The notes under the pieces: generated by a model | What the model saw: the letters and a program-made list of their open reading frames with translations, nothing else | What the model was told of the DNA's origin: nothing | Databases searched by the model: none | Translations under genes and position numbers: made by a program | In this document: piece after piece, positions 1 through 64,000 of the stretch | Position numbering within the stretch: position 1 is the first letter of the stretch | Layout of the letters: every line of letters begins with the position of its first letter | Source: Torulaspora globosa | Lineage: Eukaryota > Ascomycota > Saccharomycetes > Saccharomycetales > Saccharomycetaceae | Assembly: GCF_014133895.1 (NCBI RefSeq) | Contig: NC_050732.1 | Location: 248,001-312,000, forward strand | Reading direction: 5' to 3' | DNA length: 64,000 bases

Positions 1-70
1 ACTCTTTTCAGAAACAGGCCGTGGATCATCCTGGACGGCCATCTCGTCGAGCGAGAAGCGCGGGGCCGCA

Positions 71-106
71 GCAGAGGTTGCTGGTGTAGCAGAGGTTGCT
101 GGTGTA
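71..106. repeat. 18-bp perfect tandem duplication
   Basis: Two identical 18-bp units (gcagaggttgctggtgta) lie side by side at 71-88 and 89-106. The length is a multiple of three. On the minus strand they would add a six-residue Thr/Pro/Ala/Ser repeat to a frame that is open to the window edge. They lie left of the HO-like homology, so they may belong to a different gene. Confidence 0.8.
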
Positions 107-284
107 CCAAATTGAATGTGCCATCTTGTTGTTCTTCCGGATCATCTTCAAAGCTCTCCATTATACCTGATAAATCGTTATTGTCCTCAGGATCATTTTC
201 ATTTTCCGTCTTGGTAATCGGAATCAAATTCTTCAAAGTCTCTGTCAAACGTAGGGTCACGGAAATGGGTGGAGACAGTCGAAC

Positions 285-1100
285 CAGGAGAACGACCTAT
301 GAAGTTTATACCGTCTCTAATAGGCGGGTAGACAGTCGGAATTTTCACACGAATACACCCGTGTTGGATATTGCATGAGCCATTAGAATCTATTAACCCT
401 GCGAGAAAAGCTTCACGCACCACTGTTTGTTCTGTTCGCATGAATAGAGGAACGCTTTTTGGGCCATTTTTTCTTCCATTTCCCCAGAATCTTAATCCTT
501 CCAGAACCTTAACTAGCGGGTTATTTGCGTTCCGTATCGTGCCATTATAGGTCTGAAGGTATCCTATTGCTTCAAAGCCCTTCACAAGCTTGATTCTGAG
601 ACTCATACCCCAAAGTTCTGCATTCTCCCGAAGTCTGGTGTTGACATCTTCATCTCCAGAGTGCAAAGCGAAGGCTGCTCCTTTTCACCAATCCAGAACC
701 GTAAAAACCATGCTTCAAGCTGCCCTGCAGTGAAGCAGCCCGGCGGCGTTCTTTGTTAAAGCATTTCAAATCATCTGCCTCACATTGCCAATTGAAGCAT
801 CTTCCCTCGCTCCGCAGTACCATTGGAATCGTCTCGATTTTTCCTTGATGGTCTTGATATTCGACCATCCGTTGTTTGATGATCAGTTGGATGAAACCTC
901 CACGCCCTTTCTTGGCTATCTGGATCCTGTGTTTCGTCCTCAAAGTCAGTTGTTGTCTCTTGGAGGTCATTATGCCCCAGGATCTTGCAAGTGTGCGTAG
1001 TGGTTGGAGTTTTGTCGAAGTCTGACCAAATCATGGTAGCCTCCGCACATCAGACGTACGAACTTCATCGCCAACTTTGGTGCAAGCTAAGACACCCATG
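285..1100 (-). pseudogene. HO: decayed HO/WHO-family LAGLIDADG endonuclease
   Basis: HO is the site-specific endonuclease that starts mating-type switching; it descends from the VMA1 intein (VDE). Three reading frames are needed to follow the homology. From about 1100 to 700 one frame gives an intein-like start (KVGDEVRTSD) and then segments resembling the HO N-terminal domain (LTLRTKHRIQ, FNWQCEADDL), interrupted by TGA at 1031-1033. At about 681-710 a second frame holds FLRFWIGEK, matching the first LAGLIDADG helix (LGLWLGD in HO) with the acidic residue changed to Glu. From about 660 a third frame reads RLRENAELWG and then VREAFLAGLIDSNG (around 380-415), the second LAGLIDADG helix. Recognisable similarity fades near 285, and I see no zinc-finger tail. 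The gene is therefore dead: one stop and at least two frameshifts. It could be a relic of HO itself or of a related WHO homing element; sequence alone does not decide. Confidence 0.85.
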
Positions 1101-1105
1101 ACTCT

Positions 1106-1112
1106 TTACCCG
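1106..1112 (-). promoter_or_regulatory. Reb1-type site
   Basis: The plus strand reads TTACCCG, the complement of the Reb1 core CGGGTAA. Reb1 acts in nucleosome exclusion and transcription roadblocks. The site sits just outside the start of the HO relic, between it and ASF1. The core is short, so a chance match is possible. Confidence 0.35.
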
Positions 1113-1166
1113 AACATGCTCAACTGACAAGCTTTAGACTTGCATTTCAATCACCTCGGCGGCAGC

Positions 1167-1191
1167 GCGAGTGCGCTGACAGCGCACTCGC
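1167..1191. repeat. perfect GC-rich inverted repeat (11-bp arms, 3-nt loop)
   Basis: gcgagtgcgct and agcgcactcgc flank the loop gac and pair perfectly. A second perfect hairpin, ggcggc-taag-gccgcc, follows at 1196-1211. Together they form two adjacent stem-loops in the upstream region of ASF1. Confidence 0.8.
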
Positions 1192-1521
1192 TGGTGGCGG
1201 CTAAGGCCGCCCTGCTGGTGGTCGGGCACGGGCTGACTTTGGCGCGCTGCTGGCGGCGCTGGCGACGCAGTCGTCGTGCAAGAAACCGAGGAGATACAAG
1301 CTACGTCTCGTTTTATCAGCAGCCGCACCGGAATGCGGCACTGCGGTAAGCCGCCTGCTTCTACGCGGGCAGCTTTCTTCGAGCAGCAGGAACTTCTCGC
1401 TCAGCTAGTGTAGGTTAGATAGTTGTGTGTATAGGATTATCAAGTGTCGCGTAGTAGCAGGTAAAAAAAGAGCGGTGCACGTCAAGACTGAGTACAGGAG
1501 GTTGTGAGAGAGAGAGCTAAG

Positions 1522-2337
1522 ATGTCGATTGTGTCGCTGCTTGGTATCAAGGTGCTTAACAATCCCGCGAATTTTTCGGATCCGTATGAGTTTGAAATAA
1601 CGTTTGAGTGTCTGGAGCCGTTGAAGCATGATTTGGAGTGGAAGTTGACATACGTGGGGTCTTCGAGGTCGCTGGAGCACGACCAGGAGTTGGACTCGAT
1701 CCTGGTGGGGCCAGTGCCCGTTGGGGTGAATAAGTTTGTCTTTACGGCGGATCCGCCGTCAGCAGAGCTGATCCCGGCGAGCGAGCTGGTCAGCGTGACG
1801 GTGATCCTGCTCAGTTGCTCATACGATGGCAGAGAGTTTGTGAGAGTCGGCTACTATGTGAACAACGAGTACGACAGCGAGGAGCTGAGGGAGAATCCTC
1901 CGGCGAAGGTCCAGGTGCAGCATGTGGTGAGGAACATCCTGGCTGAGAAGCCTAGAGTAACGAGGTTCAACATTGTGTGGGACAACGAGAACGAGGGCGA
2001 GATGTATCCTCCGGAGCAGCCCGGGGTCGACGACGAGGCAGACGAAGAGGACGACGAGGAAGAGGAGGAAGAGGAAGAGGAGGAGGAGGAGGAGGAAGAT
2101 GATGACGAGGCTGAAGAAGAAGCTGAGGAGGAAGGCGAAGCTAGGGAGCTAGAGGCTCAGGAAGCTGAGGAAGAAGACGAAGAGGCTGCGGAGCAGGCGA
2201 TAGATGCAGCAGATCAGCATGCCGGCGAGGACGAGGACCCTCCGGAGATAAACGAGGAAGACGACGACTTGCCATCGCTGAAGAAAAGAAAAATCGAGGG
2301 CGAGGACGAGGCAGCATCAACGCCTCAGGATGTCTAA
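1522..2337 (+). CDS. ASF1: histone H3-H4 chaperone Asf1
   Basis: Asf1 binds H3-H4 dimers and delivers them for chromatin assembly during replication, for H3K56 acetylation and for nucleosome exchange; it acts in the nucleus. The protein is 271 residues, against 279 in S. cerevisiae. Residues 1-155 are the conserved immunoglobulin-like core and are nearly identical to the family. Asp37 and Val94, needed for H3 contact, are both present. After about residue 165 comes a long Glu/Asp tail encoded by repetitive gaggag codons (about 2030-2210), then a basic KKRKIEG nuclear signal near the C-terminus. The start chosen is the ATG that begins MSIVSLLG, as in orthologues; the frame is open a few codons further up but without an ATG. 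The gene converges with the J-like gene on the other strand, only about 30 bp away. Identification is essentially certain. Confidence 0.97.
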
Positions 2338-2366
2338 GCTGCTTAATATATAGAATGATACGTATA

Positions 2367-3122
2367 CTATTGGGACTCCCAAAGCTCGTTGATGATCTGG
2401 AAAAGCCTTGTAATTTTCCTCACGGTTCCCGCGTCCTCGGGGGCAAGCTTGCCCAACAGTCGGTCGGGGTGCCATTTCAGTCTCTCTCTTTTCAAGATCG
2501 ACGGCAGATCGAAGCCAAGTTGCGAGCAGCTGTGCAGGTAGAACTGTTCGACGCGGTCTGCCGTCAGATCATTGATATGGATGTGCTCGCCACGGTTTGC
2601 GCTTAGAATCGGAAAATATAATGCGCTACCGCCTTTATCTTGGTTCCAGTACCGTACAATATAGTCGTGTGTGCTAAATCTCTGCTTTTCCGACAGATTC
2701 GGTCGGTCAAATGACTGTGCATCGAATGAATCCGACTTTTGGATTCTGTTCGCGCCTTTCGAGCTCTCAAAGTCCAGCATCTCCCTTTCAGTGCCAACAA
2801 ATCTATAGCCGCCCACAGACTCTCCGTACTCGTAGTATGTTTCACGATTGGTAGCCTTTTTAGGTGGCTTTAGACTTTCTTCATCGGAGCAGGTGCTTTG
2901 AGAATTGTCCAAATCCTCCTGCACAAAGATAAGTGGCTTCGAGCTGGGATTTTTGACTCTCGTACCGTGGCTTGGCTTACAGGCACTCTTAAGAGGTTTT
3001 TGGACCCTCTTTTCTCTTTTCAGCTCAACATTTTTGCCTTGACGGATAAAGACTGGTCTTTCGAATTTGATATCGAAGGTTTCTGATGATTCCTGTCCCT
3101 CGTAGTCATTCGGCCTTTCCAT
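2367..3122 (-). CDS. uncharacterised protein with C-terminal J-like motif (YKR041W position)
   Basis: A 251-residue protein of unknown function. The N-terminal half is charged, low in complexity and probably disordered. The C-terminal 40 residues contain LKRERLKWHPDRL followed by a helix ending in INELWE, which resembles the HPD-bearing helix pair seen in J-like proteins of the NFKBIL1 type; I cannot see a full J domain. Identity is suggested by position. In S. cerevisiae YKR041W (241 residues, reported at the mitotic spindle) lies beyond KAE1 on the chromosome XI segment, and ASF1 lies at the matching place on chromosome X. After merging the two segments YKR041W would fall beside ASF1 on the opposite strand, as here. 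The length also fits. This orthology is inferred from synteny, not from a remembered alignment. Confidence 0.6.
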   Translation of the reverse strand: MERPNDYEGQESSETFDIKFERPVFIRQGKNVELKREKRVQKPLKSACKPSHGTRVKNPSSKPLIFVQEDLDNSQSTCSDEESLKPPKKATNRETYYEYGESVGGYRFVGTEREMLDFESSKGANRIQKSDSFDAQSFDRPNLSEKQRFSTHDYIVRYWNQDKGGSALYFPILSANRGEHIHINDLTADRVEQFYLHSCSQLGFDLPSILKRERLKWHPDRLLGKLAPEDAGTVRKITRLFQIINELWESQ

Positions 3123-3226
3123 TTATATCATCAGTCATAGCTGGAATCAACCCTGGAAGCTCTGCTTCGAGAGAGTTTCTCATTTGAGATTATCGGAACC
3201 TCACCTTAAATGGTGAAAAAAATAAA

Positions 3227-3299
3227 TGGACAAGTCCGGAGTCGAACCGAAGACCTCTCCCATGCTAAGGGAGCGCGCTACCAACTACGCCACATGCCC
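3227..3299 (-). tRNA. tRNA-Ala (AGC)
   Basis: The minus strand folds as a 73-nt tRNA without intron: acceptor start GGGC, A box TGGCGTAGTTGG, anticodon AGC at 3264-3266 and B box GGTTCGACTCC. It is nearly identical to the S. cerevisiae tRNA-Ala(AGC), including the same mismatch near the base of the acceptor stem. It lies at the left junction of the inverted block, between the J-like gene and MEF2. Confidence 0.97.
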
Positions 3300-3580
3300 A
3301 TACTGTTTTGATGTTTTAAAAATATTTTTTTCTACTACCCTCATCTCGTTATATTCATACTTCCACGTCCAAGAGCAAAGATATTCGCTAATCTCAGCTA
3401 GCATATGATTGCGACTATGTTACTAGGCCAACAGCTCCAGAGGGATTTGACAGCGAAAGATCAGACCTTTTGTTTTTGGAAAATCAAAAAACTTAAGCTA
3501 AATGTAAAAACTCAATGGCTGTTGGATCAATTGCTTAATATGTACATGTCTATTTAGCTTACAACCAATTGTTACTCAGG

Positions 3581-5986
3581 CTATTCGTTTAAAATGGAGC
3601 TTAGACGATCCTTATTTACCTTATCCATGCCGCTATAGTTCATATGGAAGGAGCCCCTACCCTGTGTCAAGCTTCTAAATCTATTTGTGTATGACACCAT
3701 GTCTCTAAGCGGAACTTGAGCCTTAATAAATTTCATGCTAGATCCTTCAGAACCCAGGTTTGCAAGCTTAACCGTCGGGTCAGGTGGAAGGAACTGCTCC
3801 TGGGCAATTTTCTGAAATTCGATATTCTGGTCGTTGTTATCTATACCACTTTCGTCGTCGATTGACAAAATATTGGCATTGCGAGAACCTGTGAGATCTT
3901 GAATAACTGATCCCATGTCTTTTTGTGGAACGGATATGTCAAGATCCATAACAGGCTCTAAAACCGAAAACTGATCTTGTGGGATATTTGAAATAGCTGT
4001 TAAAATGAGTTTCCTTGAAAGCTTCAATACCTCTGCTGGGTTTTCGATGTCCGGCGGTAGAGTCCAGTCGCCTTTAACTTTCACAGCGCATGAATGAAGT
4101 GGATATCTGGCGATCTTACCACCCTTTTGCAAAGCGACAATGGAACTTGAAATCAAAGCATTGATCACCGCTTGAAAAGATATCTGAAAGGGCCACAATT
4201 CTTCCGTTGTGTACTTTCTATGATTCTCCATAATGAGATAGTTATTATCAATTCCCAATGGGTACCACGTCTCGTGAATCGAACGAGCAACTACGTCCAA
4301 GGTGTCTTCATGAAGGGGCAAAGGAAGAATGGATACAGTAAGTTGATATCCAGCGTCAGAACTTATCGTCTCTTCTGGAGTCTTTCCATCGATAGTTTCT
4401 TTGTAAGAGACCATTACCTTACCTATCTCAACATCTGCATTTAGTTCATTGACTAACTTATATTTAGCGATCTCCAGGTGCAGCTCACCCATCCCACTTA
4501 AAAGTGTTTGGCCCGTTTCCTCGTCAAATGAAACGTGCAGACTTGGATCTTCTCGAGTCAGTGTCCCTAAGGCATCCTCCATCGATTTTTTATTGCCCAG
4601 TGTTCTTGGCTCTACGCAAACACTGAAAACTGGTGGCGGTATGGCGATCGGATTAATCTTTACCGTGAGTTCCCTTTTGCTATCGAGCGATCTCAGTCCA
4701 TCCTTTTTAAGCGAGTGAGTAACGATGGTATCACCCGTCGAAACGTTTTCGGCCACTGTCGTTCCAACCAATATACCTATCTGTCCAGGATAGAGTGTCG
4801 ATACTTCCTCATATACATTAGCGTGTGGGATAACCAACTTACCAATCTTGAACTTTTTCCCGGTGTTGGAGTTGAAAGCGGTATTTCCAGCATGTAAAGT
4901 CCCTGAGTAAACTCTTACAAAGACCATAATCCCTCTAATAGGATCCGTGATGACTTTGAACGCCAGCAACACACAAAGATTCTTGTTATTATTCATTAGT
5001 GCGCCCAGCTTGGGATCCAACTTGACTGGAAGGGTAGGATGATTGGTCTCGGGAAGCGAAGCTTCCAATGGCGACGGCAGATAATTCACTATCGCATCAA
5101 GAAGCGGCTGGACGCCGATGTTTCTGAACGATGCACCACAGAGAACAGGCGTGACGAACTTAGCAAGGGTTGCCTTTCTGATCGATCCATTGAGCAACTC
5201 CGGTGGAACCTTGAGATAATCCCCGTTTGCTTCCTCTAGAAAAAATTCTATTAGGTTTTCGTCGTATTCACCCAGCGTTTCAATCAGCGACTCTCTACCT
5301 CTCAAAAGCTGTTCCTGAATTTCCGCTCCAGCGGTTGTTGCATCTGTGACATTTATCTTGTCGCAATCCTCTGGATCCCACTCAATAACCTTCATATTGA
5401 CAAGATCAATGACGCCTGCAAACCTCGGAACCTGATCCTGCGGCTCCTGGACAAATAATGGAATATTTATAAGTGCTACTCTTGTGTTCATCTTTGCAAT
5501 CAGCTCCTTAACAGTCCTGCTGAAGCCAGCCCCAACTCTGTCCATCTTGTTAATGAAGCATATCTTGGGAGACCTTTGCGACTGCTTCCACACCTTTTCC
5601 GTCTGCGCTTCGACGCCTGCTACTGCATCCAGAATTGTCACGCATCCATCAAGCACTTTAACTGACCTAATGACTTCAAATGTGAAATCTGCATGGCCCG
5701 GGGTATCGATCAAGTTGATCTGATGGTCTTTCTGCCAATTAAAAGAGACGGCAGCACTTTGAATAGTGATTCCTCTTGACTTCTCCTGCGGCAGAAAATC
5801 TGTTATCGTGTCACCTTGGTCGACATTCCCTATTCTGCTGATCTTTCCAGAGTAATAGAGCATTCGCTCAGTAGTGGTAGTTTTACCTGCATCAATGTGG
5901 GCAATGATACCGATGTTTCTGAGTTTCCGGAGCTCAGGCTTGGTGGCATAGCTTCTCAGAGACCCCCATAACCTTGCAATTGACAT
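3581..5986 (-). CDS. MEF2: mitochondrial ribosome-releasing/elongation factor G2
   Basis: Mef2 is the mitochondrial EF-G2 type GTPase, which works with the recycling factor to split mitochondrial ribosomes after termination. The protein is 801 residues (819 in S. cerevisiae). A short basic N-terminus (about residues 1-16, ARLWGSLRSYATK) looks like a mitochondrial presequence. The G domain follows: AHIDAGKT P-loop at 29-36, a DTPGH motif, and NKMD. Domain II and the EF-G domains IV-V follow (ending with a GSFHMNYSGMDKV-like segment). The start ATG is directly before the presequence. The gene is divergent from GCN3 with about 340 bp between them. In S. cerevisiae MEF2 neighbours GSH1; here GSH1 lies 45 kb away, which marks an inversion end. 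MEF1 was considered, but synteny with GSM1, and the length, favour MEF2. Confidence 0.93.
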   Translation of the reverse strand: MSIARLWGSLRSYATKPELRKLRNIGIIAHIDAGKTTTTERMLYYSGKISRIGNVDQGDTITDFLPQEKSRGITIQSAAVSFNWQKDHQINLIDTPGHADFTFEVIRSVKVLDGCVTILDAVAGVEAQTEKVWKQSQRSPKICFINKMDRVGAGFSRTVKELIAKMNTRVALINIPLFVQEPQDQVPRFAGVIDLVNMKVIEWDPEDCDKINVTDATTAGAEIQEQLLRGRESLIETLGEYDENLIEFFLEEANGDYLKVPPELLNGSIRKATLAKFVTPVLCGASFRNIGVQPLLDAIVNYLPSPLEASLPETNHPTLPVKLDPKLGALMNNNKNLCVLLAFKVITDPIRGIMVFVRVYSGTLHAGNTAFNSNTGKKFKIGKLVIPHANVYEEVSTLYPGQIGILVGTTVAENVSTGDTIVTHSLKKDGLRSLDSKRELTVKINPIAIPPPVFSVCVEPRTLGNKKSMEDALGTLTREDPSLHVSFDEETGQTLLSGMGELHLEIAKYKLVNELNADVEIGKVMVSYKETIDGKTPEETISSDAGYQLTVSILPLPLHEDTLDVVARSIHETWYPLGIDNNYLIMENHRKYTTEELWPFQISFQAVINALISSSIVALQKGGKIARYPLHSCAVKVKGDWTLPPDIENPAEVLKLSRKLILTAISNIPQDQFSVLEPVMDLDISVPQKDMGSVIQDLTGSRNANILSIDDESGIDNNDQNIEFQKIAQEQFLPPDPTVKLANLGSEGSSMKFIKAQVPLRDMVSYTNRFRSLTQGRGSFHMNYSGMDKVNKDRLSSILNE

Positions 5987-6326
5987 CTATACCCGTTTGC
6001 AAGCCTTCAAAAGTTTACAACTCGCAATTATCAACCTACAAGCAGGATACGCCCAATCGTTCCGTGTGACGCCTCGCTCTTTGCCAGCTTCAAGACCTTC
6101 CTGTCGTTATCAGATCCAATTGCCGATTCGAGCTTATTTCAATGATCTGGAAATCTTAGCAGGAAATTGACAGCCGCAACTTGTCCCTTTCACTCTTTGC
6201 AGAGCTTTGAAGGTTAGTTTAATTACTGACGCTTTTTTCACTACTGATTTTTCATCAAAGAAGGCCCAACTCATCTCGAGATCAAGACCCCAGATATAGC
6301 CAGTTAGCGGCCCAGCTACGCCTACC
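5987..6326. other. MEF2/GCN3 divergent intergenic region
   Basis: This 340-bp gap should hold the promoters of MEF2 (left) and GCN3 (right). I see no RNA gene, repeat or strong known site in it; no TGACTCA Gcn4 site was found. Confidence 0.5.
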
Positions 6327-7250
6327 ATGTCTCAATTCAGCATTACCGAGACCTATCTTAAGTTCCTGGAGGAAGATCCGGAGATGACCATGCCAATCGC
6401 TGCTATTGAGTCGCTGGTTACCTTACTGCGAGTTAAGAACCCTGAGACAGCAGCGGAGATGATCAACACTATCAAATCGGCAGCCAATGAATTAACACAA
6501 TCGATTCCGAATTCCATATCTTTAAAGGCCGGTTGCGATATCTTTATGCGGTTTGTTCTGAGAAATACACATCTTTACGGTGACTGGGAGAACTGCAAAG
6601 AGCATCTGATCGAGAATGGCCAGCTTTTCGTCTCCAGAGCCAAGCTCACAAGAGATAAAGTAGCTCAGATCGGTCTCGATTTCATATCTGATGACGACAC
6701 GATCTTGGTACACGGGTTCTCCAGGGCAGTCTTCACTCTATTGAAGCATGCAGCTGAGAAGTTCATTAGATTCAGATGTGTGGTGACCGAATGTAGGCCT
6801 ACATCTCAAGGAAAGCAGCTTTACTCCCTTCTGCAGGAGAAGGGTATCCCAGTTATAATGGTGGTCGACGGCGCTGTCGGCGCCGTTATCGACCAAGTAG
6901 ATAAAGTGTTTGTGGGTGCCGAGGGCGTAGCCGAATCAGGTGGTATCATCAATGTCGTCGGTACGTATTCCGTGGGAGTGCTTGCTCGAAATGCGAGAAA
7001 GCCGTTTTACGTCGTGACAGAATGCCACAAGTTTGTACGTATGTTCCCGCTGTCGCCAGATGACCCATCGATGCAGGGCAAATCGCTGGATTTCACACGT
7101 AAGAACGACGACGACGAACCGCAAGAGATGCTCCGTGGCCCTAGATTGGACTACACGGCTCAAGAATACATTACTGCATTGATCACCGACTTGGGAGTGC
7201 TAACGCCGAGCGCGGTCTCAGAGGAACTAATCAAAATGTGGTACGATTGA
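6327..7250 (+). CDS. GCN3: eIF2B alpha subunit
   Basis: Gcn3 is the alpha subunit of eIF2B, the guanine nucleotide exchange factor for eIF2, and belongs to the regulatory subcomplex that senses phosphorylated eIF2 during general amino-acid control. It acts in the cytosol. The protein is 307 residues (305 in S. cerevisiae). An N-terminal helical part (1-120) is followed by the Rossmann-like eIF-2B/IDI domain, with conserved stretches such as HGFSRAVFTLL, TECRPTSQGK and VFVGAEGVAESGGIIN. The start has an ATG in good context directly before SQFSITETYLKF. The gene lies convergent with RPC37. In S. cerevisiae the same neighbours (RPC37, DBP7) are found as YKR024-YKR026, which supports the call. 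Confidence 0.96.
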   Translation: MSQFSITETYLKFLEEDPEMTMPIAAIESLVTLLRVKNPETAAEMINTIKSAANELTQSIPNSISLKAGCDIFMRFVLRNTHLYGDWENCKEHLIENGQLFVSRAKLTRDKVAQIGLDFISDDDTILVHGFSRAVFTLLKHAAEKFIRFRCVVTECRPTSQGKQLYSLLQEKGIPVIMVVDGAVGAVIDQVDKVFVGAEGVAESGGIINVVGTYSVGVLARNARKPFYVVTECHKFVRMFPLSPDDPSMQGKSLDFTRKNDDDEPQEMLRGPRLDYTAQEYITALITDLGVLTPSAVSEELIKMWYD

Positions 7251-7298
7251 ATAAGTAGAAGTACGTATCGACCAATGACCATATTACCTTGCAGCGAC

Positions 7299-8072
7299 TC
7301 ATACAAGATTTTCCTCATAATTTTTCTCGTCGCCCAGCGGTTTGAGCACATGAGAATTAGCTTCCGCCACAACAGATTCCTTGAAATGTTCAAATGTGTT
7401 CTCCGCCCAGGCCAGCTCCGTCGGTTCTTCCTCCTCTGCGACTTTGTGCGCCAACAGCGCGCCCGCGAGCCTGTGTTGCGTTGGATCGTTCACACTCTTG
7501 ACTGACATAGTGACAACCTGGCTTTTCTGCGAGGCAGGGTTTACATTCCTCTTTGCATCCTCCTGTTTTCGATCCGAGCTCGCCTTGTCTATATATTTGA
7601 AGAACGGCCTCAGCTGTGCGACCTTCTCGACTGGCACCAGATACACTTCGCCGTTCGACACAAACCCTGCGTACTGCCCACTATTCTCAACGCCTACACC
7701 CCTCAATGTTTGAACATCCGCCTTTCCCCAGTTATCCTCAGCTCTCTGCTTGTTGAAGAAAGCACCGTCATCCACTGGGATATCCAGTTCCCAAACAGAA
7801 GAGTTGGGTTTATATCTGCATGCTCCAATAAAGGGATGATCCGCTGTTCTGTTGCCAATTTTTTTAGCTTTATTCGCATACTGCAGTACGTGTAGCAATT
7901 CATCCCTGCCCGCAATATTAAGTGCGAATTCCTGGATTACAGGATCATCTCCTTCTTCAACTGCCTCGTCATCATGGGTCTCTTGCGGCACCGCTGGAGG
8001 CTCCTCCGCTATATGTTCTTCTGCCAGTTTATCTTCCTCATCAGTGACAAATAACTGATTCTCTGAGCTCAT
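7299..8072 (-). CDS. RPC37: RNA polymerase III subunit C37
   Basis: Rpc37 forms a TFIIF-like dimer with Rpc53 on RNA polymerase III and takes part in initiation, termination and re-initiation on tRNA and 5S genes. The protein is 257 residues (282 in S. cerevisiae). Residues 1-45 are acidic and variable. The rest is the conserved RPC5-type fold, with DDPVIQEF, VQTLRGVGVENSGQYAGF and VVTMSVKSVNDP closely matching the yeast protein. The start is the ATG giving MSSENQLFVTDEE; the frame runs 15 codons further up but only from a non-ATG codon. The gene shares a divergent promoter with DBP7 that holds ribosome-biogenesis motifs. Confidence 0.95.
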   Translation of the reverse strand: MSSENQLFVTDEEDKLAEEHIAEEPPAVPQETHDDEAVEEGDDPVIQEFALNIAGRDELLHVLQYANKAKKIGNRTADHPFIGACRYKPNSSVWELDIPVDDGAFFNKQRAEDNWGKADVQTLRGVGVENSGQYAGFVSNGEVYLVPVEKVAQLRPFFKYIDKASSDRKQEDAKRNVNPASQKSQVVTMSVKSVNDPTQHRLAGALLAHKVAEEEEPTELAWAENTFEHFKESVVAEANSHVLKPLGDEKNYEENLV

Positions 8073-8152
8073 CTGATAATCAACAGTGAGCTTGATCTGC
8101 GATATACTGTATTTCAACTCACTTAATCAACTTGTCTAACCTTGTTTAAAGT

Positions 8153-8209
8153 GCGATGAGGTCAAAAATTAAGCTTGAAAAATTTGCAGGTTAAGAAAGG
8201 CGATGAGCT
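8153..8209. promoter_or_regulatory. ribosome-biogenesis promoter: two PAC and one RRPE element
   Basis: GCGATGAG at 8153-8160 and GCGATGAGCT at 8200-8209 match the PAC element bound by Dot6/Tod6. TGAAAAATTT at 8176-8185 matches the RRPE element bound by Stb3. The cluster lies in the 219-bp divergent promoter of RPC37 and DBP7, both of which serve ribosome production. Two PACs with an RRPE between them are unlikely by chance. Confidence 0.85.
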
Positions 8210-8291
8210 GAAGGTTTAAGATCAGATTTAAGAGCATTAAGAGTGCCCGTTAGACCCAATTGCTTGGAAATTGATAGATTGCGGGTTGAAG

Positions 8292-10451
8292 ATGAGCGAC
8301 GACGATGGTATGCTGTTGAATTTCGACACCAACGCCGACTTCGGTGAGAAAACAGTTGCGAAAGTTACCGGTGGCAGATGGAAGGACCGGCGAAGATTGA
8401 AGATGATGGTTACTGGCCAGCAGCCTAACAAGAAACGGAAAATTGAGAAGGCTCGAGAGAATGATCGGGAAAGACAGGAGATTGTTCCGCGAGAGGCCTC
8501 CGTTGGGAAAAACGTCGAGGTGGAGGCGAAGAATGCAAGAACAGCTCCCCTAGTAGCCGGTCCGCAGGTTGTGTCCTCACTGTTTACCTCAAACCGGGAG
8601 ATTTCTACGTCTAGTAACGATAATGCTCGTGATGAGAGCGCGGTGCATAAGCCCTCTAATGCTCCCCTGTTCAAAGATACTTTTGAGTCAGTCGGCGTAC
8701 AAGAACTGCTGGTGAACCATTTGAAGGAGAAAATGAGAATCCAGAAACCGACAAGTATCCAGAAATTGGTTTTTTCATATTTATTGCTTGCTGATGAGGG
8801 CAGGGACAAGGATCTTTTCATCAATGCACAGACGGGATCAGGTAAGACATTGGCTTATTTCCTGCCCATCCTGTCTCGGATTCTACAAATGAACGTTAGA
8901 GTTGACCGTAAATCAGGCTGTTTTGCCTTAATTGTAGCCCCTACCCGTGAGTTGGCTTCGCAAATTTACTCTGTCATTTCTATGCTGACCAACTGCTGCC
9001 ACTACTTGGTGCCATGCCTGCTGATAGGTGGAGAGCGTAAGAAATCGGAGAAGGCAAGACTGAGGAAGGGTTGTAATTTTATTATTGGGACTCCCGGCCG
9101 GATTCTCGACCACCTGCAGAATACGCAAGTCATCCGCGAGCAACTGAGCCATACGTTGAGATACATTGTGCTCGATGAAGGCGATAAACTGATGGAGCTT
9201 GGGTTCGAAGAGACAATCAGGGATATTCTTAATATTCTTCACCAGGTACCCGTTAGCACCGAAAGGTATCCTCAACTGCCCTCTCGGATCGTTCATGTTC
9301 TCTGCAGTGCAACTATGCAGAACGGCGCTGCCAAGCTTGGTGATGTTGCGTTGAATGACTACAAGTTACTAAGCACTCGAAAGAAAAAACATGACGACGC
9401 CATAAATGAAGCCCCAGATCAGTTGCTCCAAAGGGTCGTTGTAGTTCCTCCTAAATTGAGGCTTGTCACCTTGGCTGGTGGGTTGGACGAAATCCACAGA
9501 AAGCACAAGCAGACGAAAAGTAGCCAAACGTCACGCACAATGGTATTCTTGTCGTGCTCCGACAGTGTCGAATTCCACTACGAGACGTTCTCTTCCAACG
9601 ACGCATATCACCGCAACCTTGTTGGCGAGAGTGTAAGATTGATGGACAAAGGTAACAGTATACTGCCCAGTTTCTTAAGTGACACAGATCCCGATGTTGT
9701 CTTTTACAAGCTGCACGGTTCTCTCTCGCAACCAATCCGTACGTCGACATTGGAGTCGTTCAGCAAGGACTCTGCATCGACCAAGGGCAAACACCTCATA
9801 ATGTTTTGTACAGACGTGGCAAGCAGAGGTCTAGATCTGCCGCACGTTGGGACGGTGCTGGAAGTCGATCCTCCGTTCTCCACTGAGGATCATTTGCACA
9901 GGATCGGTCGTACTGCTCGTGCTGGTCAGAGCGGTGAGGCGCTGTTGTTTCTGCTTCCTGGCGAAGAAGAGGGCTACCTTGGCAAGATCAAGCCCTACCA
10001 TCCTAAGGGTTGGAAGCTTTTGAAGTACGACGAAGATCTGTTAAAACCTGCCTTCCAGGAGACTAGCGTGAGGAGAAGCGACAGAAACGATAAGCCTGAT
10101 GGTACTATCCACGATTGGGATACTAATGCAACGACATGGCATCTGAATGTCGAAAGGCGTGTCCTCGAAGATTCGACCTTCAAATCTTTAGCCATCAAGG
10201 CTTTCACAAGCCACGTCAGAGCCTACGCAACCCATATTTCAGATGAGAAGGCCTTTTTCAACATCAAATTGCTTCATCTGGGGCATTTAGCCAAGAGTTT
10301 TGGTCTCAGAGAGAGACCAAAAGGTATAGGGGCCCAGAACTCTAGTGAGAAGGACTCTAGTAAGAAGACTCCAAAAGAGAACACAAAGAATAAGATGTTC
10401 CGCTTAGCACGTATGGCGGTCAAAGAAAGTGCTAGCGAGTTCAATTACTAG
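8292..10451 (+). CDS. DBP7: DEAD-box RNA helicase Dbp7 (60S assembly)
   Basis: Dbp7 is a nucleolar ATP-dependent RNA helicase needed for early steps of 60S ribosomal subunit assembly. The protein is 719 residues (742 in S. cerevisiae). The N-terminus starts MSDDDGMLLNF, shared with the family, and is basic up to residue 120. Helicase motifs in order: AQTGSGKT (about 178), PTRELA, GTPGRILD, LDEGD (about 294), SAT, TDVASRGLDLP and HRIGRTARAG (about 535). Motif II is DEGD in place of DEAD. The start is the ATG 21 bp inside the open frame; the upstream part begins with a non-ATG codon. Expression is probably tied to the ribosome-biogenesis regulon through the PAC/RRPE sites directly upstream. Confidence 0.96.
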   Translation: MSDDDGMLLNFDTNADFGEKTVAKVTGGRWKDRRRLKMMVTGQQPNKKRKIEKARENDRERQEIVPREASVGKNVEVEAKNARTAPLVAGPQVVSSLFTSNREISTSSNDNARDESAVHKPSNAPLFKDTFESVGVQELLVNHLKEKMRIQKPTSIQKLVFSYLLLADEGRDKDLFINAQTGSGKTLAYFLPILSRILQMNVRVDRKSGCFALIVAPTRELASQIYSVISMLTNCCHYLVPCLLIGGERKKSEKARLRKGCNFIIGTPGRILDHLQNTQVIREQLSHTLRYIVLDEGDKLMELGFEETIRDILNILHQVPVSTERYPQLPSRIVHVLCSATMQNGAAKLGDVALNDYKLLSTRKKKHDDAINEAPDQLLQRVVVVPPKLRLVTLAGGLDEIHRKHKQTKSSQTSRTMVFLSCSDSVEFHYETFSSNDAYHRNLVGESVRLMDKGNSILPSFLSDTDPDVVFYKLHGSLSQPIRTSTLESFSKDSASTKGKHLIMFCTDVASRGLDLPHVGTVLEVDPPFSTEDHLHRIGRTARAGQSGEALLFLLPGEEEGYLGKIKPYHPKGWKLLKYDEDLLKPAFQETSVRRSDRNDKPDGTIHDWDTNATTWHLNVERRVLEDSTFKSLAIKAFTSHVRAYATHISDEKAFFNIKLLHLGHLAKSFGLRERPKGIGAQNSSEKDSSKKTPKENTKNKMFRLARMAVKESASEFNY

Positions 10452-11382
10452 CCTCGGTTTGACTCTTAGAGTAGTAGATAATCGATTATTCATTCATACA
10501 AGAAAACGGTCAGTGATCCACTTTTCATAATCTCGAGGGAAATGCTCGCCTTGCAGTCTTTACCTTCGGCGGCTAAGTTCCTTTCCGCTACTCTTCACTT
10601 AAAAGATACATAGAGAAGAATTAGCATCCAAATCCGATCATAGACCAGACTACGCTCTATCATAGTTGTATTTTAAGCACAGCAGCTATCAAGATAAGTG
10701 AATGTTGTTGTATAGACTCACCAGCCCCTTAGAATTTAAAGACCAGCGACCAAAACCATTCTGCAAACAGGCAATCACACGTCGAGCCGGCGGTAGTAAT
10801 CGAGGGAGACTAGTATGACTTACTAGCACTATCGTTTAACGGCCGGTAGGTCCAGGGAACTAGAAATAATGATTTCCTATTGACTGCGACTCAGAGCAAA
10901 CTGATCCACCAAGGTTGAAGAAACAGCAGGTTGGAGAGCTGTCTGGCGCCAATTACATATTGTCTGCATGGGCCTGCATGCAGAAGACGTCGCTTGATGA
11001 CAGCGTTCGAGCAGAGGACCCCCAGCAAGTATGATTGAACAAGATACTAAGAGAGTGAGTACTACCGAAGTGAATGAGAGCCAACCAGAATCGGACCATT
11101 GTTTCTTCGAGAATCAGTTAGTTTGTTCTGGTCTTGGATTTTGTTCACTTAAACGGGGAACTTTGACGGACCCGAGATTCTCTCCTTACCGCAGGGGACC
11201 CTTCTCGGAGTGGAGCCGTCGAGTGGGATGCTTTTATCCCGCTACTCTAAATTCTACATCGAATGGGCGACAGCCTTGAAAGCTTTCCAAGAGGGCTGAA
11301 AGGATTCAAGCGATCTAAGACTGACCACGACATCCTTGAGGGAGTCCTCAGGGACACAATAACACCGAGCTTCGTTCGGAAG
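10452..11382. other. DBP7-GSM1 intergenic region and probable GSM1 leader
   Basis: About 930 bp lies between the DBP7 stop and the conserved GSM1 start. It holds a CCAAT box at 10949-10953 (a possible Hap2/3/4/5 site) and an ATG-started 82-codon open frame at 11031-11279 on the plus strand, a possible upstream ORF. No RNA gene or mobile element was recognised. Confidence 0.5.
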
Positions 11383-12933
11383 ATGACGAAGAAACTGCCG
11401 TTGGAATTGAAGCAAACGCGCAAGCCGATCCAGACTGCTTGTGGCTTCTGCCATGAGAAACATCTCCAGTGCGATGTCGGAAGACCCTGTCAGAACTGTC
11501 TGAAAAGAAACATTGGGTACTTGTGCCGGGACAAGATAAGGAAACCTAGAAAACGTTCTTGCACATCTGCATCCAATAATGAGTTAGTCAAGGCAGTTAA
11601 GGTGGATGCAGGCAGCGTACAAAAGACAGGGGAAAGCGCTCTAGGAAGCGATGAGCCTTTAGACGATGCAGCAAGTGACATGATGGATATGAAAACAGAG
11701 GAAAACGAAGATGATTCAGCCAAGACATCTGACGAAGCATTGCCCAGAATGCACAGTTTTTCAACGCTATTGAACAATCATTTTAACACTTTTCTTCATG
11801 ATCCTGTGATTCCGAATATGCTTGGGTCTCATCCCGAAACCAAGGGGCCACATCATGAATCCAATAAGATTGAGGACGCGATTGATTTCGGCAGCATGTG
11901 GGCAACTAACGAGTATATGAAGCTCAATGACATTGCGGGGATAATGCCATCAGACGATAAACGACCAGAGGACATGGTCGACAAGGAACCAACCGATGAT
12001 ATACCACCCATCAACAGATCTTCATCGTCACAGCTATTTCAATACTTGAACGTCGGCCCAACAGTACCTAGAAGCGACTCGAGGCCATTCATATCACTGG
12101 AAATGGATAAGATGGGCAGCATGAACCGAATCGATGTTGCGAAGACCGACCAGTTATATAACGCAGATTCTTCGAACCCATCACCTCAGAACTTACGTGA
12201 AACAGAGCTTACCCCATACAAAATACGTCAACTAATCAAGACACCAAAGGATTTGTTTGAGAAACAGCATCTTATTAAGCCCCATAACTACAGAACGGCT
12301 TACAAGGATCTTTTGCGATGTCTGCATCGCATGTTTTTGGGGAGCTACGCTTCGGATTCGCTTGAATCATTTCAGGGCGATACAGAACAGAATCAGAAAA
12401 TGCAGCTGAGACGGAAACAGCTGAGACACATTGCCAGGTCAATCGTCGATCGCTACGCGCCAATCTTCGTTACTTTGACATCGAACATGATCGAAGATGA
12501 CCTTCTAATGCAAGAGCTGATTCTGCAGAGGACCCTTCTGGAATTCGAGAACATGGCGAAGCTAGTAACCTGCACACCAATTTGCATATGGAGACGGTCG
12601 GGCGAAATTTGTTTTGTGAGTAACGAATTTCTGTCACTGACTGGTTTCTCTAAAAAAGAAATACTGAACGAGAGAAGATTCATTGCCGAATTTCTTGATC
12701 ACCAAAGTGTGGTGGACTACTACGATCTGTTCCACGAATACCTAGCTTTTGGATCTAAGAATGGTACGAAATCGACGACCGCTGACGGTCAAGCTATCTT
12801 TGGGGAATGTAATCTGCTAGTAAGCAATGGATCATTCCTAAAATGCGCAGGGTGCTGGACTGCCAAGAGAGATAGCTTTAACATTTCGCTTCTTGTCGTG
12901 GGGCAATTCTTGCCTATATTTGACGTCGAATGA
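11383..12933 (+). CDS. GSM1: Zn2Cys6 transcription factor Gsm1
   Basis: Gsm1 is a nuclear zinc-cluster regulator of the Gsm1/Ert1 family, linked to non-fermentable carbon metabolism. From the chosen start the protein is 516 residues (618 in S. cerevisiae). The zinc cluster lies at about residues 18-48, with six cysteines in ACGFCHEKHLQCDVGRPCQNC and the following IGYLC. Two basic stretches follow (KIRKPRKRSC). The middle is acidic and variable. The C-terminal third has a PAS-like domain (ICIWRRSGEICFVSNEFLSL). The start MTKKLPLELKQ matches the yeast protein; an in-frame ATG at 11263 would add 40 residues with no known counterpart. The convergent neighbour is RQT4, 82 bp away. The place next to MEF2 in S. 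cerevisiae supports GSM1 rather than ERT1. Confidence 0.9.
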   Translation: MTKKLPLELKQTRKPIQTACGFCHEKHLQCDVGRPCQNCLKRNIGYLCRDKIRKPRKRSCTSASNNELVKAVKVDAGSVQKTGESALGSDEPLDDAASDMMDMKTEENEDDSAKTSDEALPRMHSFSTLLNNHFNTFLHDPVIPNMLGSHPETKGPHHESNKIEDAIDFGSMWATNEYMKLNDIAGIMPSDDKRPEDMVDKEPTDDIPPINRSSSSQLFQYLNVGPTVPRSDSRPFISLEMDKMGSMNRIDVAKTDQLYNADSSNPSPQNLRETELTPYKIRQLIKTPKDLFEKQHLIKPHNYRTAYKDLLRCLHRMFLGSYASDSLESFQGDTEQNQKMQLRRKQLRHIARSIVDRYAPIFVTLTSNMIEDDLLMQELILQRTLLEFENMAKLVTCTPICIWRRSGEICFVSNEFLSLTGFSKKEILNERRFIAEFLDHQSVVDYYDLFHEYLAFGSKNGTKSTTADGQAIFGECNLLVSNGSFLKCAGCWTAKRDSFNISLLVVGQFLPIFDVE

Positions 12934-13015
12934 TCTTCCGAACCAGAGATATTATTTGAATTTAAACATTGCACATATCCCACATAGTTATTATTTATAT
13001 TCAATTTCAAAAGTT

Positions 13016-14560
13016 TTAAGCAATCAATTCCCATATGCTCTGATTATCTTGATCCATTTGAACCCTATGTTTCCGATCTCGATCTGCACCTTTGTCATGA
13101 GGCGTGGCTACAGATTTTTTTATACTGGAACTGGGCATATACTTGGGGGGCTCCCACTGCTTCCTATCCTTCTCGTAGTCCCAAACTTTAGACTGCAAAT
13201 TAGAATTTTGCTCCTGCTTACTCGACTCTACCTCACCTTTCAGCTTTTGGATATCTCGCAGATCTCTCAAATCGTCCTCATCGCTTATGCCATCAATATC
13301 GTCATCAGACTCCGCAGTGCTTTTTTCCTTGCCCCTTCTCACTTCTTTCATCGTCACCTTACCGTTTGGACCGATGTCCATACTGACAACGTATTTATCA
13401 CGTTTCCCATTTCTTTCTCCCTCAAGCTTCTCCCATTTTCTAAGGTTACGCTGTTGTTTCTTCAACATTAACGCTCGCTCTTGAGCAGTGCCCCAGACAC
13501 CGCTATCATTCGACATACTAAAATCAGCAGCATTGTCGATAATCTTTGTACGCTCAGCCGATGTATCTTGAAAATACAAGAGTTTATTCAAGCGCTCTTG
13601 TGCTTCTATCAAGTCAGGATCGAGGTCTCGCTCCCTTTCTTCTCTCCGCCTAATTTCTGCCTCTTTCCTCTGCTCTTCTTCTTCATTGCGCAGAACTTCC
13701 TCACGCTTTCTTTCCCTTTCTCTTTGCCTTTCTACCAAGTCGAAAAGCCTATCTTGCTCAGTGAACAAGTTAGTTCCCATTCCCGAAGATATTTTAAGCC
13801 CCTTGGAATACCTGTTTCTACGATTCGATTGTTGCTGTTGCATTGCAGATTTCTTTGTAGACGACTCGCTCATTAGCTCCTCCTTCTCCCTCTTTAATAG
13901 CTGGACTATCTTGAGCCTCTCTTCAAGGGGTATGAATTCTGTGCTGCAGAATGAACATCGAACTAGATGAAGACCTTCCCTAGCACATATTATCTTACCG
14001 CAGGAAAGACAGTTAGGAGCCGCTTCAAACAGCGGATGCAGGTTCCCTTGACAATTGCAGGCAAATTTCGTCACATTCTTCTCATCGTGATCCAGTTGCA
14101 GAAATTTCCACACTTGGTCGATCTCTTGAATAAGCTCTTTCTTGCTAGTCTTGGGCTTGGTGTTGCTATTTTGCCCAGATTTTGCCTCGACTAGAGGTGT
14201 AGAGCTGAGCTTTAAAGAGGCTACTTCTTTAAGAGCTCCTGAACGTTCAACTTGGGGCTTCGGGGCTGTAGCTGTTTTTAAAGGCGATCTTTCAGTCGGC
14301 TCGGTTGATTCTTGATAGATCCTCTCATTCCTGATCTTGGGCTCATCCTGTTGGGACAAAATTTCATTAAATCTAATGACAAATTCGAACGCCAAATCAC
14401 TCTGGCCCAGTATCTCAAGAAAGCGCTGTGCAATACTCTCAGAATTCGAACTGTTGCCTTGCAACACCTGCTCGCACAAATCCTTCACTTCGTTCTCTTC
14501 TAAAGGCAAAATCTGTGAAACAGCTCCAACGGCATATTCTATAGCTTGCAGCTTAGTCAT
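13016..14560 (-). CDS. RQT4: ribosome quality-control trigger subunit Rqt4 (ASC-1/TRIP4 homologue)
   Basis: Rqt4 (YKR023W) belongs to the RQT complex with Slh1 and Cue3, which splits stalled, ubiquitinated ribosomes so that the nascent chain can be handled by quality control. The protein is 514 residues (530 in S. cerevisiae). An N-terminal helical part is followed by a C2HC5-type zinc finger at about residues 167-205 (CNCQGNLHPLF, CLSCGKIIC, CSFC). A long Glu/Arg-rich coiled coil covers about 270-330, and the C-terminal third has conserved short motifs. The start ATG opens the frame. Neighbours are GSM1 (convergent) and a small unknown gene (divergent, 200 bp away). Confidence 0.93.
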   Translation of the reverse strand: MTKLQAIEYAVGAVSQILPLEENEVKDLCEQVLQGNSSNSESIAQRFLEILGQSDLAFEFVIRFNEILSQQDEPKIRNERIYQESTEPTERSPLKTATAPKPQVERSGALKEVASLKLSSTPLVEAKSGQNSNTKPKTSKKELIQEIDQVWKFLQLDHDEKNVTKFACNCQGNLHPLFEAAPNCLSCGKIICAREGLHLVRCSFCSTEFIPLEERLKIVQLLKREKEELMSESSTKKSAMQQQQSNRRNRYSKGLKISSGMGTNLFTEQDRLFDLVERQRERERKREEVLRNEEEEQRKEAEIRRREERERDLDPDLIEAQERLNKLLYFQDTSAERTKIIDNAADFSMSNDSGVWGTAQERALMLKKQQRNLRKWEKLEGERNGKRDKYVVSMDIGPNGKVTMKEVRRGKEKSTAESDDDIDGISDEDDLRDLRDIQKLKGEVESSKQEQNSNLQSKVWDYEKDRKQWEPPKYMPSSSIKKSVATPHDKGADRDRKHRVQMDQDNQSIWELIA

Positions 14561-14760
14561 CGTAGCTCGTCTATATGGGCGATGTTTTAACAGGCGTCTG
14601 CACTACTAGCTTCAGACTTGACATATAAACCGGTAACGCTTTTAGAGTCTAGCGAAGGCTAATGAACAAAACAGCCCAAAAATCCAGCTGAGAGCTCAGC
14701 AACTGCCAGTGGGTCTCCGTCAAAGTTACAACCAGCTCAGCATCAACATATCCTCCACCA

Positions 14761-15198
14761 ATGTCGCGAAGCAAGCAGAAGGGAGGCCGCACAACGCCTA
14801 CGTCAGCTGAACCAGGCCTGGATCACGAAACCTTGCTACGAAAAGTCAAGGAAATTGCTCAATCGATCGATGAGTATCTAGAAAGGTATCCTCCCGATAA
14901 CGAGCCCAAGACGGTACCATCGGCGACGGTATCGAGGACGATACAGAGTTCCTCCAAGGACGGAGTGCGATCGAGGCCCTCGGAGAGCTTCCAGGGCGAG
15001 AGTACATCTGAAGCAATGATTCACGCAACAGACGCTGATCCAAGCCCTCGTCAAGAAGCCGCTTCGCCAGGAAACCCCCTGGAAAGCGCCGGAGAGCGCT
15101 CGGAGAGGCGCTCGCACCAGGACCAAGCAACTACAACGCAAGATGACACCAAGAACCACGACACAGACTTCCTCAATGCAGACTTCATAGCCCTTTAG
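14761..15198 (+). CDS. small hypothetical protein
   Basis: I do not recognise this 145-residue frame. It starts with an ATG in good context (accaATGtcg), 200 bp from the divergent RQT4 start, which leaves room for a promoter. Residues 20-45 (LDHETLLRKVKEIAQSIDEY) could form a helix; the remainder is rich in Ser, Thr, Glu, Asp and Pro and looks disordered, ending in FLNADFIAL. Low-complexity composition makes it hard to tell a fast-evolving gene from a chance frame. Minus-strand frames of similar length overlap it, which weakens the case, but none has a better start. No counterpart is known to me between RQT4/GSM1 and PAM16 in S. cerevisiae. Confidence 0.5.
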   Translation: MSRSKQKGGRTTPTSAEPGLDHETLLRKVKEIAQSIDEYLERYPPDNEPKTVPSATVSRTIQSSSKDGVRSRPSESFQGESTSEAMIHATDADPSPRQEAASPGNPLESAGERSERRSHQDQATTTQDDTKNHDTDFLNADFIAL

Positions 15199-15805
15199 CA
15201 GGCTCATCGGCCATTATCCGATGCCCTACCTCGAAGACCCAGAGTCAGGGTAACGGATGGTGAAAATTTTGACCATATAAAGAAGCCAGAAGTTGACCAA
15301 CTTTACTGCAGTTTGCATCTCTTTCTATGTCTCCTTTAAAGAGACCAATCATCAGTAGTGGTTAATACTATCTCAAGATAATATTAATTACAATTATAGA
15401 AACCCAACGTTTCTTTCATTTGTGTTCTTCCGCGTGAATGCGGCGGCGTACTTGGCTTGCCTCGTCGCTGCCGTGTATGCGCTAGTTAATACTGGAACTC
15501 TGAATGATTGATTCAATAACAATAACCCATAGCTGAATGGATTTTGACCGGCTCCAAACAAGCCGGGCACAATTTCCATTTCGTTTCTGGTTTCTTAGAT
15601 CATCATCTTCTATGAAGGGGCATCTCGAGTCGATTCTCTCGCTCGAGGTGAGGCGCACGTTTTCCAGAGAGTTGTATAATGCAACTTGAGAGTTTGGATT
15701 CCTCAGTGCCTCCTCTTCATGGTAGGACATCGCAACATCATCTTTAAAATATCTTGCTACTTACAGGAGGCCTTTACGTAGAAGGCTCTATCATTTCTGA
15801 CATCG
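15199..15805. other. gene-poor region with split minus-strand frame
   Basis: About 600 bp between the small hypothetical gene and the PAM16 stop. Two overlapping minus-strand frames (15482-15730 with an ATG, and 15394-15579) together look like one small protein broken by a frameshift near 15570-15590. Nothing else was recognised. Confidence 0.4.
15394..15730 (-). pseudogene. possible small frameshifted gene
   Basis: The frame from ATG at 15730 begins MSYHEEEALRNPNSQ and reads well to about 15590. The next part in that frame looks poor, while the overlapping frame downstream continues as a plausible protein (VPGLFGAGQNPFSYG, then TAATRQAKYAAAFTRKNT) to a stop at 15394. One base change in the region 15570-15600 would join them into a product of roughly 110 residues. 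I do not recognise the protein. A sequencing error, a true pseudogene, or two chance frames are all possible. Confidence 0.3.
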
Positions 15806-16204
15806 CTACTGGCTTTTAGGCGGTTGTGTCTCGTCTGAGTTCTCAGACGGCTCTTTCGCCTTCTCTCTCTGCGCCAGTTCCCACTTGAGCCGCTCAGCAG
15901 CTCTGTATATCTTGCTCTGGAGGTAGAAACTACCACCTTTCTCGGCATCGTTGACCTCGAATAGATACTTGAATCTTTCGTTGATCTTGTCCGGCGTCAT
16001 GTCCTTATCGCTCTCTATGTTCAGTATCTTGGAACTCTCGTCCAGAGTAATGCCACCGTATTCAGCGCTAGCTGAACGAGCTCTCGCTGCGTTGGCACCC
16101 TGCTTGACCGACTGTGCAGCTGCTTGTCTGTAGGCTTCCGCGAACGCCTTTCCAAACACGCTGGCGCCCGTTATCACAACTTGAATGAATGCCCTATGAG
16201 CCAT
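15806..16204 (-). CDS. PAM16: mitochondrial import motor subunit Pam16
   Basis: Pam16 (Tim16) is a peripheral inner-membrane protein on the matrix side; it pairs with the J protein Pam18 and controls its stimulation of mtHsp70 in the import motor. The protein is 132 residues (149 in S. cerevisiae). The start MAHRAFIQVVITGASVFGKA matches the family exactly, so the ATG at 16204 was chosen over an upstream in-frame ATG. Residues 50-110 are a degenerate J domain that lacks the HPD motif, as expected. The C-terminal tail is charged. It runs in the same direction as SET3/SET4 upstream on the same strand. The S. cerevisiae order (SET4, PAM16) is conserved. Confidence 0.96.
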   Translation of the reverse strand: MAHRAFIQVVITGASVFGKAFAEAYRQAAAQSVKQGANAARARSASAEYGGITLDESSKILNIESDKDMTPDKINERFKYLFEVNDAEKGGSFYLQSKIYRAAERLKWELAQREKAKEPSENSDETQPPKSQ

Positions 16205-16406
16205 TATTGCTAGTTCAATGCCAACCAACTGGAAAACCGAATCGCTGCCTCACCGGATCTCGATATCGATTGAGTTCTTCGTGATGAGATGTGTTTGACT
16301 TTCATTGACCGACGGCTTCTTACTTAGCGCTCGTCGGAGGTGATTTTTCGGGCTCTTCATACAGTTACAGGTCGATGGGTATTAAATAAATATGCTGTAA
16401 AACCGA

Positions 16407-18830
16407 TTACTTATGTTGTTTCTTCCTATAGTCTGCGAAGCTGAGCTTCTTCTTGAGAGGATTCTTGTATGCATCTGCGAGGTCCGGAAGTGTGTTTGCA
16501 CTTGCTGAGCCGCTCTTAGTTTCGGTCCTCACAGGGTCGATCGTCTTGCCGGTAGCGGAGATGGAGGGCACAGGTGGTTTCTCCTTCGAGGGAACTTCTG
16601 CGGCTGCTTTGTTCGAATAGTCGATTTGCAGCTTGCCCTTCATTGAAGGGGATTCAATCGGTATCTCTAACACAATCGGTATGGGCAGCTTGTTAAGATC
16701 CGTGACTTTCTGTTCATCGAAAGTTAGTGGAGTCGGTGCCTTATTGAATGAGGAAGCGGGAGAGCCTTCAAAGACGCCGTTTCTACTGCCATGATACTTG
16801 TTCATCAGCACCCACTTGTAGGGTTTTATTGTCTCGCCCGTTGGCAAGCTTTCCGCAACAACTACGCCGTCGTATGTTGCATTGGATAGACACTTTGCTT
16901 TCTTTTCGTCATATTCAGCTATCAATTCAGAGGCTCGCTCCGAATTCTGCAGCCTCTCGTTTGCCAATCTTTTCAATATTGGAGGTTGTCTCCTTCTCTT
17001 GCCTTGGTACTGATTCAGAATTTCATTTAGTTTATACCGGTTGTTCATCTTAGACTTGACGGACCTGTAGAGACTCTGCGAGAATTTCTTAACCTTGAGC
17101 AGATTGCATTCCTTATTGTTGTTCCCACAAGCGCATTCGCACGCTCCCAGGACCGTGTCAATGGAATGGATCAGCAAATATTTATCGGGATCGTTTAGGG
17201 ATTCAAATGTTGCTGTCTTGTTGATCAATTGCCATATTGGATGCCGCAGATCCCACTGCCAGCCAATGTGGATCTCTTCACCTTCTTGGATATCCCTGAT
17301 TGCCCTAAGAACAAACTTGACCTCATTCGTGTCAGGCATTTTCGCAGTCGCCAGTTCCACATTGGGATTGCAGCTTCTTCTCATATATCTTGCAAGGTTA
17401 CCACATAGTCTGGCGTCTATATACAGGGGCCAATGCGGATGAAATAGAACTTTGGGTTTTGTCGTGCCCCATATTCTGTAATGATTCCTTGGATCCATCA
17501 GGTAACCACGTTGAAAATCAACCTCTCCCAAAAACTCACAAATGAAGCTTTTTTGATGGCAAAACTCCTTCAAATAAACACCCAGTTTACTGTAGCCCGG
17601 AAACACTTTGGAATTGTTGACCTCAGCATACGGTTTGACTTCGACAGACAGCGGTTCAAAAACTTTCTTGTTGTAAGGTATGACCCAATCGTCGTCATTG
17701 TGTTTCTCAATGAAAAGTTTGGCGTATTTGTCCTTGAATTCGTATCGATCGATAGGTAAAAACATCGCGGAATAGGCTTCTTTAGCGCTTGTATACGATA
17801 TATTGTCTTTTCTTCTCTTTGCGTCGTCCATCTGTCCCGTTTCTCCGTCATTCTTCCTCTTTCTTCCCGCATTCTCTGTGCTGGAGACGTTGTTTTGCAC
17901 ATCACTGGCATAAGATCCTCTCCTGCTAATCTTATCATAGCCCGTTTCGGTCTCCGAATTTTTACCTTCGTTGGACACTGCCTCAGAATGCAGCTCATTA
18001 TTATCAGAATCCTTCCCAAGACCGCCAGCTCCTGCATCATCCTTAGAGCCGCCACCGCCGGCCGTTCCTGCATCCCTGTTATTTCGACTTCCCAGTGCTT
18101 GTCGTCTCTCTAATTGTCTCCGCCTTGCCTTCTTGGGATCTAATCTTCTGGGCTCGCATGTATTGCACAGGTGATCTTCAGGGGCTGTTTCGATATCCTT
18201 GATATTGTAACATATAGCGTGCTGCCACCTGTGGCAGTGATCACATTGTATGGTAAAGCCATCATCGTCGTCGTAGCCACAGATACAAGAAATGACACCA
18301 GAATCGATATCGACGACGAACGAGTCTGGTACGGGCCATTCATGCCTCAAATTCTTCGATCCTGTTTCAACGATTCTCTCTACCTCGTGTTTGCTCTTCC
18401 TCCGACGTTCAGTGTTTAACGGGAGGGGTACAGTGGCAGCAGCTGCCAGTGCTGCGGCCGCTACCATTCCCTTTTGCTTGCTGTTGGAATTACCACTTCC
18501 ATCGCTGCTCTTCGGCGACATGGATCCTGATCTATGGCATTCGAAGCCGTCATCTTGCAACAAAGCTGCTGAAGCAGGTCCCACAGATCCCATCGGATTT
18601 CTCGGTGATAAGGTCCCCCTCTCGGTAGATGTTCTCGAGAGCGGTGTTGATCGCACAACGGATTGGGATCCTTCAACAGGTGCCTCTTTTGGAGATGAAG
18701 ACAGAGACTTTACACCACTACCGTCGGTATTAATACCACCGCCGCCACTGCCACTTCTTGCTTTAGAGAACAATAATAATGTAGACGCATCGTCTATCAA
18801 CGATTGCTCATCGAAACCTTTAACACTCAT
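16407..18830 (-). CDS. SET3: PHD/SET-domain protein of the Set3/Set4 family
   Basis: In S. cerevisiae Set3 is the defining subunit of the Set3C histone deacetylase complex and its paralogue Set4 acts in stress responses; this single gene stands for the ancestor of both. The protein is 807 residues (Set3 is 751). A PHD finger lies at about residues 180-230 (CICGYDDDDGF, CDHCHRWQHAICY). A SET domain spans about 345-510, with the RRSCNPN motif near 482, although the family is thought to lack methyltransferase activity. Low-complexity Ser/Gly/Asn regions precede the PHD finger. The start MSVKGFDEQSLIDDA resembles Set3. The neighbours PAM16 and IME2 match SET4 on the chromosome X segment. The symbol SET3 is used for convenience. 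Confidence 0.92.
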   Translation of the reverse strand: MSVKGFDEQSLIDDASTLLLFSKARSGSGGGGINTDGSGVKSLSSSPKEAPVEGSQSVVRSTPLSRTSTERGTLSPRNPMGSVGPASAALLQDDGFECHRSGSMSPKSSDGSGNSNSKQKGMVAAAALAAAATVPLPLNTERRRKSKHEVERIVETGSKNLRHEWPVPDSFVVDIDSGVISCICGYDDDDGFTIQCDHCHRWQHAICYNIKDIETAPEDHLCNTCEPRRLDPKKARRRQLERRQALGSRNNRDAGTAGGGGSKDDAGAGGLGKDSDNNELHSEAVSNEGKNSETETGYDKISRRGSYASDVQNNVSSTENAGRKRKNDGETGQMDDAKRRKDNISYTSAKEAYSAMFLPIDRYEFKDKYAKLFIEKHNDDDWVIPYNKKVFEPLSVEVKPYAEVNNSKVFPGYSKLGVYLKEFCHQKSFICEFLGEVDFQRGYLMDPRNHYRIWGTTKPKVLFHPHWPLYIDARLCGNLARYMRRSCNPNVELATAKMPDTNEVKFVLRAIRDIQEGEEIHIGWQWDLRHPIWQLINKTATFESLNDPDKYLLIHSIDTVLGACECACGNNNKECNLLKVKKFSQSLYRSVKSKMNNRYKLNEILNQYQGKRRRQPPILKRLANERLQNSERASELIAEYDEKKAKCLSNATYDGVVVAESLPTGETIKPYKWVLMNKYHGSRNGVFEGSPASSFNKAPTPLTFDEQKVTDLNKLPIPIVLEIPIESPSMKGKLQIDYSNKAAAEVPSKEKPPVPSISATGKTIDPVRTETKSGSASANTLPDLADAYKNPLKKKLSFADYRKKQHK

Positions 18831-19392
18831 CTTGACTGTACTCCGTAGATTGGCCTACAGAAACGGTGACCTGATGATAAAGATATCGGGTAAGATCAGC
18901 AAAATTTCTTAAACTTGCCAAGTTCTTCCTTGCTTTATATTAAAGTAGTCGATCTGACAACTTTTGTCATTACACTAAACAACTTAGTGTACGATTAACA
19001 GAAACGAGATCAACAATGAACTCCTTGATCGTATGCTAGTCGTATCAGCTCAAAGTGCAGGTAGTCAGAGCTCTTGCAAGTTATGCCACTACGGTCTCCC
19101 GAATGTATACGATCGGTTTACTATGGTGATAGCCGAAGGTCGTATAAACAGCCCGTTGGAAAAAACAGGCAATCTTCGATCTTAAAAAGAGTTGACGCAA
19201 GCTTAAGCAGCCGTGACGGTTTAAACGACCAGCTGCCTCATCATCTCTGCCAGTAGTGCAGTAGGGCGCGCACAATCGGTGAGACTGTCTCTGCGCTAAT
19301 GGGTGATCAAGGCCCAGATCATTGGTTACCGGTCGCCCAAACGACCACGCCGTTCCATGATTACTTTTCTGTTAGATAGCTATTGAGCGTTA
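18831..19392. other. SET3 upstream region
   Basis: The 560-bp gap between the SET3/SET4 start and the IME2 stop should contain the SET3/SET4 promoter and the IME2 terminator. I see no RNA gene, repeat or convincing additional frame here. Confidence 0.45.
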
Positions 19393-21330
19393 TTAAAAGG
19401 TGATGTTACCGAAATGCTGACTAGTCTCGGATGCTAGCTCGATGTGGTTACCGCTGATTATATGATTACCGTTTGGTGTATCTTGCTGTAGCATAAAGCT
19501 TCTTGGTATGACATTCAGATTGTTGTTATTGTTGTCGTTGCAATTACCATTGATGTCGTTGTTATTAAACGAATCATCTATCGACATGTTGTCCAGTAAA
19601 CGGTTCACTGGTTGTAGGGAGCTGTGATCCGAATTTATCAGTACATTGTTGCTCAACAGGTTCAGTTCAGGGTTTTGATTTGTATAGTGGACGTAATTCT
19701 TTGAGTTGGAGACTTGTGGTGTATCGAAGAGAAAATCCGTTTCATTCTGTTTATTCATTGCATCAATATCATCTGTTAGTCTTTTAAGATTATCCTTCGA
19801 TTCATTGATTGATCCATCATTGATCCTTAAGCTGGGCAAATCCTTCAAGAAATGATCATTCTCAAACGTACTGGAAATCTGACAGAACTCGATCTCATCT
19901 TGATTATCTGAAATCGTTGAATCGGTATCGATAGCTGGAGGTGGATCGTTTAATGGGATATCATCGCTATGGTTCTGCAAGAACTCACTCATTGAGAAAC
20001 TTTTCTTCAATTTGGTTTCCCCATCATTGATCTTCAACGGTCTTGTCAAATGAGATTCCTCGAGCTCCTTGGAGTGGAATATCAATTGTCTCTTATGATT
20101 TGATTGAGAAGGTTTTATACCTGCGAAGATTTGGGCCTGTTCTGTATTTCTTGTTGATGAGACTACCTTCGGCACAGCGGCCACAGTATCTCTAAAGAAT
20201 GGCATTGAACACAGATCCGTTGCTGTAGCCCTCTCGTTGGGATCCCACCTCAAGCATCTTTTAATGACATCTGCCAATGATTGCAATTGAGAACTGGAAA
20301 TCAAATCCTGAAGCCCACTTCCTTCCACATAGGGAAATTTCATATTTAATCTTTGTGCCAAAGTTTTGGCCAATTCCCATTGACCTCCATTCGATATATA
20401 ACCTGTCTTTTCACTTTCCTTTGTTGTATGTGGAGTCCCCAAGACCTCCAAGATCTTCCAAATTTGATCCATCTCATTAGAACCTGGGAACAATGGTTTG
20501 AAAATAGTTATTTCCACAGCTACGCAACCAAAGGCCCAGATGTCAAGTGGTCTAGAATAATATCCATTTCTCAATAAAATTTCAGGTGACCTGTACCAAC
20601 GAGTGGAGACATAGGCAGTATATGGATTCTTATTGGTGACATGACGAGCTAAACCGAAATCTGCCAATTTAACAACATAATTATCCGTATAATTACCTTC
20701 TAATAACCAATCCTTATCAAAATATCTTGTGCTTGGCGAAATCAAGATATTCTCTGGTTTGATGTCCCTATGGAAAAAATTAAACTCATGAATATGATGC
20801 AAACCTGCCAAGATTTGGGCCAAGATGGATTTTAACGATGGTATGGAAAACACTCGCCGCCTTCTATGTCTCATCATCTGATACAAATTTTGCTCCATAG
20901 CTTCCATCACTATATGCAATTGGAAATTCTTGTTATCAATGAAGATCTCAAAAATCTGGATCAAATGCCTATTAGCTGGCAAGCTTAGAATAAATTTGAT
21001 TTCCCTTACTCGCGTATAATCGTGCAACGTCGATAATTTCGTCATCATAGTCTTAATAGCGACCAAACCTTGTCTTTTACAAATCGCATTCTCGTGATCC
21101 ATCCCTGCCTGGTTCAACAAAGTCTTCCTGTACATCTTACCGTCATTATGATTCTTGCCAATATCAAAATGAGCTCTCGCCAGCGATACAGATCCAAAGG
21201 ACCCGTTCCCCAACTCCTCAATGATCTGATACCTCCCGTCGATCGACTTAAGTGGGATATAGGAAGGTGGATTATCGATATCTGGCGGCGTGATGGGTAG
21301 CGAATCCCTGTTAACTTTCTTGCTTAGCAT
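19393..21330 (-). CDS. IME2: meiosis-specific serine/threonine kinase Ime2
   Basis: Ime2 is a CDK-related kinase that drives meiotic entry, Ndt80 activation and meiotic divisions. The protein is 645 residues, the same as in S. cerevisiae. The kinase domain runs from about residue 32 to 390: GNGSFGSV glycine loop, VAIKTM lysine, HRDIKPEN catalytic loop (about 182), DFGLARH, and the TAYVSTRWYRSPE activation loop (about 238), whose Thr-Ala-Tyr is phosphorylated in the family. The C-terminal regulatory tail is rich in Asn/Asp and ends QHFGNITF, matching the yeast C-terminus. The ATG giving MLSKKVN was chosen because the extra ten codons upstream start without an ATG. A URS1-like site lies about 165 bp upstream. 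Confidence 0.96.
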   Translation of the reverse strand: MLSKKVNRDSLPITPPDIDNPPSYIPLKSIDGRYQIIEELGNGSFGSVSLARAHFDIGKNHNDGKMYRKTLLNQAGMDHENAICKRQGLVAIKTMMTKLSTLHDYTRVREIKFILSLPANRHLIQIFEIFIDNKNFQLHIVMEAMEQNLYQMMRHRRRRVFSIPSLKSILAQILAGLHHIHEFNFFHRDIKPENILISPSTRYFDKDWLLEGNYTDNYVVKLADFGLARHVTNKNPYTAYVSTRWYRSPEILLRNGYYSRPLDIWAFGCVAVEITIFKPLFPGSNEMDQIWKILEVLGTPHTTKESEKTGYISNGGQWELAKTLAQRLNMKFPYVEGSGLQDLISSSQLQSLADVIKRCLRWDPNERATATDLCSMPFFRDTVAAVPKVVSSTRNTEQAQIFAGIKPSQSNHKRQLIFHSKELEESHLTRPLKINDGETKLKKSFSMSEFLQNHSDDIPLNDPPPAIDTDSTISDNQDEIEFCQISSTFENDHFLKDLPSLRINDGSINESKDNLKRLTDDIDAMNKQNETDFLFDTPQVSNSKNYVHYTNQNPELNLLSNNVLINSDHSSLQPVNRLLDNMSIDDSFNNNDINGNCNDNNNNNLNVIPRSFMLQQDTPNGNHIISGNHIELASETSQHFGNITF

Positions 21331-21494
21331 TGTTGAGGCACAAAGGAATATGGGAACCAACTTCTCTAAGAAGTTTCATTCGCCGAACAACTCATCTTAG
21401 GTAACCAGAAAATCATCCCTTCAGATCCCATCCGTTTATATACCATTCTACATGTCTCCAATCTAACCGGTCACAAAATCGAATTAGGCAAAAA

Positions 21495-21504
21495 TAGCCG
21501 CCCA
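21495..21504 (+). promoter_or_regulatory. URS1-like Ume6 site
   Basis: TAGCCGCCCA differs by one base from the URS1 consensus TAGCCGCCGA, bound by Ume6. It lies about 165 bp before the IME2 ATG; IME2 in S. cerevisiae is repressed in mitosis and induced in meiosis through URS1. Confidence 0.7.
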
Positions 21505-21976
21505 CTCCAACCTCCTCTCCCTCCACAGCCTCACGAACTGTTCCAGCTTAAAACAAACACCCATTCACCTCATCATTTGCGGAACCCCGGCTAGTTTCAC
21601 GGTTTCATCACGTAACACGGGACATGGCGCGTGAGCGCCGCACGCGTCGCATCGATTCTTTTTCTTTCCGAGCACACGGTTTCCGAAAGAGGAAAAATTG
21701 GGAGCGTTCCAATTTTGCTTTTTTTTCCGTCTTTGATATTATGACGCCATATGCAATGGGAGTTCGGAAAAACTGTTTTTCCGCAGGTCCGCTATGTGGC
21801 GGTGTCCCAAAAGCCGTTACATCAGAAGCTTTGCTCTATAAATACCTGTTGCAACATTCCTCCTGCATTGTTGATTTAGTTGCCTTGGGCCAGATGTGAT
21901 GGAGTCTTGGGGGACACTACCACAAGAAACATCGCGTTCAAGATCCCACCTGGGCCAAACAAAACTACAGCCTAGT

Positions 21977-21983
21977 TGTTTCA
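21977..21983 (-). promoter_or_regulatory. Ste12 pheromone response element
   Basis: The plus strand TGTTTCA is the complement of TGAAACA, the Ste12 element. It lies about 105 bp upstream of the PRM10 ATG. PRM10 is pheromone-regulated in S. cerevisiae, so the match has context, but a single 7-mer is weak evidence. Confidence 0.5.
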
Positions 21984-22087
21984 ATAGCGTAAGAATTCTT
22001 AGACACATACCTATATATACATATATTCTCGTTTATTGGCAGCCAAAGTTATACTCTTCTTGAACTTGTTTATGCTATCGCGGTAGG

Positions 22088-24661
22088 ATGTCCGACTCAG
22101 AGATGAGTAGTACTAAGAGGCCCTCTTTTCTTGCTAAGATCGGAAGAGGCCGGTCAGGTAATAGTGATTCCAGGATTGAGCAAAAGAGATCCGAGAGTTT
22201 CGACTCTGATTCAGGATCTGATCTGGAGCCCGGAACGACTAGAAGCGAAGGGTTGCCCAGTTTTAGGCAGACCGGGGAGGTGCGAGGCTCAAAGAGCGAT
22301 CAATTGATCGAGCTGGATGCAGTCCGTACGATCCGGAATACGAGTGGCAATTATGAAGCTGCGGACGAGAATGAAGATAGTGAAGACATGGACCGTCGAT
22401 ATAGCGAGAAACTAGCGAGGTTTGGTGGTCGCCGTGCGTCTGCAACGTCTTCTTCGGATTCCTCGACAGATTACAAGAATGTGCGGTTCAAGTCTCATGC
22501 GGATGAGTACGAGGACGATGAGATCAAATCAGTGAAATCCTCTGATGATGAGGGCAGGTTTGATCATTTCAAGCAGTTTTTCCAGAGAGGAGCAAGTCAG
22601 CGGCGTGGCATGAAGAGTTTGAACGAGGAGAACGGAGATGAAGATGATGCAGGAGGTCTAGTATCCAGGTTTATCAGCAACTTGGGTCAAAATGGTGGGC
22701 TGGCCCCGGGGTTTCCCAAGGACTCTCAAGAGAAAGAAAGGGACGTGGAGAAGACTGGAGGACAGGAGGACATTCCGATGGTCGACTTCAATGAAACCGC
22801 TCAACAGATTGTCCAGGCGCATTCGGGGCTAAATCCAAACGACGGCCATGCTGAAGCAGCCATTTCAGACGGGGAGACGGCGTACGACTCTGGTTCTCAA
22901 ACTCCGAGTCATATCTCTTTCGTAGCGCCACCAATGGAGCACTATATCGATGGAGATCAATCTAACGAAGCAATTGACAGCGATAGTTACGATCCTTACA
23001 TTGAAAGCACTGCCTACGTGGCGCCTCCTACTAGGGTGAGAGGCGGCGTCTTAGGTTCGCTACTGAAGCTTTACCAGAACGAAGATATTAACTCCAACTA
23101 CTCATCAGTATCATTGGAGGAGTCAGTTCCGGATACAGTTACGGCTACTTCATCAGTAACACCACCGAGCTCAAAGCTTAAGCTATCCAAAGCAGCGAAT
23201 TTGAAGAAATTAAAAAACTTGCCTCACCGTAAAGGTACCGCTGAGCCTAGTGATAGCTCCAAAAATGATCTACCCTCTTTCAAGAATACGAGGCCCAAGG
23301 GTAAAAAAAGCAGAATTCCCAAATTCAAGAAGAAATTAGCCACAGAAGCCAAGATCACGGTTCATATTGCAGATTTGCTTCAAAGACATCGATTTATCCT
23401 GCGCATGTGCAAGGCGCTGATGCTCTATGGTGCGCCAACCCACAGATTAGAGGAATACATGATCATGACGTCCAGAGTGCTGGAGATCGACGGTCAGTTT
23501 CTGTACCTGCCTGGTTGCATGATTGTGTCATTTGGCGACGCCACTACCAGGACCTCCGAAGTCCAGTTGGTCAGATGCGCTCAAGGTCTGAACTTGTGGA
23601 AGCTTCATCAGGTTCATATGATTTACAAGCAAGTCGTTCACGATACAATGAGCGCGGCAGAAGGTAATATGCTGATAGACAGGATATTACAAGAAAAAAA
23701 TTTATATCCACCGTGGATCTGCGTATTTCTGTACGGATTTTGCTCTGCAATGGTGACGCCCTATGCTTTCGGTGGAAATTGGATCAACATGGCTGTGTCT
23801 TTCTTCATGGGCTCCTGCGTGGGCGCTTTACAATACATCGTATCGCAAAGATCTAATATGTATTCAAATGTCTTCGAAGTGACAGCATCCGTGGTGGTCA
23901 GTTTCTGCGGTAGAGCCTTTGGATCGATTCCATCCGACATTTGCTTTGGAGCGGTAACTCAGGGCTCTCTCGCGCTCATCCTCCCCGGGTACATCATCCT
24001 CTGTGGCTCGCTAGAGTTGCAAAGCCGCAATCTAGTCGCAGGCTCCGTCAGAATGTTCTACGCCATCATATACTCGCTGTTCCTGGGTTTCGGCATCACT
24101 TTGGGCGCAGCCCTGTTCGGCTGGATGTACAAGGGGGCCAGCAACGAGACCTCATGTCCCTATCCAATTTCCGACTGGTTTAGGTTTCTCTTCGTCCCTG
24201 CATTCACCATAGGCATTTCCTTGATCAACCAAGCCAACTGGACTCAATTGCCCGTGATGGTGATCATATCCTGTTCCGGTTACGTCGTCACCTACTGGGC
24301 AGGCAGGCATTTCCAACACTCAACAGAGTTCACAGCAGCCCTCGCTGCCTTCGTCATAGGTCTCATGGGAAACCTCTACTCGAGGATCTGGAAAGGTCTG
24401 GCTGTCTCCGCAATGTTGCCCGCTATCTTTGTCCAGGTGCCCTCCGGTGTTGCTTCGCAAAGTTCGCTGCTGTCTGGTTTACAAAGCGCCAATCAATTGA
24501 CGAACCACAACGGAACTGCAGCTGAATCCGATCTATCTTCCTCGATGTCTTTCGGTGTCACCATGATCCAAGTTTCCATCGGTATCACCGTCGGCCTTTT
24601 CATGTCATCCCTCTTCATATATCCATTCGGCAAGAAGAAAACTGGCCTGTTCAGTCTATAG
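22088..24661 (+). CDS. PRM10: ThrE-family membrane protein Prm10 (intact)
   Basis: Prm10 is a pheromone-regulated multi-pass membrane protein of the ThrE/YjjP-like family, whose members include amino-acid exporters in bacteria; the yeast substrate is unknown. The protein is 857 residues. Residues 1-420 are hydrophilic, Ser/Asp-rich and probably cytosolic. From about 430 comes the first ThrE domain (ILRMCKALMLYGAPTHRLEE), followed by roughly ten membrane segments to the C-terminus (for instance from VFLYGFCSAMVTPYAFGGNW onward). In S. cerevisiae the same locus is annotated as two adjacent frames, YJL107C and YJL108C; here it is one open frame. The start ATG follows a possible pheromone element and a TATA-like stretch. 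It runs in the same direction as UTP10, 260 bp away. Confidence 0.92.
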   Translation: MSDSEMSSTKRPSFLAKIGRGRSGNSDSRIEQKRSESFDSDSGSDLEPGTTRSEGLPSFRQTGEVRGSKSDQLIELDAVRTIRNTSGNYEAADENEDSEDMDRRYSEKLARFGGRRASATSSSDSSTDYKNVRFKSHADEYEDDEIKSVKSSDDEGRFDHFKQFFQRGASQRRGMKSLNEENGDEDDAGGLVSRFISNLGQNGGLAPGFPKDSQEKERDVEKTGGQEDIPMVDFNETAQQIVQAHSGLNPNDGHAEAAISDGETAYDSGSQTPSHISFVAPPMEHYIDGDQSNEAIDSDSYDPYIESTAYVAPPTRVRGGVLGSLLKLYQNEDINSNYSSVSLEESVPDTVTATSSVTPPSSKLKLSKAANLKKLKNLPHRKGTAEPSDSSKNDLPSFKNTRPKGKKSRIPKFKKKLATEAKITVHIADLLQRHRFILRMCKALMLYGAPTHRLEEYMIMTSRVLEIDGQFLYLPGCMIVSFGDATTRTSEVQLVRCAQGLNLWKLHQVHMIYKQVVHDTMSAAEGNMLIDRILQEKNLYPPWICVFLYGFCSAMVTPYAFGGNWINMAVSFFMGSCVGALQYIVSQRSNMYSNVFEVTASVVVSFCGRAFGSIPSDICFGAVTQGSLALILPGYIILCGSLELQSRNLVAGSVRMFYAIIYSLFLGFGITLGAALFGWMYKGASNETSCPYPISDWFRFLFVPAFTIGISLINQANWTQLPVMVIISCSGYVVTYWAGRHFQHSTEFTAALAAFVIGLMGNLYSRIWKGLAVSAMLPAIFVQVPSGVASQSSLLSGLQSANQLTNHNGTAAESDLSSSMSFGVTMIQVSIGITVGLFMSSLFIYPFGKKKTGLFSL

Positions 24662-24800
24662 AACCATGGTCCTCGAGATCAACGGCCATATAGCTCGCAA
24701 TCAGCGCTCAGCCAGCCATTATATATCGTTAGCTGGTCAAGACTATCCTCTCCACGTGATCTGTTCAAGCTCATCGAGTTTTTCCGTTAGTGCTGGGAAA

Positions 24801-24830
24801 GAAAATTTTCAAGTTGCCAAGCGATGAGCT
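24801..24830. promoter_or_regulatory. PAC and RRPE-like elements before UTP10
   Basis: GCGATGAGCT at 24821-24830 is a perfect PAC element and GAAAATTTTC at 24801-24810 resembles RRPE. They lie 90-120 bp upstream of the UTP10 ATG and fit control by the ribosome-biogenesis regulon. Confidence 0.8.
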
Positions 24831-24921
24831 ACATTAAAATTATATCTAACTATATAATTATTATAGACAGAATTGATTCAGTGATAATTCAGGTTATTCT
24901 GAAGGTTCATAAAGATATCAA

Positions 24922-27900
24922 ATGTCTTCTTTGAAGAGCCAGTTGGCCGTGGTTGCAGCCAGCAATGCTACACTTGCGGTAGACCGGAAGAGAAGACAGA
25001 AATTGCATTCTGCATCTTTAATCTACAATCCAAAGACTGCTAGTACTCAGGATTATGATACAATTTTTGAAAATGCAGTGGAGGCGTTGAACGATCTGAT
25101 CGAAATCGACCCGCACTTTGAAATATTCACAAGATCTCTCTTTTCTGAGTCGTCGATGTCAATTGACAGAAATGTTCAAACTAAAGAAGAAATAAAGAAC
25201 CTCGACAATGCGATCAATGGGTTTTTAATGCTTGTGTCTTCCAAATGGCATTTGGCGCCCACGTTGCATGCGACCGAGTGGTTGGTTCGGAGGTTCCAAA
25301 TACACATCTGCAACGCCGAGACTTTTCTTTTATCTACGATCAATTATTACCAAACGCCAACTTTCAAGAGGATTCTAAACATTGTGAAACTTCCACCTTT
25401 GTTTAGCCCTCTTTCCAGTTTTGTTAGGAACGACAGAAGCTGTTCCAATATGGCAATCATCAAGTTATTCAATGACATGGAATTTTTAAAATTATACGCC
25501 AGTTACTTGAGCAAATGCATCAAAAAGAAGACCACGTACACTGGTCAGATGCTGTTTACCTCATGTTGCTTCATCAATCTGATAGCCTACAATTCGAACG
25601 ATGAAGGGAAATTAAATGGATTGGTTCCGATATTTCTGGAAGTGTCGGCGAAATTGCTGGCGGCAAGTTCTGTGGATTGTCAGATAGCGGCTCATTGTAT
25701 TTTGGTGGTGCTTGCTGCTTCACTTCCTCTAAAGAAAACAATCATTTTAGCTGCCACCGAGACGATACTGGCCAACCTGGATAACTTGGAGGTTAAAAAG
25801 TCCTCTTTGGCCACGATATGCAAGCTATTTCAAACGCTGAAAGGTCCTGGTAACGTTGATCAGCTTCCTGCGAAGCTCTATGGTTTGCTTGAGAGTAAAA
25901 TCGGACTGGAATACCTGCTGGAATATCTAAGCAACTCAGATCCAAGTCGTTGCGACAAATTCGTCACATCTTACATCAGAGCTATTGCCAGATACGATCA
26001 TGCCAAACTATCAAAGATAATTGAAATTTTGAAGCAAATGAAGCTGGAGAGATTCGAGGAGAGGTTGATAATTACAGATCTAATTCACCTATCAGAAATA
26101 CTTGAAGATAAATCACAGCTAATTTTACTGTTCGAATATTTCGTGTCGATCAATGAAGATTTAGTTCTGAGGTGCATTAATGCACTTAATATGAGTGGCG
26201 AGTTGTTTGAAATCAAGCTAACAACATCTTTGTTCAGGCCGAATGAGCAGTCCTCAGATGGGGACGTTTTGAAAGAGCTTACAACTGAGAAAGGACCAGA
26301 TGGGAAGATGCGAACATCAACCTTCAAGGAGTTTTTGGAAAAGCATTCACCCAGCATCAATACCAGTAACAAATCTATGTTGGAGAATGGCGACAATAAT
26401 TTCGGCGAACTACTTTCACTGTTTATCGAGTCTGTGGGTAAAAACTTTCCGGCAGGGTTGTTTCTGTCTTCTTTCTTTACAACGCTAGAAGGCCGAATAA
26501 CGTTTCTGGTCAGAGTGCTTATTTCTCCGGCTGCCCCAACAGCTCTGCGACTAGTGGCATTGACGAATGTTTCGAAATGTATCAATAGCATTGACAAAGA
26601 ATCAAACGTTTTTACCCTGATACCTTGTCTAATATGCGCTTTAAGTGATGTCTCAAAACCAGTCAGAATGGGCATCAAAAAAATCCTTAATCAAATTGCC
26701 AAACGACCATTCACCAAGCATTATTTCATGGGCAATAGAATTTATGGAGAGAACAAGGAGATTCCATTGTTGAGCCCTAAAGACAGTGAAAGCTGGCTAA
26801 ATCATTTTTTGAATGAGTACCTGGTCGAGAATTACGACATTACGACTCTATTGGTTCCAAAGAAGAATGATAAAATCTACATGCTGTTTTGGGCCAACCA
26901 AGCAGTATTTATGCCACTACCATATCCAAAAATGATTCTTTTCAAATTCATTAACAAGCATATAAACTCAACCGGTTCAAACACGGCCATTTTTGCTGAC
27001 TTCATATCAAGTTACTTAAGTTCGAGAAAAAAATGGAAAGCTTTTTGCCAGAATAACAAAACGAACTTTGACCAATTTGAGTCATCTGTTGTAGGACTCA
27101 TAGCGCCCAAAGAACGCAATGACTTTATGATTGATTTTATAAACGATGCCCTCAAATCAGAGGACGAATCACTAATAAGCATCATATCGGAAAGGTTGGA
27201 GGCAATTTTTGAGTCGCTTAAGTTCAATCAACAATTGAAAATAGTTCAAAATATTCTCGAGACAGCTGCTAATGGAGATCCAGCGTATGACGCTGCAGGA
27301 GTTTTGCAATCCCTTCCTCTGGATACCAATGTCTTTGTGTCAATCCTTACGCAGAACAGAATCCACTCTGATAGCGAATTATCTGAGCTTCCAAAGAAAA
27401 GGAGAAGACGATCATCAGCGAACAGGGTAGCGTTGCAGAAAGAAGAGATCTCTCACATAGCCGAGGCTCATCTAAGAAAGCTAACCGTCGTACTGGAAAC
27501 GCTAGATAAGTCAAAGGCTGATGGATCTGAGTCTTTATTGTCCACTTTACTTTCTCTTGTCTCTGATCTAGAGATGCTAGAGAAAGATGGGGGATTACCA
27601 GTTCTCTATGCTCAAGAGACTCTTGCTTCATGCTTGCTAAATACAATCGACTCTTTGAGTAGAGCGAATGCTCCCAAATCGAAAAATGTGCGTGCCGACG
27701 TCGTCGTTTCTGCCATCAGGAACTCCACTTCTCCCCAGGTCCAGAATAAGTTCCTTTTGGTTGTCGGTGCTTTGGCAGGGTTAGATTCAGAGACAGTCCT
27801 TCATTCAGTTATGCCCATCTTTACCTTCATGGGCGCTCATAGCATTCGTCAAGACGATGAGTACACGAATCAAGTTGTTGAAAGTACCATCAAGACCATC

Positions 27901-30225
27901 GTTCCCGCCCTGCTCAAGAATAGTCAAGACGATGTACAGGACGAGATTGAATTCCTATTAATGAGTTTCACCACAGCATTGCAACATGTGCCAAAGCATA
28001 GAAGAGTAAGGTTATACTCGACTTTAATCAACTCATTGAATCCCTCTAAGGCGTTTGCTCCATTTTTATTCCTTATTTCCCAACAGCATTCAATGGATGT
28101 TAATAATTTCAGAGTTGGTGATGCGAGAACTCTGGTCGAGTTTACGAGGTCATTAATGTGTAATCTAGATGTGCTTGAGCAATTGAACGGCTTGCGCGAG
28201 TTTCTTGATTTACTCAAGCTGCTCAAGGTTGCAAGTGAAGATCCGGAAAAGAAGGAATGCTTGCAATCGCGTGCTTTATTCACGAACGGTATTCTAAATT
28301 TCACTGCAACGGAATTTAGTTCCTTTCTTCAGAATGCATTAGCTTTCATTGATAAGACGATGGCTGAATCAGAAGATGGATCCCACAGTATCAATGGTAG
28401 TATCAAAATAATGGTTTGTTCAGCACTCCTTGACACGCAGAACGATCCTTCCTATGTCAAGCGAGTGAAATCAAGCTTTGGATCGATTCTGGAAGCAATT
28501 CTGGATTTCATAAAAGGTATGAATAATTATTCTCCCGGGGGCAATGAAGATATGGTCAGCAAAGCAGAACTGAAGGATGCCAGAAAGGAAGCTAGTACCG
28601 TTTTGTACCATCTACTGAGTCACATCCTAACTATAATGCCTATTAGTGATTTTGTGGATGCCGTTTCACCGCTGCTATCAGAGTGCAAAGATGAGAATGT
28701 AAAGTATCACCTAATGCTTGTAATTGGCACCAAGTTTGCCAGCGAAGGTCCAGAAGCGTCAAGTAAAGCTGAAGAGGTTGTCAAGATGCTTCTGGAAATT
28801 GCGACGACTCAAAAAGATTCATTCGATATTGTCCAGGTCTCTCTCAACACTGTAGGATCACTCATCAATGCTTTCGGACCGCAGTTGGAAAACTCAATGG
28901 TAATTGATGCTTTAAAAGCTTCAATAGACAGTTTGGCTTCACCAAGTACTGAGGTTATAATATCGTCCTTGACCGTGATCACAAACTGTGTGCAGATCTT
29001 AGGCGTGAAGTCCATTGCATTTTACCCACGGATCGTCCCACCATCTCTCAAGATTTTCAAGGATTCTCAAAGCGACAGTGATGACTATTTGAAGGAGCAG
29101 CTACAATTGGCAATCTTATTGCTTTACGCAGCGTTCATCAAAAAACTTCCAAATTTTATCATGTCAAATTTTGAAGATATTCTTAAGGTAATCTATTATT
29201 CGAGTGAGGTCAATGTATCCACGAGACTGTCTTTAATCTCGTTGATTGTTGAGAACATTGATCTGAAAGAGATTTTGAAAGTCCTACACCGAGTGTGGGA
29301 AAAATCAGTCAGCAATTGTGAAGAACCTATTGCAATCTCACTGTTTTTGAGCTCTTTGCAGTCCACTGTTGAAGCAATAGACAAAAAATCTGCGACTTCC
29401 CAATCGCCAATCTTCTTCAGGCTGTTACTCGCTTTATTCGAGTTTAGGTCCATCAGCGACTTCGATGACAACACTATCAGCAGGATTGAAAGTACGGTTT
29501 ATCAGGTTGCCAATACATATGTTCTGAAGCTTAATGATAAGGTTTTTAGACCCTTATTCGTTATCCTTGTCAGATGGGCTTTTGATCGCGAGGGTGTGAG
29601 TAATACCAAGATGACTGAGATCGAGAGGCTCACAAGCTTTTTTAAGTTCCTCAACAAACTGCAGGAGAATCTCAAAGGCATTATCACATCATATTTTACT
29701 TATTTGATCGAACCAGTGAGTGACCTGCTAAGGAAGTTCATCGATGGGAGAATTAGCGACATCAATCTGCGTCGTGTCGTGCTAAATTCATTGACCTCGT
29801 CATTCAAATATGACAGAGATGAATACTGGAAGTCTACTTCAAGATTCGAGGCCATTTGCGAGCCACTGGTTAATCAATTGTCGAATGTGGAAAGCGTCAT
29901 CGGGAAGTACCTTGTCAAGGCGATTGCCTCTTTAGCCGCAAATAACAACCGCGTCAATGACCATAACAAGCTCATGCATAAGCTATTAGTTAACCACATG
30001 CAGAGCTCTTGTTCATCCAACGAGAAGCTATGGACTGTCAGATCATTAAAGCTGATCTACTCCAAGGTGGGCGAAAGCTGGCTGGCATTACTGCCTCAAC
30101 TGGTGCCCACAATCGCAGAGCTTCTAGAGGACGAAGATGAAGAGGTCGAACATGCTGTGAGATCAGAACTTGTCAGGGTGGTGGAAAATGTACTAGGGGA
30201 GCCGTTTGATAGATATTTGGACTAA
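24922..30225 (+). CDS. UTP10: U3 snoRNP/small-subunit processome protein Utp10
   Basis: Utp10 is a very large nucleolar HEAT-repeat protein of the t-UTP (UTP-A) subcomplex. It binds the 5' external transcribed spacer of pre-rRNA and is needed for 18S rRNA maturation and rDNA transcription. The protein is 1767 residues (1769 in S. cerevisiae). It is helical throughout, consistent with HEAT repeats, and begins MSSLKSQLAVVAASNA as orthologues do. A basic patch KKRRRRSSANR (about residues 822-832) may be a nuclear signal. The BP28-type C-terminal domain occupies roughly the last 250 residues, ending in acidic helices (LEDEDEEVEHAVR). The start ATG has an A-rich context. PAC/RRPE sites lie upstream. 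Confidence 0.97.
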   Translation: MSSLKSQLAVVAASNATLAVDRKRRQKLHSASLIYNPKTASTQDYDTIFENAVEALNDLIEIDPHFEIFTRSLFSESSMSIDRNVQTKEEIKNLDNAINGFLMLVSSKWHLAPTLHATEWLVRRFQIHICNAETFLLSTINYYQTPTFKRILNIVKLPPLFSPLSSFVRNDRSCSNMAIIKLFNDMEFLKLYASYLSKCIKKKTTYTGQMLFTSCCFINLIAYNSNDEGKLNGLVPIFLEVSAKLLAASSVDCQIAAHCILVVLAASLPLKKTIILAATETILANLDNLEVKKSSLATICKLFQTLKGPGNVDQLPAKLYGLLESKIGLEYLLEYLSNSDPSRCDKFVTSYIRAIARYDHAKLSKIIEILKQMKLERFEERLIITDLIHLSEILEDKSQLILLFEYFVSINEDLVLRCINALNMSGELFEIKLTTSLFRPNEQSSDGDVLKELTTEKGPDGKMRTSTFKEFLEKHSPSINTSNKSMLENGDNNFGELLSLFIESVGKNFPAGLFLSSFFTTLEGRITFLVRVLISPAAPTALRLVALTNVSKCINSIDKESNVFTLIPCLICALSDVSKPVRMGIKKILNQIAKRPFTKHYFMGNRIYGENKEIPLLSPKDSESWLNHFLNEYLVENYDITTLLVPKKNDKIYMLFWANQAVFMPLPYPKMILFKFINKHINSTGSNTAIFADFISSYLSSRKKWKAFCQNNKTNFDQFESSVVGLIAPKERNDFMIDFINDALKSEDESLISIISERLEAIFESLKFNQQLKIVQNILETAANGDPAYDAAGVLQSLPLDTNVFVSILTQNRIHSDSELSELPKKRRRRSSANRVALQKEEISHIAEAHLRKLTVVLETLDKSKADGSESLLSTLLSLVSDLEMLEKDGGLPVLYAQETLASCLLNTIDSLSRANAPKSKNVRADVVVSAIRNSTSPQVQNKFLLVVGALAGLDSETVLHSVMPIFTFMGAHSIRQDDEYTNQVVESTIKTIVPALLKNSQDDVQDEIEFLLMSFTTALQHVPKHRRVRLYSTLINSLNPSKAFAPFLFLISQQHSMDVNNFRVGDARTLVEFTRSLMCNLDVLEQLNGLREFLDLLKLLKVASEDPEKKECLQSRALFTNGILNFTATEFSSFLQNALAFIDKTMAESEDGSHSINGSIKIMVCSALLDTQNDPSYVKRVKSSFGSILEAILDFIKGMNNYSPGGNEDMVSKAELKDARKEASTVLYHLLSHILTIMPISDFVDAVSPLLSECKDENVKYHLMLVIGTKFASEGPEASSKAEEVVKMLLEIATTQKDSFDIVQVSLNTVGSLINAFGPQLENSMVIDALKASIDSLASPSTEVIISSLTVITNCVQILGVKSIAFYPRIVPPSLKIFKDSQSDSDDYLKEQLQLAILLLYAAFIKKLPNFIMSNFEDILKVIYYSSEVNVSTRLSLISLIVENIDLKEILKVLHRVWEKSVSNCEEPIAISLFLSSLQSTVEAIDKKSATSQSPIFFRLLLALFEFRSISDFDDNTISRIESTVYQVANTYVLKLNDKVFRPLFVILVRWAFDREGVSNTKMTEIERLTSFFKFLNKLQENLKGIITSYFTYLIEPVSDLLRKFIDGRISDINLRRVVLNSLTSSFKYDRDEYWKSTSRFEAICEPLVNQLSNVESVIGKYLVKAIASLAANNNRVNDHNKLMHKLLVNHMQSSCSSNEKLWTVRSLKLIYSKVGESWLALLPQLVPTIAELLEDEDEEVEHAVRSELVRVVENVLGEPFDRYLD

Positions 30226-30448
30226 AAGTTACATAGATTTTAAATTGTCATTAAACAATCTACTGAAACGAAGAGATCGCCGCCAGCATCAAAGCTCACA
30301 AGCAATGTGCACCTGGCGTTAGCTTTCCTGTTTAGTTGTACTCGTTCTTCATCAACAATTTTGTCTGTCTAAGTAACAGAGCATCTTAAAGCAGATGATC
30401 AAAGACTATTAAGAGGTAGCTTGAAGTTCAAGAATCTCGAATCCTGAG

Positions 30449-31186
30449 ATGGCAACCCTCCCTACAGTCAATCGAGATCTCCACCAGAATGTTCGCGACG
30501 GTCTATCTGTTCCAACCGTTCTTCGAAGGCTCTATAAGACACCTAAAAACTTGGATTTCGAGACGGCAACTTGGGAGATGATCAACCTGGTTTTCAAACC
30601 TCGAAAGGCGTTTAGGTCATTTTATTATCAACATCAGACCAAACGCCAATGGGCTCGAGATGATCCCTCGTTCTTCATTTTGCAAGTCGGATTGCTAATC
30701 CTAAGTTCAATGGTATGGTCGATTGTATACGGTCACTCGTTCTTAGGATTCATCAAGATGATGCTAAACATGGTTTGTGTGGACTTCTTTCTGTTTGGGT
30801 TTGTCACGGCCACTTCGTTTTGGCTAATACTGAATAGGCCTCGATTTAAGTTCAGATCGGCAGCAGAATCTCAGGTTGAGTGGGCCTACTGCTTTGACGT
30901 CCATTGCAATGCTTTCTTAATTATCTGGGTTTTACTCTACTTCCTACAGTTTCTACTATTACCACTCATAAAGCTTCACAGATGGATAGGACTCTTTGTC
31001 GGTAACACGTTGTATTGCCTGGCGTTTGCACAGTACTTCATTTTGACCTTTTACGGCTACAGCCAGCTGCCATTTCTTAAGAAAATCAACTTCATCCTAT
31101 TTCCAGCATTAGCATTTGCCGTCCTGTACATGGTCAGCTTGCTTGGTATTGACTTGTCAACAAAGCTGAGCTTCCACAAATACTAA
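30449..31186 (+). CDS. GMH1: Golgi UNC-50 family protein Gmh1
   Basis: Gmh1 is a Golgi membrane protein of the UNC-50 family that interacts with the Arf exchange factors Gea1 and Gea2. The protein is 245 residues (273 in S. cerevisiae). A hydrophilic N-terminus of about 75 residues carries the family motif with MINLVFKPRKAFRSFYY. Then follow about five membrane segments: FFILQVGLLILSSMVWSIVY, the helix ending near 125, and three more between 155 and 240. The start ATG precedes ATLPTVNRDL. The gene is convergent with an unknown gene, with fewer than 100 bp between the stops. The position beside SPO14 matches YKR030W-YKR031C apart from the extra gene between them. Confidence 0.93.
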   Translation: MATLPTVNRDLHQNVRDGLSVPTVLRRLYKTPKNLDFETATWEMINLVFKPRKAFRSFYYQHQTKRQWARDDPSFFILQVGLLILSSMVWSIVYGHSFLGFIKMMLNMVCVDFFLFGFVTATSFWLILNRPRFKFRSAAESQVEWAYCFDVHCNAFLIIWVLLYFLQFLLLPLIKLHRWIGLFVGNTLYCLAFAQYFILTFYGYSQLPFLKKINFILFPALAFAVLYMVSLLGIDLSTKLSFHKY

Positions 31187-31280
31187 TACAAATGACAAGA
31201 CATTAGAACTGAATGACGAGCCGCGTGGGTGGCCTGGAGTAGGCAGATTCGCGTATGCCGGTATAGTTTACATAATTTGT

Positions 31281-32669
31281 CTAGTCAAATTCAAATTTTT
31301 CGGATTGCATCCATAGGTTCCTACTACTATCTCTTCCACGAATGATGCAGCTTTGCAATTCTTGGTCAAGTAATGTCACTGCAAGCTGCTCTCTGAAATT
31401 TGCGTCATTGTTCGCTTGGTTCAAAGTCTTTTGCAGAAAGTCGGATAGTTGTACGTCGCTCTGTGGCCTCTTGATATGACCAAAGGCGGGTTGAACAGTT
31501 AATTTCTCCTCCAATGATGTCGCTATCCGGGTTTTATGTTGCGGGTGTTCAGCTGATATTCGTTTTAAGATAGATAAGAGCGTCTTCTCACCAGAGTTAA
31601 TGGCATACAGGCTACGCCGCGTAATATGTTTAAGTTCTCTGTTGACGCATTCAAAAATCAGCTTTGTTCTCAGGTTGGCGGTCCTGAACCAGTACCGCAT
31701 GCGGGGGACTTCCTTATGCTCTTCTTCGCAGTTGGAAATCCCACAAGGTTCTTGACTGCTTTCATGTCTCAGCCGCAGATTATCTAGTTTCAACTGAAAT
31801 CTAGAATTTCTTGTTTTGGACCCAGAGATTCGCCTTTTACTTGTCGAAACGCGTGTTGCCAAGTCATCTTCTTGCTCCTGTTGCCCAATGGAAGCTGGGC
31901 AGGAAGTCACCTGCGAACAGATGCATGGCGTGCTATGGTTTCGGGATGGTTGAAACGAGGTTTGAAGAGAATAGCTATTGGCACAGGTAGCGTGGCTCAC
32001 ATTGTCCGCCCATGTATTGTCGAAAGTGAAATCCACGTCAAAAATATCATCGTTCACAGCGCTTAAGATCTCATCATATAAAAGTTCATGAATATCAATA
32101 CCAGTATCTTCATATTCAACCTTGGACAAGCTCCTAGATGGGGTCTCATCTCGAGTTATCTTTTTTCTTCCAGAACTGTGGCAGTTATTTGGAGCTACAT
32201 CGCCTCTCTCGATCGCGATAGTGCCAGCATAGTCACTTCGGCGTCCCCGAAGTGGCGGCCTAGACAGTTGAGTTATATGCGCTTGAGGTGCATTGAATTC
32301 CGTCGCGGCCAGTGAATGGTTCATGTTGTGTTCATAATGCCTGATTGGTGTTATTTTATTCCGTGGTTGTGGCTGGTGATATACAGTAACGTTCAATGCT
32401 GGCACCCTATCAGCTTTCGGCGGAGTGACAGGCTTCTGGGCTGGACCCAAAAGTGATGAATAGTCTTCACAGAACGTCTCAATAGATATTACTCCCGCAG
32501 AGCATCTGTTCTTTATCGCCATTCGGTAAAGTGAGTTGACTCCGTTATTGCGCCTTTGACTAACCTCGTGAGGAGCAAGGCTATGTGGTAGTGTCGATCT
32601 GAGCGACTCATTGTTCTCATACTTTGTGGTAGCAGAAAACTTACTATGCAAAGGTGAATTGATGGACAT
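31281..32669 (-). CDS. hypothetical protein between GMH1 and SPO14
   Basis: I do not recognise this 462-residue protein. The frame is long, ATG-started and uninterrupted. Residues 1-310 are polar and probably disordered, with Ser/Arg/Thr-rich stretches and a possible nuclear signal around STSKRRISGSKTRNSR. From about residue 325 (RYWFRTANLRTKLIFECVN) to the end the sequence looks helical and more conserved in style, so this part may form the folded domain. No membrane segment, zinc finger or catalytic motif is visible. S. cerevisiae has no gene here: GMH1 and SPO14 are adjacent. The gene was either lost after genome duplication, moved, or is specific to this lineage. The neighbours SPO14 and IME2 are meiotic, but nothing in the sequence itself ties it to meiosis. 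Confidence 0.75.
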   Translation of the reverse strand: MSINSPLHSKFSATTKYENNESLRSTLPHSLAPHEVSQRRNNGVNSLYRMAIKNRCSAGVISIETFCEDYSSLLGPAQKPVTPPKADRVPALNVTVYHQPQPRNKITPIRHYEHNMNHSLAATEFNAPQAHITQLSRPPLRGRRSDYAGTIAIERGDVAPNNCHSSGRKKITRDETPSRSLSKVEYEDTGIDIHELLYDEILSAVNDDIFDVDFTFDNTWADNVSHATCANSYSLQTSFQPSRNHSTPCICSQVTSCPASIGQQEQEDDLATRVSTSKRRISGSKTRNSRFQLKLDNLRLRHESSQEPCGISNCEEEHKEVPRMRYWFRTANLRTKLIFECVNRELKHITRRSLYAINSGEKTLLSILKRISAEHPQHKTRIATSLEEKLTVQPAFGHIKRPQSDVQLSDFLQKTLNQANNDANFREQLAVTLLDQELQSCIIRGRDSSRNLWMQSEKFEFD

Positions 32670-33046
32670 TCGCTATCGAGTGCAATCGAACTCTGACCTG
32701 CTAGATTTTCCCTGCAATTTGCAGACCAAAAACAAGCTGCATCTTTTTAAACTGATCAATGGATGTTTTCTATGCATTCAAATTACATCTCGTCCTTGTC
32801 GATTGCATAGATATCAGTCCCTATGGTTAACTCCCTTTGAAGCTAGCCCTCTCGGTTGATAAGGAGTTATGCGGCTTAACTTGCTTATCACAACAGATTA
32901 CCACAGTGCCCGATTCTACAAGGCCTCGAAAAAACCTGGATATCCAAAGTTCTCGTGCCATCATGGGAGACAATTAGTCGCGATAAGACTTCAAAGACAT
33001 CACAGTGTACGGAAGACAATGCGATTTGAATCTTACTCAAAAACAA
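32670..33046. other. upstream region of the unknown gene
   Basis: This 377-bp gap separates the start of the unknown gene from the SPO14 stop. A plus-strand ATG frame begins at 32869 but runs into SPO14 antisense and looks like chance. No known sites were recognised. Confidence 0.45.
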
Positions 33047-36000
33047 TCAATCATAGATATCAATTGGAGGAATTCTATCAACATTGTAAAACCAATTCTT
33101 TGATTCGACCTCCTTTGCCAGCCACTCAGTTGGAAATACAACCAGATGTCCATGTACTCTTTCCAGTATTCGCCTTGCTGTGTATTTGTCAAAGATTCTT
33201 TGATTGAAGCCGAACAATAGACTTCCAGACAGTCTCATCCTCAAAGCGGTTGCTTTTGAACGCCTGCTTTGTGCAGCATTAGCTCTGGCGTCGGCCATGC
33301 TGGTTATGTCATTGTGTATTACGCTTTGCGGTACCTCGCCTATCGTGGTACCTCTCTCAACAGAGCCAGTAGCGTCTTTTCTGACCGGCAGATCACCTTT
33401 TCCAAGCGCATCTGCCGTTGAAAAAGTATTGCCAGAACTAGCGGTAGGTCTCGTGAACTTCTCTAATTCTATCAAAGCGTCCTGATTATCGGAAAATTCT
33501 TGAGCCATTCTGTTGTATTCCTTGTAGTCTCTCCAAGACTGTACTGCGTTATCTGGCTGGCAGTGAAACACAAGGCGGAACAGCAAACTGTTTCGCAATG
33601 CGATAGAAAACCACATATCCTCGTAAAAAGAACCGCAAATCGGGTCATCAAAAGAATAGGGATCAATAAATCTCAAGTTGAGTAGTTTCTGGCTGAAAGT
33701 CTCACGCGTTTGAAAGTTTGGTGCCATCTGCACCAATAGTTCATCAATACAGTCATCATCGAGTTCCTGCTCCTCTAAGATCTCGTCATGAGCCTTGTGA
33801 TTCGCTTTCGATTCATTGCTGTACTTAAAATCGGTACCCGCAGAACCTGTACTGCTGTTGACTTTAGCATTCTCCATATTTTTGTATGCCAGATGTTGTA
33901 AGTAAGTAATTCTTTTTAACATGTCCCACTTTTGCTCATACGTGATCAAATCATCCCGCAAGTATTCTTCAATATCATTTCTGTCCGGTAAGAAAGATAA
34001 ACGTGCCTCTTTCTTATGTTTCGCTGAATCCGAGCCTAGAGCAGCAACTGCCCAATCGCGTAGCTGCTCCGTGACATTTTCCTTGAATTTCTTAGTAACT
34101 TTCTTCCATCCATCCACTCCTAAGCCCGCAACGTCGTCCCTGTGTTTCTCATTATTGGTTAACCTAGGATCAGTACTGATGGGTTTATTGTCACGTATAC
34201 CGATGTTTTCTTCGCCAGCTCGATAATTGAAAGAGTGATAATTCTTAATAGTTGTGCTTGAGGCTTCCCTATCAGGAAGCTTGGATTTTCCATTTAGTTC
34301 CTGGCTTACTGAATTTAATGGTCCACCAGCAGTGGTGTCATCATTGCTTGTAAAATTAACAATACCATTATCGCCAGATTGTGGATCGTTTGCATATCTG
34401 ATCTCCCATGCCTCACTGTGCTCCACGTCGAATACCTCACGATAAGCTAACTCTATCATGGCTGAGTTCAGCTTTTCGTTTTTCTTCGATTGATCGGCGG
34501 CGGTATGAAGAGTTTTGTAATTCATTTTTGCCAGTTCCTCGAGATGACCAAACAGTCTCTCGACAATCTCAACAAGATCCACATTGCAACCCAAGTGCTC
34601 TCGCATTAACCTCTTTCTCAACTCAAATGCAAATCTTCCAGCGTAGTAATCCTTGTCGTTCATCTTAGACTTGACTAAATCAGTGTCCCTAATTATCATG
34701 GCGACTTCACTATCACGGTTGCCCAGTTGTGATCTTTCATTGATATTTGCGCTGCCAATGATACAACTACGATCATCGACTATCAGCACTTTCGCGTGAA
34801 CGTAAAGTTGCTCAGTCACCAATTTATCGTTCTTTCCAATGGTGGACCATTTTCGCAAAGAGAAAAACTGGATGTACTGTAAAGGATCTATATTAACCTT
34901 TTTTAATCGGGAGAAAATCGACGTTTCTCCACGGGAGATAGATTGATATTGGCATTGCATGATGACACGAACACTTGAAGCTTCCGGTTGATCAATCGGT
35001 GAATCGAAGCCAGGCATCAACGGGATCATGATAAATGCCTTCCATGTTCGGCCTTCACTGTTGGCTCTTATAATACGATCTACGATGGCGTCACCAATTT
35101 TATTCTCAATAATGACACTATCCCAATGCGAGGTCGTGACGAAAAACTGGTTTTCAATATAAATGAAATGCTCACTTGTCTCAATTAGTTTCAAATAAGC
35201 ATTCTGAATTGATTTTTCAGTCTCTTTCAAACCTAAAGACCATGAACCCGCGCTTCTTAGCACTTGCACTTCGCATGTCGATCTTGGCTTCAACATCCTG
35301 AAAAAAGGTGAGTTTTTCAGCTGTGTCCTCGTAAAGTCGCATGGTGGGGTTAACAAGGGCGTTGGTCGGCTGGGCCTCTTCTGTCGAAGTAAGTAGTTCC
35401 ATCTCTGAACAAAATGTCTTGCCATATCTCTCGCAGCTTCACCAACTGTCATCATATGAACATCATGCCATGGCATCCTCGGAATCTTTTTTCGATCGTA
35501 CATTGACTCAAAAGGCTTATCCAAATCATGGAAATCGCAAATGCGCGCGTTTGAATAATCCTTACCTGGAAAGTTCTGGTCGTTGAGGTTTTCATGATCA
35601 TCCCTCAAAACATGTTCAGGGGTATCGTAGCGGCCATAGCATAGATCGATTCCTCCCATAAAAGCTATGGTGTTATCGATGACGGTCATTTTTTCGTGAT
35701 GTGCCCAAAAATAGGTGTTTTGTAGCCACTGGTTGGGGGATCTTATAAGATGGATATTATGATGCAAACTTAACATTGAATGCTTCGTCCATAAACTATC
35801 AGTCCCGACAATGTTACCCACATTTCTGTACACTACAATGAAGATTTTGACTCCCTTTTCAGCTCTCTCTTTCAAAATTCTATCGATTCTGAACTCTTGA
35901 TTCCCATTTACAGGCCGACGCATATACAGCTCGGGGGAAAGCCACCAATCGTGAATATAAATGACGTCCTGTGCCATATTGAGCGCTTCACTTAAGGCCC

Positions 36001-37645
36001 AAAAATAATCTCTCCCGTCAACGAGAAATTTACAGAAAGCGTTCTTTCTAACTGGAGCAAAACTGTCAAATCGATGTGGTTTGGTCCAGATAGTTTGGTT
36101 GGCAACGTGGGTAATTGACGAAACCCATTGTTTCAATGAGGACTCAGATCTGCATATGATTTGCATTTTCCTTTCACCATTATACAAGGTGATCAGCAGT
36201 TTAGTGGTGATCTTGCTGTAACTTTTACCGTTCCAGTCGGGTTCAGTAGTATTCGAACTCTCCTTATCCTTCCTAGAGCCTGAGAACTTAATTCTGAATT
36301 TCGAATCCATAAGGAAAACATCAAGAGGTGTCGTCGAATGCAGGTCTGACACGTAAAGGATATACGAGTGCCGCACTAGAAACCACTTTGTGGTATGTCG
36401 TTCTATCATATCTCTTAAATCGTTAACTCTGAAATGAGAGACGCGCCATCCTTGAGCCTTTGCCGTTGACCTAATAATCAAATAGCCCTGTTTACTCTGG
36501 TGGTTTTCCTCGTAACTCAAGAGATTTCCAATCGGCGATAGTTCGTAGAACTGGAACAGTCGATTGGCCTGCGGTCGCAGACAAAGAGCAATGTTCAACA
36601 ATCGCAAGTATCTTTCGACTCTTAAATGCATCGGTTGATTCAAATCCTCTGGTTCGTCAATCAAGTCCTGTAAATGCTTCACGCATATGCGGTCCATGGC
36701 TAAGTTCAGCGACGAATTAACGGAGCTGGCAGTAGCAGAAGTGCTCACACGTTTAAGCCCACTCTTCCTGTTTTGAAACATGCTCTTTTCATGGTCGTCC
36801 TTCCTGGGGAAATGCGGTAGCCGGAACCGATGATACCCATTGCGATCGATGTACAGCTTGTTTATGGTGTTTTGTTGGAAAGACACCAGTTTCAGCTTCC
36901 CATGCAGGGTACTGAGGTCTTTGTAGCTCTTGATAACACACCACTTGAGACGATTCTCGCCAATCCCGTACTCGAGATGTACCTTGAAGAACTTCTTCGT
37001 GTCGTCTTCGCCCTTGCTAAAGATACCACTGAACACTGAGCTGTAATCGTCCTCCTCATCATGCCCGACCGCGTTGTCAGCACCCTTGTTTGCGCCGTCC
37101 GGATCCCCGTTGAAATACAGCGGCTCCACCCGAACGCCCAGCATCGCCAGCAACAACGGCGCTCTTCGCTGCCCGTGTTCGTCGCGCAAAAACTGCGTAC
37201 TCGGAAACAAAGCCGCAGGACAACCCGCCATCAGCGAATCTATCAGATCCGATGCCAACCGCTGCGTATACTTGTCTCTCTCGTCGCCACCCGCGTGCTG
37301 CAACGCCACCGACTCGCGCCGTCGCTGCCGCCCACCGCGCATCCCTTTCAACCGCGACAGCACAGCCACTTTCCGGAACGCCTGTTTGAACTCCTTCCGC
37401 CATATATCCAACTGCGGATCCTGCATAAACGACTTCCTCCTCCCACCCTGCTCCTGCTCAGTCTCCCGCTCTCCCACTGCCGAGTTCGGCACCTCATGGA
37501 ACATCAAATTCTTGTACCCAGCCTCGTCATCGAATTCCGTTTTCTGCTCCTCCACCGCCTCCCGATCTTCTGTGTCGCGTCCAAGCTCATCGGCATCCGA
37601 GATCCCCGGCACGACCGCCCCGTTCGCCTGCCCGCCCGCTACCAT
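33047..37645 (-). CDS. SPO14: phospholipase D Spo14
   Basis: Spo14 hydrolyses phosphatidylcholine to phosphatidic acid and choline; it is required for prospore membrane formation in sporulation and for Sec14-independent secretion. The protein is 1532 residues (1683 in S. cerevisiae). An N-terminal PX-like region (with FFKVHLEYGIGENRLKW) is followed by a PH domain (KQGYLIIRS; TTKWFLVRHSYILYV). The two HKD catalytic motifs are HHEKMTVIDNT at about residue 645 and HAKVLIVDDRSCIIGSANIN at about 948. A conserved C-terminal domain ends in WFYNVDRIPPIDIYD. The start is the ATG at 37645 (MVAGGQANG); six codons further up begin without ATG. The gene is divergent from the GATA factor. Confidence 0.96.
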   Translation of the reverse strand: MVAGGQANGAVVPGISDADELGRDTEDREAVEEQKTEFDDEAGYKNLMFHEVPNSAVGERETEQEQGGRRKSFMQDPQLDIWRKEFKQAFRKVAVLSRLKGMRGGRQRRRESVALQHAGGDERDKYTQRLASDLIDSLMAGCPAALFPSTQFLRDEHGQRRAPLLLAMLGVRVEPLYFNGDPDGANKGADNAVGHDEEDDYSSVFSGIFSKGEDDTKKFFKVHLEYGIGENRLKWCVIKSYKDLSTLHGKLKLVSFQQNTINKLYIDRNGYHRFRLPHFPRKDDHEKSMFQNRKSGLKRVSTSATASSVNSSLNLAMDRICVKHLQDLIDEPEDLNQPMHLRVERYLRLLNIALCLRPQANRLFQFYELSPIGNLLSYEENHQSKQGYLIIRSTAKAQGWRVSHFRVNDLRDMIERHTTKWFLVRHSYILYVSDLHSTTPLDVFLMDSKFRIKFSGSRKDKESSNTTEPDWNGKSYSKITTKLLITLYNGERKMQIICRSESSLKQWVSSITHVANQTIWTKPHRFDSFAPVRKNAFCKFLVDGRDYFWALSEALNMAQDVIYIHDWWLSPELYMRRPVNGNQEFRIDRILKERAEKGVKIFIVVYRNVGNIVGTDSLWTKHSMLSLHHNIHLIRSPNQWLQNTYFWAHHEKMTVIDNTIAFMGGIDLCYGRYDTPEHVLRDDHENLNDQNFPGKDYSNARICDFHDLDKPFESMYDRKKIPRMPWHDVHMMTVGEAARDMARHFVQRWNYLLRQKRPSRPTPLLTPPCDFTRTQLKNSPFFRMLKPRSTCEVQVLRSAGSWSLGLKETEKSIQNAYLKLIETSEHFIYIENQFFVTTSHWDSVIIENKIGDAIVDRIIRANSEGRTWKAFIMIPLMPGFDSPIDQPEASSVRVIMQCQYQSISRGETSIFSRLKKVNIDPLQYIQFFSLRKWSTIGKNDKLVTEQLYVHAKVLIVDDRSCIIGSANINERSQLGNRDSEVAMIIRDTDLVKSKMNDKDYYAGRFAFELRKRLMREHLGCNVDLVEIVERLFGHLEELAKMNYKTLHTAADQSKKNEKLNSAMIELAYREVFDVEHSEAWEIRYANDPQSGDNGIVNFTSNDDTTAGGPLNSVSQELNGKSKLPDREASSTTIKNYHSFNYRAGEENIGIRDNKPISTDPRLTNNEKHRDDVAGLGVDGWKKVTKKFKENVTEQLRDWAVAALGSDSAKHKKEARLSFLPDRNDIEEYLRDDLITYEQKWDMLKRITYLQHLAYKNMENAKVNSSTGSAGTDFKYSNESKANHKAHDEILEEQELDDDCIDELLVQMAPNFQTRETFSQKLLNLRFIDPYSFDDPICGSFYEDMWFSIALRNSLLFRLVFHCQPDNAVQSWRDYKEYNRMAQEFSDNQDALIELEKFTRPTASSGNTFSTADALGKGDLPVRKDATGSVERGTTIGEVPQSVIHNDITSMADARANAAQSRRSKATALRMRLSGSLLFGFNQRIFDKYTARRILERVHGHLVVFPTEWLAKEVESKNWFYNVDRIPPIDIYD

Positions 37646-37773
37646 ACCTCTCGAAACCTCCAAATACGCCGCAATCGACCGACTGTCTCTTCTTCAGACC
37701 TGGGCGGTTGTGACTGTCAACTGTTTACATGCCGCCACCGAGACCCCTTCCCTTAAGCGCCCGCCCCCATGGT

Positions 37774-37780
37774 CGGGTAA
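37774..37780 (+). promoter_or_regulatory. Reb1-type site
   Basis: CGGGTAA, in the extended context tCGGGTAACCG, matches the Reb1 core. It lies about 130 bp upstream of SPO14 and may keep the shared promoter free of nucleosomes. Confidence 0.45.
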
Positions 37781-37882
37781 CCGTCCTGCAAGATTCTCAC
37801 GCCCGCACTTCTCACGACCGTCTCCTGGCTGTTGACAGCAGCCCCATCGGCTCCACCGCCGCATCCTTTGTGCTTGTCGACT

Positions 37883-38058
37883 CTTATCAGTGCCCCTACC
37901 GCGAGATAAGATAACTGATCTGGTGCGGTCTGGCAATGGTTCCGCGTCTCCACGGCAGGCGACCACCATCTACGTGCAGCAACGTGCTGGGTCGGCGCGC
38001 TGTTGAGGAAATCCAATCCGTCTACAATAGCAAGATATATGTTGCTGAGCTTGATAAG
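37883..38058. promoter_or_regulatory. GATA-site cluster (nitrogen control)
   Basis: CTTATC at 37883-37888, GATAAG at 37905-37910, GATAA at 37910-37914 and GATAAG at 38053-38058. The first three lie within 32 bp and in opposite orientations, the paired arrangement favoured by Dal80-type dimers. They precede a GATA-factor gene, so auto- and cross-regulation by nitrogen is likely. Confidence 0.7.
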
Positions 38059-38304
38059 AGCACGATCTCATTCGCCTGGCTGTCCTTGATGGCATCGATA
38101 TCTGTTGTGCTAATTATTTCTTGGCTTTCCCTCAGCGCTGAGCGCAGGCACAGAGGGAAAATTGAAAAATTTTCGATCTCAGTGGTCTTCTCGAGGAAAG
38201 AACAGGCAGAAACGATATAAGTGAACGGTTTCTGGGGTGTCCGAGAGGTCAATTGGTTGCAGATTGGCTAGTTGAAGCACGAATTTTTTTTTTCCGGCAG
38301 CGAG

Positions 38305-39660
38305 ATGAGTGGGACTACGGCAGCTGCCGCTGCGAGTGACAGGGCCGATGGGCGTGCCGGTGGTAGCGGCGTACAGGGTTTTTACTATCCTTTCCAGGGT
38401 GCTGGAGGCAAGGGGAGCTTGGCGCTGTCCTCTTCGTGCTCTCCGGGGTGTTCGGCGGGCGAGAGTCCGACCGGACAGGAAGCGTCCGTGTCGTCGTCGT
38501 CGTCTTCTTCGCCGGGAGTGGGTAATGGGGCGAAGCAGGCCGGTGATGGCGATGGTAAGAGCAAAGTTGGTCATGGAACTCAGCATAGTCATAATCAGCC
38601 ACATCACAGCCACAGTCCCGTTTGTAAGAACTGTCTGACGTCGACCACGCCGCTGTGGAGGCGAGACGAGAAGGGAGCGGTGCTCTGCAATGCGTGCGGG
38701 TTGTTTCTCAAGCTGCATGGCAGACCAAGACCAATCAGTCTGAAGACGGATGTTATCAAGTCGCGGAATCGCAAAGGTGCGCATCACCAGCATAATCATG
38801 CTAGCGAGGGCAGCGGTTCGCTGGCTGAGCCACAGCACAGGCGATCGTCCAGCGATGATAGGAAGAGAAAGCAGCAGCCGGGGACGGGCAGCGAGGCGAA
38901 AGGCAAGAAGAGCAAGGTTGCTGAAGATCCGGAGACGCGGGATGTGTGCTCCGCGGCCAATACTCTAGAAACGCTGATGTCTGGCGACGCGTCGAAGCCA
39001 AGAATAAAACCCAAACTAAAGCAGGAAGCGTCACACCAGATGCCGTCGCCGTCGCAGTCTGCCACACAACTGCCGCATCTGTCGGCTTTGCTGGAAAACG
39101 TAAGAAGTGGCTCGAAACCCGCGCCAGGCATACTGGAAACGCTCAGTGACAGGTCGGCGGTCTCTTCGCCAAGCATCTTCGCTCAGGGTCATCAGGTCGC
39201 AAACCAGGTCCCGCTCCATGTGAATCCGCTGAACGAGCCAGTGAAGCCGGGCACGAGCGAAATCGTACCTGTCGTCCATGCTCCTACTACACAACCTGCG
39301 GCACCGGTGTCGCAAAGCTGCAGCTCAACTTCGCTAGTACGAGCTGGTTCAATGTCTCAACGATATACATCACCACCACAAAGTCTCGGAACATCAGTGC
39401 CCATGGTACAGACAGCTTCTGCTTTGCCTGTGTCCGTGGCAACACCACTGCCATTGAGCTCCGTCAACGAATCAGCTCGATCAGTCCACACTGGACAAAG
39501 TCCGCTTTCAATCCTCTACAAGAATGAAGAAGAGGTTATAAGGTTAAAAACGAGAATTAACGAGCTCGAATTGGTTACCGATCTGTACAAGAGACACATC
39601 TTTGATCTGGACGAAAAATGTAGAGAATTGGAGCTGGAGATTGAGAGTCTGAAACGCTGA
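38305..39660 (+). CDS. GZF3: GATA zinc-finger regulator (Dal80/Gzf3 ancestor)
   Basis: Dal80 and Gzf3 are GATA factors that repress nitrogen-catabolite genes; this single gene represents their common ancestor. The protein is 451 residues (Gzf3 551, Dal80 269). The zinc finger lies at about residues 106-131 ([20 protein letters not shown] and then CNACGLF), followed by the basic tail [20 protein letters not shown]. The middle is Ser/Gln/Pro-rich. A leucine-zipper coiled coil covers about 410-451 ([20 protein letters not shown] onward), as in Dal80 and Gzf3, where it supports dimerisation. The ATG at 38305 was chosen since the open frame above it begins with TTG. The neighbours (DID2, CCT7, UTP10) match both S. 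cerevisiae loci. By length it resembles Gzf3 more than Dal80. Confidence 0.92.
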
Positions 39661-39821
39661 CTGGGGGCCAGCATCATCATAGATATCTTTCATAACAACG
39701 GTATAGAGAACTTGAGCATACTTCACGACTTCGACGTCTATCGTCGCCGTTAAAAGGAGAGATGACACTGTTCAACATCAAGACTAGCATAATCCGGGAA
39801 GATAGATGAGGATATTGAGCA

Positions 39822-40430
39822 ATGTCACGTAACCCATCAGCTGGTCTGGAAAATACTCTATTTCAATTGAAATTTACTTCGAAGCAGTTGCAGAAACAGG
39901 CTCAAAAAGCCTCCAAGGAAGAGAAGCAAGAATCTAATAAACTGAAAAAAGCCTTGAACGAAAGCGAAGAGATTGCTAGGATATATGCTTCAAATGCGAT
40001 AAGGAAGAAGAATGAAAGGCTGCAGTTGCTGAAATTGGCTTCAAGAATCGATTCAGTCGCTTCTCGGGTGCAAACTGCGGTCACAATGAGACAGGTGTCG
40101 GGATCCATGGCGTCTGTGTGTCGAGGTATGGATAAGGCTTTGCAAAGCATGAACTTGCAACAAATTACAATGATAATGGATAAATTTGAGCAACAGTTTG
40201 AGGACTTAGATGCAAGCGTTAACGTCTATGAGGACATGGGAATAAGCTCAGATGCTGTCATAGTCGACGCGGATAAGGTGGATGAATTGATGAGCAAAGT
40301 GGCCGACGAAAATGGGCTGGAATTGAAACAAAGTGCGAGACTCGATGAGCTACCTGACCTTGAGCAACCCGAGATAAACGAAGAAAAAGAAGACAAACTG
40401 GCACAAAGATTACGTGCGTTGCGTGGCTGA
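39822..40430 (+). CDS. DID2: ESCRT-III-associated protein Did2 (CHMP1)
   Basis: Did2 is the CHMP1-type ESCRT-III protein that recruits Vps4 for disassembly of ESCRT-III on endosomes. The protein is 202 residues (204 in S. cerevisiae) and the match is almost line for line: MSRNPSAGLENTLFQLKFTS at the start and a basic first helix pair. The MIT-interacting motif at the C-terminus is DKLAQRLRALRG. It is helical throughout. The gene converges with CCT7, 75 bp apart, and follows the GATA factor by 160 bp. Confidence 0.97.
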   Translation: MSRNPSAGLENTLFQLKFTSKQLQKQAQKASKEEKQESNKLKKALNESEEIARIYASNAIRKKNERLQLLKLASRIDSVASRVQTAVTMRQVSGSMASVCRGMDKALQSMNLQQITMIMDKFEQQFEDLDASVNVYEDMGISSDAVIVDADKVDELMSKVADENGLELKQSARLDELPDLEQPEINEEKEDKLAQRLRALRG

Positions 40431-40505
40431 CAACTTGGCGTTTCAACGTGGGTAAATGTGCTTACGTTTTCTGTATATGTATAATTACAAAATGCGAATC
40501 GAAAA

Positions 40506-42161
40506 TCATTGCATGGGCAGACCTCTTCCTCTGCCGGCACCGGGAGGCGGTGCCATACCGGCATTTGCCGGTTGGCTTCCCTTGTTTGTAATGGTCTCAT
40601 CTACTGAAAGGATAAGGTTAGCTGCTTCAGTTGCACTATTCAGGGCGTTTATCTTCACCAATGCCGGCTCCCATACAAATTTAGCAAAGTTATCACCGAC
40701 GCTTTCAGTCTCGAAATCGACACCGTACCACTTTTCGCCTTTGCTATGCGCCATTCTTAGCTTATTCAGTAGCTCTATGGCGTCAAAGCCTGCGTTTTCA
40801 CAAAGCTGTCTGGGTATGACCTCAAGTGCTTTGGCGAAAGCGTTGATGACTAGTTGCTGTTTACCAGCGATTGTCTTAGAGTAGTTGCGCAAATATCTTG
40901 AGACCTCCATTTCAACGGCACCACCGCCTGCGACAATCAGCTTGTTTTGTAGCGCTCTCTTGACGATCATAATAGCATCGTGCAAAGATCTCTCCACTTC
41001 TGCGATAACCTGTTCAGCACCACCTCTCAATAGCAAAGTACAAGTCTTCGCCTTTGGACACCCCTGGAACAGGTTGTAACGTTCGGAACCGATTTGAATT
41101 TCTTCGAAGACTTCGCATGTTCCCAAGTGCTCCCCTTTGATGTCAGTTGTGCTTGATTGTATTGCACCACCAACAGCCAATATAGCGCGATCGAGATCGT
41201 CGCTAGCCACTCTACCTGCACAGAAGATGTTTCTATCTGCAAAGAATTGAGTAGCCAAGTCACCAATTGGCAGCTTGGATAGCACAATATTTGCACCAGT
41301 GCTTTCGATTTGCTTCAACTTCTCCATGATTAATTGCCATTCAGCGTCGACGATGGCTTGATAGTCCTCGACATTCTCCACGCGGACTTCTGCGTTATCC
41401 TTCTCAGCCTTCAGCTCCAACTCTACGTTCAAGCTGAGAATCTTGGGATTCTTGAACTTCTTTGGTTGTTGTTCAAATCCGGCGTACGAGAAGGTCTTCT
41501 TGAATGCCACACCATTAATGAACAATGATTCTTCCATCGATCCTCCGGGAATCTTCTTCATACCAATGAGCTTGTCATCGAGATCATCTTTGTCCAAAGA
41601 CAGCACGGCGTCCACGCACATCTTAACAAAGAAATCCGCATTCTTGTAAATCAGCTTGGATGTCATGGCGGTTTTGGCACAACGCTCCAAGAGCTTCCTG
41701 CTATCACTGTCGTTGTTAGAAATATCAACACAAATCTCTTGGATCTTCGCAGTGGCTAACTCGACCGCCCTTCTATAACCTTTCATAATAACGTGAGATG
41801 AGATTCCTTCCTCTAAAAAGGGCTTTGCTTCTTTCATCAATTCCCCCGCAAGAATAGTGACACTGGTTGTGCCATCTCCTACCTCTGCATCTTGTGCTCT
41901 GGAGATATCTACCAAAGTCCTGGCAGCTGGATGAACAACATCTAACAGCTTTAAAATTGTGGCACCGTCATTCGAGATTGTAGTTTTCTTATTTGAGTTA
42001 ACAATTAGAATATCTGAACCTAGAGGTCCCAAAGTTGGCTTTAGAGCTTCCTGTACTGCCACACAAGCATTGATATTAGATATGATCTGCCCTTTACCTT
42101 GAGAGGCATCTGTGCCTTCTTTCAAAACAACAATTGTCGGCGTTTGATTACCAAAATTCAT
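40506..42161 (-). CDS. CCT7: CCT chaperonin eta subunit
   Basis: Cct7 is the eta subunit of the cytosolic TRiC/CCT chaperonin, which folds actin and tubulin. The protein is 551 residues (550 in S. cerevisiae). The sequence begins [25 protein letters not shown] at residues 95-99 and NDGATIL at 64-70 belong to the ATP site. It ends in a Gly/Arg-rich tail ([11 protein letters not shown]). The start is the ATG at 42161; two codons above are open but start with TTG. It runs in the same direction as MDV1 and SPC34. Confidence 0.98.
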
Positions 42162-42464
42162 GACCAATTGTGGAAGCTAGCGACCTCTTACGGATCTGAA
42201 AGTGATTCTTCTAAGCAGCAATTTCGTAGTCTAAACATACCTTCATCTCAACGATGCCTGGTTGAAATTTTCGACAGGGCCTTCCGCCACTGAAGTCCAT
42301 ATTACTACGTACGAAGACTAACAACTAAGTTAAAGATGCTCAAGATATATAAATGCTGAGTTTTGTATTGCCAAATGAAGTCTAATTACAAGTGGAATAT
42401 GTACTTAATGACGCTGGGGCTTCAAAGAGCACCACATTGAGAAATCTCTGAAAAAAACCGGTTT
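42162..42464. other. CCT7 upstream region
   Basis: The 303-bp gap between the CCT7 start and the MDV1/CAF4 stop contains the CCT7 promoter. I see no clear known site or RNA gene. Confidence 0.4.
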
Positions 42465-44594
42465 TCATAGAGCCCAAGCAGCAACGTCGCCGTTGCTGCG
42501 GCCTTCAACCATGTAACCGTCCTTGTATCGCACAAACTGCGCGGTAGATGAATCACTTGAATCTTGGGCACCGCATTGCCAGTGTTTGTCATCATTTCTG
42601 TCAACGACCTGAACCGTCGCTTCGCGGTTCGCGACGACTATGCTCTGGGAATCAAAATCTAGCGAGAGAACCGGCGACTCGTAGGCGAAGGCATCGGCAA
42701 GTGTACCTGTTCGTAAATCCCAAATCCTGACGCTACGATCTAGGGAACCGGTAATGAGGTTTCTTGAGTCGAATTTGAGGGCTGTAATCGCATCCGTATG
42801 TCCCTCAAGAGTGCGAATGACTTTGCCTGACCTTAGATCCCAGAGTCTCACCATGCCGTCTTTTGTACCGGTGGCCAGGGCGGCATCGAAGCATTGGAGG
42901 GCACCGATTATGGGGGAGATATCCGTTGGCGTTAGCATTGAGGAGCTCGAGGCTGAGTTATTTTGGCTTAGGCGACCAGCAAAACTTAGGTCGATTGTCT
43001 GCAGACATTTTCCGCTGCTCAGATCCCATTGGCGAACGGTTCTATCCTGTGAGCCACTCACCAGGTAGGCAGAGTCGAACGAGAGGGCCGTGATCTCATC
43101 GACATGCGAATCAAAAGTGTATACGCAAGCGCTTTCGGTGCTTGGAATGACATCACTCTGTTCTTGATAAAGTTGCGCACCTAAATTTAAATCCCACATC
43201 TTTAAGACGGCATCTCGACCACCTGTGATCAACATGCTGTAGCGATTGTCCATTTGCATGCAACTGATGCTAGCCTTGTGTCCAGACATCTGTCCAATCT
43301 GCTTCTTTTGAGACAAGTCCCATATCTTGATGGAATGGTCCAGATGTCCGGCAGTGCAGAGCGTGCCAAATGGTACATCAAAATCCAGGCATGTAATTGA
43401 TTCATTATGTGCACCTTTGAAAGCATTTATCTTGGATCCCCTGGAATAGTACTGCTGAAGAGTTGGAAACGTCTTTCTGCGCTTCTTATTGTTGTCATGA
43501 TAGAAATTACGCAACTTTTTTACTGGGCTCTCGTCTTTCGTCTTGAGCTTCATGTAGATTGACCGGCTCATCAAGGCGGAAGTATTGCTGCTTTCCTCGA
43601 CTACGATACTTTTATCACTGATGTCTTCTTCGCTTCTGGCATTTCCCATGTCGGAATCTTTGAAATCAGTCTGTTCTGATACCTCAGGGGAAATTTCACC
43701 CTTGTCATCATTTTCTGTCCCATTTTCCATCTCCAGACCATATTCCTCCAGGAACGACAATCTGTCCCTCACCAGATCTAGATTATTCTCAAGGAAGAGC
43801 TCATTTTGCTCAATCCTGGCAATCCTTTTGAAAACTGACTCTCGGATTTTTCTCAATCGCTCCAATTTACCGTCGATTTCTCTGATTTCACTTGCTGCGA
43901 CTTTCTTCTGGATCTCCAAAAGGTCCAAACTATCAGTAACTTGACTGGAAACAGCCTTGAGATATCTTCTGGAGTACGACTCGGTGATTCTTTCTGGCTT
44001 TAAACCATCCGGAAGAATGAACTGTTCGCCAATTCCGTTGTTGTCGTTAAACTCTGTATCGTTCAATTCGGGACCTCGTATTGTCTTGATTTCGCTCCCC
44101 GATGAGCTGCTCTGATGCTTGAGCGCCTCATTAATGATAGGTAAAGATGCTTCAAAACCTTGGAACAATGAGGGATCCTGAGTTGTACTCTTTTTCTTGC
44201 CCTTCGCTTCCCCGTTCTCCTTCAGTAGTAGCCTGCTATGAGGGTCAGCCTTCGTCTCCGCCTCATCGCCAGGGATATCATGCAATAAGTCGTCACTGAG
44301 ATAGCTCAGCACTTTAAAACTGGTCTTCGAGTCAGTAATTTTATTCCTGAAGAAGCTCTTACCGTCCTGCGATGAATACAGACTCTGGAAGGTTCCGGGA
44401 CCATTCTTCCCCTTCCAACCCAGAGATATAGCTGCTCCATCGGATCCAATATTTGTCATAGCTTGATGTAAAGCTCTCTTATACGGACTGCTGTATGACA
44501 GAATAGTATCTTCCATATTTTGAGATCCGAAGAGTGCAGCTGCTGTTGTCGACAGTGCTCTCCCGAGCTGCGACAATTGCTCATTACTGGACAT
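42465..44594 (-). CDS. MDV1: WD40 mitochondrial fission adaptor (Mdv1/Caf4)
   Basis: Mdv1 and Caf4 link the membrane anchor Fis1 to the dynamin Dnm1 on the outer mitochondrial membrane; this single gene precedes their duplication. The protein is 709 residues (Mdv1 714, Caf4 643). An N-terminal helical Fis1-binding part is followed by a coiled coil at about 235-300 (EIREIDGKLERLRKIRESVF). Seven WD40 repeats run from about 390 to the end (repeated units such as LITGSLDRSVRIWDLRTG). The start MSSNEQLSQLG resembles Mdv1 and is the first ATG in the open frame. SPC34 next door is syntenic with CAF4 and CCT7 with MDV1, as expected for an unduplicated locus. Confidence 0.93.
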   Translation of the reverse strand: MSSNEQLSQLGRALSTTAAALFGSQNMEDTILSYSSPYKRALHQAMTNIGSDGAAISLGWKGKNGPGTFQSLYSSQDGKSFFRNKITDSKTSFKVLSYLSDDLLHDIPGDEAETKADPHSRLLLKENGEAKGKKKSTTQDPSLFQGFEASLPIINEALKHQSSSSGSEIKTIRGPELNDTEFNDNNGIGEQFILPDGLKPERITESYSRRYLKAVSSQVTDSLDLLEIQKKVAASEIREIDGKLERLRKIRESVFKRIARIEQNELFLENNLDLVRDRLSFLEEYGLEMENGTENDDKGEISPEVSEQTDFKDSDMGNARSEEDISDKSIVVEESSNTSALMSRSIYMKLKTKDESPVKKLRNFYHDNNKKRRKTFPTLQQYYSRGSKINAFKGAHNESITCLDFDVPFGTLCTAGHLDHSIKIWDLSQKKQIGQMSGHKASISCMQMDNRYSMLITGGRDAVLKMWDLNLGAQLYQEQSDVIPSTESACVYTFDSHVDEITALSFDSAYLVSGSQDRTVRQWDLSSGKCLQTIDLSFAGRLSQNNSASSSSMLTPTDISPIIGALQCFDAALATGTKDGMVRLWDLRSGKVIRTLEGHTDAITALKFDSRNLITGSLDRSVRIWDLRTGTLADAFAYESPVLSLDFDSQSIVVANREATVQVVDRNDDKHWQCGAQDSSDSSTAQFVRYKDGYMVEGRSNGDVAAWAL

Positions 44595-44813
44595 CTTAAT
44601 TGTATCACAGATGCCCAATTATTGCGTCTCAGCACCACGTCTCTCGTCTTATTCTCTACCTGGTCTCTGGTTCAAGTCTTTCTAATTCGGTATTTAGGGC
44701 GTTCATCCTATCAAAAGGTGATGAATAAAAATTCATACCAAAAGATGCAAGTAGGTTTGATTGCTATTTCAATGCTAACTATCTAGATTGGCTGCTTCGG
44801 CCGGTCATCTTCA

Positions 44814-45671
44814 TCAAGATTGTTCTGGGGCCTCTTTAAGTTGCAGCTCCAGGGCTTCAATGTCTTTCTTCTCTTTTTCGATCAATCGAGTCACCACATG
44901 GGAAGAGGATGGAATATTCTTGGCAAGCGCTTGTAGCTGATCTTCTTGCGTTCGTATCTCATCTTTCAGTGTTTCAATCTCTGTGCTGATGTCTTTATAG
45001 TCATTCAAGCAACGAGAGTACGCCTGCTTGTACTCAGCCAATGGCCACTGGTTTGAAATCTCGAAAAGCACTTGTAGCATTGCCTCTGTAGGGAAATCCT
45101 CTACAAACATTGTCTTTCTTCGGCTACTTTCTTCCCTGGCATCCACCGTAACGCTTCCATTTTGCAAAGCACGAATGAGGCTGATCACATTGGGGTCATC
45201 GAACTTCGAGAAGAGCAGACCGTAGATATTTGGGTTGTATTTGTCGGCATCTGCCGCAGAATCAACTTCAAAGCTGAAGCCTTTCACAGTTTTCCGCTTT
45301 TTTGCCAGGACTTCGTCATGTTGTTTCAGATAGAACTCCTTCGGTACATAGATGATTGGTTTCTGGTCAGGTAGCCCCAGGCGTCGAGCTCTTTTAAGAT
45401 GAGTGTCTCGTTCGATCAGGAAATCCAAAATACCGCTCCTTCCATCCTTCCTGGTGTGAACTCGTTTTTGGGTATCCATTTTGAAAAGAGAGAGCTCCTC
45501 TTTTGGATTGCAATCCCGTATTAGCTTGGTTATAATAGAACTGTAGCCTTCGCTCTCGTCATGATGCACTACAGCATTGTGAAATATCCCTGGTGGCTTG
45601 AAATATAAGGTAGATAACGAGTCTATCGATCGGGTGATTTCTTCAATGCAAAGATCAAACGATAGGGACAT
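44814..45671 (-). CDS. SPC34: DASH complex subunit Spc34
   Basis: Spc34 is a subunit of the Dam1/DASH complex, which forms rings on microtubules and couples kinetochores to them; it is a target of Ipl1 (Aurora). The protein is 285 residues (295 in S. cerevisiae). The N-terminus with STLYFKPPGIFHNAVVHHDE matches the family closely. The C-terminal third is a predicted coiled coil (ISTEIETLKDEIRTQEDQLQ). The segment SSRRKTMFV has a basic Ser/Thr site of Aurora type. The gene lies between KAE1 and MDV1/CAF4, as in YKR036C-YKR038C. Confidence 0.95.
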   Translation of the reverse strand: MSLSFDLCIEEITRSIDSLSTLYFKPPGIFHNAVVHHDESEGYSSIITKLIRDCNPKEELSLFKMDTQKRVHTRKDGRSGILDFLIERDTHLKRARRLGLPDQKPIIYVPKEFYLKQHDEVLAKKRKTVKGFSFEVDSAADADKYNPNIYGLLFSKFDDPNVISLIRALQNGSVTVDAREESSRRKTMFVEDFPTEAMLQVLFEISNQWPLAEYKQAYSRCLNDYKDISTEIETLKDEIRTQEDQLQALAKNIPSSSHVVTRLIEKEKKDIEALELQLKEAPEQS

Positions 45672-45805
45672 GGCTTGGCTTCTACCGATGCCACTTAGTA
45701 TGGTGAACTTATCTCTGTTTATTCTTTGTTGACAGTGGTTCGGTGTGCAGCGTTTTCTTCAGCTCGGGCTTGGAGGAAGCGATAATACTAACTTGAGATG
45801 TTAAT

Positions 45806-46966
45806 CTATTCACGCCAGTCTACATATACTTCGTCGGTTCTAAACTTTTGGGTGACAATGGTCTGTTTCAAATCTGTCAGGACATCGCCCATCCTAAATT
45901 GTAGCAGGCCAGCTTGCGCGATCATCACACCATTATCGATACAAAATCGCTCGTCAGTTGCGTGAACCTGACCGTTTGCCCGGTCTTCGCACATCTGTCG
46001 CATCATTTCCTGCAGTCTGACGTTGCAACCGACCCCACCGACCACTAGGACTTGGTTGGAGTTCACATGTGCCATTGCCCTTTCGGTTATCTCTACCAAC
46101 ATGGCGAATAGACTCTCCTGTAGTGAATAGCAGAGGTCTTCGACCGTAACTTTTTGCTCGCCTGTCTTTGAATCGAACAATATCTTGTTCTTTTTATTTC
46201 CCTTGAACAGATCTTTGGCCAGAGAATCGATGTACACCAGTATTCCGCTCATCGACAGGTCCATTCCCTTGACTGTGTAGGGCAATTCCACGAGCTGATC
46301 TTTGCGTTTGCAATTCTTGGCCAGCTGCTCAATGTTGTATCCCGGGGATGGATCGTTTGGGATCTTCATGGTCCTCGCGAATCGATCGAGACAGTTTCCT
46401 ATGGCAATGTCCAGCGTCTCCCCAAATATTCTGTATCGTTGTTCTGAGTATGCAATCACCTGCGTGTTCCCACCGCTCACATACAGAACTACAGGGTTGA
46501 CGGCCTTGGTTATTTCCCTACCCATCTCGATGTGTCCAACGCAGTGGTTCACACCAACTAGCGGCACGTCCCATAGAAGTGAGCAAGTCCTGGCTGCAAT
46601 GACAACCGAATGAAGGGGCGCTCCCATTCCTGGACCTTTTGTGAAACATATAACATCGAGATCTAGCGTTGGGTTCGTGATCCCAGCTTCCTGCAAAGCT
46701 CTTTTGATTAGCCTCACACACCAGTTCTTGTGATGCCTGGCAGTATCTCGAGGCAGAAAGCCCTCACCTGGTGGAGTAATGTACGTGTCTCTGATATTGG
46801 CCAGGATCTCTGCCTTACAATCATAGGAGAAATCACCTTGTTCATGCTGTGGTAGGACCGGATGCTTCAGAATCCCGACGCCCAGCTTGTTTGCTGAGCC
46901 CTCTAGACCTAGTGCTATATAGCAGTTTCTGCCATTTCTGGGCTGCACAGTGTTAAGATTGACCAT
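45806..46966 (-). CDS. KAE1: KEOPS complex ATPase Kae1 (t6A synthesis)
   Basis: Kae1 is the catalytic subunit of the KEOPS complex, which transfers the threonylcarbamoyl group to A37 of ANN-decoding tRNAs; the complex also influences telomeres and transcription. The protein is 386 residues, as in S. cerevisiae. It has the ASKHA fold with the metal-binding motif [10 protein letters not shown], the phosphate loop YVSGGNTQ and the conserved [15 protein letters not shown]. The start ATG is followed by [13 protein letters not shown], the same as the yeast N-terminal style. tRNA-Asp lies 120 bp upstream on the same strand. In S. cerevisiae GAP1 follows KAE1; here the gene-poor junction follows. Confidence 0.97.
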
Positions 46967-47089
46967 GATACCTTAAACTGGAGACTCCTCCTGTAATCAT
47001 CTGAGCATTCAAATTACTTACTATCTCACAATACCTTGAACCTATTCATCAACAGTACTACATCGATTGCATTTGAGTTGGAAAAAAAA

Positions 47090-47161
47090 CTCCGCGACGG
47101 GGAATTGAACCCCGATCTGGCACGCGACAAGCGCCCATTCTAACCATTAAACTATCGCGGA
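47090..47161 (-). tRNA. tRNA-Asp (GTC)
   Basis: The minus strand gives a 72-nt tRNA without intron, with a perfect 7-bp acceptor stem (TCCGCGA/TCGCGGA), the A-box region TAGTTTAATGG, anticodon GTC at 47126-47128, and B box GGTTCAATTCC. It is almost identical to S. cerevisiae tRNA-Asp(GUC). It sits upstream of KAE1 at the right inversion junction. Confidence 0.98.
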
Positions 47162-47621
47162 TGTTATTTGTTGAGGTTGTGAAAATAAATTACGGTATTA
47201 TTCGTGGGTTGATATCGTTGATCCTGTAATTAGAGTTTGTGATAGTTCGTTCAATATTTATTACTAATAAACTATACTTGTATCCTATCGAATCCCCTTG
47301 TCCTTTCCTGGACCTGGGTGGCTCTCTAATAGCTCTCAACTGCGTCGCTTTTATATGTTTCATTGTAACTCACAGCAACAGGGTCATTAAGAAGAGCCTG
47401 GAGCGGCAGCAGGTAGTGACGCTGGCCTCAGTGCAGAACTCAGTGCAGAAGCGGAGTAGTAATACATGACTTTTACACCTATTAGCGACTTCTGGTACTC
47501 ATCACTGTATTTACTTTAACTATGGACTCTTTATGCCGCTCTGTTTTGGTTTTCCTGCCTTGATAACTCTTGTTAAATCTACTTCAAAGTATCGAATCTG
47601 ATCTATTAAGTTATTCTGCTA

Positions 47622-47757
47622 ATACTGCCATGTATTACAACATGATTCCTTGAAGACAGGCTTTTTATATAAGACAAGATGTCATCACATATTGTGCACA
47701 GGCTGACCAATAAACAGCAATCTAAGCCTTACGTCGCTTGCCAATATACGTGGCAGT
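47622..47757. repeat. imperfect inverted repeat pair
   Basis: ATACTGCCATGTAT (near 47622) and ATACGTGGCAGTAT (near 47744) are inverted copies with one mismatch in 14 bp, about 110 bp apart. Such pairs are found at transposon ends, but no target duplication or coding part was recognised. Confidence 0.5.
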
Positions 47758-47936
47758 ATATGGCATTAAACAACTGTTAGCGAATCAACGGGACGGCAAG
47801 TGAGACATATAAAAATGACCCAGTCGGGAGCTAGTAAGAGTTACTAAATTCCAGAGAAGGACCCTGAATGCATAGCATACAGTATCACTTATCGAGTGTT
47901 GAATCCTACGCATGAAGAGACAATTTTGGAGTACTC

Positions 47937-47963
47937 ATTATAAGTGGATTTTCCACTTATAAT
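47937..47963. repeat. perfect AT-rich hairpin (12-bp arms, 3-nt loop)
   Basis: ATTATAAGTGGA and TCCACTTATAAT flank three T residues and pair without mismatch. No gene end is nearby, so a terminator role is unsupported. Confidence 0.8.
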
Positions 47964-48013
47964 CGCTTCTGCGTGCTTCAAACCGACTATGCTTCTTGTC
48001 TTGTTGCATTACA

Positions 48014-48470
48014 TCAGCAGTTAGTCAAGGCTCCTTGGATTCTTGCGTTTCGTAAGCGAGCTTGTGGGTCAGATGAAGAACTAAACCTTAAATTAAAATG
48101 CGGAGCCTGTTCAACATTTGATTTAAGTTTATGTAATGACACCCAGTGTAGTTTATCGTAGCTGTAACAGGGGTAGATTCGCAGCTGGCTGTTGGACAAA
48201 TCAACCGCTTCAACAAGAATGTGAAATGCTGATAAATGCCCCATCGCTATCTACAAAGATGCCGAAATCATAGGTATGTTGACTATCGTTTGATCTGCTG
48301 ATTTGCAAACACTCATTTGGTAGCCTCAGAGTATTGATCGGGAGACAGATTAAACGACTATGACTTCTGGTCAGTTGATCAGCTGCAAGTTGGCCCAAAC
48401 CTGAAAGTAACTGCTTTTTGTCAATTGGCGTTCTGAAATTGTGTTGTTGTTCGCCCAAAGCACTGGTCAA
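48014..48470 (-). pseudogene. possible decayed gene, unrecognised
   Basis: Two overlapping minus-strand frames, 48210-48470 and 48014-48244, look like parts of one protein. The first reads to TYDFGIFVDSDG and then becomes poor; the second picks up at HLSAFHILVEAVDLSN and continues to NARIQGALTNC. The switch occurs at a GGGG run around 48238-48241, where one extra base would explain the break. The first part has no ATG start. I do not recognise the protein. Chance frames cannot be excluded. Confidence 0.3.
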
Positions 48471-48631
48471 CCCTTGACTTCGACTTAATCAATGGTCTAT
48501 AAGTAAGCAACCTTCGCTCTGAATCGGTATACTCTGAATATGTCCCTATACTTGCGAGCTATAGGGTCAGCGGTGTTTTCACGCTTAATCTGGTAATATC
48601 ACCCTGTTAGAAGAAAAATCAACAAATCTTG

Positions 48632-48704
48632 TTCCTCGTGGCCCAATGGTCACGGCGTCTGGCTACGAACCAGAAGATTCCAGGTTCGAGTCCTGGCGGG
48701 GAAG
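48632..48704 (+). tRNA. tRNA-Arg (ACG)
   Basis: A 73-nt intronless tRNA: acceptor TTCCTCG paired with CGGGGAA, A-box region TGGCCCAATGG, anticodon ACG at 48665-48667 and B box GGTTCGAGTCC. It is nearly identical to S. cerevisiae tRNA-Arg(ACG) and is followed by a T run (48711-48717) typical of Pol III termination. Confidence 0.98.
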
Positions 48705-48861
48705 ATTAATTTTTTTTGGCCATTGCCTAAAATGCAAGGGCTTGGGAGCTGTCTTTGCTCACTAACGTAATAGAGAGCGCCAGCTTTCTCTCATGGCAAT
48801 GCCTTCTTTTCCTTATATTAGTTTACTAAAATGGAGGATACTTCTCTATCAATTTTCAACA

Positions 48862-50856
48862 CTAAAGTCTGCTATTAACAAGATACATGGCTATCTCATT
48901 TCCTAGAAATTGAGCTAGCTCCCCACGTGAATCATCCAGGTTACTGATATGACTGCACATTTGAAGCATGTCATAGTTGACTGTCTTGTTCACTCTTGAA
49001 TCCCGTTCGTAAGAGGGGTGATTCAGAACAAAATCGCGAAGAAATTTGGCCGTGCTTGGCAGCTTACCACTAGCTCTATCAGAAATTAGCTTCAAGTAAT
49101 AGTAGAGCCGCAAATGATCAGCCGACATCTTCAATTCCTCCCAACTTTTATGGATAAACCCCCTGTGGATCAATATAGGATTGATAAATCTTGGGAAGAT
49201 TCCATTGGACTCGCTATGAAATATATCATCGATGGTTAGCTCTGAAGTTTTGCTACCGTCAGATTCAAATGAGTCCTTCCAAAAGAACTTGGTATTAATT
49301 AAAGAATCTCTTTTGTGGGCTCTGTCCATATTCACCCATATTTGGGACATCGGCATGTAAGCGTTGATCTCTTCTGTAAAGGTTAAAAAGAAATCAGCTA
49401 GGAGGAAAGTGAACAGCGAGTAAGCGGCATTTTCAAAGTCAGTCAATTGGATCTCCAACGGTCTGAACTCGACTCTCCACCCAAGTTTATCTTTGTTTTC
49501 AGGGACGGATTCTTGAGTTGGTGGTTTCAAACGCAAAGTTTGCCAATTAGTGCTTTGAATGTTTTCAAAATGGTTTGTCGAGTTTTGGTTGTCCTGCTGA
49601 ATGCTTTCCTGGAAGATGACCAACGGGTCTCTAATGTACAAGTGCGCGAAATGTCTCGCCAAGTCGTAGTCCAGCGGAGCAATATGGTTTTCCTGCAATC
49701 TGCTTAAAACCTTTTCATTCACAGGTACATCGGTATCGTTATAACTACGCTTGAAAAACTTATTACCGCCCAAAAACAGATCAACTGTGCTATATCTTGA
49801 CTTAGGAATACGCTGCACCTTATCATGTAACTCTGGTGCTATGGCTCCAAACCCGCCTTTATTGCATTTTGGCAGCAAGGGCTCGACGCCGCGCTCCCTA
49901 GGAGTACGGTCGTCTACAGCGTCCGAGATAACGCTCCAACGCACATCCTGATCAGCCAACCATCCTTTGAAGATGGGAGATGCTGCCGAGGCTGCCATCA
50001 GCACGGGGGCGAAATTTGCCAACGAATCGTACAGGTAACGCGCTTTATCAAGATTAGGCGCCTGGAAGGTTGTCTGCAAACAACTACAGCCCATTCCGAA
50101 ACCCATCGAGTCCATGTAGATATAGCCCGGTCTCGCAGCCAGCTCGGACTCTGCGTCCTCTCGCGGGAACCAATCCCGCCTATAAACAGTATCGTCCGCG
50201 TCCGGAGTCTTCTCGTCCTTGTACATCGGAACGTGGATACACACTTTTTCGCCGCGCCGTGTTCTGATGTTCTTGGTCAGAGTAGGGAATCTTATATGCC
50301 TGTTGATCACTTCGTCAGGCAGAAACAGCGAGCAGGACGCCATATTCTTGTGGTCCCACGGACTCGCAACGTTAATCGAGTCCGGACACCCCATCCGAGG
50401 AAACGTCGCCAGGGTCAGAATACCAAACCGTCCAGACTCGCCCTTTGCAAGTCGGTCGTACGCCATGCCGGCGACAACGCGCCTCTGCCGCATATTAAAC
50501 TCCACATACTTGCCGGGATAGCCCTTGAACGGAGCGTTCGGCGTCGCTTCAAGCATAAATCTGCCGTACTCCGGGTGAAAATGCACATTGTGAGCTACAC
50601 AGAGCGCATAATCGTCCGTGTTAAGCGCTGTGAGCACTTCATCATGCCTAACGTCCAGCGTGGCGTTCTTGCCAAAGTCGTCAAACTCGATCATCATGTA
50701 CTCAACCTCATCCCCCCAGTACAACGGATCTCCATCTCTTCTGGACGCCGCCTTAAACACATACAGCAACTGCTCAATCCCATCATCTCTAACGTCCTCG
50801 TTGTGTTTTCTCGACTCCAAATACTCCAAAGGCGTCCCCAGCGACAGCAGACCCAT
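48862..50856 (-). CDS. GSH1: gamma-glutamylcysteine synthetase
   Basis: Gsh1 joins glutamate and cysteine in the first, rate-limiting step of glutathione synthesis in the cytosol. The protein is 664 residues (678 in S. cerevisiae) and belongs to the eukaryotic glutamate-cysteine ligase family. The start MGLLSLGTPLEYLESRKHNE is characteristic. GDEVEYMMIEFD (about 48-59) holds metal/substrate acidic residues, and MDSMGFGMGCSCLQTTFQA the conserved Cys-containing segment. Later, WRVEFRPLEIQLTDFENAAY belongs to the active-site core. Regulation by Yap1 and the Met4/Cbf1 sulfur system is suggested by sites about 210-230 bp upstream. In S. cerevisiae GSH1 neighbours MEF2; here it follows KAE1 across the inversion junction. 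Confidence 0.97.
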   Translation of the reverse strand: MGLLSLGTPLEYLESRKHNEDVRDDGIEQLLYVFKAASRRDGDPLYWGDEVEYMMIEFDDFGKNATLDVRHDEVLTALNTDDYALCVAHNVHFHPEYGRFMLEATPNAPFKGYPGKYVEFNMRQRRVVAGMAYDRLAKGESGRFGILTLATFPRMGCPDSINVASPWDHKNMASCSLFLPDEVINRHIRFPTLTKNIRTRRGEKVCIHVPMYKDEKTPDADDTVYRRDWFPREDAESELAARPGYIYMDSMGFGMGCSCLQTTFQAPNLDKARYLYDSLANFAPVLMAASAASPIFKGWLADQDVRWSVISDAVDDRTPRERGVEPLLPKCNKGGFGAIAPELHDKVQRIPKSRYSTVDLFLGGNKFFKRSYNDTDVPVNEKVLSRLQENHIAPLDYDLARHFAHLYIRDPLVIFQESIQQDNQNSTNHFENIQSTNWQTLRLKPPTQESVPENKDKLGWRVEFRPLEIQLTDFENAAYSLFTFLLADFFLTFTEEINAYMPMSQIWVNMDRAHKRDSLINTKFFWKDSFESDGSKTSELTIDDIFHSESNGIFPRFINPILIHRGFIHKSWEELKMSADHLRLYYYLKLISDRASGKLPSTAKFLRDFVLNHPSYERDSRVNKTVNYDMLQMCSHISNLDDSRGELAQFLGNEIAMYLVNSRL

Positions 50857-51063
50857 TTTGAAATTTCACAATCCGGAAGATCTCGGTCCCAAACCAACTT
50901 CAATCGCCGCAAACAATTCAATTGATCCAATTACGTCTCAGCTCGATCTCAACACACCTCGCCTTACATCCTGCCGTTATATAAGCCTTCACCATCGTTA
51001 CTTTCATAGGCGAAACCCTCTGCAACACCTTGCCGTGCGATGGCTCCAGCAATTGTGGCGTGT

Positions 51064-51083
51064 CATGTGATGTTCATTACTAA
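51064..51083. promoter_or_regulatory. Cbf1 site and Yap1-type site before GSH1
   Basis: The minus strand of 51064-51071 reads ATCACATG, a full match to the Cbf1 consensus RTCACRTG. TTACTAA at 51077-51083 matches a Yap1 element. GSH1 in S. cerevisiae is induced by Yap1 under oxidative or metal stress and by Met4/Cbf1 in sulfur control, so both fit. Confidence 0.65.
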
Positions 51084-51106
51084 GCAGTGAATCTAAAAGT
51101 TGCAAA

Positions 51107-51696
51107 CTAGCAAGCCTGGCAACCTCTCGAGAGCCCTGCTGGGGTCCTCGGGACGTATTTATAACACTGTTTAACAGACTGAACCGTTACGAGTCTGTTT
51201 CCCGCTGGCGCTGTCTTGTCTTGTCGCTGTTCATGGGCGCCATCGACAAGACGGTTCTCTTCCGGCCGGTCGGGGCCCGTGCTTTTTGCAGCCGCAATTA
51301 GGTCGCCTGCAGTCTTGGCTTTCGTAATATTGTCCCTGTAGTGCGGGAAGAATTGAAGCACCGCTCTACGCGCTGTTGTAGATCGAAGAGCGTAAGACCG
51401 GAGGCTTTGCCAGCAGACAGCTGGTACGGCCCCGGATCAGTCTTGCGAGACGGCTTGAGCCGCTTTTTGAGCAACGCGAGTGTTGGCTCGAGATAGAAAG
51501 AACGGCTAGAGGCACCGTTAGGGCTCGCTTGCTGCGAGCAGCATATACTGGTGACCGTGAGGGCCGTGTGGATGGAATATACGGTGCATGTTGAATGCTT
51601 ATCGTTCTCGATATAGCTCTGGGTTTTTTTGTATAGATTCGCATGAAATTCTTGGGCTTGATTTTTAAAGAAACTTCCTAAAGTAGAACTAACCAA
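51107..51696 (-). pseudogene. possible frameshifted gene in the GSH1-BCH2 gap
   Basis: A minus-strand frame without ATG reads smoothly from upstream of 51700 (SLVSSTLGSFFKNQAQEF) through FYLEPTLALLKKRLKPSRKT and GKASGLTLFDLQQRVE, ending in poor sequence at 51298. An overlapping frame continues from about 51361 with RVLQFFPHYRDNITKAKTAG-like sequence. A one-base shift near 51361 would join them. The two halves look like one helical protein, which I do not recognise. No ATG is seen at a sensible place, and the frame runs back into the start of BCH2 on the other strand, so a relic is more likely than a working gene. Confidence 0.35.
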
Positions 51697-51759
51697 AGAT
51701 TCTTGATTAGACGGTAGCTGGGCAGACGTTGACGGGAAGGGTTCTTCAGTGGTGTAGAG

Positions 51760-54021
51760 ATGAACTTCCTGTGGAAGAGCAAGTCCGACAGCTCGAAATC
51801 GCCGGTTGCAAAGAATAGCAAGCAGAATGGCGCTTCCGGGTTCTTTCCAGAGAACGAGATAGTGAGCTTCGAGCAGCCTAAGAAGTCATCTGGGACTCCG
51901 TACAGTCTGAAAGAGTTCCCTCGCATTGTTGAGCATCAGTTTGGGGAGAGTCTGGGCAATAGAACGAGACTTTTGCGGGAATTGGCGAATACAGAGACAC
52001 TGGAGCTCGGTCCGCCAGATATGGTCCATGTAACTTTGTTTGACAACTTTTACAAGGAGGAGATTGGCGAGTATTTTTACATTACTGGGGTAGACATGTC
52101 TAGCGAGTCGATGCCGCTTGCCTTCTTGAAGATGCTCAAATTTGACCGGAGCGAAAGGCAGCAGACGAATGAGAGCCAGGTCTCCACGTACTGCTGCGTC
52201 AACATCTTCAGACAGCTCGACATAAGGATAAGGTACGAATCGGAGAAGAGTTATCAAGTCAGCGCCGTGGATTGCCGCACGGGCACCGGCATTGTGCAGG
52301 TGAACGACGAGATCTGGGAGGAGACGTTTGTTAGTTGCTGTCTGCGAAGCGTTATCACGAATGTGGATCCAGTGAGGAAGCTGCCTGGTCTTGTAGAGTA
52401 CCCTTTGGCTGTCTCACACGGCGGAGCGAGCAGTTGCCTAAGGCTTATAAGGACGCTGTGCAAATTCTTGCCGCGGTTCTTGGAATGCGGGTGGGATTCC
52501 TCGAGAAGCGTGCATCCTACTGTTTTACACAACTATTTGACGGAGACCCTATTGACGTTCTTGTCTGTAGCGCCAGGCCTGGCGGACCAGACGATCGAAA
52601 TACTCGAAGCGCTGGAAGAGACAGATCCGGAAAATAAACTTTACTACTCGACTGTCATAATCGCTGTTATGGAGCAAGATGGAGAGCGGGATCTGGACAT
52701 GATTTCGAGGATGAACGGGCTTATCGAGCCTCTGCTATCGCAACTTGATGCAGCAGCGCCGCGCGATAGCGATGCGCTCCTAGTCGTCAATTGCCTGTCA
52801 GAAATACTGAATTTACAGGCAAAATTCTTGATTAAGAGAGGAGATCTTGGGTTGGCTACGTCAGTCGCCAAAACTTCCTGCGAACTATCGTCAGACTCAT
52901 TCGAATCATGGTTTTATCTCTCGAGATGCTATATTCTACAAGGTGACTATGAACGAGCCCTTATCACCATCAATTGCATGCCACATTTGCCTGAGTTCAA
53001 TAAGATGAAGAGAGCTCTATGCTATGACCCCAGCTTAGTTGGATACTACAAGCGGCCGTTGGGCAACAGTGTCCCTCGCTGTGATTTGAACTCGGTTGAA
53101 ATGAACAATTTAAGCGCTACTCTGAAGATATCGAAGGATGAAAAACTGCGTGAGATCATATTTGGCAGAATAGCTATGCCCAATGAGTCTGAGAGGGGCA
53201 GGATTTCCGAAATCTGGGATCAGGCTTGTCTGAACTTTGGTCCCGTTTATGGCCCGCATTCTCATAATCTGATAAACTTTGCTTCTCCGACAGAGGTTAA
53301 ATCTGTGGCTGACCTCAGGCTGCTAGCGCGAAGCACTATGGCGAAGCAGCTCAGCTGGTTTCGCGACCGAGTCTATGAGCTGCTGATGGAGATTACAACC
53401 AAGACGGGCTGGAACGGATTGTTGCAGCTAAGGTCGAAGCTATTTGTGATGGAGAAAGAGTATGATGGCGATGGCTTGGCCAAGATAGGCGCTGGAGATA
53501 AAATGTCAACTGGGCTGAAAAAGAAGAGGCTATGCGAGAGATGGTTGGATCAACTGTTCCTTGATCTGTATGAGGATCTACGAATCAGCACGTCCTCGGA
53601 AGGTCGCGGCGACGTTATGTACAACGGTTTGGAATGGGAACTCCTGGGAATAATCCTGCTGAGAACGTGGCAGTGGCAAGACGCCGTAACGTGTTTAACA
53701 ACGAGTATCATGGCACGCTTTGACATAGTGAGTTGTAGAAAGCTACTCGAACTATACATGAGACGCACCGATACCGTGACGATTTCCTTCGATCCTGATA
53801 CTATCCTCGAGCTCCTCACTCAGAAGATCTCGTACGAGTCACGATTTTACGACAATTTCCAGATACTGAACCTACAAGTACTCTACAGGCTAAGTGAAGA
53901 CCTTGGAATCGAGATAGTACGAAACAGAGTGAAGATCCTACCGTTTGCCGAGAGAGGTATCATAGCCCTGGTTGAATCCATGCTAGACTGGATAAAGGAG
54001 ATGGGCTGTGACTCAAGATAG
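51760..54021 (+). CDS. BCH2: ChAPs family exomer cargo adaptor (Bch2/Chs6)
   Basis: Members of the ChAPs family (Chs6, Bch1, Bch2, Bud7) form the exomer coat with Chs5 and select cargo such as the chitin synthase Chs3 at the trans-Golgi network. This single gene corresponds to the ancestor of BCH2 (YKR027W) and CHS6 (YJL099W). The protein is 753 residues (746 and 765 in S. cerevisiae). It starts MNFLWKSKSD and is helical with tetratricopeptide-like repeats, for instance SWFYLSRCYILQGDYERAL. Conserved family segments include the region ending LGPPDMVHVTLFDNFY near residue 90 and SAVDCRTGTG near 170. It precedes SAP190/SAP185 on the same strand, as in both S. cerevisiae segments. Confidence 0.93.
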   Translation: MNFLWKSKSDSSKSPVAKNSKQNGASGFFPENEIVSFEQPKKSSGTPYSLKEFPRIVEHQFGESLGNRTRLLRELANTETLELGPPDMVHVTLFDNFYKEEIGEYFYITGVDMSSESMPLAFLKMLKFDRSERQQTNESQVSTYCCVNIFRQLDIRIRYESEKSYQVSAVDCRTGTGIVQVNDEIWEETFVSCCLRSVITNVDPVRKLPGLVEYPLAVSHGGASSCLRLIRTLCKFLPRFLECGWDSSRSVHPTVLHNYLTETLLTFLSVAPGLADQTIEILEALEETDPENKLYYSTVIIAVMEQDGERDLDMISRMNGLIEPLLSQLDAAAPRDSDALLVVNCLSEILNLQAKFLIKRGDLGLATSVAKTSCELSSDSFESWFYLSRCYILQGDYERALITINCMPHLPEFNKMKRALCYDPSLVGYYKRPLGNSVPRCDLNSVEMNNLSATLKISKDEKLREIIFGRIAMPNESERGRISEIWDQACLNFGPVYGPHSHNLINFASPTEVKSVADLRLLARSTMAKQLSWFRDRVYELLMEITTKTGWNGLLQLRSKLFVMEKEYDGDGLAKIGAGDKMSTGLKKKRLCERWLDQLFLDLYEDLRISTSSEGRGDVMYNGLEWELLGIILLRTWQWQDAVTCLTTSIMARFDIVSCRKLLELYMRRTDTVTISFDPDTILELLTQKISYESRFYDNFQILNLQVLYRLSEDLGIEIVRNRVKILPFAERGIIALVESMLDWIKEMGCDSR

Positions 54022-54565
54022 TACAACCGACATGCCACACAGCGAATTTTTCAGCTCTATCAGGCGTGCCGTTTCTACCAAATGCAAGAGTCTTACCAAG
54101 AAATACGACTAGAATCAAGTCCAGAGAAGTGAATACATTTATTTTCAATTCCCAACAGGCCACCCAGCTAGACGATACCGGCCTCTTGGCAACAGCCTAT
54201 ACGGTTCACCTCTTGTTCGATATCAGTAGGACTATCTTATTACCCTGCATGTTGGAAAATTTTCTACGTTGATTTTTTTCTTCAACATTATGTACTAAGT
54301 AACGTGGTTAAGCATCGAAGTGCACAGCATATACGCCTAGGCATTCTAAGGTTCTGGCGACTTTCGGAGACTTTGAGTTGCTGAAGAGGTTCCATCTTTA
54401 TTGGAAAATAAGCAGTTTTATCTGGAGTAGTAATTTTACTGGTTCCAGAGCTGCATTCCACCGGTAAAAGTTTTAGAAAACTGAATCTGTCCGGAAAGTG
54501 GTGAAGGGTGCTGGCCCTTCGATTTGATTAGAAGGGATAACCTTGAGAATTGAAAACTTTTTGGG
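54022..54565. other. SAP190 upstream region
   Basis: The 544-bp gap between BCH2 and SAP190 contains no ATG-started frame of note and no RNA gene or repeat that I recognise. It should hold the SAP190/SAP185 promoter. Confidence 0.45.
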
Positions 54566-57340
54566 ATGTCGGGTTCTTTTTGGAAGTTTGGTCAGGATTA
54601 CTCAACCGAATCCGCGATTTCGAAGCTCCTGAACAAAGCATTTATAAAGATTTCTGAGGAGAATCGATCAGAAAATGAGGAAATGGCAAGGGGTTTAAGC
54701 TATGAGAGGCGAGGAGAGGCAGCGGATGCGAATGATGAAGATTTGCGTGAAAGTCGGGGGAAGGAGGGACTATCGCAGACCGAAGGATGCGAACATAACG
54801 AGGAAGAAGGGCAAGTGTTGGATGACGAGGAGGAAGAAGAGGATGGGGAAGGCCACAACAGCATTCTGGGGAGATCCGATGACAATATCGAGGATAATGA
54901 ATTTAGTCAAAACTCTCTTCCTACGAACGAAGCTGCTTATGCCATCTACGCACCGAATCTAGACGTTCTGGATGAATTGTTGGATGACGAGGAACTTTAC
55001 ACCGAGCTGATGTGCTCAAATTTCAAGCTTCTGATATATCTAAAGTATCCAGAAGTGCTGGGGAAACTGATAGATTATGTGATTAACCAGAATATCGCCG
55101 AGGAAAATCGTGAAGGTCCGGTTCTTCCGGAAGAAATTAGCGGTGATCCCGTTATCCTCCAGGAGCTAGAACAACCAAAGCAGAAGAAAGCTGATGAAGA
55201 GCATGAAGAAGAAGCCAGGAAAGAGATCGACAGTGCTTCTGAAGTGTCTGAAGAGACTAGCCTGACATTGCCACCGGAATCTGAGGAGCAGATAGAGTCA
55301 AGAAGGGCTTGCATGGCTGCCGAAATCCTCTCTGCTGACGTTTGGCCCATATCTTCGGCCATAATGGAGAATGCAGATTTACTTTCGAAACTTTGGTCTA
55401 TAATGGACCATTCGCCCCTAACTATCGTTGCTTCGACATACTTTATGAAGATAAACGAACGGCTTCTAGATATGGACATTACCAGTATGATGGACTTCAT
55501 CCTGAAGCAGCAAAACATTGTGGAGAGGTTTCTGGCCCACGTTGCGAATCCACCCTTAATGGATTTTCTGCTGAAAGTCATATCGACAGATAAGCCAGAC
55601 ACACCGACCGGCATAATCGACACGCTAAAAAAGCAGGATCTTATACCAAAGCTTTTGGATCACCTAAACCCCGAGTACAGTACAGCTGTTCAATCGGCTG
55701 CAGGGGACTTTCTAAAAGCATTCGTGACGATCAGTGCCAATTCGAACAACGAGCTAGCATCAGGTATCGGACCTAACGAGTTGACTCGGCAATTAGTCTC
55801 TGAAGAAATGATGGAAAAGCTTATTAAAATCATGCTCAAAGGCGGCACTTCATTGAGCAATGGTGTTGGAATAATCATAGAACTTATAAGGAAAAACAAT
55901 TCGGACTATGATTTTGTGCAGGTAATGTACACAACGTTAGAAACTCACCCTCCAAGCGATAGAGATCCTATTTATTTAGGTCACTTGGTGAAATTATTTG
56001 CCAGGTATATGCCTCTTTTTAAGGATATTTTGGTCCAGACAACATTGCCGCCATTAGAAACACCTTTTGGCAGTATCGAACCGCTTGGTTTTGAAAGATT
56101 TAAGATATGTGAACTTGTCGCGGAATTACTGCATTGCTCGAACATGACGCTAATAAATGAGCCCAATGGTGAAAGCACAGTGCGCGAGCGTGACATTGCG
56201 AGAATCAAAGTATTACAATCCGAGAAAGTAAATGACTCTACTTATAATATGGAGGCACATAACGATGAGGAGTCAGAAACCAAGGAGCTGGATGAACAAA
56301 TAGTAGCAAAGCTAAATTCTCTTCGGTTAGAGAGCGACGAAGGAGAGGTAATTAATAGTGAAACAGCTACGGAAGAAAGCGATGATACGGCCCAAGGAGA
56401 AAGTAATGATGTTGAGGTTCACTCTGAAGAATCATCCGATTCAGAAGTGACTGAAAAGTCACTTCGCGAGAATCCAATAGTGGGAGATCAGCTTAAAATT
56501 GCCTTACATGATACTGAAATCATATCTACTATCTTGGGAATGTTCTTCCGCTTTGCATGGAATAATTTCTTACACAATGTCGTATTTGATATCGTTCAGC
56601 AAATCTTCAATGGTCCACTTAAGACTGGTTATAACAGATTTTTGCTGGCAGATTTGCTAGTCCAGGCTAACATTACAAAGCTAATAATGGACGGAGACAA
56701 GAAGTGTGCCGATTATGAGAAGGAAACTGGTCTTCGATTGGGTTATATGGGTCATTTGACATTGATAGCTGAAGAAGTCGCTAAATTCTCCGCTTACGTT
56801 GAAGAGATGAAGGTGGTATTCAGTGATCCTGCAATTAGCGAGAGTCTCAATGAACCTTCGTGGAAAGAATATACAGAAACTGTCTTGGCAGAAACGAGGG
56901 AGAAATACAACACAGTCTTGGGAGATTTTGCCGATGACGAAGAAGAGGAAGAAAATCCAGATGACTCTATCAATGAGCATGATGCAGATGAGGAGGCAGT
57001 CATACAAGAAAACTACAATGATCAACAAGGTGGCCTAAATGGCTTGAAATCTTATAGGAGTTTTCTAGAATCAGCCCATGAGGGTGATGATGCAGAACGC
57101 AACGATCTCGAGGGGTCCAGATATTACGAGTACATCAATGGCGATGGCACCAAATCGAGGCTACACTTGGATCCTTCTGTCGATTACGACGTACCAGAAG
57201 AAGGCGCAGAGGAGCTGCTGCCCAACGAAGACTGTCCCGCCGACGATGATAATCAATTCAGCAATTACATGTCACATCAGTTGGGCAGGAATTTCACTGG
57301 AAGTACCCACTATGATGACGATGGATTCGCCGATGATCAA

Positions 57341-57372
<32 letters not shown>

Positions 57373-57850
57373 AGCAGAAGGGGAAGAGGAGCCGTGGGCT
57401 GCGGCCTCTAGCGCTTTTTCTCTCAACGGAAAATCAAGGAGATCATTACCGTCCAAGGCAGAAACATACGGTAAGAATGTTTTTGAGCACCAGTTCGAAC
57501 TAGAAGGAGAAGATGACTACATGGACCCGAATGACGATGGCCAGTCATACGCCAAGCCCAACCACCCGCTATACAGCAATTTAATAACACCCACCACGTC
57601 GCACAGGCCAGGCGAAGCACTGTACAGTAAGGATGAAGCCGAGGATGACATCAGCGATGATAGCGACGCAGAACTAGAAGAGATGGGCAGCCATGGAGAC
57701 CTCAAGGGTACCTCCAGTGAAGGGGACTCCGAACATGGATATTCTCTCTGCAGGTCCACAAGCAAGGATAATCTTCCGTGGGACGAGTGCGAGCGAGACA
57801 GGCTTATGGAAGTGGTCAACTACAACAGACAACAAAACGCCGGTCAATGA
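54566..57850 (+). CDS. SAP190: SAPS-domain Sit4 phosphatase regulator (Sap190/Sap185)
   Basis: Sap190 and Sap185 bind the PP2A-like phosphatase Sit4 and act in G1 progression, TOR signalling and Elongator/zymocin sensitivity. The protein is 1094 residues (Sap190 1033, Sap185 1058). It starts MSGSFWKFGQDYSTESAISK, typical of the family. An acidic insert at about 65-110 is followed by the helical SAPS domain from about 130 to 830, interrupted by another acidic, Ser-rich stretch around 565-640. The C-terminal 250 residues are acidic and disordered, with an uninterrupted run of Glu codons (gaagaag repeats at 57340-57380). It stands for both S. cerevisiae paralogues and is followed by PHS1 as in YJL097W-YJL098W. 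Confidence 0.95.
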
Positions 57851-57970
57851 TCGCCGTCAAACCACTGCATTTAAACCTAATGAAATTCACGTGTAATCTC
57901 TGTTATATAAAATAATCTTCAATATTGGTTCAACCTCGAGCTTTCAAAAACATTGAACTTCTGATTCAAG

Positions 57971-58666
57971 ATGGGCAACATCAAAATGCCTTTGAAGAGT
58001 GGCAAAACGGCAATGCCAAGAAAAGTTTCATCACCATTCCGTTTCTTACCGCTGTACAACTTCTTGTCAGCACTTTCCTGGGGATTTATACTGTACAATG
58101 TCGTTTCAATATTTCCTAAGGTCGGCCAACCGCAGTTCTACTCAGATACAAAGCAGTTTGTCACCTACATCCAATGTGGGGCTGTAATTGAGATTCTGAA
58201 CTCGGCGTTAGGTATTGTCAGATCCCCATTGTTAACCACTTGTGCTCAAGTCGCCTCCAGATTACTCGTTGTGCTAGGTATCTTCCAATGTGTGCCAGAC
58301 ACTGAAGCTGCTAAAACCATTCTGTACGTCACATTGCTCACAGCATGGTCCATTACGGAAGTGGTCAGATATCTGTTCTACTTCTGTACACTCTGCTTCA
58401 AGAACGGGCCTCCTGTTCCTTTGACTTTTCTGAGATACAATCTATTCCTGGTCCTGTATCCTCTAGGTGTCGCAAGCGAACTGCTGATCATCCACTCAGC
58501 ACTGCCTTTAGCAGAGTCGACCTATGGCGCTCCCTACAAGTGGGCCTTGATCGCTGGCATGCTAGCTTACGTTCCGGGATTTCCTGTTCTCTTTGGCCAC
58601 ATGTTAGCCCAAAGAAAGAAAGTTATGAAGTCATTGAGCAACGCCGGCTATGACAAGACTAAATGA
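57971..58666 (+). CDS. PHS1: 3-hydroxyacyl-CoA dehydratase Phs1
   Basis: Phs1 catalyses the third step of very-long-chain fatty-acid elongation (dehydration of 3-hydroxyacyl-CoA) in the ER membrane and so feeds sphingolipid synthesis. From the first ATG the protein is 231 residues; the yeast protein has 217. The ATG at 58013 (MPRKVSSPFRFLPLYN) aligns exactly with the yeast start and may be the real one; the upstream ATG has a good context and is kept. About six membrane segments are visible. The catalytic Tyr and Glu lie in LYPLGVASELL. The C-terminus ends in a basic tail with RKKVMKSL, compatible with ER retrieval. A TATA-like ttatataaaa lies at about 57902-57912. Confidence 0.96.
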   Translation: MGNIKMPLKSGKTAMPRKVSSPFRFLPLYNFLSALSWGFILYNVVSIFPKVGQPQFYSDTKQFVTYIQCGAVIEILNSALGIVRSPLLTTCAQVASRLLVVLGIFQCVPDTEAAKTILYVTLLTAWSITEVVRYLFYFCTLCFKNGPPVPLTFLRYNLFLVLYPLGVASELLIIHSALPLAESTYGAPYKWALIAGMLAYVPGFPVLFGHMLAQRKKVMKSLSNAGYDKTK

Positions 58667-58954
58667 GAGGCCAATTGACCGTTTACTACAGAAACTGAGC
58701 TTCTTTCGATTTGGAGCAATTGCATTGCTTAAAGCTCGCTGGAAGCCCAGAATAACTGTCTGAACGATCCCTGGTTGATGAGAAAGATCACAAGCGATCC
58801 TAAAGGTCTCAATGAGTCCCTAGAGCTCTACTTTACATAGCATCTTGAGCATCCGTAGCGTGTGATGGCGATTCCCAATACCTCTGTAAAAAATTGACAG
58901 ACCTTGCTTGTAGAAGCACATCGACGACTATTCTGGCGAGAGTAGAGCTTCAGG

Positions 58955-59461
58955 ATGCTTCAGATGTTTCGTAGGACAGCTACACCAATGCTCTCGACAG
59001 CTTCGAAGCTTCTGGCGCCTCGCTCTTTGATTCAAATGAGTGCTATCAGGGCGTTTCATAATACGGCTACTGCTCGTGAAAAGAGTGTTGAAACCTCGAA
59101 GCAGCTGGATGTGGGTCCTCTGAAGCTTTCCAACGAACTTTATGCCATCTTCAGAGTGCACAATCGTCCGTACCTGGTCACCAAAGGCGATAAAGTGATC
59201 CTTCCCTTCAAACTAAAGCAGGCCGATGTAGGCGACACACTTAACCTCACCGACGTGATAACGCTAGGATCTCGAAACTACAAGCTGGTAGACTACCCAA
59301 TTGACCACTCGCTGTACACTTTGAAAGCTACGGTGTTGGAGAAGACCAAGAGGGCATTTGAAGTGAGAGAAGTCACCAAAAGGAGAAACAGGAAGGTACG
59401 CCACGCCAAGAGTAAAGGAGACTTGACAGTAATAAGGATCTCCGAGCTGAAGGTGAATTGA
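58955..59461 (+). CDS. MRPL49: mitochondrial ribosomal protein bL21m
   Basis: MrpL49 is the bL21 protein of the large mitochondrial ribosomal subunit. The protein is 168 residues (161 in S. cerevisiae). The first 35-40 residues are basic and hydroxylated without acidic residues ([20 protein letters not shown]), a clear presequence. The mature part shows the bL21 fold: [20 protein letters not shown], a lysine-rich [19 protein letters not shown], and a basic C-terminal segment [20 protein letters not shown]. The position between PHS1 and BCK1 matches YJL096W. Confidence 0.94.
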
Positions 59462-59630
59462 CTGCTCAATGCTCTTCTGTCTCAGTACTGGTATAGTCTT
59501 GTAAATAAATAATATTAGCATCCTAATCAAAAAGGTTCGCCCTTCCCGATCAGATCACAATCAAACTCCAAGTGTAAGGGAATATCCATAGAGGCTTCCA
59601 CCGGACATCTCTGGTTGGTGTGTGGATTGG

Positions 59631-62600
59631 ATGCCATTCCTGAAGAAGATAACTGGGAGCAGTCACTCGCATTCGAGGTCAGGCTCGGCTTCATCGATCA
59701 AGACATGGTCTGTGGAATCGCCGTCAAGCTCGGATAAATACGGATCAAGACCTTCCAAGGGGCCAAAGAAGCCGACGACTTTCGATTACCGTAGTTCTGT
59801 GGCGAGTTCCGGATCTTATGGAAGCGCCAGTGGCTATACTCAAAGGCTGCCTGCAGCTCAGAATGCGGAAGTGGGATCATACGGATCAGAGCTTACGGGA
59901 TCCTCGCAACTCTGTGGTAAGCATGTTACAGACTCCACTGATGGTGGCTCCGATTCAAGGAAATCTTCAGGTGGCAGTGTGAATAGTCTTTCAGTTAATA
60001 GGCTAATTCTATCGTGGGATACTACAGATCCTGATGAATGGACGGTACAACGTGTGTTATCGTGGTTGAAGTTTCACGAATTTCCCGAGTCATGGATCAA
60101 CTTCTTCAGGAAACAGCAGTTGTCAGGTCACAACTTTATCAAGCTCCTGGCATATGAGAACTTTGCAGTATATGAGAAATATCTGCCACAGTCAAGCAAT
60201 GCCTCCTACTCGAGCTTTCAACAGCTTCTAAAACAAACTATGAGCAAGAATGTCACTGATAATCACATCCGGCAGCGAAGTTTAGGGAAATCTAAGGATT
60301 CTACGAGCTCGAATGAATCTCTAAGGGCAAGACCAAAGAAGGTTCATACACAAGAAGAACTCTTGAGCTCGAGATCGACTTCAGAATCTGCTCTGTTGTC
60401 GACGAAATCTCAATCTTTGAGTGAAGACGAAAAGACGATGAGCAGCGTGCCTTTACGATCTCACCAGAAGACGACCAGCACTAGCGCCCTTTATAGAAGA
60501 AGTTTGATATCACTGAGGGGATCAACGTCAGGCAACTTACTCGAGGGGAAAACTCCCTCGAGCATCAAATTAAGCATACCCTCGAGGCCTCATTCGATTG
60601 TCGACACGAGTGAGCCGTCAGCAAAATCGGGCTCTCCTCCTAGTTCCCCATATTATTCCGGCATCTTCAGAAGGCATCAAAAGAGCAGCTCATCAGAGTC
60701 TTCATTGTTGAATACTCTTTTTGGCTCAGCATCAAACAGCAACCTCTCTGATGACTTTGAAAAGCTCAACAATCTTAAGTCTGATGTCACGATCGATAAC
60801 CTGTCGAAAAGTAAGCCCAATCTGAATGAACCGAATTCTTCGATCTCCTCCAAACAGTCCTCAGGCATAGCGGAAGAGAAAAGCTCTCTGTGGGGCAAGC
60901 TGAGGCGCAGAAGCCAGTTGGTCGGTCTTAACAACTTCCCTCAGACCCCTCAAATGCAAGTTACGCAACCAAAAGCTACAAGCTTAGGAAATACTGAAGT
61001 GGAGTGGGCCGCAACATCTTCAGATGCAAGCGTTGGCACGTTGACGCCAGGTAATGCTGATCTCATTGCTCAAGGAGCCTCCTTAGGCACTCCTCGCAAT
61101 AATCATACTCGAAAGCTCGATGAAGGCAACAACTACAGTCCCAATTCTTTCCTCCTGGATAAGAAATTCTACCCGTGGAGAAATAAGAGCGCCCAAAATG
61201 ATAATTATATCCTCATAACGAAGGACAATAAATCATTTATTCCGATGAACATTGACATGATCCAGACGCTCGAGCAACTTAAAGAATCAATAATACTCAT
61301 GCTAGGCATAAATCACAGCGAAATAACACTACATTTGACAGATTTTGGATGCGAGATTGGTTCCGCATTACCAGACGATATACTGGAGAGGTTGCGTTCC
61401 AGCCTATTCTTGAACACAGCAGGAAAACTGTTCATTAAAGATCAAGCCAAGGGAAGGTCGAGAGTTAGGCCTGCGACTTTAGACCGTGAGCTGAATCAAA
61501 GCCTCAGACAGTCTCAAAGCCGAGCTTCCTTTCGATCCGTTTCAAATAACATGTTAGGTTCAAATGATGAAGTATCAATCGTCAGCTCTTCCTCCGATAT
61601 AACGTCATTCGATGACCTCGCCTCGGGACCTGTCCGAAGATACCCCCAGACGCCCAATCACTATTGCGAGACTGTTCCAAATAACAGTGGAGAGGAGCCC
61701 AATTATTGGAATTGCAAAGATACGTTTCCTGAAATTGCTAAGTCCCCCAGACCATTGAGATCGTCAAGTACAATACAAAAAGATAGATCTATTGGCCCTG
61801 ACTTGCCCATGGAAAAAGCTAGAGTAGGAACATTTGAAATTTTGCGGAAAGATGATGGAAACGAAATTGATTTCAATAAACGCAGGGAATCGCCATATAT
61901 TCAGCCAAAGCTGGCACCACGCAGAGAAGCTCCTAAGCCTCCTACAAATTCCTCACCTCAGAGGTCGACTTCGCCTTCCAATCAGCTGCAAATACCACGC
62001 GTGCGTAGAAGTAGCACGAATAGGCAAGCAACTAATAACACTAAACTATCTGTGAAGACAAATCTAATTACTTCAAACGATGCAGTGAGCCCCTCAGCTG
62101 ACTCAGTCGTCAATTCATACACACCAGGATCCAGCCATGTCTTGGTCCCTCAACCGTACAGGGGTGCTAATGAAGGTTCTCGGAAATCGAAGTCAGACCA
62201 AGATCAGATACTAAATCCCGTTTCAACCTTTATCAGTAAGCAGCGGAGTAATAGATCCAACTCCAATGCGTCTAATACAAGCTCCATCTTTACCATAAGA
62301 TCTCAACCGCTTAAGAAAGGAAACTCAAAAAGAATCATTTCCTCAGCCTCTGCTGCCGATGTCTTTGAAGAGAACGACATTACCTTCATCGATGCTCCTG
62401 AGCTTTCAGACACCGAGGATGATAATAGCGTATCCTCTGATGAGATAATTTGGTCAAATCATGGTACGAATAAACCAGAAGATAAGAACATACAGAAATT
62501 GCAAAAGACTTCAGGCATCGAGACTAGTGATGCGGAGAGCATGATACCTTCTTTAGCTGGTGGCGAGGCCGATGAGAAGAATGGTGTTGACAGAAAAATG

Positions 62601-63956
62601 ACTTTGCGCCCATCACCAGAAGTTGTCTACCAAAACTTGGAGAAGTTCTTTCCTCACGCCAACTTGGATAAACCTGTACTTGAGGGCGTCACGCCTCCTG
62701 TGTCCCCCAAATCAATGGACAATAAGGCAATGTGTAAAGCTTATGAGTCAGAAGAGTCAAGAATGGAAGATGCTGCTGTCACCTCATCGCCTACAAGGCG
62801 CTCTCCCCAGGCACCCTGTGCGGAGGACAGAGGGAATCGAAAGGACCGCCTTCCAAAGAGAGCGAAAACTATAAGGACCATCGCTCATGAAGCAAGTGAA
62901 GCAAGGAAACAATCAATGAAAGTTAGGAGACAAAACACCAAGCTTTGGGGTACTCGTACAGTTGAAGTTACGGACAAACGTATGGTCTCGATTAACAAGA
63001 CTAAAAATTCACAAGGCCAATACAAAGAATTTGCCTGGATTAAAGGTGAGATGATTGGAAAAGGATCATTTGGAGCTGTTTATCTGTGCTTGAACGTCAC
63101 CACTGGTGAAATGATGGCTGTAAAACAGGTAGAAGTTCCAAGGTACGGTTCCCAAAATGAAGCGATGTTACATACTGTGGAGGCTCTGAGGGCCGAAGTC
63201 TCAACCCTCAAAAATTTAGATCATCTGAACATCGTCCAATACCTCGGTTTTGAGGTGAAAGACAACATCAATAGTCTTTTTCTGGAATATGTTGCCGGTG
63301 GTTCGGTGGGTTCTTTGATCCGCATGTATGGAAGATTTGATGAGCCGATGATTAAACATTTAACGACTCAGGTTTTGAGCGGTCTTTCTTACCTACACTC
63401 TCGTGGTATCTTGCATAGGGATATGAAAGCCGATAACTTACTGCTTGATCAAGAAGGAATTTGTAAAATCAGCGATTTCGGTATTTCGAGAAAGTCACAG
63501 GATATTTACTCGAATTCAGAAATGACGATGAGAGGTACCGTGTTTTGGATGGCTCCTGAAATGGTGGACACAGCTCAAGGGTACAGTGCCAAGGTAGATA
63601 TCTGGTCTGTCGGCTGCGTTGTATTAGAAATGCTTGCCGGAAAGCGGCCATGGTCCAATTTAGAGGTAGTTGCAGCAATGTTCAAGATTGGCAAGTCCAA
63701 ATCGGCTCCACCCATCCCAGAGGATACCTTACCTCTAATTTCCCAATTTGGTAGAGATTTCTTGGATGCATGCTTCGAAGTTGATCCAGAAGCTAGACCC
63801 ACAGCCGATCAGTTGCTTCGCCATCCATTTCTTCATCTTGACCAACCTTTTGACTTCAAGTCGACGAAGCTTGCCAAGCTCATCAGATCGAATGATAGAG
63901 TAAACTCAACAAAACTAAGGGCTGGCTCGCAAGATAAATGTCAGTTACAAGTTTGA
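59631..63956 (+). CDS. BCK1: MAP kinase kinase kinase Bck1
   Basis: Bck1 is the MAPKKK of the cell-wall integrity pathway, acting between Pkc1 and the MAPKKs Mkk1/2. The protein is 1441 residues (1478 in S. cerevisiae). The start is the ATG giving MPFLKKITGSSHSHSRS, matching the family; three codons before it begin with GTG. An SAM-like segment lies around residues 130-200 (DEWTVQRVLSWLKFHEFPES). A long Ser-rich regulatory region follows, with conserved islands, for instance RPSPEVVYQNLEKFFPHANL. The kinase domain runs from about 1135 to 1410: GKGSFGAVYL, MAVKQVE, HRDMKADN (about 1262), DFGIS, and MAPEM. The window ends 44 bp after its stop. Confidence 0.97.
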   Translation: MPFLKKITGSSHSHSRSGSASSIKTWSVESPSSSDKYGSRPSKGPKKPTTFDYRSSVASSGSYGSASGYTQRLPAAQNAEVGSYGSELTGSSQLCGKHVTDSTDGGSDSRKSSGGSVNSLSVNRLILSWDTTDPDEWTVQRVLSWLKFHEFPESWINFFRKQQLSGHNFIKLLAYENFAVYEKYLPQSSNASYSSFQQLLKQTMSKNVTDNHIRQRSLGKSKDSTSSNESLRARPKKVHTQEELLSSRSTSESALLSTKSQSLSEDEKTMSSVPLRSHQKTTSTSALYRRSLISLRGSTSGNLLEGKTPSSIKLSIPSRPHSIVDTSEPSAKSGSPPSSPYYSGIFRRHQKSSSSESSLLNTLFGSASNSNLSDDFEKLNNLKSDVTIDNLSKSKPNLNEPNSSISSKQSSGIAEEKSSLWGKLRRRSQLVGLNNFPQTPQMQVTQPKATSLGNTEVEWAATSSDASVGTLTPGNADLIAQGASLGTPRNNHTRKLDEGNNYSPNSFLLDKKFYPWRNKSAQNDNYILITKDNKSFIPMNIDMIQTLEQLKESIILMLGINHSEITLHLTDFGCEIGSALPDDILERLRSSLFLNTAGKLFIKDQAKGRSRVRPATLDRELNQSLRQSQSRASFRSVSNNMLGSNDEVSIVSSSSDITSFDDLASGPVRRYPQTPNHYCETVPNNSGEEPNYWNCKDTFPEIAKSPRPLRSSSTIQKDRSIGPDLPMEKARVGTFEILRKDDGNEIDFNKRRESPYIQPKLAPRREAPKPPTNSSPQRSTSPSNQLQIPRVRRSSTNRQATNNTKLSVKTNLITSNDAVSPSADSVVNSYTPGSSHVLVPQPYRGANEGSRKSKSDQDQILNPVSTFISKQRSNRSNSNASNTSSIFTIRSQPLKKGNSKRIISSASAADVFEENDITFIDAPELSDTEDDNSVSSDEIIWSNHGTNKPEDKNIQKLQKTSGIETSDAESMIPSLAGGEADEKNGVDRKMTLRPSPEVVYQNLEKFFPHANLDKPVLEGVTPPVSPKSMDNKAMCKAYESEESRMEDAAVTSSPTRRSPQAPCAEDRGNRKDRLPKRAKTIRTIAHEASEARKQSMKVRRQNTKLWGTRTVEVTDKRMVSINKTKNSQGQYKEFAWIKGEMIGKGSFGAVYLCLNVTTGEMMAVKQVEVPRYGSQNEAMLHTVEALRAEVSTLKNLDHLNIVQYLGFEVKDNINSLFLEYVAGGSVGSLIRMYGRFDEPMIKHLTTQVLSGLSYLHSRGILHRDMKADNLLLDQEGICKISDFGISRKSQDIYSNSEMTMRGTVFWMAPEMVDTAQGYSAKVDIWSVGCVVLEMLAGKRPWSNLEVVAAMFKIGKSKSAPPIPEDTLPLISQFGRDFLDACFEVDPEARPTADQLLRHPFLHLDQPFDFKSTKLAKLIRSNDRVNSTKLRAGSQDKCQLQV

Positions 63957-64000
63957 ACTCAAGTCATACCGCATTACAGATACATAGCATTACAAAATTT

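Follow-up and report, generated by a model that had tools for sequence, protein, structure and literature searches.

The window, the whole 64,000-nucleotide stretch of Torulaspora globosa DNA analysed here, contains on its minus strand, at positions 109 to 1153, a badly decayed homing-endonuclease gene of the HO/VDE/WHO endonuclease family. This relic lies in a divergent intergenic region of about 1.9 kb, between ASF1 and a reverse-oriented SUN-family gene of the NCA3/UTH1 type that is located to the left, outside the window (L009:3550-4641; PF03856, 321.9 bits), and neither neighbour is broken by it. A preliminary description had recognized a decaying HO/WHO-type endonuclease beside ASF1 at 285 to 1100, an interval that proved to lie inside the relic but to fall short of its full extent. 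The features of the locus are as follows, with C2_709, C2_1066 and similar labels denoting other copies of the element in the genome, which are enumerated below.

109..245, minus strand: 3′-most surviving piece of WHO10, the acidic linker preceding the missing zinc finger; matched at the DNA level by 9 other WHO10 places, 83-95% identity
202..219, minus strand: lesion S9, an out-of-frame deletion of 2 nt that recurs in the dead copy at C2:1066k; the exact junction string occurs in C6 (the relic) and C2_1066 only
245..731, minus strand: endonuclease-domain part; blastn match to intact C2_709, 83% over 509 bp
379..408, minus strand: second LAGLIDADG motif, FLAGLIDSNG, from translation and codons; Asn (AAT) replaces the conserved Asp (GAT)
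687..710, minus strand: first LAGLIDADG motif, WFLRFWIG, from translation and codons; the subsequent Asp-Gly falls inside a 10-nt deletion
749..1071, minus strand: Hint (intein-type) N-terminal part, spread over two to three frames; tblastn with residues 49-193 of WHO10 and blastn, no Pfam Hint match
1083..1153, minus strand: M2 spacer, 71 bp, located 3′ of FBA1 stop-codon-derived sequence in other copies; DNA matches
1175..1217, minus strand: GC-rich piece of 43 bp shared only with the C2:1065k copy (40/43 bases), its order relative to M2 differing
1522..2337, plus strand: ASF1, the right neighbour and context outside the element; PF04729, 242.8 bits

Protein queries from HO, VMA1 with VDE, and WHO all gave matches at the relic, the best of them to WHO10. 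The Pfam Hom_end profile matched window 244-456 (minus strand) at 45.5 bits, against a cut-off of 21.1, and the 161-amino acid frame at 199-684 that carries this match also matched the PI-SceI chains in the PDB (6.4e-13). With the intact WHO10 proteins as tblastn queries, the gene could be traced from window position 1071 to 108 across three frames, just as the preliminary description had it, and both LAGLIDADG helices reported there are present. The best stretch reached 188-226 bits with the genome's three WHO10 proteins, 121 bits with another WHO, encoded at the FBA1 locus, 63.5 bits with HO, and 54.3 bits with VMA1 carrying VDE, while 200 mononucleotide shuffles of the relic DNA, searched with the WHO10, HO and VMA1 queries, yielded at most 26.9 bits. 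Because WHO10 is by far the closest in bit score, the relic is, on sequence similarity, assigned to the WHO10 mobile-element family of T. globosa, described by Coughlan et al. (2020; PMC7282813). Thus, WHO is the correct branch among the families first proposed. The intein-type N-terminal domain can be followed in the WHO10 alignment, and solely through it: Pfam gave no Hint match in the relic frames scanned, and none of the 16 matches listed by a genome-wide PF05203 search lies at the relic.

HO is itself a homologous Hint and LAGLIDADG protein, 33% identical to the relic over 153 residues, and the relic could on that ground be taken for an HO pseudogene that records the loss of mating-type switching. 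However, the relic is far closer to WHO10 (226 bits, versus 63.5 for HO), and the genome retains an intact HO-type gene on C4, a 607-amino acid open frame with Hint and endonuclease domains that adjoins an Hsp70 gene (recognized by eye); this origin therefore seems to us scarcely credible. Because HO is intact, the relic carries no record of a loss of switching, contrary to what the preliminary description had hoped to learn from it. A VDE identity was likewise rejected, VMA1 with VDE scoring 54.3 bits versus 226 for WHO10. The endonuclease domain of VDE (PI-SceI) is homologous to that of the relic, but the relic is intergenic and has no surrounding VMA1 sequence; VDE sits in an unbroken VMA1 frame of 1084 amino acids on C3.

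Compared with intact C2_709, the relic bears eight out-of-frame deletions (26, 16, 16, 1, 43, 76, 10, and 2 nt) and six in-frame deletions (9, 3, 6, 6, 138, and 12 nt), a count that omits one 6-nt difference present in two intact genes as well. Its 315 complete codons in the C2_709 register include 84 with a changed amino acid and no stop. The gene is thus frameshifted, as had been described, but far more heavily than by the two frameshifts originally counted, and the stops reported alongside them, at least one, are a consequence of the frameshifts. Both LAGLIDADG motifs have lost the conserved Asp, and these two residues are catalytic in PI-SceI. The N-terminus and everything past the acidic linker are also absent: the relic stops at C2_709 position 5209 and intact relatives extend to 5627, so that the missing zinc finger is taken as a truncation. 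One of the eight out-of-frame deletions is shared exactly with another copy (S9, with C2_1066), three (16, 16, and 43 nt) overlap and exceed those of C2_90/C2_1066, C2_124, and C2_90/C2_124, and four are private. Thus, at least four lesions are private to the relic, and at least one is shared with a second dead copy.

In Saccharomyces cerevisiae, NCA3 adjoins ASF1 in the same divergent arrangement, and the NCA3-ASF1 order is for this reason probably ancestral, with the relic dropped in between; the case for an insertion into this interval rests on synteny. Neither an FBA1 coding fragment nor an FBA1 3′ fragment was found at the relic, and the M2 spacer is present. M2 also matches C1_941, C2_650, C2_90, C2_1066 (twice), the FBA1 locus, and C8_565, with shorter matches in C2_124 and C3_227. 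It is preceded in C1_941, C2_650, C2_90, C2_1066, and the FBA1 locus by M1, a short piece that begins with or near the FBA1 stop-codon sequence, and in C1_941, C2_650, and C2_90 the FBA1 end itself is matched beside it. The presence of M2 in the relic points to descent from an FBA1-linked element. As to the 43-bp piece beyond it, a 45-amino acid reading of its C2:1065k counterpart matched only itself in the genome at E values up to 1. This piece belongs to a GC-rich stretch beside the relic, at window 1163-1217, that contains a near-perfect palindrome. On the other side of ASF1, between it and an elongation-factor-G-type gene, lies a 251-amino acid open frame (window 2370-3122, minus strand) with no Pfam match.

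DNA searches with the relic and the intact element located substantial WHO10 coding sequence at no fewer than 12 loci, three of them intact, together with at least four small fragments. These numbers are lower bounds, as only the best-scoring candidates were evaluated.

Intact WHO10: C1:1517k, C2:709k, C3:227k
Other substantial WHO10 loci: C1:941k, C2:80k, C2:90k, C2:124k, C2:650k, C2:1066k, C2:1264k, C6:248k (the relic), and C7 beside FBA1
C8:565511, 58 bp: small fragment, M2 only
C2:286899-287097, 199 bp: small fragment, FBA1 3′ end, distant from the FBA1 locus
C4:169642-169777, 136 bp: small fragment, FBA1 flank, far from FBA1
C4:36330, 97 bp: small fragment, 78% identical to the zinc-finger part

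The three intact genes correspond to the database proteins HG536_0B03810 (C2, 100%), 0C01180 (C3), and 0A08540 (C1), the last two matched through protein length. Judged by gene order, the surroundings of intact copies probably represent the CMC4 and MIN6 sites of strain CBS764. The intact copy on C3 adjoins a lysine-methyltransferase-type gene, which fits a published insertion site in CBS764, where WHO10 insertions have been described at CMC4, RKM5, and MIN6 (PMC7282813). The ends of WHO10 vary from copy to copy, and ten flanking proteins scanned, drawn from seven of the loci, each represent a separate family. In an all-against-all comparison of 13 loci (C2_90 and C2_1066 in part), only short patches of about 80-155 bp are shared outside the element among the matches listed. 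Eight of the 11 dispersed loci have an FBA1 3′ fragment 3′ of WHO10, the exceptions being C6, C2:1264k, and C2:80k. One of the two solitary FBA1 scraps (C4:169642 and C2:286899) is 98% identical to the WHO10-borne flank. A preference of WHO10 loci for tRNA genes was considered and rejected, since only 2 of the 13 loci scanned (ARAGORN, bacterial code) have one: in L009 it lies at window 3226-3300, 2 kb away from the relic, and in L024 it lies roughly 100 bp away from the C8 fragment of 58 bp.

The dispersal of the copies also bears on the suggestion, made in the preliminary description, that a homing element once used the neighbourhood of ASF1 and NCA3 as WHO elements use FBA1. The relic does adjoin ASF1, and WHO12 makes targets other than FBA1 conceivable (PMC7282813). 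Against this, comparison of the whole intergenic region with the genome revealed no duplicated NCA3 or ASF1 fragment among the matches listed, and the single copy at ASF1 contrasts with at least 10 other dispersed copies beside unrelated genes, so that an element specific for this neighbourhood appears very improbable. The relic is instead a further member of the published WHO10 family. With the elements described in PMC7282813 it shares the gene family, a location away from FBA1, and, as protein records and neighbouring genes suggest, the genome of the CBS764 insertions; its M2 spacer represents a putatively FBA1-derived flank. Unlike intact WHO10, it is dead, truncated, intergenic, and without the FBA1 3′ fragment, and it has one disabling lesion in common with another dead copy.

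It is this shared damage among dead copies that makes the family interesting. Nine lesion strings, S1 to S9, were checked for exact occurrence, with the following distribution.

S1, 1 nt: C2_1264, C2_90, C2_124
S2, 37 nt: C2_90, C2_124
S3, 23 nt: C2_90, C2_1066, C2_124
S4, 1 nt: C7_FBA1, C1_941, C2_650
S5, 791 nt, with loss of the endonuclease domain: C1_941, C2_650
S6, two 1-nt losses: C1_941, C2_650
S7, 27 nt at the start codon: C2_124, C2_80, C2_650
S8, 2 nt: C2_1264, C2_650
S9, 2 nt: C6 (the relic), C2_1066

All nine strings are absent from the three intact WHO10 genes, and the S9 site is intact not only in these (C1_1517, C2_709, C3_227) but also in C2_90 and C7. C1_941 and C2_650, which are unlinked, additionally have a 153-bp 5′ extension in common that was found at no third place among the genome matches listed. 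The same two copies are mosaics. In its 3′ part, C1_941, a dead copy on chromosome C1, agrees with intact C3_227 at 481 of 482 bases, compared with 79-90% for the other pairs compared, whereas its middle agrees with dead C2_650 at 247 of 253 bases and with C3_227 at only 213 of 254. Just upstream of that middle tract, C2_650 in turn matches the FBA1-locus pseudogene at 144 of 146 bases. The lesion-bearing tracts and the mosaics together indicate that unlinked loci have exchanged copies of sequence along with its disabling lesions. In any one case, this may have happened through new insertion of a dead copy or through conversion of a resident one.

The shared lesions could in principle reflect independent events at hot spots or duplication of host segments, with no copying of broken elements. 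Some deletions are indeed flanked by short repeats, and three deletions of the relic overlap those of other copies without matching them. Yet C1_941 and C2_650 have four distinct lesions in common (S4, the two in S6, and S5) within or bordering their 247/253 tract, C2_90 and C2_124 share three inside a tract of 194/199 identical bases, and the DNA flanking the element is, among the matches listed, unshared except for short patches; we consider recurrent or segmental origins unlikely. Exact disabling lesions common to dead copies at unlinked loci go beyond the published account, in the portion of it available to us (PMC7282813).

The evidence for mosaic structure is strong for C1_941, C2_650, and C2_90/C2_124, and it is weak for the relic itself. 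The 5′ part of the relic is nearest to C2_124 (229/255), its endonuclease part to C2_1264 (449/487 bases, columns 880-1430), and its 3′ part equally near to C2_1066 and C2_90 (132/141 each). Segment trees grouped the relic with C2_124 in the 5′ part (SH-aLRT 72.3, bootstrap 68), with C2_1264 in the endonuclease part (92.5/92), and with C1_1517, C3_227, and C2_90 in the 3′ part (68.7/35), apart from its lesion partner C2_1066. A conversion scan yielded an over-long near-identical run at p < 0.01 in 15 of the 65 testable copy pairs (66 in total), with 500 permutations, a smallest possible p of 0.002, and no correction for the 65 tests; 6 of the 15 runs fall in a generally conserved upstream region (the first 125 aligned bases) and thus provide no evidence of conversion. 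Because the permutation takes no account of how rates vary along the gene, we rely on the direct tract contrasts rather than on the scan.

Collectively, these data show the relic to be a dead, deletion-ridden WHO10 copy, and we have high confidence in an overall reading in which it probably arrived as an off-target patch, already partly damaged, and decayed further without breaking a gene. We infer that the endonuclease of an intact WHO10 copy would break host DNA, and that repair would then patch in a piece of any WHO10 template, living or dead, along with FBA1-derived flanks. Conversion between copies, and deletions, would subsequently reshape the inserted pieces, and the copy beside ASF1 would probably represent one such patch, carrying some damage from the outset and decaying thereafter. 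Templated patching of endonuclease-made breaks is favored because it accommodates the variation in ends, the internal fragments, the passenger pieces, and the use of dead donors, and because allele-specific cutting with gene conversion has been published for the relative Who6 (PMC7282813). Counting against the patching model are the lack of an FBA1 3′ fragment at the relic and a 3′ segment that is no closer to C2_1066 than to C2_90.

HO is proposed to derive from WHO elements. The available text of PMC7282813 describes as unclear the means by which WHO10 gains entry to sites lacking homology, and its tree excluded badly degraded relics. Such relics record the process in their many lengths and variable ends, in passengers derived from FBA1, and in disabling mutations that were copied from one chromosome to another, a pattern that points to templated patching of breaks and not to fixed-end transposition. 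The patching model predicts that living copies mobilize or overwrite dead ones. The available main text of PMC7282813 contains no mention of ASF1, NCA3, MAM1, ISN1, or TFS1, although its supplements may list relics, and among the matches listed by a literature search no later title deals with WHO10 relics in T. globosa.

In six of the copies (C2_709, C1_1517, C3_227, C2_90, C2_1066, and C1_941), pieces of the copy's own coding sequence are repeated in inverted orientation directly 3′ of the WHO10 stop codon; C2_650, where the gene end and FBA1 fragment are both retained, lacks this fold-back. In C2_709 (L013, oriented 4977-5752), positions 5630-5752 face 5209-5123 and 5025-4977. RNA folding of the three intact genes gave 118, 119, and 155 pairs between the coding arm and the 3′ arm, corresponding to z scores of -14.1 to -17.7 against 30 simple dinucleotide shuffles per gene. 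The genome encodes an Argonaute of 1047 amino acids (1296.9 bits with Kluyveromyces polysporus AGO) and a Dcr1-type RNase III of 743 amino acids (281.7 bits with K. polysporus Dcr1). Self-silencing of WHO10 through a fold-back hairpin would be possible; the arm may alternatively be a scar of repair. The words "inverted," "nonautonomous," "RNAi," and "palindrom" do not occur in the available main text of PMC7282813. More broadly, and only tentatively, since we give it somewhat less than even credence, WHO10 may form a population of living and dead members, in which the repair of breaks made by the endonuclease copies defective members between loci in trans, among them an endonuclease-less form that bears the identical 791-nt deletion at two unlinked loci, and in which the fold-back of the intact genes gives an RNA hairpin of 118-155 arm pairs that could feed Dicer and Argonaute and so restrain the element. 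A second RNase III in the genome is closest to yeast Ribonuclease 3. At the FBA1 locus (C7:162k), sequence from the early coding region of the WHO10 pseudogene is repeated in inverted orientation near the start of that pseudogene.
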